From the NCBI GenBank assembly GCA_017405525.1, contig JAFRAH010000036.1:1-32226 (forward strand): DNA of 32,226 nucleotides, given 5' to 3'. Source of the stretch: Synergistaceae bacterium (GTDB lineage: Bacteria; Synergistota; Synergistia; Synergistales; Aminobacteriaceae). A program made the translations under genes and the position numbers. Numbering within the stretch: the first letter of the stretch is position 1; each line of letters begins with the position of its first letter. Of the stretch, positions 1 to 32,226 are shown piece after piece. A model generated the notes under the pieces. That model worked only from the letters and a program-made list of their open reading frames with translations, made no database searches and was not told the origin of the DNA.

Positions 1-10
1 GCACGAAAAC

Positions 11-934
11 TCATCGATAGTTTCCTGTCTGTGAACTGAGGCGGGAAAGGAACTTTTTCATTGAGGCATACCTTCTTGCCACCACTTCATCAACAAGGTG
101 AAGGCTGTACATGAGTTTCATGAAGCCGGGAATTTTCTTCAGCATCATTTTTACACGGTGCAGCTTGTAACGCAGAACCCTCTTTTGGTGCAACAGTATC
201 ATCATGAAATATTTGGGTCTGAGATTATGCCTGTGTATGTAGACGTTAAGAAGAACCTCTGAGAAATAGCCGTAAATTCTTTTGTTCGAGGCATCATATC
301 CGCTGTTGTTGATGCGCCTTTCGGTTTCGTATAGAAGCTCAAAAAGCCACCTGCAATATTCGTCAACAAATTCACGCCTAGCAATGAACATATTGCAGTA
401 GCTTATGTGTTGGGAAGCTAATACGTAATCCAATGAAGCCTTGTAGTCCGGGTGATATTCAAGCAGGACTTCACACATTATACGAATGCCGTCCTGATAG
501 ACAAAATTCTTGAGGTCTTCGAGAGCATTAGCAGGGTAAGGATAATATGGGAAGCAAAGAATTATGTCTGAATCCCTGAGAGCATCAACGATATTGGCCT
601 CAGTGATGGAATGCCTTTTCACATCTTCACCCATCAGGATAATATAGGGCTCAAGTTCCGGCTTGTCCATCCTGCTGATGAACCTTCTGTAGTGAAACAA
701 GCCCTGAATGTCAGCTTTGCAGTTCCTCCACATAGAATATAGAGCGGTGAGTTCGCAGTAATCAGGATTCTTGAGGGATATGTTATCGGGGCTGTCGTTG
801 TCGTGAAGGTAGCCCTCCCATTGGCCTGTGCTCTCAGCATTGACATGAATCTTGCGGCAGTAATCAGGAAGGGCAAAATCTATAGGCTTATGTGCCGCTA
901 CATACACTTCTATGCTTGCCAAGTAAATCAACAA
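11..934 (-). CDS. DUF4422-family glycosyltransferase
   Basis: Predicted cytoplasmic glycosyltransferase of about 307 residues for surface or capsular polysaccharide. The N-terminus holds the family hallmark VAAHKP (about residues 12-17), and further in come YCELTALYSMW and FHYRRF, which are typical of DUF4422 proteins (known from the family). The C-terminal ~60 residues are Lys/Arg-rich, which could favour membrane association (inference). The start is uncertain: the longest frame opens with two TTG codons right after an AGAAAGG ribosome-binding-like sequence, so TTG at 934 or 931 or the nearby ATT could be used; no ATG is available near the N-terminus. It lies 22 bases downstream of the PAS-dynamin gene on the same strand and is probably cotranscribed with it. 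Acceptor and donor sugar cannot be told from sequence. Confidence 0.8.
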   Translation of the reverse strand: MLIYLASIEVYVAAHKPIDFALPDYCRKIHVNAESTGQWEGYLHDNDSPDNISLKNPDYCELTALYSMWRNCKADIQGLFHYRRFISRMDKPELEPYIILMGEDVKRHSITEANIVDALRDSDIILCFPYYPYPANALEDLKNFVYQDGIRIMCEVLLEYHPDYKASLDYVLASQHISYCNMFIARREFVDEYCRWLFELLYETERRINNSGYDASNKRIYGYFSEVLLNVYIHRHNLRPKYFMMILLHQKRVLRYKLHRVKMMLKKIPGFMKLMYSLHLVDEVVARRYASMKKFLSRLSSQTGNYR

Positions 935-956
935 CCTTTCTTGCGGGATTATAGCA

Positions 957-3182
957 TCAGAATATCTTGTAGTTCTCGAATATGAACCACTCAGGGGATT
1001 TCAGCCCGTTAAGCTCCACGAACTCATTAACGCGTCTGGGAACTTGGGAGACCAAATCAATCTGCCTTGTGTCGAAGAGCCCGGCATTCCCGAACGACAA
1101 GACCCACTCAGTCAGAGCCAGCCCGGTAATATATGGCGAGTTCACGAGGTCAGACAATCCCGAATCAACGCGCGCAAGGTCAACGCTCACGACCGGGACA
1201 TACTCACGGAAGAGCTTGTGCCAGTCGATACTCTGGGTAATGTTCACGTTTGACGGGGCAATGAGGAGGTCTGCATCACTGCCAGTAACAGGAACACTGA
1301 CGCAACCGAACGGCATAACATGGCCGGTGCTGAGCCATTCGCCGGAAGTTACTCCGCCGTCAGGGAGGACCTCAAGCATCAGGTTGTGTGAGAGCCGGGA
1401 AAACAGCTTCATGCTCTGGTTACGTTCAGCCCCCAAGAGTACAGCCTTCTTCCTGCCATGAAACGCATTGAGCGCGAAGAAACGGGACATAAATTCACGT
1501 TCACGCATTGACGTTATGAGTGAGGAGAGAATATTTCTGCCGTCCTGCTTGGGAGTTATGACGCTCTCGGAGAATGAGTAGCCCGATGGCATTTCAGGCA
1601 TCTCTGAGCCCGATATTAGCCGCCGTATCTTCCCAGCCACTTCCTGAAGCCTCCAGCGTGATGACCCTGATACTTCCTTGCGCGTTACTGCACCCTCAAC
1701 CAGCCTCAAGGCACGTTCAGCCCTCAGCAGCAAGGCCCGCGTGAATGCGTTGACCCCCAAAGGTGCGAAATAGCTCACAGCGTCTTCAAGGTTTGAGTCT
1801 ATCCAGGCTTGGGATTTCTTGTCGTAGAAGTTTTCGAGTGCTGTCTTTGAGGAGACCGGGATAACGTCAAAGTCCCGCCCGCAGAAGTTCCTCATGTCCT
1901 GACGTATAGCGTTTATGTCGCCAAGTATCTTGTCATGCGCCGAGTGAATTACCCTTCCGGCCTCTGAGTCGTCGCGTTCAAGGTCAATCTGTGAGAGTAC
2001 GAACACTACCCTTCCGTTCATGGACATCAAGAGCCTCAAGTAATCGTAATCCGAACCCTTCAGCCTCGCACGTACTGGTGTAACGTAAATTATCATGTCG
2101 AGTTCAGGCAGGACGTTACGCAGTGCCGCACCCCCTGAGCTTGCCAGAGCGTCAAATCCCGGAGTGTCAGCAAAGCATATTCCTTCAGGTATCATTGCGC
2201 CGGGCATTATGATTTCGAGGCGGGCAATCCCTGACTTGTTGCCGGGGTTGAAACTCTCTGAGGCTATGTTCTTCATGTATGACCCTGTGAGCTTTGAGCC
2301 CCTGATCTCCTCAGTTCGTCCGTCCTGATAGAGTACCCTTGCGACTCTTGCCTCACCTTCACGGCAGATGATGGGAATGTTCGTTGTTGCACGTGTCTGT
2401 TCGGGGATCAGCCTCTCGCCTAGAAGTGCGTTGATGAACGATGATTTCCCGCTGCTGGTCAGTCCTGCAATGCCTATAGTTAGTGAGGTCTCATTCAGTG
2501 AACGACGTAACGCCTTGAGCTGTGAGTTCCCTGTGAGGACGTTCAAGGCTGAGTTGATGCAGTCCTCAAGGTCTCGCTTTATGATTGAGCCCTGCGTGTA
2601 GTCTTCCGGGAGTGATGGCATTGACGGGTCAGGTGAGAATATCCTTCGCTGAAGTTCACGCCTGAGCCTCAAGTTCTCCTGCTCCATGTCCTCAATCCAG
2701 CCTATGTCCCGGAGCGTCATCACTCCCTGTATTCTCACTGCCTCAAGAATTTTTGCGCGCCCGTTGTTCTCGGTGCACTCTATCCTGTCGCCTTCCTGGG
2801 CAACCTCAAGCCAAGCCCTGAGTGCGAGTGTCTCGGAGCCTGTGAGCTTTACGGGTCTTCCTGAATTGTCCCGCTGAATGAAACCGTCAAGCCTGAAGTT
2901 CCTGTAGACACCATCCCCGCAATAGAGCTTCCGCGTCATGGTGAACGTGTTCTCATGGCCGTAGATGATCCCTTCGAGGCGTGAGAGCTTCATGTGGTCT
3001 TCGGGGTGGCAGAGCTCGTACCACTGGTCTAAAGTTTTGGGGCATGTGTCAATTGTGAGACGCATAACGTTGAGGAGTTCGGGGGAAAAATATATCTCCC
3101 TTGAAGGAAATATGACCGTAACATCAGGAAGGTGAGGGGTATTTATGAACTTGTCGCGTTCCCATTCAGACAGTTTAATCAT
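957..3182 (-). CDS. PAS domain-dynamin-like GTPase fusion protein
   Basis: A 741-residue protein with two recognisable parts. Residues ~20-125 match a PAS_3 fold (YFSPELL, then WYELCHPEDH, then a C-terminal strand set with GDGVYRNFRLDGF). After a short coiled stretch (~170-185) comes a dynamin-type GTPase: P-loop GLTSSGKSS at ~240-248, a TRATTN switch I near 263-268, DTPG at ~339-342, and SQID at ~397-400 where N/TKxD is usual, so guanine recognition may be atypical. Residues ~430-741 are mostly helical and not recognised; no clear membrane segment was seen. Bacterial dynamin-like proteins remodel or tether membranes (family knowledge); sensing through the PAS domain is inference. ATG at 3182 follows AAAAGG at a long 13-base spacing. 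It is divergent from lysA across 58 bases. Confidence 0.8.
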   Translation of the reverse strand: MIKLSEWERDKFINTPHLPDVTVIFPSREIYFSPELLNVMRLTIDTCPKTLDQWYELCHPEDHMKLSRLEGIIYGHENTFTMTRKLYCGDGVYRNFRLDGFIQRDNSGRPVKLTGSETLALRAWLEVAQEGDRIECTENNGRAKILEAVRIQGVMTLRDIGWIEDMEQENLRLRRELQRRIFSPDPSMPSLPEDYTQGSIIKRDLEDCINSALNVLTGNSQLKALRRSLNETSLTIGIAGLTSSGKSSFINALLGERLIPEQTRATTNIPIICREGEARVARVLYQDGRTEEIRGSKLTGSYMKNIASESFNPGNKSGIARLEIIMPGAMIPEGICFADTPGFDALASSGGAALRNVLPELDMIIYVTPVRARLKGSDYDYLRLLMSMNGRVVFVLSQIDLERDDSEAGRVIHSAHDKILGDINAIRQDMRNFCGRDFDVIPVSSKTALENFYDKKSQAWIDSNLEDAVSYFAPLGVNAFTRALLLRAERALRLVEGAVTRKEVSGSSRWRLQEVAGKIRRLISGSEMPEMPSGYSFSESVITPKQDGRNILSSLITSMREREFMSRFFALNAFHGRKKAVLLGAERNQSMKLFSRLSHNLMLEVLPDGGVTSGEWLSTGHVMPFGCVSVPVTGSDADLLIAPSNVNITQSIDWHKLFREYVPVVSVDLARVDSGLSDLVNSPYITGLALTEWVLSFGNAGLFDTRQIDLVSQVPRRVNEFVELNGLKSPEWFIFENYKIF

Positions 3183-3214
3183 AATAGAATGATAACCTTT
3201 TCAGAAAGTTTCTA

Positions 3215-3220
3215 TATAAT
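3215..3220 (+). promoter_or_regulatory. Candidate -10 box for lysA
   Basis: A perfect TATAAT lies 20 bases before the lysA ATG in the 58-base divergent gap. No good TTGACA-like -35 is seen at 16-18 bases. A start about 7 bases downstream would leave only a ~14-base leader with no Shine-Dalgarno sequence. It is AT-rich enough to occur by chance. Confidence 0.3.
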
Positions 3221-3240
3221 TTTGATGCCTAAATAATACC

Positions 3241-4551
3241 ATGAGGAAAAAGGGGAGTTCAGAAATTTCAAGACTGACATGGGGCGGCGTTGACTGCCAA
3301 GAATTAGCGGAGAACTACGGCACTCCTTTGTACGTTTTTGACACTGGGATAATACGTTCAAGGTGCAGGGAGCTTCAGGAGACGTTCACGAGACGCTGGG
3401 AGAACGTCCGGGTAACTTATGCGGGAAAAGCCTTCCTTGTCCGTGCAATGGCCAGGCTCATAGCTGACGAGGGATTAGGGCTTGATGTCGTCTCAATGGG
3501 TGAGCTCTATACTGCCTTGAGCGCGGGCTTCCCCCCTGAACGTATCGAGGTGAACGGGAACGCTAAGAGCCGTGAAGAGATCGCCTATGCCGTGAGGTCA
3601 GGAGCAGGCCGCATAATTGTTGACCACCCTGACGAGCTGAAGGCCATTGAGGAATTTGCGAGGGAGTCCGGCCATGTCCAGAAGGTGATGATCCGTGTTG
3701 CCCCCGGAGTTGACGCACATACCCACAAATACATAGCCACCGGTCAGACAGGCAGCAAGTTCGGAGTTCCTGCGGATGTGTCTGAAGGCTCAATGCTCAC
3801 TGAGGCGGTGAAGTATGCTGAGGCAAGCGGTAATATCGAGCTTACTGGTCTTCACTTTCACGTAGGCTCACAGATATTCGACACGGACGACTACACGAAG
3901 GCCATCGCAAAAATCATTGAGCTCATGAAGTCCCTGAAGGACACTCTGAACTTCACGACAAGGGAGCTCAACATGGGGGGAGGTTTTGGCGCGGTAATCA
4001 GCCCGTCAGTTCCGTCAATGCGCTCGGAGTTCTACACTGACGCAATGATGAAGGCTCTTCATGACGGTTGCAGGGTTCACGGCCTTGAAGTTCCGGGGGT
4101 GATACTTGAGCCCGGACGCTGGATAGTCTCAGAGTCAGGGATAACTCTTTATCGTGTCGAGAACATAAAGGAGCTGCCCAAAGTAACATACATTGCCGTA
4201 AATGGTGGCATGGCCGATAATCCGAGGGTTGCACTGTATCAGGCTGAATACGAGGCAGTGAGCGTGAAGGCTCCCGGAGCTCCAGCATATGACCGGGACG
4301 GAGGGACTCATGTCTCAATCGTGGGGAAGTGCTGTGAGTCTGGTGATGTCCTGATTGAGGACGCGAAGATTACGAGGCTTGAGGCTGGAGATGTTATCGC
4401 CCTCTACAACACCGGGGCATACACCTTCAGCATGGCCAGCAACTATAACTGCCTGCCACGTCCTGCTGTAGTGTTCGTTGAAGGAGGGACTGCAAGGGTA
4501 GTCGCTGAACGCCAGACAATGGAGGACATAGTTAGGGGTCAGGCTCTCTAA
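3241..4551 (+). CDS. lysA: Diaminopimelate decarboxylase
   Basis: PLP-dependent fold-III enzyme converting meso-diaminopimelate to L-lysine and CO2, the last step of lysine synthesis; cytoplasmic. At 436 residues it has the normal family length. Seen: the PLP lysine in YAGKAF (K63), HFHVGSQI in the barrel, the glycine-rich GGGFG phosphate-binding loop, EPGRW, and the dimer-contributed active-site CESGD (C365-D369), followed by YNTGAYTFSMASNYN near the end. ATG at 3241 is the only sensible start, although no Shine-Dalgarno sequence precedes it. It faces away from the PAS-dynamin gene, and its stop codon overlaps a candidate flagellar promoter for fliD. Nothing else from lysine synthesis is nearby. 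Confidence 0.95.
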   Translation: MRKKGSSEISRLTWGGVDCQELAENYGTPLYVFDTGIIRSRCRELQETFTRRWENVRVTYAGKAFLVRAMARLIADEGLGLDVVSMGELYTALSAGFPPERIEVNGNAKSREEIAYAVRSGAGRIIVDHPDELKAIEEFARESGHVQKVMIRVAPGVDAHTHKYIATGQTGSKFGVPADVSEGSMLTEAVKYAEASGNIELTGLHFHVGSQIFDTDDYTKAIAKIIELMKSLKDTLNFTTRELNMGGGFGAVISPSVPSMRSEFYTDAMMKALHDGCRVHGLEVPGVILEPGRWIVSESGITLYRVENIKELPKVTYIAVNGGMADNPRVALYQAEYEAVSVKAPGAPAYDRDGGTHVSIVGKCCESGDVLIEDAKITRLEAGDVIALYNTGAYTFSMASNYNCLPRPAVVFVEGGTARVVAERQTMEDIVRGQAL

Positions 4552-4576
4552 TCTCATCCTGTCCTTTCACCGATAA
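4549..4576 (+). promoter_or_regulatory. Candidate sigma-28 (FliA/SigD) promoter for fliD
   Basis: TAAT at 4549-4552 (overlapping the lysA stop) is followed after 16 bases by ACCGATAA at 4569-4576. The flagellar sigma-28 consensus is TAAA, 14-16 bases, GCCGATAA, so the -10 matches 7 of 8 and the -35 core 3 of 4. Transcription would begin near 4583, about 35 bases before fliD, which has a strong AGGAGG at 4602-4607. An imperfect inverted repeat (ATCCTGT/ACAGGAT, 4556-4588) surrounds it but has no T-run, so it is not an obvious terminator. Confidence 0.55.
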
Positions 4577-4617
4577 AGATTACAGGATAGTCTCACAGAA
4601 CAGGAGGTTAAATCACA

Positions 4618-7600
4618 ATGGCATCAATGAGTGTGTCAGGAATAATTTCCGGCATGGACTGGGAGAGCATGATTGACGAGATAATCACCAATGCCGCCAA
4701 GCCAGCACAACCCCAAGTCAGCAAGAAAACCAACCTGACCAACAAGAAATCACTCTTTGAGGAAATGAAGACTACGATGAACAGCCTTCAGTCCTCATTG
4801 TCGCCCCTGAAGCTGCCATCAACCTACAAGGCCAAGACGATAGACATAGAGCGTCTCGACAAGAACGGTTCATACAAGGGAGTTCTTACTGCTACGGTGA
4901 ACGCCGATGCTGAAGTGAACGTTTGGGATGTGAAGGTGAACAAGCTCGCCACAGCCCAGATAAACCGCTCGAAGCAGATTACGGGCTCTTCACTCTCAAG
5001 CACACTAAGCGGCGTATCAGGCAACACCATGTACGTGAACGCAGGGGGTCAGAAGATCGGAATTGAGGTAAAATCCACCGATACCCTCGAATCCCTAAAG
5101 TCCCGGATAAACACAACGTTGAAGACCCTCGACAGCCCTATATACGTAACGGCCTCAGTGGTCGACAACAAGTTAATCCTGAAGAGCGACTATACCGGGC
5201 TCGGAACGATGACTGCCACCGAGACGACCCGCTACAACTATTCCAGCGGCATAAACAGGCTCAGCAACATAACGATACCTGAAGCGGCTTACGACAACGT
5301 GAAGGTAACTTCCGGCACTAAGTCCTACACGATACACAAGGACTTTGAGATCGCCAACGGCAACGAGATACGCTGGAGGCAGAACGACAGGGGAGACAGT
5401 GAGCACCTTGAAGTTGGTCTGAGCGGCGAGGCAAAGATAAACTACAAGATGGCCGCCGGGGATGTCTACACGAAAACAGGAACGTATGACACCAACGAGG
5501 TGGAAATTTCGGGGTTTGACCTTGTGGACAACAGGACGCTTTCGAGCCGGGCAAAGATTGTTGATGATGACGGCAACGAGTACGTGTACGGCAAGGACTT
5601 TACGATAAAGGACAAGAAAATCGTATGGCTTGAGCCTGAAGGGCCTACGACGAATGAGCCGGACACCTACACAGTGAGCTACAATAAGACCACGGCAGGA
5701 AGCTACAGTGTTACGGGCACTAAGATTAACCCGATAGACGTTCCTGAATCATACACGGTCAGCTATGATAAAGTTCATGGGTTGTCAAGGATTACTTCAT
5801 CCGGCACCACAGTAGACTTCCAGCACCCTACAAGCGGTGCAAGCGGCGATATGCCTACATACGTAGAGTTTCAGGACACTTACGGCATGTCTGTTGCCAG
5901 TGCCCCGCAAAGAATCGATTTCGACTCAAGCAGTGATGACAAAATAGAAGTTCTGGAAAGCGGCTCGGTGGGAAGTTACTCATACGTTACTGACTTCATC
6001 ATAAGGAAGGCAGGCTACGGCTCAGGCAACCCGGCCGAATGGAACAATCATGCTGTAATAGAATGGCGTTCATCCAACAGACCAAGCGGCGAATATACAG
6101 TCAGGTACACACACACATATTCAGCAAGCTCAAGTGATTCATCCGGCATTGAAGATGTCATCACTGAGGCCGGGACTGACACGGCAGGCATCACAATAAC
6201 AGGCTCAGACGGCACAGTATACACGCAAGGCACTCACTATGACATTAAGGACGGCAAGATTGTCTGGAAGACCCAGAGCGAAGTTATAGATGTAACAATG
6301 GATCAGTTCAGCGAGCTCCAGACAAAATACGCCGAAGCCTACAGCTCAAAGCACGGAACATCCACCGAGCTCACGACAAAAACGCTAATTGACGGCGATG
6401 GAGTACTCCGCACATACGTAGACCCCGACGACCCCAGCATACTCACAATAACTGCAGACGGTGAAAGCTACGAATACGGCAGGGATTACGTCCTCCGTGT
6501 GAACGACTCAGGGACTGGCTACAGATTCCAGTGGCTTGTTGACGGTGGAGAGTCAATCACTGATGCTGATACCGTAGTTACAACATACGCAGAGTACAAG
6601 AACATAAGCACTCAGGAGTGGAAGAAAGCCCCCACAGAGAACACAGCCTATAGCTTCGGGTTTGACTACAATATTACGGCCACCGATTCAGGCACGGTCA
6701 ACAAGACCGACACCGACAAATCCCTCGCCACAGTCCTCAAGAATGTAACGGTATCCAGCTCAGACTACTCTACCGCACTCACTATCACTGACGGGACAAA
6801 GACATATTCATACGGGACTGACTGGACGATTGACGAGTCGGGAAATATTACGTGGATTGAGAAAACTAAAGGAACTCCGACATCATACACAGCAACATAC
6901 GCAAATCCCTCAATCACTATCACAGGTTCAAACGCAAACGCAAGGTCTTTCAACCTGACTACAGCGGCAAATGGTTTCCCGAAATATTCAGATTTCGAGG
7001 CTCTCTACAAGAATACAAAGGGCACTGACGTTCCTACAGTAACAGCGGCAGGACTAACGTACATAGCTGATGAGTCGTTCTTCTCTGTGAGCGGTTACAC
7101 ATACGGTGAGGATTTCGTGGTAATCAAGGGAGGCGGCGGGCTGGTCTCAACTGTGGGTGATTACAGTCTTGTTATTGCGTGGGCACCTGACGGGATAGTG
7201 AACAATTACCCCAACAAAACGATGTCGTCTATAACTACCCACGATAACCCCTACACAGTTTCAATGCAACCAATATCTTCCGGCGAGATCAGTACCGACA
7301 GCGGCAAAAAACTCTCTGACGTTCTGGGACTGACTAACCTTTCGGACATGTCAAAGGTAACCATCACGGCAGGCGGCAATGTATACAACTACAACTCCAC
7401 GGCGACAAAAGCATCTGACCTTGCCGAAGATGAGTATTTCCTTGACAGCGGAATAGTAGTTCTAGGCTCACCGCAGGAAGAGCCCAAGCACCCCGCTGAA
7501 GGAGTCGGCTACACGTTCACCTACGAGGCATTCTCAGTAGGGGCAGACGACACATACAGCTCATCAAGCACTACTCAGGAAGTCTCAATAGCAATCTCTG

Positions 7601-9717
7601 ACGGAGCGGGCAACATTGGCGGTAATGCCGTGAGCTATGAGCAGATACTCAAGTTCGCAAGCGTCTCTTCAAGCGAGACAGACCAAGACAAAATAGACTC
7701 CTCACTGTCAAACTTCTTCACCCTCACTGACTCAAGCGGGAACTCCTACGTTTACGGCAGGGACTACAGGGTCATCAAGGGCTCAAACACTGACGCAGAC
7801 ACGGGCGAATACACTACGGCGATTGAGTGGATTTCCGGCGGCAACACTCCTTCCGACACTGCGGGGATTACCCTGAAGTTCGCGGGCACTGAGACAATCT
7901 CAACGACACTGAAACGTTCGGCGGCTGATTCGGCGTTCTCACCTTCCGTTGCACTCGATGACCTTGACGGCGGAACTGTTACCATCACTCAGGGCATGAA
8001 GACATACTATGAGGGCGTTGACTTTGAGCTTGGCGAGGATGACGACGGGAACGCTATAGTAGAGTGGATCTCAGACACTGACGGCGGATATGAATGGTTC
8101 TACCCGGAGGCCGGAACAAGCTACACCGTGAACTACACCGACAAAAACGGCAACACAACGTCATACACGGGGCGCAAGAACTCAAGCGAAACCCTCGACA
8201 TGGCCGACTTGGGTATGACCACAGCGAACGGCTCAATCAGCTTCCAGTATGGCGATGGACTGTCCTACAAGCTCGATGCTCCATCACAGTATGACGATGA
8301 CGGCAACATAATTCCCGACACTGATGGACATGCGGCGATAAGGTCAGCATACGCAACCGACATCACGAAGAGCGGAACGGCCTTTAATTTCCGCTGGCTC
8401 ACTCCTCCGATGACGACACACTCAAACCTTCCCTCAATGAATGACGAAATCACCGTAGAATATGAATACGATGCCAACACGTTTGACCTTGAAGATGATT
8501 CGGACGGCGATTTACTCTATGCTTTGGGGTTCGTGAAGTCCGACAAGACTACATACGATGACTACACGGCGGCTCAGGACGCTGAACTTGAGGTTGACGG
8601 CGAGACAGTCTACAGGGACTCCAACGACATAGGGGCTGATTATGACAACGAGCTCATCAAGGGCGTAACTCTCCACCTCAAGGGAACGGGTGAAGTATCA
8701 CTGGACATCTCCCACGATGCAGAAAAGGCCGTAGAGTCGATACAGTCATTTGTTGACAGCTACAACGACCTTATGACGTGGATGAATACCCGAATGACTG
8801 AAAAGCAGGTTGACGAGGACACAGCCGCAACAATTGACAGCGATGACTTCAGGATGAGGTGGGGCCTCCTTCACGGAAATTCACTGCTCCGTCAGACAAA
8901 GAGCCAGATGCGCAACTTAACCTCCCAGAATTTCACGTTCTCGTTCACCCAGCGCAAGAGCTCCGAAGAAATCTACGGTTCAATGTCCTTCAACGGCCTC
9001 AAGTCATCATCAACTCTCAGGCTCAGGATTGGGAGCAAGTACGTTGACGTTACGATTGACCCGACAGACACGCTCGAAAGTATCGTGAAGAAAATCAGCG
9101 ACGACACAAAGGGCGGGGCAATGAATGACATCTATTATGACGACCAGGGCAACAAGCTGGGCTCTCCCCTCCTGAAGGCATATGTTGAGAATGACAAGCT
9201 GGTGATACAGTCAGGGAGCAATGACGAAATCACAATGTCAGGCTCGGCGGCAATGAATGCCCTCAAGATGAACTACACCTACAAGGGGCTCTACCAGATA
9301 GGCATAGAGTCAACCTCTGACGATTACGGGAAGAGCGGAGAGCTTACGTTTGACGCTAACGAGTTCATGGAGGCACTGGAAGACAACCCCGATGAAGTGC
9401 AGGCGTTAATGCTTAAGTTTGTCGGTGAGTTCGACACGTGGACAAAGGGAATGCTCAACAGTTCGGCATCAGGCGAGACATCCGGAACACTGACCCGCGA
9501 AATCGAGAACATACAGAGCCAGATAGACCGCATAAATGAGTACCTTGAGAACTACCAGGACAGGCTCGACCGTATGGAGGAGAGTCTGAGGACGAGATAC
9601 GCGAACACTGAAACTCAGTTCTCGAAGCTCTCACAGCAGGCCAACTCAATATCAGCAATACTGAACCAGCTCAACGGAACGGCAACAGGTGGAGGTTACG
9701 GGCAGACAAGCTCCTAA
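4618..9717 (+). CDS. fliD: Giant flagellar filament cap protein FliD (HAP2)
   Basis: Secreted through the flagellar export apparatus, FliD forms the cap that folds flagellin at the filament tip. FliD_N is clear at ~1-115 (SGIISGMDWESMIDEII). FliD_C runs from ~1344 (KGVTLHLKG, then SFVDSYNDLMTWMN, then GLLHGNSLLR near 1415) to a terminal coiled coil at ~1622-1690 with SLRTRYANTETQFSKLSQQ. Flagellin_IN-like segments lie near 137-205 and 1457-1550. At 1699 residues it is about three times the usual 450-700. The excess, ~235-1290, is roughly ten to twelve diverged beta-rich repeats (see separate entry). No cysteine was noticed, as is usual for exported flagellar proteins. The start is set by AGGAGG ten bases upstream. 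No other flagellar gene is in the window. It ends in a strong terminator. Confidence 0.9.
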   Translation: MASMSVSGIISGMDWESMIDEIITNAAKPAQPQVSKKTNLTNKKSLFEEMKTTMNSLQSSLSPLKLPSTYKAKTIDIERLDKNGSYKGVLTATVNADAEVNVWDVKVNKLATAQINRSKQITGSSLSSTLSGVSGNTMYVNAGGQKIGIEVKSTDTLESLKSRINTTLKTLDSPIYVTASVVDNKLILKSDYTGLGTMTATETTRYNYSSGINRLSNITIPEAAYDNVKVTSGTKSYTIHKDFEIANGNEIRWRQNDRGDSEHLEVGLSGEAKINYKMAAGDVYTKTGTYDTNEVEISGFDLVDNRTLSSRAKIVDDDGNEYVYGKDFTIKDKKIVWLEPEGPTTNEPDTYTVSYNKTTAGSYSVTGTKINPIDVPESYTVSYDKVHGLSRITSSGTTVDFQHPTSGASGDMPTYVEFQDTYGMSVASAPQRIDFDSSSDDKIEVLESGSVGSYSYVTDFIIRKAGYGSGNPAEWNNHAVIEWRSSNRPSGEYTVRYTHTYSASSSDSSGIEDVITEAGTDTAGITITGSDGTVYTQGTHYDIKDGKIVWKTQSEVIDVTMDQFSELQTKYAEAYSSKHGTSTELTTKTLIDGDGVLRTYVDPDDPSILTITADGESYEYGRDYVLRVNDSGTGYRFQWLVDGGESITDADTVVTTYAEYKNISTQEWKKAPTENTAYSFGFDYNITATDSGTVNKTDTDKSLATVLKNVTVSSSDYSTALTITDGTKTYSYGTDWTIDESGNITWIEKTKGTPTSYTATYANPSITITGSNANARSFNLTTAANGFPKYSDFEALYKNTKGTDVPTVTAAGLTYIADESFFSVSGYTYGEDFVVIKGGGGLVSTVGDYSLVIAWAPDGIVNNYPNKTMSSITTHDNPYTVSMQPISSGEISTDSGKKLSDVLGLTNLSDMSKVTITAGGNVYNYNSTATKASDLAEDEYFLDSGIVVLGSPQEEPKHPAEGVGYTFTYEAFSVGADDTYSSSSTTQEVSIAISDGAGNIGGNAVSYEQILKFASVSSSETDQDKIDSSLSNFFTLTDSSGNSYVYGRDYRVIKGSNTDADTGEYTTAIEWISGGNTPSDTAGITLKFAGTETISTTLKRSAADSAFSPSVALDDLDGGTVTITQGMKTYYEGVDFELGEDDDGNAIVEWISDTDGGYEWFYPEAGTSYTVNYTDKNGNTTSYTGRKNSSETLDMADLGMTTANGSISFQYGDGLSYKLDAPSQYDDDGNIIPDTDGHAAIRSAYATDITKSGTAFNFRWLTPPMTTHSNLPSMNDEITVEYEYDANTFDLEDDSDGDLLYALGFVKSDKTTYDDYTAAQDAELEVDGETVYRDSNDIGADYDNELIKGVTLHLKGTGEVSLDISHDAEKAVESIQSFVDSYNDLMTWMNTRMTEKQVDEDTAATIDSDDFRMRWGLLHGNSLLRQTKSQMRNLTSQNFTFSFTQRKSSEEIYGSMSFNGLKSSSTLRLRIGSKYVDVTIDPTDTLESIVKKISDDTKGGAMNDIYYDDQGNKLGSPLLKAYVENDKLVIQSGSNDEITMSGSAAMNALKMNYTYKGLYQIGIESTSDDYGKSGELTFDANEFMEALEDNPDEVQALMLKFVGEFDTWTKGMLNSSASGETSGTLTREIENIQSQIDRINEYLENYQDRLDRMEESLRTRYANTETQFSKLSQQANSISAILNQLNGTATGGGYGQTSS
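5270..8475 (+). repeat. Diverged tandem protein repeats inside FliD
   Basis: The insert encodes a recurring unit of roughly 80-110 residues. Its core reads Y-x-Y/F-G-x-D-F/Y/W, then 5-20 variable residues, then I/V-x-W, then a loop often with P, then a Y-T/V-x-Y strand. Clear copies begin near residues 322 (YVYGKDF), 454, 536, 618 (YEYGRDY), 730 (YSYGTDW), 827 (YTYGEDF), 1044 (YVYGRDY) and 1130 (YYEGVDF), with weaker ones near 236, 678, 923 and 1217. DNA identity between copies is low, so these are old duplications rather than fresh ones. The pattern suggests strings of small surface-exposed beta domains. Confidence 0.65.
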
Positions 9718-9738
9718 AATCTCGGCATGAAGTAAAAG

Positions 9739-9774
9739 CAGTCCCCAGTGAAAATTTTGGGGGCTGTTTTTTTT
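9739..9774 (+). terminator. Rho-independent terminator after fliD
   Basis: A 9-base-pair stem (9739-9747 with 9758-9766, one G-U pair), a 10-base loop and eight Ts at 9767-9774. It lies 22 bases after the fliD stop. Confidence 0.9.
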
Positions 9775-9849
9775 CGCGCTTTAATCCGAAAAAACTTAAT
9801 GGTAAAATCAGCCGCAAATTCCAATCTTTTCGGGAGTGATAATCTCATC

Positions 9850-11322
9850 ATGTTAGCTCTGATTAAGTTAAGCCCTGTGCTTGTTCTCGGTGTCCTCATG
9901 AACTCGGCAATAGGGCCCGGCCTTGACATACTTCTTGCGGCACCCCTCGCCCTCGTCTTCGCAATCATAATCGGAATGATATTCTCACACGTCAGCTTCA
10001 ATGACCTCATGGAGTCGGCAGTCGAGAGCATGAAACACATCGTCTTCGTGTTCCTGATTCTCCAGATGGCTTATGCCGTAGCTACCTGCTTCATGGAGAC
10101 AGGAGTTGCCGCAGAGATCATCAGCATAGCCCTCTCACTCGGAATTACCGCCAAGCTCATAGCCGTTACAGCGTTAATCGTTACGGCCATCCTCTCAATC
10201 GCAACGGGGACATCATGGGGGACGTTCGCGGCATGTGCACCGATATTCCTCTGGCTCAACCACATAGTAGGCGGCAGTGTCGTCCTCACCATCGCGGCAA
10301 TCGCAGGGGGCTCATGCTTCGGCGACAACATCGGCCTCATCTCCGATACTACGGTGGTCAGCTCAAGCCTTCAGGGTGTAGTCATCACCGACAGGGTCAG
10401 GCATCAGGGAGTGTGGTCGTTCCTGTGCCTTGTAGCTGGTGCGGCGGCGTTCTACTTTGCGGCGGTGAACATGGGACTTCCTGACACACTCGGAAACGCG
10501 AACGAGGCAATCACTCAGATACCCGAAACAGTCTGGGCAGCACTTGAGGAGAAGAGACCCGCGGCAGTTACTCTCCTCAAGCAGGTACAGGCAGGCGGTC
10601 TCTCGTGGTACATGGTTCTGCCGTTAATCGCTGTGCTTCTCCTCGCGGGAATGGGAATGAACACGCTCATATGTCTTGGTGTCGGTATACTTGGCTCGCT
10701 GATTTGCGGATGGATTGCCGGGACTGTTACGGACATCATGAAGTTCCTCGACATGATACAGTCAAGTTTTGCCGATGCAGGGAGCTGGGTTGTCGTGATG
10801 ATGCTCTGGATTGGGGCATTCGGCGGGGTAATGAGGAAGATGCACGCCTTCGACGCAATATCCGCTATCGTCATGAAGTGCGTCCATAGTGTCAGGCAGC
10901 TTATGTTCGCTAACGGGCTGTTATGCCTCATAGGTAACGCCGCATTAGCTGACGAGATGGCACAGATAGTAACCATAAGCCCAATCATCAAGGATCTCAC
11001 TGAGCGCAACGTAAAGGGCGACGCTAAGGCCATGTACAAGCTGGCACTGAGGAATGCTACGTTCACTGACGCAATGGGAGTGTTCGGCTCCCAGCTCATC
11101 CCGTGGCATGTCTACCTTGCGTTCTTTGTGGGGATAACTTACGCGGTCTACCCTGTCGCTGAGGGAACAATAAGCATCATGGACATCATCATGCACAACT
11201 ACCTTGCGTGGATTGCGGTGCTCTCGATGCTCCTCCTGACACTTACGGGACTTGACAGGTTCGTGCCTCTGTTCCGTCTTCCGTCTGAGCCTGAAGTTGA
11301 GCTGGTGAAGTCTGAAGAATAG
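9850..11322 (+). CDS. NhaC-family Na+/H+ antiporter
   Basis: Inner-membrane secondary transporter of about 490 residues with roughly 11-12 hydrophobic segments. The family signature is clear: GTSWGTFAACAPIF followed by GGSCFGDNIGLISDTT, then a conserved ITDRVRHQ loop. NhaC proteins usually exchange Na+ (or an organic anion pair in related members) for protons; the exact substrate is not certain. The open frame extends upstream to a GTG inside the fliD terminator, but ATG at 9850 is preferred: it follows GGGAGTGAT at 9832-9840, and the protein then begins directly with the first membrane segment. It is flanked by terminators on both sides, so it is probably a single-gene unit. Confidence 0.85.
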   Translation: MLALIKLSPVLVLGVLMNSAIGPGLDILLAAPLALVFAIIIGMIFSHVSFNDLMESAVESMKHIVFVFLILQMAYAVATCFMETGVAAEIISIALSLGITAKLIAVTALIVTAILSIATGTSWGTFAACAPIFLWLNHIVGGSVVLTIAAIAGGSCFGDNIGLISDTTVVSSSLQGVVITDRVRHQGVWSFLCLVAGAAAFYFAAVNMGLPDTLGNANEAITQIPETVWAALEEKRPAAVTLLKQVQAGGLSWYMVLPLIAVLLLAGMGMNTLICLGVGILGSLICGWIAGTVTDIMKFLDMIQSSFADAGSWVVVMMLWIGAFGGVMRKMHAFDAISAIVMKCVHSVRQLMFANGLLCLIGNAALADEMAQIVTISPIIKDLTERNVKGDAKAMYKLALRNATFTDAMGVFGSQLIPWHVYLAFFVGITYAVYPVAEGTISIMDIIMHNYLAWIAVLSMLLLTLTGLDRFVPLFRLPSEPEVELVKSEE

Positions 11323-11354
11323 AACGGGCAGATTTTCCGGCCTGATATAATTTG

Positions 11355-11387
11355 AGCAGGGCTGTTTAACGGCTCTGCTTTTATTTT
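11355..11387 (+). terminator. Rho-independent terminator after the antiporter gene
   Basis: An 8-base-pair stem (11355-11362 with 11372-11379, one G-U pair), a 9-base loop and a T-rich tail to 11387. It lies about 32 bases after the antiporter stop and 34 bases before trpF. Confidence 0.8.
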
Positions 11388-11421
11388 ACCCGACAATAAT
11401 AATTCACGAGGCATAAAGAAA

Positions 11422-12045
11422 ATGGTTAAAGTAAAAATCTGCGGTATCTGCCACGAGGCCGAAATAGGAATAATGAATGAACTTGTCCCTGATTTCGTGG
11501 GCTTTGTGTTCGTCAAGAAGAGCCGTCATTTTGTCTCCCCTGAACATGCAGGCTTCCTACGCTCGAGACTCAGGCAGGGCATAAAGTCAGTGGGAGTCTT
11601 CGCCAACGAGGCACTAAGGAGCGTGGCACTTTGCGTTGAGGTTGCGGGTCTGAGCATGGTACAGCTTCACGGTGAGGAGACGGCAGAATACATTGCGGCA
11701 CTGAGGGAGTACATACGCTGCCCGATCATGAAGGTCTACAAGGTCATCAAGCCCATAGACGCGGAGAAGGCCATGTACTCGACTGCTGACTACGTTATGC
11801 TTGACGGCGGGAATGCTGGCGACGGAAAAACATTCGACTGGTCATTGCTCGGACGTGTGAGGCGTAAGTTCTTCCTCTCAGGAGGCTTAACCCCCGAAAA
11901 CATGACTCAGGCACTCCTTCTTGACCCTCAGCCTTTCGCGCTGAATGCAAGTTCAGGGCTTGAGGCTAACAGGATGAAGGACTACAGGAAGGTGATGAAG
12001 TTCATACTCGGCGTAAAGAGCTTCAAGAAGTCGGGCGCAAGATGA
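11422..12045 (+). CDS. trpF: Phosphoribosylanthranilate isomerase
   Basis: TIM-barrel enzyme of tryptophan synthesis that performs the Amadori rearrangement of phosphoribosylanthranilate to CdRP. At 207 residues it is of normal length. Seen: VKICGI with the general-base Cys (C7), GFVFVKKSRHFV, VGVF, VQLHGEE, MLDGGNAGDGKTFDW with the expected acidic residue, and the phosphate loop FFLSGGLTPENM. One departure: the usual DxSSGxE motif reads NASSGLE, so the conserved Asp there is Asn. CGAGGC precedes the ATG. No other trp gene is in the window; the stop overlaps the start of the DMT permease by four bases (ATGA), implying translational coupling. Confidence 0.9.
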   Translation: MVKVKICGICHEAEIGIMNELVPDFVGFVFVKKSRHFVSPEHAGFLRSRLRQGIKSVGVFANEALRSVALCVEVAGLSMVQLHGEETAEYIAALREYIRCPIMKVYKVIKPIDAEKAMYSTADYVMLDGGNAGDGKTFDWSLLGRVRRKFFLSGGLTPENMTQALLLDPQPFALNASSGLEANRMKDYRKVMKFILGVKSFKKSGAR

Positions 12046-12902
12046 TACAGATATTCATTGCCGGAGTTCTCTGGGGAACTATCGGAATCTTCGTGAAGGG
12101 CTTGAACTCACTCGGAGCTGACGCGGCACTAACGAGTTTCCTGCGGATGTTCTCGGCGTTTGTCGTGATGCTTTCTGCGGGAGTCTTCATGCATGGCCGG
12201 AAGGTGGTTATCCGGGACATTAAGGCGTTGATTTTCTGTGCACTTCTCGGACTCGTCTCTAACGGAATGTTCAACGTCTTCTACACGTCATCAATCAGGA
12301 TTAACGGAATGGGCATTGCGTCAGTACTGCTCTATACTGCCCCAGTGTTTACGGCTGCAGCGTCATGGCTGATATTCCACGAGAGATTTACGCCGCTGAA
12401 GATATTTGCGCTCATCGTGAACATTGCCGGTTGCGTCCTGACAGTAACGGGCGGTCAGTTCTCCGGGAATGGGAGCATCTCACTTGCCGGGATACTCGCA
12501 GGGTTGGGCTCAGGCTTTGGCTACGGAATGGCGGCAGTTTTCGGGAGGCTTGCGGGTGAACGTACTGACGAGGTGAGCATGAGTGTATGGAGCTATTTCT
12601 TCGCGTTGCTGTTCCTTCTGGTCTTCATGAGGCCGGATGTCAGCGTTGCCGTGCACAATCCCAAGATTCTAGGCTTGGGCTTCCTTTACGGGCTGATACC
12701 TACCGCGCTTGCATACTTGGTGTATTATATCGGCCTGAAGAAAGTTGAGGACACAGGCAGAGTTCCCGTAATTGCCTCAATAGAACCAGTAACAGCGGTG
12801 CTCATAGGAATGCTGATATATAATGAAGAAATGGGGACTGCAAATTTTATCGGGGTTGCAGTTGTGCTTTTATCGATTATCATAATGGTAAAGGCAAAAT
12901 AA
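12042..12902 (+). CDS. EamA/DMT-superfamily permease
   Basis: A 286-residue inner-membrane protein with about ten predicted transmembrane helices in two EamA halves. The first half starts with FIAGVLWGTIGIFVKG and contains SSIRINGMGIASVLLYTAPVF; the second half ends with PVIASIEPVTAVLIGMLIYNEE, both classical DMT landmarks. Members export or import small metabolites such as amino acids, purines or drugs. Coupling to trpF through a 4-base overlap hints at an aromatic or amino-acid-related substrate, but that is inference only. No terminator follows before the ParA gene 26 bases later. Confidence 0.85.
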   Translation: MIQIFIAGVLWGTIGIFVKGLNSLGADAALTSFLRMFSAFVVMLSAGVFMHGRKVVIRDIKALIFCALLGLVSNGMFNVFYTSSIRINGMGIASVLLYTAPVFTAAASWLIFHERFTPLKIFALIVNIAGCVLTVTGGQFSGNGSISLAGILAGLGSGFGYGMAAVFGRLAGERTDEVSMSVWSYFFALLFLLVFMRPDVSVAVHNPKILGLGFLYGLIPTALAYLVYYIGLKKVEDTGRVPVIASIEPVTAVLIGMLIYNEEMGTANFIGVAVVLLSIIIMVKAK

Positions 12903-12928
12903 ATTTTACACACACAGGTGATAGATAC

Positions 12929-13618
12929 ATGTCGAAAATTGCAGTGGCAGTACTGAACCGCAAAGGCGGAGTCGGCAAAACAACCGTAGCGGTGATACTG
13001 GCAGAAATAGCACTAGTCAGGCACAACAGAGTGTTAGCCATAGACCTTGACCCTTCCCGGAATTTTTCCGATGCTCTCGGTTTCATGAAGAACTACTTCC
13101 GCAGCTCCCTCCGCGTAAAATCAACCCTCGAAGAATCAGATGCAGATGCCCCCGAAGAATGGATAGTGATTGACTGCCCGCCTAACCTTGAGGATGCCTC
13201 GAGATTAGCCGTTGATTTCGCTGATATTGTAGTAGTACCAGTGAGGCCCGATTTCTTCTCACTCTCGAACTTGGGAGTGCTCTACTCAACCGCCAAGAAG
13301 TCAGGGAAGGAAAAATCACAGCTCCCTGTCGTGAAAGTCGGCTATGACAGCTCAGTGATGACGAAAATCGCCAACCAGCTCATCACAGAACGTGATTACC
13401 CCGTAGCTGAGGAACTGCCCCTGCATAAGCACATACCCTACAACATAACATCCGGGCGCGTCTGGTCAACGGGACTTATTGCACGTTCACGCCAGCCCTA
13501 TGAGAGGCTCTACGACAAAATCGAGAAGGCAGTAGGACGGCTCAGCAACGGAATATATGACATCAACGAAGTCTGGACGGACAGGAAAGAGGAAGATGCA
13601 GAAGATGCGGATATTTAG
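12929..13618 (+). CDS. ParA/MinD-type P-loop ATPase (orphan)
   Basis: A 229-residue ATPase of the SIMIBI class. Deviant Walker A KGGVGKTT at 12-19 with both signature lysines, switch I DLDPS at 39-43 and Walker B WIVIDCPP with D82 are all seen, followed by VVVPVRPDFFSL. ParA proteins use ATP-driven dimerisation to position DNA or large complexes (family knowledge). The protein is short and has no N-terminal DNA-binding domain, like ParA proteins that place chromosome-encoded cargo rather than plasmids. No ParB gene or parS-like site was found; instead the stop lies inside the start of an acidic repeat protein, the likely partner. AGGTGA lies seven bases before the ATG. Confidence 0.85.
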   Translation: MSKIAVAVLNRKGGVGKTTVAVILAEIALVRHNRVLAIDLDPSRNFSDALGFMKNYFRSSLRVKSTLEESDADAPEEWIVIDCPPNLEDASRLAVDFADIVVVPVRPDFFSLSNLGVLYSTAKKSGKEKSQLPVVKVGYDSSVMTKIANQLITERDYPVAEELPLHKHIPYNITSGRVWSTGLIARSRQPYERLYDKIEKAVGRLSNGIYDINEVWTDRKEEDAEDADI

Positions 13619-15035
13619 GGGACTGGAGAACATTCACGCAGTAATTGAGCGGCACGAGGCAGAGTGGCGCAGGGAACAGGGTGAAGAGCCCGAACGTCCC
13701 GACGCAATAAGCCTTGAGGAGGCCGTAAGAAGGAGACTCGCCGCACAGCCTGATGCAGGATCCGGGAGGTTTGCGGCTGATAGGTTTCTCGGCGGGAATA
13801 CTGAACCCTTGAAGCCTGAGCCGGAGCCTGAGACAGTGCCGGAAATCCAGCAGGAAGCCCCCGAACCAGAACCAGAGCCTGAAGCAACGTCAGAGCCCGA
13901 AGCCGTCGAGGTAATCCCCCAGAAGGACGGAAGACACTCATGGCTCTATAACGAGGTCATGAAGGCCGTCAACGATGCCGCAGGAGACAGGAAGAACACG
14001 AAGATTATTGCCGTATTTGTCCCGGTAGTCCAGAATGGTGATGAGTTCACGGAGCTCCAAGCTGATGAGACGCTCGAACTTTCACCCGTTGACAGTGAGG
14101 CAGTGAAGCCTGAACCAGCAACTGAGGCAGTCGAGATCATCCCCCACAAGGACGGAAGGCACTCAAGGCTCTATGACGAGGTGATGAAGGCCATCAATGA
14201 CGCGGCTGAAGACGGGAAAGCCTCAAGGATCGTGGCGGTATTTGTCCCGGTAATTCAGGGCGGCGCGGAGTTCGAGGACCTCCCAGCTGATGAGACAGTA
14301 ACAATCTCGGCAGTCAGTGAGGACATTGCACAGGTTGAAGTTTTGCCCGAAGCTCCTGAACCCGAACCAGTCCCAGAACCTGAGCCTGAAACCGAAACAC
14401 TCCCTGAAGCAGTTCCAGAGCCAGAACCAGAGCCCGAATTTATCATAGAGCCTGAAGCCCAGGAAGAAGTGCCTGAAATTCCCACAGAGGACGAAGACAT
14501 CACCACCCCCGAAGAGCCGGAGACTGAGCCGGAACTTGAGGCACTCCCGGAAATTGAGCCTGATGCTCCCGATGAACCAGAGCCGGAACCTGAAGAGGCC
14601 ACAGCCCCCGATGATTTCGACCTGATGCCGGAAGCAGTCAATGAGCCGGATGCTGAGCTTGCCGAGGCTTTCAGGGTAATGGATGAGAAACTTGACGAGA
14701 ATTTGCAGGAAGAACAGGAGCAGGAAGAACCTAGTGATGCCCCCGAAGACCTGCCTGACGCGCCGGAACTTGAGGACGTAGATTTTGAGGACGAGGCCAT
14801 ACCCGAAGGAGAGCCCCTAAAGTTTGAGGAGATACAGGAAGACACCCCGGAAGATGAAGCCGTTGAACCCGAAGAAGAGACACCGCAGGAACTTCCACCA
14901 ATGCCGGAAATCGACATGCCCGGCGAACTTGATGATGATGAAGTGTTTGACGGTGCAGAATTTGACGAGACATTGACCGAAGTCATAACCCCAAGCGGTG
15001 AAGAGATAGAGATACTCCCTGACCCGGTGAAGTAA
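13596..15035 (+). CDS. Acidic Pro-Glu-rich protein with a 75-residue duplication
   Basis: Function not recognised. About 479 residues, extremely acidic. Residues ~1-70 are mixed and charged (MRIFRGLENIHAVIERHEAEW, then SLEEAVRRRLAAQ), a possible short helical docking segment. Two copies of a module (VEVIPQKDGRHSWLYNEV and VEIIPHKDGRHSRLYDEV, each ending IAVFVPV) follow at a 75-residue period. The remaining ~280 residues are low-complexity PEPEPE-type sequence with no membrane segment or signal peptide. An open frame reaches back to 13557, but ATG at 13596 or 13605 is better placed after AGGAAAGAGG. It overlaps the ParA gene by about 23 bases, so the two are translationally coupled. It ends at a strong terminator. 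Confidence 0.75.
   Translation: MQKMRIFRGLENIHAVIERHEAEWRREQGEEPERPDAISLEEAVRRRLAAQPDAGSGRFAADRFLGGNTEPLKPEPEPETVPEIQQEAPEPEPEPEATSEPEAVEVIPQKDGRHSWLYNEVMKAVNDAAGDRKNTKIIAVFVPVVQNGDEFTELQADETLELSPVDSEAVKPEPATEAVEIIPHKDGRHSRLYDEVMKAINDAAEDGKASRIVAVFVPVIQGGAEFEDLPADETVTISAVSEDIAQVEVLPEAPEPEPVPEPEPETETLPEAVPEPEPEPEFIIEPEAQEEVPEIPTEDEDITTPEEPETEPELEALPEIEPDAPDEPEPEPEEATAPDDFDLMPEAVNEPDAELAEAFRVMDEKLDENLQEEQEQEEPSDAPEDLPDAPELEDVDFEDEAIPEGEPLKFEEIQEDTPEDEAVEPEEETPQELPPMPEIDMPGELDDDEVFDGAEFDETLTEVITPSGEEIEILPDPVK
13905..14354 (+). repeat. Two-copy in-frame direct repeat (225-base period)
   Basis: Units at 13905-14129 and 14130-14354. The first ~165 bases of each are roughly three-quarters identical by eye, with most differences at third codon positions, while the last ~60 bases diverge. 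This is a duplicated protein module under selection. Confidence 0.8.
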
Positions 15036-15037
15036 AA

Positions 15038-15817
15038 TTACTCCTCCGAACCCGAAAAAGGAACGGAGGATTTTTTTTTGCCCTCGTATATCTCCAGCCA
15101 TTGCCCGCAAGTAAGATCTTCAGCCCTCATTGACCCGTAACCCAATACATCAGCATAACCCTTCAGGTTGTTGGCCAGAGTCTTCCGGCGGTGTGAGAAC
15201 CCCCGGTGAAGTATCCCGTTCCATAGCTCACTGCCTCCAAGCTCAAAGTTCCGCTCTATCACAATCTCAGTTATTGCCGACTCAACTTCAGGGACAGGAC
15301 GGAAGCATGAACGAGGTACATTCCTCACGACTTCAGCCCTCCCCATTGCTTCAACAGTTACACCGAGAGGATAGCGTGCCTTTGTGTCGGGTGGTGCTGT
15401 GAGTCTTTCAGCCGCCTCACGCTGGAGCATGTAGAGGTGGTACGTCAGGCCATGAGCCGCATAACTCAGGAGCTCAGAGATCAGTGGGGTCGTTATGTTG
15501 TAGGGAATGTTCGCTACTACCTTGTTCGGGAACGGCAACAATTCGGAGTAGTCATACTTCACCGCATCGCCCCAATGAAGCCGAAGCCTCCCGTCATTCC
15601 GGGAAAGCTCCTCAAGTTCAGACCTCAATCTCCTGTCAAGCTCAACTGCATGGACACAACGGACATTTCCCGCAAGAAGTGCCCTCGTCAATATTCCATG
15701 GCCGGGCCCTATCTCAAGGATGACATCATCAGGCGACAAGGAAGCCCTGCGTGTCATAATAGCAAGTATGTTCCTGTCAACAAGGAAATTCTGGCCGTAA
15801 CGCTTGAGTGCCTTCAT
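15038..15817 (-). CDS. rsmA: 16S rRNA (adenine1518/1519-N6)-dimethyltransferase
   Basis: SAM-dependent enzyme (KsgA) that dimethylates two adjacent adenosines in the 3' terminal hairpin of 16S rRNA during 30S maturation. At 259 residues it has normal length. Seen: the N-terminal YGQNFLVD signature, SAM motif I EIGPGHG at 35-41, acidic VELDR, GDAVKYD, and the catalytic NIPYNITTP motif IV at 103-106. The C-terminal helical domain contains FSHRRKTLANNL. Its start overlaps the stop of the PAS-GGDEF gene by four bases, making it the last gene of a six-gene minus-strand cluster. The last ~13 codons double as the terminator of the convergent gene. Confidence 0.95.
   Translation of the reverse strand: MKALKRYGQNFLVDRNILAIMTRRASLSPDDVILEIGPGHGILTRALLAGNVRCVHAVELDRRLRSELEELSRNDGRLRLHWGDAVKYDYSELLPFPNKVVANIPYNITTPLISELLSYAAHGLTYHLYMLQREAAERLTAPPDTKARYPLGVTVEAMGRAEVVRNVPRSCFRPVPEVESAITEIVIERNFELGGSELWNGILHRGFSHRRKTLANNLKGYADVLGYGSMRAEDLTCGQWLEIYEGKKKSSVPFSGSEE
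15042..15079 (+). terminator. Rho-independent terminator after the acidic protein gene
   Basis: A 7-base-pair GC-rich stem (15042-15048 with 15064-15070), a 15-base loop and nine Ts at 15071-15079. It lies inside the last codons of the convergent rsmA gene; on that strand the T-run becomes the AAA codons for consecutive lysines. Confidence 0.85.
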
Positions 15818-17079
15818 GAGTTCCGCGCAAGGACTGTAGAACTTCCCCCGGACTTCACAGCCTCAGCCATCGCATCATAGGCCGCACCGATAAACTCGCC
15901 CGTGCTGGAATACCCCCCGCCCGTAAGGTCAGATACCCCGGAGCTCAGCAGTACATCACGGGACTTCCCGCGTATCTCGTCGGCCATGACCACAGCAGCA
16001 GCACCTGAGCACTCGGACAGTATCATGAACTCGTCATCGCTCCAGCGTCCCAGTACGTTCCCAGGACGTTCAGCAAGGTATCTCTGCATTCCACGGACAA
16101 AGCCCCGTACTATCCTTCCGGCTGGCAGGAACCCCCTCGCATCGTTGAGCACACGGAAGTTCTCGATACGCATAACTATGAGGCTCAAGTGCCCGGCCTC
16201 CTCTATAGTCCCGGAAAATTTGCGGCGTATTACGTGCTCCATTCCCCGGCGGTTGAGTACCCCTGTGTGAGCGTCGACAGTGAGGAGCCTCCTCAACTGC
16301 TCGTGATTCCGGCGGAACTCCGTAACGTCCTCGAACGTCAGCATGATTGACTGTGAGCCGTTCCATTCGACAGGTGTCGCATGTATCCTGACCCGCCTTA
16401 AACCGTCAACCTCAGCATCACCGGGTATCTCGTTGAGCTCATCGTCAAGGTAGGGTGTCAGGTCAAATGGGTAGAAGTTCTCAGCCGCCGAAATATCCGG
16501 CATAGTGCACTCAACACAGCCTGAACGTTTCATGATTATGTTGGTGAGGTCTGAGTTCACCTCCGGGTCAACGAGCTCTATTATGTTCCGTCCGACAAGG
16601 TCAGCCCTCACGCATGACGCAAGGAACTTGTTGACCGCCATGAATACCCCGTGAGCGTCAACAATGCCTGCCCTGAATGGTACCGAGTTCAGTATTTCGG
16701 GGTTGCTCTGTATCACGGGAGGGAGGTTCTGCGCAGTTTGTGAGGATACCTCAGACGAGAGCTTCAGGACAACGCCGGAAATCTCGCTGCCATTGCCGAA
16801 CTTAAGGGGTGAGGCTGTGAGCTCCCATATTTTGCCGCCTTCGGAGATCTCTATTGCGTTCGTATCGCCAAGACATGCCGCAGTTAGTGCCTCATGTATT
16901 GCCGTGTCAAGCTCAGTAATCAGCGGGGGGTAATTCCTTCCCTCGTTGCACTTGTGGCCGAAAAGCCTCGCCGCAACAGCCTTGTAGCCGTGTGTTGCGT
17001 ACAATAATTTTCCTCGTATGTTTATGACACAGCAGAGAAGTCCGGGGCAACTGTCCAGTACTCCGCTCCATACACTCAT
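15814..17079 (-). CDS. PAS-PAS-degenerate GGDEF protein
   Basis: A 421-residue signalling protein. Two PAS-like regions (about 15-110 and 130-255, the second ending in MLTFEDVTEFR) precede a GGDEF fold that begins TVDAHTGVLNRRG at ~268. Diguanylate cyclases need a GG(D/E)EF active loop and a metal-binding Asp in the DxDxF strand. Here the loop is SDDEF (347-351) and the strand reads MRIENF, so the first metal ligand is Arg. Cyclase activity is therefore unlikely, and a binding or regulatory role is the better guess (inference). No transmembrane segments are seen. The gene starts six bases after galE and overlaps rsmA by four bases. Confidence 0.8.
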   Translation of the reverse strand: MSVWSGVLDSCPGLLCCVINIRGKLLYATHGYKAVAARLFGHKCNEGRNYPPLITELDTAIHEALTAACLGDTNAIEISEGGKIWELTASPLKFGNGSEISGVVLKLSSEVSSQTAQNLPPVIQSNPEILNSVPFRAGIVDAHGVFMAVNKFLASCVRADLVGRNIIELVDPEVNSDLTNIIMKRSGCVECTMPDISAAENFYPFDLTPYLDDELNEIPGDAEVDGLRRVRIHATPVEWNGSQSIMLTFEDVTEFRRNHEQLRRLLTVDAHTGVLNRRGMEHVIRRKFSGTIEEAGHLSLIVMRIENFRVLNDARGFLPAGRIVRGFVRGMQRYLAERPGNVLGRWSDDEFMILSECSGAAAVVMADEIRGKSRDVLLSSGVSDLTGGGYSSTGEFIGAAYDAMAEAVKSGGSSTVLARNS

Positions 17080-17085
17080 GAGGCG

Positions 17086-18075
17086 TTAATCCGGGTAACC
17101 GTTCGGGTGGGACTGGTGCCACTTCCACGCCGTGGCTATGATGTCCTCCATGCGGGTGATTTCCGGCTGCCACTTGAGGATTTTGTGTGCCTTCGTGCTG
17201 TCAGCTACCAGACGTGCGGGGTCTCCGGATCTTCTTGCGCCGATTTGTGCAGGGATTGAGTGGCCTGTAACCTTTCGTGCCGCAGTGATCATCTCCATCA
17301 CTGAATAGCCGTCGCCACTGCCCAAGTTGAAGATGTTGCTTTCGCCGCCCGACCTGAGATATTCCAGCGCAAGAATATGTGCCCTCGCCAAGTCCTCAAC
17401 GTGTATATAGTCGCGTATACATGTGCCGTCCTTCGTGGGGTAGTCGTCGCCGTATACTGTGATGTGTTCGCGCTTCCCTAACGGAACCTGAAGGATGAGG
17501 GGGATCAGGTGGGTCTCGTTCCTGTGGTCTTCGCCGATTGTCCCGTCATGCCATGCCCCGGCAACGTTGAAGTACCTCAACGAGACGTAGCGTATATCAT
17601 GCCTCTTGCTGACCCAGTTCATCATCTTTTCCATGATGCGCTTGCTCTCACCGTATGGATTCGTGGGTTCTGTGGGGTCTGTCTCAAGTATGGGTATCTT
17701 CTTGGGTTCGCCATAGGTTGCCGCAGTTGACGAGAAGATTATGCGGTTGACGTTGTGCCTCTTCATTCCCTCAAGGAGCGTTATCATGCCGCCCACGTTG
17801 TTGTTGAAGTATTTCAGGGGGTTGTCCACACTCTCACCTACGAGTGAATACGCACAGAAATGTATTACCGCCTCAATGTCATTCTCACTAAATACCTTGT
17901 CGAGAATTTCGGGGTTACGAATATCGCCCTCATAGAACTTCACATCTTCCGGGACTGATGCCCTGTGTCCTGTCTCCAGACTGTCGAGGACGATAACATC
18001 ATCACCGTGTGCCCTGAACGCCCTTACGTTGTGGGAGCCAATATAGCCAGCTCCGCCGCAAATCAATACTGACAT
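17086..18075 (-). CDS. galE: UDP-glucose 4-epimerase
   Basis: Cytoplasmic NAD-dependent short-chain dehydrogenase-type epimerase interconverting UDP-glucose and UDP-galactose (or the N-acetyl forms), 329 residues, normal length. Seen: the NAD-binding GGAGYIGSH at 8-15, VIHFCAYSLVGESV, the catalytic SSTAATYG with Ser/Thr near 117, and YGESK with Y141 and K145. A good AGGGAGGA sits before the ATG. Its place among a GT39 membrane glycosyltransferase and a secreted protein suggests it supplies UDP-galactose for envelope glycans (inference). Confidence 0.95.
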   Translation of the reverse strand: MSVLICGGAGYIGSHNVRAFRAHGDDVIVLDSLETGHRASVPEDVKFYEGDIRNPEILDKVFSENDIEAVIHFCAYSLVGESVDNPLKYFNNNVGGMITLLEGMKRHNVNRIIFSSTAATYGEPKKIPILETDPTEPTNPYGESKRIMEKMMNWVSKRHDIRYVSLRYFNVAGAWHDGTIGEDHRNETHLIPLILQVPLGKREHITVYGDDYPTKDGTCIRDYIHVEDLARAHILALEYLRSGGESNIFNLGSGDGYSVMEMITAARKVTGHSIPAQIGARRSGDPARLVADSTKAHKILKWQPEITRMEDIIATAWKWHQSHPNGYPD

Positions 18076-18092
18076 GAATTATTCCTCCCTGA

Positions 18093-18818
18093 TTATTCTA
18101 TCCTGCTGGTGTTGGGTATGGGCCTGAAAATAACGTCGCCCATGTCCATATCAAGACTGTCAATGAAACTCTTCTTCCTGCTTGTGTGAATATCCCCCGG
18201 CTTCTCAACTTCCGACGGTCTCACCTCGTCATAGATGCTCTGTGATACCCCTGAAGGCTTCCTCAATCCTGCCTGTTTCACGCCCCAGAGCTTGAGGGCT
18301 TCCTGTGATGCCTTCCGTGTGAGTGCCGGGGAGGAGAGCCACCACGTGCTTTGTCCCTGAGTACTGAAGAACACTGCCCCCGAATCAGTGCCTGAGCCCC
18401 TCGATGCCATGAGCTTCACGGGCCGCAGTCTCCCGTTCACGATGTCGGCCGCCTTGAGCCACGCAGACCCGCCGCCCATCCATGGAGAGCCGCCCGGTGT
18501 GTCGGTGATTCCGAGCTCAGGGTGTGAACGGAGGAACTGCCTCGCTGATGAGTACTGCCCGACAGTTACGCCAGCCCAGAGCTCATTCTTGACGCGGGAA
18601 AAACTGATGCCTTCCTGCCAGCCGCTCGGAATGTCCGCAAAGTATTTCCGTATTCTGCCTATTGAGGGGTTGAGCTCGCCGTTCATGTTCGCCGCAGAAA
18701 CGAGAGCATAAAGGCCGCCTATAACCCTGTGTGTCTCAGCGTCAGGGTTGACTTCGGCAGATAGACACGGAACACAAATTGACATGATGAGGATTAGAGC
18801 ACATGAGATTTTACGCAT
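18093..18818 (-). CDS. Secreted protein of unknown function
   Basis: A 241-residue protein I do not recognise. The N-terminus (MRKISCALILIMSICVPCLSA) is a clear Sec signal peptide, with cleavage likely after LSA; the Cys at residue 18 is not in a convincing lipobox. The mature part is rich in Gly, Ser and Trp (GGSPWMGGGSAW, FSTQGQSTWWLSSPALTR), with a basic C-terminal tail. The start is supported by GGGAAGG seven bases upstream. It sits 15 bases downstream of the GT39 gene and 17 bases upstream of galE, so it is probably a periplasmic partner of the surface-sugar cluster. Confidence 0.7.
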   Translation of the reverse strand: MRKISCALILIMSICVPCLSAEVNPDAETHRVIGGLYALVSAANMNGELNPSIGRIRKYFADIPSGWQEGISFSRVKNELWAGVTVGQYSSARQFLRSHPELGITDTPGGSPWMGGGSAWLKAADIVNGRLRPVKLMASRGSGTDSGAVFFSTQGQSTWWLSSPALTRKASQEALKLWGVKQAGLRKPSGVSQSIYDEVRPSEVEKPGDIHTSRKKSFIDSLDMDMGDVIFRPIPNTSRIE

Positions 18819-18833
18819 AGTATTACCTTCCCT

Positions 18834-20402
18834 CTATTGGTTGCTTAAGAGTAAGAGCCCCTCGCCTTCAGCAATGGGAAATATATTGTTAGGCAGGTTC
18901 TCCGATGGCATTGTGTCGGGCGTAATCATGAATACCCTCGATTTTCCCGCCCATAGCTGATTTATTGCTTCCCTTGAGGCCGTGAACTGTCTTTCCTGGA
19001 TTCCAGGCGTAAGGTCAGCTTCTATTATCCGTGAGTTCCTGAGTGTGTAAAAGTAGACTGACGGGTAATTCACGCCGTACTGAATGACTGTATCACCGCC
19101 CTTGATGATGTCCCGGAGCTTCATTCCGGCACTACGCATTGAGCATGACTCAGCAGTGAGGTTGAAGACCCCGGCAAGCGGCATCAGGCACAAGAGCGCG
19201 GCTGCTGGTACATTCCTTGCCCATTTCCGGGGCTGTCGTGTCTTAGTGTAGTACCACGACGCAAAGAGGAACAGCCCTTCAGACAGCCCCCAAGGTACTA
19301 GCGACATCATAGAGGCCTGAAGTACCGGGAACTTCCTTGCCGCCAGTGGAAAGATGACATACAGCAGGGGAATGAGTATCAGGGTGTTTATCATTACGGC
19401 GTACCTTATGGATGAGAAACTACGTTGACCAAGCCATGAGTCCAGTTTTCGCCCAAGCAGTGCCGACAATGCCGGGACACATGCCCCCATCGCGAGAATG
19501 TCCCCCGACAACAACGCCGAAAACCCAAAAACTGCCGCCCATACGAGCATGAAGAGTTCCGGGGATTTCCCGGCAGGGTAATCTTCCGGGAAGACCTCGT
19601 AGAGTGCCCGCAGAATAAATCCGTGGAACGGCACGAAACCTGCAAGAAGGAATGCCGAGACTCCGGGGATGCCGCCGAATGTGTAGCTGTGATTTTGGCA
19701 TCTCATGAAGTGGATTATCTCAGGGTTGGTTATCATGAGAACGATGAAGTAGAGACCTGAGACAGCTACCGTGATGATTATTCCTCCCGGCCATGTGAAG
19801 AAGTCCCGGAGAAGCTCCCAGTCCTCAGAAATGACGCAGTAGGCTATCACCGCAACGAACGGAAGAATTATCCCCTCGAATCCGTGAGCAATGAACGCAA
19901 AAGTAATCGCTGAATGTGCCATGACTAGGCGGCGTTTGTTCTCCCGTGAAAGTATTATGCCGGTCATCGCAAGACCCATCAGGCAGGAATATACCGCGTG
20001 GGACGAGGCGACCTGTGAGACCGCAAAGCACAACGTCATTCCAGCACAAACACACGAGGCCAGCCATGATTTGCGTATGTTGTCGTCAGAGTAAGACCTT
20101 GCCGCCCGTGCCGAAGCCCAGACCATGACCAAGCCTGAGAGTGCCGGGAAGAATCTCACTGCGAACTCACCCCAACCGAAGAGCTTTAACGCAATGACTG
20201 AGAGCCACCAAGAGCCCATAGTGCTGCCAGATGCGAGAGCTCCGCCGATTTTTGGGACGAAGTAATTTCCACCTCCGGCCATGTGAGCGGCTATAGATGC
20301 GTTTATGCCCTCGACCGTGTCAATGAGGCCGTGATCCCCGATACCCCTGAAGTAGAAGTAGCACAGAAGAAGCCCGAACAGTGCTGCGGGTTTGTTGCGC
20401 AT
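18834..20402 (-). CDS. GT39/ArnT-like membrane glycosyltransferase
   Basis: A 522-residue polytopic GT-C protein with about ten or more hydrophobic segments. The N-terminal periplasmic loop has the acidic pair expected for lipid-phosphate-sugar-using enzymes: D28 and E31 in LIDTVEGINASI, comparable with the DE motif of ArnT/PMT proteins; FAVRFFPALSGL follows in the second helix. The last ~100 residues form a soluble domain ending TPDTMPSENLPNNIFPI. Such enzymes move a sugar from a polyprenyl carrier to lipid A, a protein or another acceptor outside the inner membrane. The acceptor is unknown here. It follows the isochorismatase-like gene by five bases. Confidence 0.8.
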   Translation of the reverse strand: MRNKPAALFGLLLCYFYFRGIGDHGLIDTVEGINASIAAHMAGGGNYFVPKIGGALASGSTMGSWWLSVIALKLFGWGEFAVRFFPALSGLVMVWASARAARSYSDDNIRKSWLASCVCAGMTLCFAVSQVASSHAVYSCLMGLAMTGIILSRENKRRLVMAHSAITFAFIAHGFEGIILPFVAVIAYCVISEDWELLRDFFTWPGGIIITVAVSGLYFIVLMITNPEIIHFMRCQNHSYTFGGIPGVSAFLLAGFVPFHGFILRALYEVFPEDYPAGKSPELFMLVWAAVFGFSALLSGDILAMGACVPALSALLGRKLDSWLGQRSFSSIRYAVMINTLILIPLLYVIFPLAARKFPVLQASMMSLVPWGLSEGLFLFASWYYTKTRQPRKWARNVPAAALLCLMPLAGVFNLTAESCSMRSAGMKLRDIIKGGDTVIQYGVNYPSVYFYTLRNSRIIEADLTPGIQERQFTASREAINQLWAGKSRVFMITPDTMPSENLPNNIFPIAEGEGLLLLSNQ

Positions 20403-20407
20403 GAAAA

Positions 20408-20983
20408 TTACTGTTGCTTGAACAGCGGCAGAAGAGCCTTGAACTGTGGAGTGCCAGCCTTCCCAAGCAGGTGGTATATGACCGTCTCAGTGGGAACGAC
20501 AAGGCAGCCCATCGACCTCATGGCCTCAAGAGCAAGGCTGTGATTTTCGCGTGTCCTGCTCCCGCAAGAGTCGGCGGCTATTATCACGTTGAGGTTGTAT
20601 TTCTCCTGAAGGTCAATCGCTGTCCCAAGAACGCAAATGTGAGTCTCGATCCCGAAGAGTATTGCTGTGTCCTTAGTGCCTGAGTTGAAGCGGAGGTTGA
20701 GGAATGCATCGCCGAAGCCGGGGTTTGCACAGCAGGAGAACTCTACCTTGTCGATTACGGGGGAGCCGTCGGGGATTAATGGCTTGAGTTCGCTGACTGT
20801 TGGGCCGATTCCTTTGGGGTACTGCTCAGAGATTATTGCGGGTATTGAGAGTTCGCGGGCGGCAGTGAGGAGCTTTATGGAGTTGCTGAGAACTTCATCT
20901 TTGTTGTGTATGGCAGGCAGGAGTCGTTCCTGGATATCTATCATGATGAGGAATGAAGACATTGCCTCTATGGACTTGCGCAC
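20408..20983 (-). CDS. Isochorismatase-family cysteine hydrolase
   Basis: A 191-residue soluble hydrolase. The catalytic triad of the family is visible: D16 in MIDIQE, K79 in DKVEFSC and C117 in GIETHICV. The sequence is closest in style to YcaC-type hydrolases of unknown substrate rather than true isochorismatases or nicotinamidases. GTG at 20983 is favoured over the ATG at residue 8 because AGAGG lies nine bases ahead of it. It is the first gene of the minus-strand cluster, divergent from the glutaredoxin-like gene. Its link to the sugar genes downstream is not obvious. Confidence 0.85.
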   Translation of the reverse strand: MRKSIEAMSSFLIMIDIQERLLPAIHNKDEVLSNSIKLLTAARELSIPAIISEQYPKGIGPTVSELKPLIPDGSPVIDKVEFSCCANPGFGDAFLNLRFNSGTKDTAILFGIETHICVLGTAIDLQEKYNLNVIIAADSCGSRTRENHSLALEAMRSMGCLVVPTETVIYHLLGKAGTPQFKALLPLFKQQ

Positions 20984-21027
20984 AGTGAATAACCTCTCAG
21001 TCTCAGAAAAATTTTTGCGTGGAAGTT

Positions 21028-21033
21028 ATTATA
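21028..21033 (-). promoter_or_regulatory. Candidate -10 box for the minus-strand cluster
   Basis: TATAAT on the minus strand, 45 bases before the GTG at 20983 and inside the 85-base divergent gap. No convincing -35 was found. TATACT on the plus strand (21032-21037) overlaps it and could serve the glutaredoxin-like gene. Confidence 0.35.
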
Positions 21034-21068
21034 TACTATTCAGAAAAACGAAAGGAGATAACGGGATT

Positions 21069-21359
21069 ATGAGCACGAAGAAAGTCATTGCGTTCTACCT
21101 TGAGGGCTGTCCCTACTGCAGGCAGGCGAGGAAGGCACTAAGTGAGCTTGAGGCCAGCAAGCCGGAATACTCATCCGTGAATTTTGAGTGGGTCGAGGAG
21201 AACCAGCACCCTGAGATCTCAGCACAGTATGACTACTACCATGTGCCTGCGATGTTCGTTGAGGGGTTGAAGGTCTATGAGGCTCATCCGGGGGAGAAAT
21301 ACGAGGAGTGCCGGGAGAATGTGAGGCGGGTGCTTGAGGAGGCAGTGGCAGGACACTAA
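21069..21359 (+). CDS. Glutaredoxin/thioredoxin-like protein
   Basis: A 96-residue cytoplasmic thiol-disulfide protein. The CPYC active site (C14, C17) follows the first strand VIAFYLEG, and the cis-proline loop is VPAMFVEG (P60), both standard for the fold. The length suits a single-domain glutaredoxin. A long upstream extension of this frame antisense to the isochorismatase gene is not credible; ATG at 21069 has AAAGGAGATAAC ahead of it. No thioredoxin reductase or glutathione gene is nearby, so the reductant is unknown. Confidence 0.85.
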   Translation: MSTKKVIAFYLEGCPYCRQARKALSELEASKPEYSSVNFEWVEENQHPEISAQYDYYHVPAMFVEGLKVYEAHPGEKYEECRENVRRVLEEAVAGH

Positions 21360-21384
21360 GAGCATTAAGGCCGGGGGGTATTCC

Positions 21385-21413
21385 TTGACACTCCTCCGGC
21401 ATTAACCTAAAAT
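21385..21413 (+). promoter_or_regulatory. Housekeeping sigma-70 promoter for the repeat-tract glycosyltransferase
   Basis: TTGACA (21385-21390, perfect) and TAAAAT (21408-21413, five of six) with 17-base spacing. The start should be near 21420, giving a ~43-base leader. The -35 lies in the loop of a G/C-rich inverted repeat (21370-21400) that may end the glutaredoxin-like transcript, although it has no T-run. Confidence 0.7.
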
Positions 21414-21462
21414 TTCTTCACACTAAACCTATATGGTATCTATTAACGAAGGGAGCTTTAAC

Positions 21463-22429
21463 ATGACAGAGATCCTCTCCTCTCCTCTCCTCTCCTATTG
21501 CCTTTTTTTGCTATAACCGTCCAGAACACACACGAAAAACACTAGAAGCCCTGAAGGCGAATTACCTTGCCCCTGGGAGCAGGCTGTTCATTTTCTCTGA
21601 CGGCCCGAAGGATGACGCTGCCCTTGAAGGTGTCAGGAAGGTGCGTGAATATATCGCCACGGTTGACGGCTTTGCTTCCGTTGAGATTATCGAGCGTGAA
21701 AAGAACTATGGCTGTTCAGGCAACATCATTGACGGGATAACTCAGGTCGTCAATGAGTTCGGAAGGGTTATTGTCGTTGAGGATGACATACTGACCAGCC
21801 CTTGGTTCCTGCGCTACGTGAATGATGCCCTCGAACTCTACAAGGACGATGACAACGTAGCGATAATCAGCGGCTATCTTCACCCAAGATATTTGCGTGC
21901 CTATAAGGACATGCCGCAGAGTTTCTTCATGCGCGTCCCGATGATATGGGGCTGGGGAACATGGCAGCGTTCCTGGAAAGACTACGAATATGATGCCGGG
22001 AAGTTGCTCGAACAGATAAGGGCACAAGGCCGGGAGGATGAGTACAACTACTGCCTCAAGAACAAGCCCCGAACCCGAAATCTTCAGGCTCAGGCTGACG
22101 GCAAAGTCGGAACGTGGGACTACCAGCTTGACGCGAGCATGTTCCTCAAGCGCAGGTTATCGCTCTGTCCCGGAAGAACCTTCACGAACAACATAGGCCA
22201 TGACGGAACTGGTATTCACTGCGGAATAGCTGACTATGATTCGGTAAACGTCAAGCTCTCGGACGAATACGAGCCTCTAAGGAAAATTCCCGTTGAACTT
22301 GACGAAAAGGTATACGAAGTTCACAGGAAGAGCCTCATACCGCCATCACTTCCATACAGGGCAGTGCGTAAACTTTGGCGGATAATTACCGGGAAGAACA
22401 GAAAGTCAGTAAAAGTTAGTAAGGGTTAA
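21463..22429 (+). CDS. Phase-variable GT-A-type glycosyltransferase (OFF in this sequence)
   Basis: Cytoplasmic nucleotide-sugar glycosyltransferase. The enzyme frame runs from the repeat tract through FFCYNRPEHTRKTLEAL, LFIFSDGP, a VVEDDI acidic motif and WGWGTWQRSW to the stop at 22429. No start codon in that frame is well placed: it is closed by TGA at 21464, and the first usual start codon is GTG at 21641, after the conserved N-terminus. The intended start is ATG at 21463, with GGGAG seven bases upstream. As sequenced, that ATG reads 17 codons through a TCCTC repeat tract and stops at 21514. One extra 5-base unit, or two fewer, joins ATG to the enzyme frame (MTEILSSP...SPIAFFCYNRPEH) for ~320 residues. 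A strong promoter precedes it. The product probably modifies a surface glycan (inference). Confidence 0.8.
21473..21496 (+). repeat. Pentanucleotide microsatellite (TCCTC)4.8
   Basis: Twenty-four bases of uninterrupted 5-base period: four full units plus TCCT, starting ten bases after the A of the ATG. As 5 is not a multiple of 3, each unit gained or lost shifts the frame. A run of seven Ts (21503-21509) lies seven bases further on and is a second possible slippage site; loss of one T would also restore frame. Confidence 0.95.
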
Positions 22430-22467
22430 TCAGACATTCTCACGATATGGTTAAAGAAAGTCAGTAA

Positions 22468-22473
22468 TATAAT
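22468..22473 (+). promoter_or_regulatory. Candidate -10 box for the hsp20 gene
   Basis: TATAAT, 43 bases before the favoured hsp20 start. No good -35 was found. No CIRCE inverted repeat (TTAGCACTC-type) is present in the gap, so HrcA control is not supported. Confidence 0.4.
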
Positions 22474-22515
22474 TCTCCGCGTTGTGAGAGAAAAACACAA
22501 AGGAGAATGATTACA

Positions 22516-22965
22516 ATGAGAAGAGAGAAATATTACCCAATGATGCGCATGATGGATCCTGAGAGCATTATCGACACGTTCACGAGGGGATTTGCTGAAC
22601 CGTTCTTTGGTGAGACATTCCCGGACTTCGGCGCAAAGGTCGACATCTACAGGAAGGACGGAAAAATTTTCGCTGAGGCAGAACTTCCTGGAATTACCCC
22701 CGATGACGTTGAACTTCATGTGTATTCAGACCGTCTCACGCTCTCAGCCGAGAAGAAATCCGAAGTCAAAGAGGGCGGCGACGACAAGAGCTACTTCCGC
22801 ACCGAGAGACGCTACGGGAAAGTTGAGCGTGTTGTAGCATTCCCTGTTGAGGCTGACCCTGAGACCGCAAAGGCTACGTTCAAGAACGGAGTCCTCACGG
22901 TTGAAGTTGCCGAGAAGAGCCAGGACAAAGCCCACAAGAAAGTGAGCATCACCTCAGAGGCATAG
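22516..22965 (+). CDS. Hsp20/alpha-crystallin small heat-shock protein
   Basis: ATP-independent chaperone that holds unfolding proteins in large oligomers. At 149 residues it has normal length. The alpha-crystallin domain is clear from ~40: VDIYRKDGKIFAEAELPGI, then RLTLSAEKK, a YGKVERVVAFP strand, and the A-x-x-x-NGVLTVEV signature near the end. ATG at 22516 is chosen over the in-frame ATG at 22507, because AAAGGAG at 22499-22505 is ten bases from the former but only one base from the latter. It stands alone between the glycosyltransferase and a terminator. The C-terminal IxI-like tail is weak (VSITSEA). Confidence 0.9.
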   Translation: MRREKYYPMMRMMDPESIIDTFTRGFAEPFFGETFPDFGAKVDIYRKDGKIFAEAELPGITPDDVELHVYSDRLTLSAEKKSEVKEGGDDKSYFRTERRYGKVERVVAFPVEADPETAKATFKNGVLTVEVAEKSQDKAHKKVSITSEA

Positions 22966-22993
22966 CATCAATTCTATTGCCGCGATAATTCCG

Positions 22994-23027
22994 CCGCAGT
23001 CCTAACCCCAAGGGCTGCGGTTTTTTT
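22994..23027 (+). terminator. Rho-independent terminator after hsp20
   Basis: A 10-base-pair stem (22994-23003 with 23011-23020, one G-U pair), a 7-base loop and seven Ts. Confidence 0.92.
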
Positions 23028-23050
23028 GTGCCCTGTGATAGTATTAGCTC

Positions 23051-24946
23051 ATGATAGACATCAAGAATTTATCCCTCTCATTCGGTGAACGCGTCATTTT
23101 CCGGGGGTTAAGCCTCCAGATCAACAACAACGCGAGAATTGGCCTCGTTGGCTTGAACGGTGCAGGAAAGACCACACTCCTACGCGTAATCATGGGCGAG
23201 CTTGAACCCGACGGCGGAAGTGTCGAACGTTCACGCGGTCTTACTGTCGGCTGCCTCCCGCAGGACATGGCCGAGCTCGAACCCGTCCCACTCATGAACT
23301 ACCTCAAGGACAAGGCAGGAATATCCGGGGTTGAGGCAAAGCTCCGGGGCGTTGAGGATGAGCTTTCACGTTCACAGGGTAATCATGAGGACTTGCTCCG
23401 GGAACATTCACGGCTTGAACGAAGGTTTGAGGACTTGGGAGGCTTCTCGTTTGAGGCAATGGCAATGAAGGTGCTCCATGGTCTTGGTTTCAGGAAGGGT
23501 GAGGAGCTCAAGAACTGCCGGGAATTTTCCGGGGGCTGGAAGATGCGTATTGCTATGGCCGCGCTGTTGTTGTCGTCCCCAGATGTGTTATTGCTTGACG
23601 AGCCGACTAACCACCTCGACACTGAGAGCATGGAGTGGCTTGAAGGATGGTTACGGACTCACAAGGGAGCGGTCGTATCAGTGTCGCATGATGTACGCTT
23701 CCTTGAGAACATGGCCGAGACCATCGCTGACCTTGAGCATGGAGTGATTACGCTTTACCCCTGCAGTTATGACGAGTATATAGCCGCAAAAGAACAGAGC
23801 CGTGAACTTCAGGAGAAAGCATTTGCCCGTCAGCAGTCAGAGATTCGAAGGATTGAGTCATTCGTCAACCGATTCAGGTACAAAGCCACGAAAGCCGCAC
23901 AAGTCCAGAGCCGCATAAAGCAGCTGGAGAAGATAGAGCGCATTGAACTCGAACAGGGCAGCAAGTCCGTAAAGCTCACAATCCCGGAAGCCCCCCCAAG
24001 CGGCCATGAAGTCCTGAAAGTTTCCGGGCTCAGCAAGGATTACGGCAGCCTGCATGTTTTCGCCGGGGTGAACTTCACGATTACGCGGGGTGAACGTGTC
24101 GCGCTTGTCGGTGTGAACGGTGCAGGGAAATCCACCCTCCTCCGAATACTGAGCACGAACGAGCCTCCATCATCCGGGAACGTGAAGACCGGCCACAACG
24201 TCAGGTACTCCTACTACTCACAGGAGAGCGCACAGAACATAGACTATTCCCGGACTGTCTGGGAGGAAGCCCGTTCGGTGTCATCAAAGCTGAATGACGT
24301 TGAACGCCGCAACTTGCTGGGAGCATTCCTGTTTTCGGGGGATGACATCTATAAGCCCGCAAGTGTTTTGTCGGGAGGGGAGAAGGCACGTTTGGCACTC
24401 TACAAACTCATGCTGGAGGAGACGAACTTCCTCATTCTCGACGAGCCCACTAACCACCTTGACGTTAATACCCGTGAGATTGTCGAGCGTGCATTGCTGA
24501 AGTATCAGGGTACATTATTGATCGTCTCCCATGACCGGCACTTCCTCGATGCCCTCGCTGAAAGAGTGCTTGAGATTAGGGACGGCAGATTGTACGATTA
24601 CCCCGGCAATTACTCGTGGTTCTTGGAGAAACGTGAAGAGGCATTAACCCCCAACGAGAGCATCAACCCTAAACCTCCCGCGAAAATCAAGACTTCAGGA
24701 CGTGATGAGAGCCTCCGTGAAATCAGGGAGCTGAAGAAATCCATTGCCCAGTGTGAGAAGAAGATAGCTGACATTGAGGCAAGAACAGGTGAGATTGACG
24801 GGCTTTTGTGCCTTCATGAGACGCTGAAGGATTCGCGGAGGGTTCAGGAGCTCATGACGGAACGAGCTAAAATTGACAATGAGCTGAAAAATTTATATCC
24901 TGAATGGGAAGAGCTCAGCCTTAAACTTGAGGCACTGAAAGGATGA
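23051..24946 (+). CDS. ABC-F ATPase (ribosome-associated type)
   Basis: Soluble protein of 631 residues with two ABC ATPase domains and no membrane part, as in EttA, Uup and YbiT, which act on the ribosome or the translation of difficult sequences. Walker A sites: GLNGAGKTT at ~34-42 and GVNGAGKST at ~354-362. Signature loops: FSGGWKMR near 160 and LSGGEKARL near 440. Both Walker B regions read LLDEPTNHLD or LILDEPTNHLD. The interdomain linker (~240-310) is basic and helical, and a C-terminal coiled coil (~555-631) favours the Uup-like group. No Shine-Dalgarno is seen before ATG 23051; a TAGTAT -10-like box at 23039-23044 suggests a leaderless message. No ribosomal or resistance gene is adjacent. 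Confidence 0.92.
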   Translation: MIDIKNLSLSFGERVIFRGLSLQINNNARIGLVGLNGAGKTTLLRVIMGELEPDGGSVERSRGLTVGCLPQDMAELEPVPLMNYLKDKAGISGVEAKLRGVEDELSRSQGNHEDLLREHSRLERRFEDLGGFSFEAMAMKVLHGLGFRKGEELKNCREFSGGWKMRIAMAALLLSSPDVLLLDEPTNHLDTESMEWLEGWLRTHKGAVVSVSHDVRFLENMAETIADLEHGVITLYPCSYDEYIAAKEQSRELQEKAFARQQSEIRRIESFVNRFRYKATKAAQVQSRIKQLEKIERIELEQGSKSVKLTIPEAPPSGHEVLKVSGLSKDYGSLHVFAGVNFTITRGERVALVGVNGAGKSTLLRILSTNEPPSSGNVKTGHNVRYSYYSQESAQNIDYSRTVWEEARSVSSKLNDVERRNLLGAFLFSGDDIYKPASVLSGGEKARLALYKLMLEETNFLILDEPTNHLDVNTREIVERALLKYQGTLLIVSHDRHFLDALAERVLEIRDGRLYDYPGNYSWFLEKREEALTPNESINPKPPAKIKTSGRDESLREIRELKKSIAQCEKKIADIEARTGEIDGLLCLHETLKDSRRVQELMTERAKIDNELKNLYPEWEELSLKLEALKG

Positions 24947-24952
24947 ACAACT

Positions 24953-25576
24953 ATGTGTGAGGTAACGGTGGTATGCTGCTGGAACAACGAGGAACTTTAC
25001 GGCGGCTTTGTGAACTCCCTGAAAGTTCAGGATACACCCTGCGAGATTATAGGCATTGACAACAGGGACAACAAAAACTTCACCTCATGCGCGGCGGCTT
25101 ACAACTCAGTGATAAATCAGGTAAAAACCAAGTACGTCATATATTCCCATCAAGATATATTGTTCAATGACCGGGACAACCTCGGAAAATTTTTATCATA
25201 CCTTGAACGTGTCGGCATTCATGACGTTCTTGGAGTTGCTGGCGTTACAGTTGAGACTAAAGGCATATTCACGGACATCACATCAATCAATCCCTATACA
25301 GGTTCAGGCGAGCTCGTCCAAGTAGGAGAAATGAGGGTTGAAGGCGGAATGATGGAATGCTTCACCGTTGATGAATGCTTTTTCGGAGGATACTCACAGC
25401 ATTTCAGGGAACAGCCATTTGACGAGGACATCTTGTTCATGTACTTGACCAAGCATTATTTTTACCATGTTCCGAAAAGAGCCTTCCTTCATTTTCTGGT
25501 GAGGTCTGGATTTTACCTCAAGGCAAGACGCTTTTATCGTTTCATGACCCGCAAGAATAGTATTGAGACAAAATAA
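24953..25576 (+). CDS. Family 2-like glycosyltransferase
   Basis: A 207-residue protein resembling the Glyco_tranf_2_5 group: VTVVCCWNNEELY at the N-terminus, a nucleotide-sugar strand ending EIIGIDNRDNKNF, a long helix with AAAYNSVI, and YVIYSHQDILFND, where the HQD takes the DxD place. The usual C-terminal part (FYGxDxC-type helix) is replaced by a shorter FREQPFDEDILFMYLTKHYFYH, so the acceptor side is unusual or reduced. The basic C-terminal tail may attach it to the membrane. AAAGGA, which covers the end of the ABC-F gene, is its ribosome site; the gap is only six bases. Confidence 0.75.
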   Translation: MCEVTVVCCWNNEELYGGFVNSLKVQDTPCEIIGIDNRDNKNFTSCAAAYNSVINQVKTKYVIYSHQDILFNDRDNLGKFLSYLERVGIHDVLGVAGVTVETKGIFTDITSINPYTGSGELVQVGEMRVEGGMMECFTVDECFFGGYSQHFREQPFDEDILFMYLTKHYFYHVPKRAFLHFLVRSGFYLKARRFYRFMTRKNSIETK

Positions 25577-26327
25577 TTTTTTCGCGGAGCTCTCACAAAA
25601 ATTACTGAAGGCTGAGGATTCCCATATTTCCCGTCTGATTCTTGGCTGGCACGCAAGCTGTCTCCTCACTGACGACGGACGCATAGGAGTTGGCTTTGTC
25701 CCCGATTCCCGGATTGAGCCCCACACCTCACGCCCAATACACACTCAATCACTCCTCACCTCAACCCTGAAGGAGCTTGCCGGGCTCTACGTCTCACCAT
25801 TCCCCCAAGAGTTTGCGGCGGCAAGTGCAGCATGTTCGTGCCTCGTTCCGTTCCCGGACTCAGGGGGGCAGTACATGGACGCGGTGATGACCTGTGCACG
25901 CGGGGACAAGGTGGCAGTTCTGGGCTATGAGCGCGACTTAGTGCCATTCATGAGGGACTGGGGCTGGCGTTCGGCATTCTTTGATGACCGTTACGCAGGA
26001 AGGCAGGACTGTTTCACGCAGTCTGAATTTTCGCGGGCTGTACGTGAGGCTGAATGGGTCTGGCTTTCCCCGGAGGCAATACGCGACCGCTGGCTTCTCT
26101 CGACACAAAGCATTCTACGCGAAAAGAAGGGCTGCTTCCTTCAGGGCCCCGGAATCCCCGCAATACCTAGGGCATTCGCGAGGCTGGGAGTAACTCACCT
26201 CGTCGTGCCAATCGGGAGTGAGGCAAGAAGTATTGAGGCTCATATTTCGGCGGGAGGCAGTGCTTGGCTCTGTGAGGCGTTGAAGTGGAGGGTTTACGTG
26301 TCGGGATTGGGGCGCATCACTGACTAG
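25563..26327 (+). CDS. Protein resembling DUF4213/DUF364 (putative metal-chelation fold)
   Basis: A 254-residue soluble protein, not firmly recognised. The N-terminal ~75 residues (ILGWHASCLLTDDGRIGVGF) look like the DUF4213 cap, and the rest (DKVAVLGYERDLVPFM, AEWVWLSPEAI, GPGIPAIPRAFARLGVTHLVV, AHISAGG) follows the order of the Rossmann-like DUF364 domain. Family members are thought to handle metals or a related cofactor; no function is proven. The start is uncertain: the TTG at 25563, overlapping the preceding gene by 14 bases, gives the longest protein, but it has no clear ribosome site. It is the last gene of a three-gene unit with the ABC-F and glycosyltransferase genes. Confidence 0.55.
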   Translation: MRQNNFFAELSQKLLKAEDSHISRLILGWHASCLLTDDGRIGVGFVPDSRIEPHTSRPIHTQSLLTSTLKELAGLYVSPFPQEFAAASAACSCLVPFPDSGGQYMDAVMTCARGDKVAVLGYERDLVPFMRDWGWRSAFFDDRYAGRQDCFTQSEFSRAVREAEWVWLSPEAIRDRWLLSTQSILREKKGCFLQGPGIPAIPRAFARLGVTHLVVPIGSEARSIEAHISAGGSAWLCEALKWRVYVSGLGRITD

Positions 26328-26369
26328 TTCATGTTGGGAGCGTAAAACACGTGATTTTCTGCGTTTATG

Positions 26370-26378
26370 TGATATAAT
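26370..26378 (+). promoter_or_regulatory. Extended -10 promoter element for the ferredoxin gene
   Basis: TGATATAAT: a perfect TATAAT (26373-26378) with the TG of an extended -10 one base ahead. The -35 region is poor, which extended -10 promoters tolerate. The leader would be about 70 bases and contains a small GAGC/GCTC hairpin at 26391-26404. Confidence 0.55.
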
Positions 26379-26454
26379 CTCCTTGTCTTGGAGCTGAGGG
26401 GCTCTGATGACAAACGATAACGGATAAGATTACACGAGGGGAGGAAAATATATC

Positions 26455-26628
26455 ATGGCAAAGGCAGTAGTTGATCAGGACGTATGCGTAGGATGTGAGT
26501 CATGCGTAGGTGCTTGCCCGGTGTCAGCAATCTCCGTTGACGGCGGCAAGGCAAAGGTAGATGCAGATGCGTGCGTAGAGTGCGGAACCTGCGTAGGGAC
26601 ATGCCCCGTGAGCGCAATATCACAGTAG
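26455..26628 (+). CDS. 2[4Fe-4S] ferredoxin
   Basis: A 57-residue clostridial-type ferredoxin, a soluble low-potential electron carrier central to fermentative metabolism. Eight cysteines form two CxxCxxCxxxCP motifs (residues 11, 14, 17, 21 and 40, 43, 46, 50), each holding one cubane cluster; the two halves are near copies, as is typical of the family. The start is fixed by the strong GAGGGGAGG ten bases upstream. It has its own promoter and its own terminator, so it is a single-gene unit. Strong codon bias (repeated GTA and GCA) fits high expression (inference). Confidence 0.95.
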   Translation: MAKAVVDQDVCVGCESCVGACPVSAISVDGGKAKVDADACVECGTCVGTCPVSAISQ

Positions 26629-26668
26629 CACCAGCAATACAGCATCACTTAGCTTCAGAATTTGACGG

Positions 26669-26704
26669 ACTGGCAGGAAGGAATATCACCCTGCCGGTTT
26701 TTTT
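26669..26704 (+). terminator. Rho-independent terminator after ferredoxin
   Basis: A 9-base-pair stem (26669-26677 with 26690-26698, one T-G pair), a 12-base loop and seven Ts. It ends 28 bases before the helicase start. Confidence 0.9.
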
Positions 26705-26732
26705 GTGCATACATTAAGGAGGATTTCACAGC

Positions 26733-29700
26733 ATGAGATTTTCACTTCCCCCCGACACACCCAAAGGACAACGAGACGCAATAACCGCCAATGACCCAAC
26801 CATAACCGTAGAGGCCGGAGCAGGCACGGGCAAAACTTGGGTGCTCTCACAACGCTACCTGAGACTTCTACACGATAATGACGAGCTGTTGCCTTCCGAC
26901 ATTCTCACACTCACTTACACCGAAGCAGCCGCCGGAGAAATGAAGGCACGTATTGAGGCACTAATCACCGAAGCCCTCGAAGATTTCCCCGACCGTGAAC
27001 GACGGCAGAATATACTTGACGGCCTCAGCGATTCCTGGATCTCGACGATACATGCATTCGCAGGAAGGCTCATCAGGGAGTCAGGGCTATCACTGGACAT
27101 TGACCCGCGCGCATCCGTCATCACTGACCACCAGGAACAGGCATTCTGGGAGGAGATACGCAATGCCGCAGAGTTCGGAGGTCTTGAGAGGCTCGCAAGG
27201 AACTACGGGGGCGGTGAACTCCTCAAGTCCGCAAAATCCCTCGATGATGACCCGGCCATGAGCTGGGCTGTCGGGAAATGGGGCGCGGCAAGTCTCTGCA
27301 CGTTTGCACGGAAGACGGCAGAAGTTCACGCATCATCCGGGCGTTCATGGTGCGACATGCTCAACTGGTCGGTGAATGATGATGAGCTCGTCAAACAGGC
27401 TGAAGAGATGGTGAAGTCGGTACTGTGCTCGGAGCTCAGGGGGATATGGCGGACATGGAGGAATGTACGGCTTGACGGCGTGAAGAAGGATGACGCTAAA
27501 GGCCAAGCACTCAACGCGTTTCTTGACAGCATGAGGGCAAATCCCCCAAAAGACTATGACAGCCTCAAAGCGTTTTACCTGTTCCTAGTTGATGGGGATG
27601 TTGCAGGAAGGTCGGGGGCATTCTCACAGCTCAAGGGGATATTGGGCGGCGTTACGTTCGGGAGATGGCGGCAAAATCAGAAAGACAGCATCACCTACAG
27701 CGTCATACAGAATTTCAGTTCACCAATAACGCCCGAAGAAGTACAGATGCGGAAGGTCTTGATGAAGTTCTGCGCGGTCTCGTGGGGAATGTGGGACGAA
27801 ATGAAGAAGCACAGGGGCTTGCTCTCGTTCTCGGACATGATACTTCACGCAAAACGTACGGTTGAGGACAAGGGAATACGCAAGACCTTCAGGCACATTC
27901 TCGTTGACGAGTTCCAGGACACTGACCCCCTCCAGTTCACGATGATAGAGTCGCTCAAGGACTACGAGGAAAATACCGGCCTCTTCGCTGTTGGAGACCC
28001 TAAGCAGTCAATCTACAAGTTCAGGCACGCAGACCCCTCACTATTTGCCGCAATAATGGGACGTTCAGGGACAAATAATATTCACCTCGACAAGAGTTTT
28101 CGCACTAGGTCATCACTTCTCGGACGCATCAACAAAATCTTCACGTCTCTATGGCCGGACGGGATAAGCAGGCAGGACGCTATGAGGGGCGTGAAGTATA
28201 ACCCAATCGATGCCGCAAGCAATGACGTAGAGAGGGAGTCGGGGACAATGCCGGACTTCAGGATAATTCTTGCGGGGGTCAACGGCAAGGCTGATGACGC
28301 AAAAAGGCTGCTGGCCTCAAAACTCGCCACGAAAATATCATCATGGGTCAGCAATAACGCTACGGTCTGGGACAAACGCGAAAAGCTCATACGCCCGGTA
28401 AAGTATTCTGACTTCGCGATACTAGCACGGGGCAGGGGTGATTTCCCGATTCTTGAGGAGGCATTAGAGGCGGCAGGCATCCCGTCAGTCCAGGACAGGA
28501 GCGATGACTATTTTGGCCGCGGCGAAATTGGCGATGTAGTCTGCACACTCAGGGCGGCGGCAGATTTCGGCGATGATTTTTCCGTGATGGGCTGGCTTAT
28601 GTCCCCGTTCTCCGGCGTGAAGGAACATGACGCAATCACCCAATGCCTGGCACTCGTTGATGAGACTCACAGACCCGTTGACCTCATACGCGATAACCTG
28701 CCCGTTGCGTATTCACGTCTTGAGCGTCTCGCAGTTACTGGGGAGAATGCGGGGGCTTCGGGAGTCCTGGCACTCCTTGACGCTGACAGGAGCTGGCTAT
28801 CATGTTACAGGCCGGGCGACAGGCTTCGGGTTCTCCGCAACGTCAGGCTTGCGATGGAGATTGCGCGGAACTATGAGGCTTCGGGGGCTTCGGGGCTGGT
28901 CTCATGTGCCGAATACATGACGCGTTCAATCAGGAACAAGGCAGGATACGAGGAGCCTTCATGGCATGACGAGGACGAAAACGCTGTGAGGTTGGGTGCA
29001 GTTCACTCGGCTAAAGGGCTTGAATACCCCATAACTGTTATATTCGAGGGCAGGACAGGAAGGATAGGCGAAAGATCCTCCGTTGTCCCTTCGCGTGAAC
29101 TTGGGCTTGTCGTGAAGTCCCTTCCTGATGAGACGGGGGCATCTGGCGGTTTCAGGTCAAGGCTCGCTGAATGGCACAAATTCTTGTCGGAACAAGGAGA
29201 CTCTGAGGAGGAGGAAAGACTATTCTACGTTGCCTGCACGAGGGCTCAGGACAGCCTGATATTCTGCGGCCTACTGACCCCAAACGGGAATACTTACGCC
29301 AATACATGGACGAGGTTATTGCTCGACAACGTGAAGGGTATTGAGGGCATCGACAAGCTGACGGAAAAAGTGAAGGCAGATGACGGGGCTCAAGCCTCAG
29401 CTTCAGGGACTCAGGAGGAAGTGAGGTTGTTGCGTCCCGTTGAGTGCGTCCACGTGAAGAGATCCCTGCGTCAGATCTCGGCAACGTCATTCGCGCTTTT
29501 CGAGTGGTGCCCGTATGCATGGAGGAGGCAATATCGTCAGGGTGTCAGTCTCTCGTGGGAGCTCCCGGATAGTGAACGTGATGATGATGAAGAGACACAC
29601 GGCGGGGCGGCACTGGGCAGCCTAACTCACTGGGTCTTGTCGGAATGGACAAAGGACGGGATGAATGAGGCACAGCTTGATGAACTGCTCTATCAAAACT

Positions 29701-30224
29701 CAACGTTGCAGAAAATTCCGGCCAAACTCCGCGATGTCTGGCGGGACAAGAAGAAAATCAATGCCAAGAATAATATCCGTAAATGGCTGATGAACTTTGC
29801 GGCCAGTGATCTGGGCGTGAGGCTGAGGAATGCTCAAGATGTCAGGCGTGAATACAGGTTCAGGGTGAGGCTTGACGATGCTACACAGCTTGCGGGGTCA
29901 ATAGATGCCCTCTCAGGCAGTGACATTATTGACTACAAGATTACGGCAATAAAGGACGTACCCCCCGGACTGTATGAGTCTCAGCTTGACTTTTACGCCT
30001 ATGTTATGCATGAGCTTACGGGAGCTGAGAGCGTGAACACGTGCCTTGCGTTCCTCCGAGAGAACAGGACGGTGAACAGGCCGGTGAATGACTTTGAGGC
30101 TGTACGTTCGAGGATACTTAGGGCGGCTGAGATATGTGCGTCAGGGCCGTATAATGCAAGCACAAATCATTGCGGGTTATGCCCGTTCAGGAAAGGTTGC
30201 GTGAAGAATGCAGGAATTCGTTAG
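26733..30224 (+). CDS. UvrD-type helicase with RecB-like iron-sulfur nuclease (AddA/AdnAB-like)
   Basis: A 1163-residue protein for double-strand-break end processing or related DNA repair. Superfamily 1A helicase motifs in order: Walker A AGAGTGKTW (28-36), TYTEAAAGEM, motif II VDEFQD (391-396), GDPKQSIYKFRHAD (~420), motif V HSAKGLEYP (~757) and motif VI VACTRAQD (~832). The C-terminal PD-(D/E)XK nuclease has G-x-x-D (D1058), DYK (D1067, K1069) and QLDFYAY. Four cysteines, C926 and C1147-x2-C1150-x5-C1156, give the iron-sulfur staple known from AddB and AdnAB nucleases. AddA proteins normally lack it, so the name addA is not assigned. AAGGAGG precedes the ATG. No AddB or RecC partner lies in the window. 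It overlaps the next gene by 17 bases. Confidence 0.85.
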   Translation: MRFSLPPDTPKGQRDAITANDPTITVEAGAGTGKTWVLSQRYLRLLHDNDELLPSDILTLTYTEAAAGEMKARIEALITEALEDFPDRERRQNILDGLSDSWISTIHAFAGRLIRESGLSLDIDPRASVITDHQEQAFWEEIRNAAEFGGLERLARNYGGGELLKSAKSLDDDPAMSWAVGKWGAASLCTFARKTAEVHASSGRSWCDMLNWSVNDDELVKQAEEMVKSVLCSELRGIWRTWRNVRLDGVKKDDAKGQALNAFLDSMRANPPKDYDSLKAFYLFLVDGDVAGRSGAFSQLKGILGGVTFGRWRQNQKDSITYSVIQNFSSPITPEEVQMRKVLMKFCAVSWGMWDEMKKHRGLLSFSDMILHAKRTVEDKGIRKTFRHILVDEFQDTDPLQFTMIESLKDYEENTGLFAVGDPKQSIYKFRHADPSLFAAIMGRSGTNNIHLDKSFRTRSSLLGRINKIFTSLWPDGISRQDAMRGVKYNPIDAASNDVERESGTMPDFRIILAGVNGKADDAKRLLASKLATKISSWVSNNATVWDKREKLIRPVKYSDFAILARGRGDFPILEEALEAAGIPSVQDRSDDYFGRGEIGDVVCTLRAAADFGDDFSVMGWLMSPFSGVKEHDAITQCLALVDETHRPVDLIRDNLPVAYSRLERLAVTGENAGASGVLALLDADRSWLSCYRPGDRLRVLRNVRLAMEIARNYEASGASGLVSCAEYMTRSIRNKAGYEEPSWHDEDENAVRLGAVHSAKGLEYPITVIFEGRTGRIGERSSVVPSRELGLVVKSLPDETGASGGFRSRLAEWHKFLSEQGDSEEEERLFYVACTRAQDSLIFCGLLTPNGNTYANTWTRLLLDNVKGIEGIDKLTEKVKADDGAQASASGTQEEVRLLRPVECVHVKRSLRQISATSFALFEWCPYAWRRQYRQGVSLSWELPDSERDDDEETHGGAALGSLTHWVLSEWTKDGMNEAQLDELLYQNSTLQKIPAKLRDVWRDKKKINAKNNIRKWLMNFAASDLGVRLRNAQDVRREYRFRVRLDDATQLAGSIDALSGSDIIDYKITAIKDVPPGLYESQLDFYAYVMHELTGAESVNTCLAFLRENRTVNRPVNDFEAVRSRILRAAEICASGPYNASTNHCGLCPFRKGCVKNAGIR

Positions 30225-30966
30225 CGAGGAACACAAGAAGAAACACAACGAGCTTCACCGTGAGCACTATCTTACGTGCGAGAAGTACTACATCTTTGAG
30301 CTTCTCACAGTTGCAGGGGGAATGATGGGGCTCTACACGTACAGCCTGAGAGGTCAGGTATTCTGCAACGCTCAGACAGGAAACATCGTGAAGATGACGG
30401 CCGCAATAGGCTGGGGACGTTACGGTGTCGCTCTGTACTACCTGATTCCGTTTATGGCGTACGTACTCGGCACAATAATCTCTGAGATACTGCCGGAGAA
30501 AGTCAGCCACGCATTATTCATCCGATGGGAGACGGCGTTAGTGGGGACTGAAATTGTCGTTCTCTTCCTGATAGGCTTTATCCCGTTCTCATGGCCGGAC
30601 CAGATCGTCCAGGTGATGATAAACTTTCTCTGTGCAATGCAGTTCAACACTTTCCGTCAGGCTGAAGGTGTCCCGATGGCTACACTTTTCGTTACGAACC
30701 ACGTAAGGCAGATAGGAATATCGATAGCCCGTATCATCAAGCACCACGAGCAGGAAGCCGAAGCCCGCGCTAAAATGCTCAAGCACATCAAGCTCATCAT
30801 TGCGTTCATGTTCGGGGGGGTGATAGTAACAGCACTGTCCTCAGTCCTCAAGGAGCGCACTATATGGCTGGCGATTATCCCATTGAGTGCATGTTTCTGC
30901 GTCATGCTCCAGTCTGACCTGATATATGAGCGTGCAATGCTGGATATTACGCCCCACGGTCATTAG
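30208..30966 (+). CDS. DUF1275 (YoaK-family) membrane protein
   Basis: A 252-residue inner-membrane protein with about six hydrophobic segments. The family landmark is present: GGMMGLYTYSLRGQVFCNAQTGNIVKM (residues ~36-62), with a second match at QMNTFRQ-like QFNTFRQAEG and ATLFVTNHVRQIG. The N-terminal ~25 residues are strongly charged (EEHKKKHNELHREH). DUF1275 proteins are widespread, and their substrate is not established. The start lies inside the end of the helicase gene (17-base overlap), so expression is probably coupled; a functional link is not evident. Confidence 0.85.
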   Translation: MQEFVSEEHKKKHNELHREHYLTCEKYYIFELLTVAGGMMGLYTYSLRGQVFCNAQTGNIVKMTAAIGWGRYGVALYYLIPFMAYVLGTIISEILPEKVSHALFIRWETALVGTEIVVLFLIGFIPFSWPDQIVQVMINFLCAMQFNTFRQAEGVPMATLFVTNHVRQIGISIARIIKHHEQEAEARAKMLKHIKLIIAFMFGGVIVTALSSVLKERTIWLAIIPLSACFCVMLQSDLIYERAMLDITPHGH

Positions 30967-30995
30967 CGGCTATAATACAAAGGGAGGTGATGAAC

Positions 30996-31328
30996 ATGGA
31001 AGCACCGGCAGAACGCAAAAAGGTATGGGTCAAGCCCACGCGCAAAATGACGATGGAGGAACTCTGGGAACGTTTCGAGTATGACCCTGACTATGTCGAT
31101 GATGACCCGGCATATGAGGCGGCAATATACGACAGGTACGGAAATCCTACCTACGGCACACTATGCGCAAAATACGAGACCGACCACGATTTAGGTTACG
31201 GGCCGTATACGCCTGAAGAGTTCGACGCTGTCCTTGACGAGTGGCGCAGGGAAGCAGAAGAGGAGATGAGACATGAGGCATACGGAAACAAGTACGAAGT
31301 TCAGGCGCGACTTCAAGAACGGGCTTAA
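30996..31328 (+). CDS. Putative antitoxin partner of the YafQ-like toxin, unfamiliar family
   Basis: A 110-residue, very acidic and Tyr-rich protein. It lies just upstream of the toxin and overlaps it by 56 bases, the usual place of a type II antitoxin, but I see no RelB/DinJ ribbon-helix-helix segment. Instead it has a basic start (ERKKVWVKPTRK), WERFEYDPDYVDDD, and a helical end (DEWRREAEEEMRHEA). Start: the perfect AAAGGGAGGTGA favours ATG at 30996 (eight bases) over GTG 30987 or ATG 30990, which lie within or right behind it. TATAAT at 30971-30976 might serve as a -10. Antitoxin function is inferred from position only. Confidence 0.6.
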   Translation: MEAPAERKKVWVKPTRKMTMEELWERFEYDPDYVDDDPAYEAAIYDRYGNPTYGTLCAKYETDHDLGYGPYTPEEFDAVLDEWRREAEEEMRHEAYGNKYEVQARLQERA

Positions 31329-31563
31329 GGGCAGGTACAGTACTCTCCTCAAGGGAGGCGGGGAATTTGACGCAGTGAGAAAGGCTCTTGAACGCGGCAT
31401 ATCCCTTCCAGCACGTTACAGGGATCACGCACTGCATAACAACTGGGAAGGTTTCAGGGAGTGCCACATACGCCCTGACTTCCTCCTGCTCTACAAGTAC
31501 GAGGGCGACGATGTCCTAGTACTCGAACGCCTCGGAACACACACCGAAATCTTCGGACTATAG
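31273..31563 (+). CDS. YafQ-family mRNA interferase toxin
   Basis: A 96-residue type II toxin of the RelE/ParE superfamily that cuts mRNA on the ribosome. The family C-terminal pattern is intact: YRDHALHNNWEGFRECHIRPDFLLLY, then GTHTEIF. Four residues match those known to matter in E. coli YafQ (H50, H63, D67, H87): here H52, H65, D69 and H90, so it should be active. ATG at 31273 is well placed after AGAGGAGATGAGAC. It overlaps its upstream partner by 56 bases, longer than most toxin-antitoxin overlaps. A type III methyltransferase gene follows on the same strand. Confidence 0.88.
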   Translation: MRHTETSTKFRRDFKNGLKGRYSTLLKGGGEFDAVRKALERGISLPARYRDHALHNNWEGFRECHIRPDFLLLYKYEGDDVLVLERLGTHTEIFGL

Positions 31564-31622
31564 CAACTCCCTTCCTCCTTGCGCTAAAATATCCCCAGCT
31601 CATACGCAGGGAGGCTTTACCC

Positions 31623-32226
31623 ATAGACACGTTAACCCAACTCGACAAGCTCGAATCACTTTTCCCCGGCTGTATCACCGAACACAAAGACCAATCCGGC
31701 AAAACCATCAAGGCCGTCGACTTCAACATGCTCCGTCAGCTACTCGGCGACGAAACAGCCCAGCCCCAAGAAGAACGCTACACCTTCACATGGCCGGGAA
31801 AGTCCCAAGCACGCAACGAGGCAGAACTAACCCCGGAACTCACGCTCAGGCCATGCCCTGAAGACAGCCTCAACTTCAACGCCACCGGGAACATCTACAT
31901 TGAGGGCGACAACCTCGACGCTCTCAGGGTAATACGCAAGAGCCTCCGCCAAAAAGTCAAGATGATCTACATTGACCCGCCGTACAACACAGGCAATGAC
32001 TTCATATACAGGGACAATTTCACCGCAAGCAGGGAGGACTACTCACGCTCCGAGGGCAGCACCGACAGCGAGGGCTTTAGGGTCATCAAGAACACAGTGG
32101 CGAACGGCCGCATTCATTCCGACTGGTGCAGCATGATTTACGCGCGCCTCCTCGTGGCGAGAGACCTGCTCAGGCATGACGGGGTGATATTCATCTCGAT
32201 TGACGACAACGAACAGGCCAACCTCA
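31623..32226 (+). CDS. Type III restriction-modification Mod subunit (N-terminal part, runs off the window)
   Basis: Adenine-N6 DNA methyltransferase of the beta class; about 201 residues are visible. Seen: TLTQLDKLESLFPGCITE, then YTFTWPGK, LRPCPEDS, NIYIEGDNLDALR and the catalytic IDPPYNTGNDFIY (DPPY at ~118-121), the order known from Mod proteins such as those of EcoP1-type systems. The SAM-binding FxGxG motif and the Res partner lie beyond 32226. No ATG, GTG or TTG opens the conserved N-terminus; the best ribosome site, AGGGAGG at 31608-31614, points to ATA at 31623. The first ATG in frame, 31728, would remove 35 residues. Placed beside a toxin-antitoxin pair and a repair helicase. Confidence 0.85.
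   Translation, partial: MDTLTQLDKLESLFPGCITEHKDQSGKTIKAVDFNMLRQLLGDETAQPQEERYTFTWPGKSQARNEAELTPELTLRPCPEDSLNFNATGNIYIEGDNLDALRVIRKSLRQKVKMIYIDPPYNTGNDFIYRDNFTASREDYSRSEGSTDSEGFRVIKNTVANGRIHSDWCSMIYARLLVARDLLRHDGVIFISIDDNEQANL

Follow-up and report, generated by a model that had tools for sequence, protein, structure and literature searches.

A pentanucleotide repeat at the start of a glycosyltransferase gene in a Synergistaceae bacterium: a probable translational on/off switch and member of a genus-wide set

In the window, the 32,226-nucleotide stretch of DNA analyzed here, a short tandem repeat lies directly upstream of a glycosyltransferase frame (Table 1). The window is contig 10 of the genome of a Synergistaceae bacterium (G000; 2.17 Mb, 43 contigs, 99.4% complete). 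A near-consensus promoter, of a kind met only 28 times in 807 kb, is found 50 bases upstream of an ATG that is preceded by a Shine-Dalgarno sequence (SD), and a 100% perfect tract of 4.8 TCCTC units, on which TRF and a script agree, begins 10 bases behind this ATG. As sequenced, the ATG frame encodes the peptide MTEILSSPLLSYCLFLL and then stops. The enzyme frame starts PIAFFCYNRPEH, encodes PIAFFCYNRPEHTRKTLEALK from the tract onward, and is offset by 1 base from the ATG frame; the ATG-to-TAT distance is 49 bases. By frame arithmetic, tract lengths of 14, 29, and 44 bases (-2, +1, and +4 units) are ON, and lengths of 9, 19, 24, 34, and 39 bases are OFF. An earlier note on this DNA had described the promoter, the ATG with its SD, the 24-base tract, the early stop, and the 1-base offset, and had calculated that gain of one unit or loss of two restores the frame; TRF, the script, and direct reading bear out this anatomy, to which +4 units can be added.

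Table 1. Features of the switch locus (positions in the window)
Feature	Position	Strand	Basis or remark
Near-consensus sigma70-type promoter, TTGACA-N17-TAAAAT	21385-21413	+	11/12 match; presumed to drive the switch gene
Shine-Dalgarno sequence, AAGGGAG	21449-21455	+	Direct reading
ATG frame as sequenced (OFF), 17-codon peptide, TAA at 21514-21516	21463-21516	+	Translation
(TCCTC)4.8 tract, proposed slippage site	21473-21496	+	TRF and script
Glycosyltransferase frame (PF00535, GT2-like), 311 aa, lacking its own usable start codon	21494-22429	+	

The locus has three attributes of a translational SSR contingency gene: a perfect tandem tract at the 5' coding end, with a unit length not divisible by 3; a frame that is intact on both sides, in which slippage would restore the protein; and a surface-structure target, as judged from a PF00535 match over the cut-off. 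Transcription would start at the upstream promoter and translation would run from the ATG through the repeat, while slipped-strand mispairing at replication would add or remove TCCTC units and change the frame. One tract length in three would yield the full enzyme and the other lengths a short peptide; the sequenced copy would be OFF. We consider it very probable that the TCCTC tract is a translational on/off switch of the glycosyltransferase and belongs to a genus-wide set of such switches. Slipped-strand switching of the reading frame is proposed with high confidence, by anatomy and by analogy with known loci; because the tract is short, its slippage rate may be low.

The enzyme matches Pfam Glycos_transf_2 (PF00535) just above the cut-off. 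Its conserved N terminus starts right at the tract, and it aligns without gaps from PIA onward with related enzymes, which begin MKKLAPIALFTYNRPEH (L005) or MKQAPIISLHFNRPDH (L007). The gapless alignment places the frame break within the ATG and tract, as opposed to the run of seven T that follows (T7; 21503 to 21509). Loss of one U from T7 would restore the frame, as would be needed if expression were regained at this run without any change in the DNA, through slippage in transcription or a ribosomal frameshift. However, the conserved first strand PIAFF would then become SYCLF, seven T are short for slippage, a -1 ribosomal shift leads into the wrong frame, and the other tracts have no accompanying T run; we regard restoration at T7 as extremely improbable. 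A PDB sequence search with the enzyme gave no match, and a single-sequence structure prediction (pLDDT 45) was not used.

The out-of-frame state of the sequenced copy could also be that of a fixed pseudogene, with a tract grown by chance and an enzyme permanently dead, and the genome does have glycosyltransferase genes that are interrupted (L012, by an internal TAG). Against this, the 311 downstream codons are intact and the conserved residues EDD and WGWGTW are present, the promoter and SD look intact, and at least 16 other 5- or 7-base tracts, some of them ON, occur in the same genome, so that a dead gene is quite unlikely. An assembly or sequencing error in the tract, with the true gene in frame, is more improbable still. 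Tandem repeats are error-prone, and contigs of this assembly often end in them; yet the tract is real with a unit of 5, its 24 bases are shorter than any usual read length, a miscounted length would leave the same switchable anatomy, and sister loci show both ON and OFF frames.

The enzyme is found in only 3 of the 43 genomes of the genus. A syntenic copy in G021 (L004) adjoins the same Hsp20 gene and begins within the contig edge; its missing 5' end was sought in the G021 assembly and not found. The nearest complete relative (L005 in G033; 53% identity) has a normal start without repeats. The 15-base pattern TCCTCTCCTCTCCTC has no second copy anywhere in the G000 genome, and an exact-unit search with a 19-base version of the pattern gave no hit in 42 congeners. 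Since relatives of the enzyme do not carry the tract, it is probably, to judge from these sequences, a recent gain in this species. The earlier note had looked to related genomes for tracts of varying length before an intact enzyme: the enzyme frame is intact, but none of the 42 congeners has the tract and the nearest complete relative starts without it.

Besides the window tract, 16 or more 5- or 7-base tracts occur in the G000 genome, mostly at or before the starts of surface-sugar genes, and some are ON. A census that was not motif-selected gives a wider view; it covered 807 kb, comprising 407 kb of G000, including the window, from stretches chosen partly for glycosyltransferase (GT) gene content, and 400 kb of congener G020, from blocks at the low ends of long contigs, most of which were known from earlier matches. 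Units of at least 3 bases were present in 33 tracts, 27 of them with 5- or 7-base units (7 bases in 18, 5 in nine, 6 in three, and 3, 9, and 14 in one each), and no tract with a unit of at least 3 reached the census thresholds in three first-order Markov shuffles of the 807 kb. Homopolymers of 10 or more numbered 12, with G/C in 11. The switch reading of the earlier note is supported, whereas its description of a single locus missed the genus-wide set to which the locus belongs.

GT2 genes offer a direct comparison: a 5- or 7-base tract is present at 5 of the 20 GT2 loci located in G000 and at 8 of 30 in congeners, and at none of the 30 examined in the family's other genera. One further G000 GT2 enzyme is split into two frames by a run of 14 C/G (L077, 10097-10110; G000:C8:23597-23610) and is a candidate homopolymer switch; other poly-G/C runs of 10 to 14 are present in the G000 and G020 stretches. 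Another GT2 gene (L012; G000:C42:3001-3498) has an in-frame TAG and no repeat tract, as in an ordinary pseudogene or other interruption. GT8 orthologues in five species keep the unit CGCCCAA in 5.6, 4.1, 4.6, 4.6, and 13.4 copies, with one OFF and four ON. In the G000 assembly, 6 of about 62 contig ends seen lie inside 5- or 7-base tracts, and two pairs of ends share a unit and apparently adjoin (C8 end and C9 start, ACACA; C36 end and C33 start, CAGGGCA). Contig breaks in tracts are expected where the sampled population varies in tract length; long tracts alone also break contigs. Two contig ends (L233 start, G000:C1; L238 start, G000:C6) carry a CRISPR-like repeat, roughly GTTTCAATCCCTAATAGGAAGGTTCGTAAT.

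In most of the set, an SD and start codon overlap a near-consensus promoter immediately before the tract, the usual order of this cassette being AAGGAG, TTGACA, start codon within the promoter spacer, TATAAT, and tract. Among the 27 census tracts with 5- or 7-base units, 16 or 17, depending on how the split L064 tract is counted, are directly behind a match of at least 10/12 to TTGACA-N16-18-TATAAT, which is found at 15 of 20,000 random sites; 12 of the 28 near-consensus promoters (at least 11/12) in the 807 kb were scored by the script as tract-abutting. The pattern AAGGAGN{1,4}TTGACN{17,19}TAYAAT occurs 124 times in 26 of the 43 genus genomes; the rest of the phylum sample, which spans 63 genera in all, has five occurrences in 145 genomes. 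Read backwards, it has no occurrence in the genus genomes. We read 92 distinct copies, of which 85 run into a tract, and two, from other genera, have none. The unit is 7 bases in 74 of the 85 and 5 bases in 11, in 2.1 to 17.4 copies, and the tract is within 3 bases of the -10 box in 80. A start codon with a frame open through box and tract is present in 83 of 85. All 42 distinct units are stop-free in the three frames of the coding strand. For the opposite strand this holds in 33 of the 42, and for shuffled units in 89%.

Further upstream, an outer extended -10 (TGNTATAAT) usually lies 14 to 32 bases before the SD; 41 of 84 cassettes have an exact TATAAT in the 55 bases preceding the SD, nearly always at 14 to 32 bases, compared with 0.7% of random windows. 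The outer promoter can make the translated message, and the inner promoter would start transcription behind the start codon. We rejected the idea that the TTGACA box is a mere Shine-Dalgarno flank: in variants of congener G020 (L229, positions 14827 and 15907, about 1 kb apart; L231, position 2359), the SD has shifted into the promoter spacer, and both boxes and the tract have not moved. In G015, nearly identical cassettes precede different genes and follow unrelated upstream DNA (L189, L190, L192), indicating that the module is reused. G033, the genome with the 53% relative of the window enzyme, also has three nearly identical cassettes (AAGGAGGTTGACCTCTTGACA; C1:126762, C14:35897, C19:539), and CACGAGC repeats follow in the one that was read. 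Elsewhere (L153/L146, G001:C50; L127, G012:C459), the boxes and start codon are present and the tract is gone, possibly as locked remnants; the L153 cassette precedes an acyltransferase-like frame.

Surface-sugar functions are prominent among the targets. The commonest Pfam families among 74 products downstream of cassettes are GT2, GT1/GT4, bacterial sugar transferase, GT8, and MBOAT acyltransferase; methyltransferase, nitroreductase, and radical SAM are also common, with PglD-like and GT10 products lower down. The targets of G000 itself that were scanned are GT2, GT2, GT8, GT4-like, MBOAT, and GT1. The genus set of 5- and 7-base switches would mostly control glycosyltransferases, sugar-phosphate transferases, and acyltransferases.

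The cassettes act on their targets, by anatomy, in one of two modes. In 35, tract and enzyme are fused; of these, 12 are ON and 23 OFF, that is, about one third are ON, as random phases predict, and this proportion, together with the many 5- and 7-base tracts at surface-sugar genes, makes the slipped-strand switch of the earlier note the best reading. The two G000 loci with the unit TGCGACC (C36 and C41) have a common leader and are both OFF. In the other 39 cassettes, the enzyme has its own start, mostly 30 to 100 bases behind the tract, and the tract lies in a leader frame. Of the 38 that have an ATG, 35 contain a leader frame with its stop in the range from -5 to +14 of that ATG, exactly as ATGA in 19; shuffled spacers reach this range in 39%. 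Folding before leader-mode starts is somewhat stronger than in controls (mean z -0.59 versus +0.31, p 0.003), and a clear hairpin covers the Shine-Dalgarno sequence in about a third of these loci. As far as sequence can tell, these loci are built for translational coupling that depends on frame, in which ribosomes ending the one suitable leader frame at the enzyme start codon would start again there.

The inner promoter could instead be an ordinary promoter of the downstream gene, with the repeat tuning the transcription start or 5' UTR and not the frame. The consensus match abuts the tract in nearly all cassettes, and a leader-mode transcript from it would include the gene's own SD and ATG. 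However, a fused-mode transcript from this site begins behind the start codon and could not yield the enzyme, and we rejected the inner promoter as sole driver of all cassettes on that ground. In addition, cassette units are never multiples of three and are stop-free in all frames, the leader has one frame whose end is tuned to the start of the gene, and an outer extended -10 is usually at hand before the SD; an ordinary promoter is thus an unlikely account of the cassette, and we favor frame switching. As for the placing of a consensus promoter against the repeats, we weakly favor, from its position, the idea that RNA polymerase opening the DNA at the tract raises the slippage rate. We tentatively raise the possibility, with the balance against it, that the cassette is a dedicated hypermutable module, copied before surface-sugar genes, whose promoter would have the task of driving or tuning slippage, and not that of producing mRNA for the gene. 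The main alternative role is that of supplying a basal transcript for leader-mode genes.

The tract in the window is of the plain fused type, with no separate leader ORF, unlike the 39 leader-mode cassettes. An inner promoter with a -10 abutting the tract is absent here (the site scores 6/12), which places the window tract outside the genus cassette class. Two other features of the window were named by eye. Positions 4618 to 9717 encode a 1,699-aa FliD-like (flagellar cap) protein, much longer than usual, with an enlarged middle. At 31728 to 32226, downstream of a YafQ-like toxin gene, the contig end truncates a Mod-like methyltransferase of Type III restriction-modification (DPPYNTGNDF motif), of which only the first part is present; mod genes are often phase-variable elsewhere, and no repeat tract was seen at this one.

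The closest parallel is found in Haemophilus influenzae, in which a PF00535 glycosyltransferase has an (AGTC)14 tract immediately behind its start codon (PMC2651432). In the portion of that account on which we draw, the SSR contingency loci share with those described here a non-triplet tract behind the start of a surface glycosyltransferase, a frame that sets ON or OFF, and many loci per genome; they have mostly 4-base units, whereas 5- and 7-base units, mostly in a shared cassette, dominate here. The same portion describes no inner promoter abutting repeats, a feature of the genus cassette. It does describe 7-base repeats at hmw1A/hmw2A, located in the promoter region, at a distance of about 100 bp, where they tune transcription; 7-base repeats by promoters of surface genes are common to both, but those of the genus are translated and would switch the frame. 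In Streptococcus gallolyticus, pil1 and pil3 pilus operons undergo leader-peptide phase variation through (GCAGA)n, a long leader disrupting a transcription terminator (PMC3894217). There, as in our leader mode, 5-base repeats sit in a leader ORF and the frame sets the leader stop and downstream expression; in contrast to action on a terminator, one leader frame in the genus ends on the gene's start codon (mostly ATGA), at dozens of glycan genes. The window locus, with its tract fused to the enzyme frame, is not of the S. gallolyticus type.

Our literature search gave no description of repeat switches in Synergistetes or Fretibacterium, as the earlier note had anticipated for this lineage, nor of SSR glycosyltransferases in gut MAGs, nor of a promoter abutting or internal to repeat tracts. 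Phase variation by SSRs is itself classical; what appears to be new is the lineage and the cassette, in which a near-consensus promoter is set against the repeats.

These findings carry repeat-based phase variation beyond the few pathogens from which it is mainly known, into a large genus within a small phylum, where a genome has many switches and most units are of 5 or 7 bases. The cassette lends itself to testing the effect of promoter opening on repeat mutation rate, which is usually confounded by gene context, and the leader-mode loci are a clean natural set for the study of frame-dependent translational coupling. If our reading is correct, it bears on how out-of-frame genes in genome assemblies are read, and one clone would give rise to many surface-glycan states, with consequences for resistance to phages and for interaction with the host. 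Random reshuffling of the coat is probable in this bacterium and in most of its sister species.
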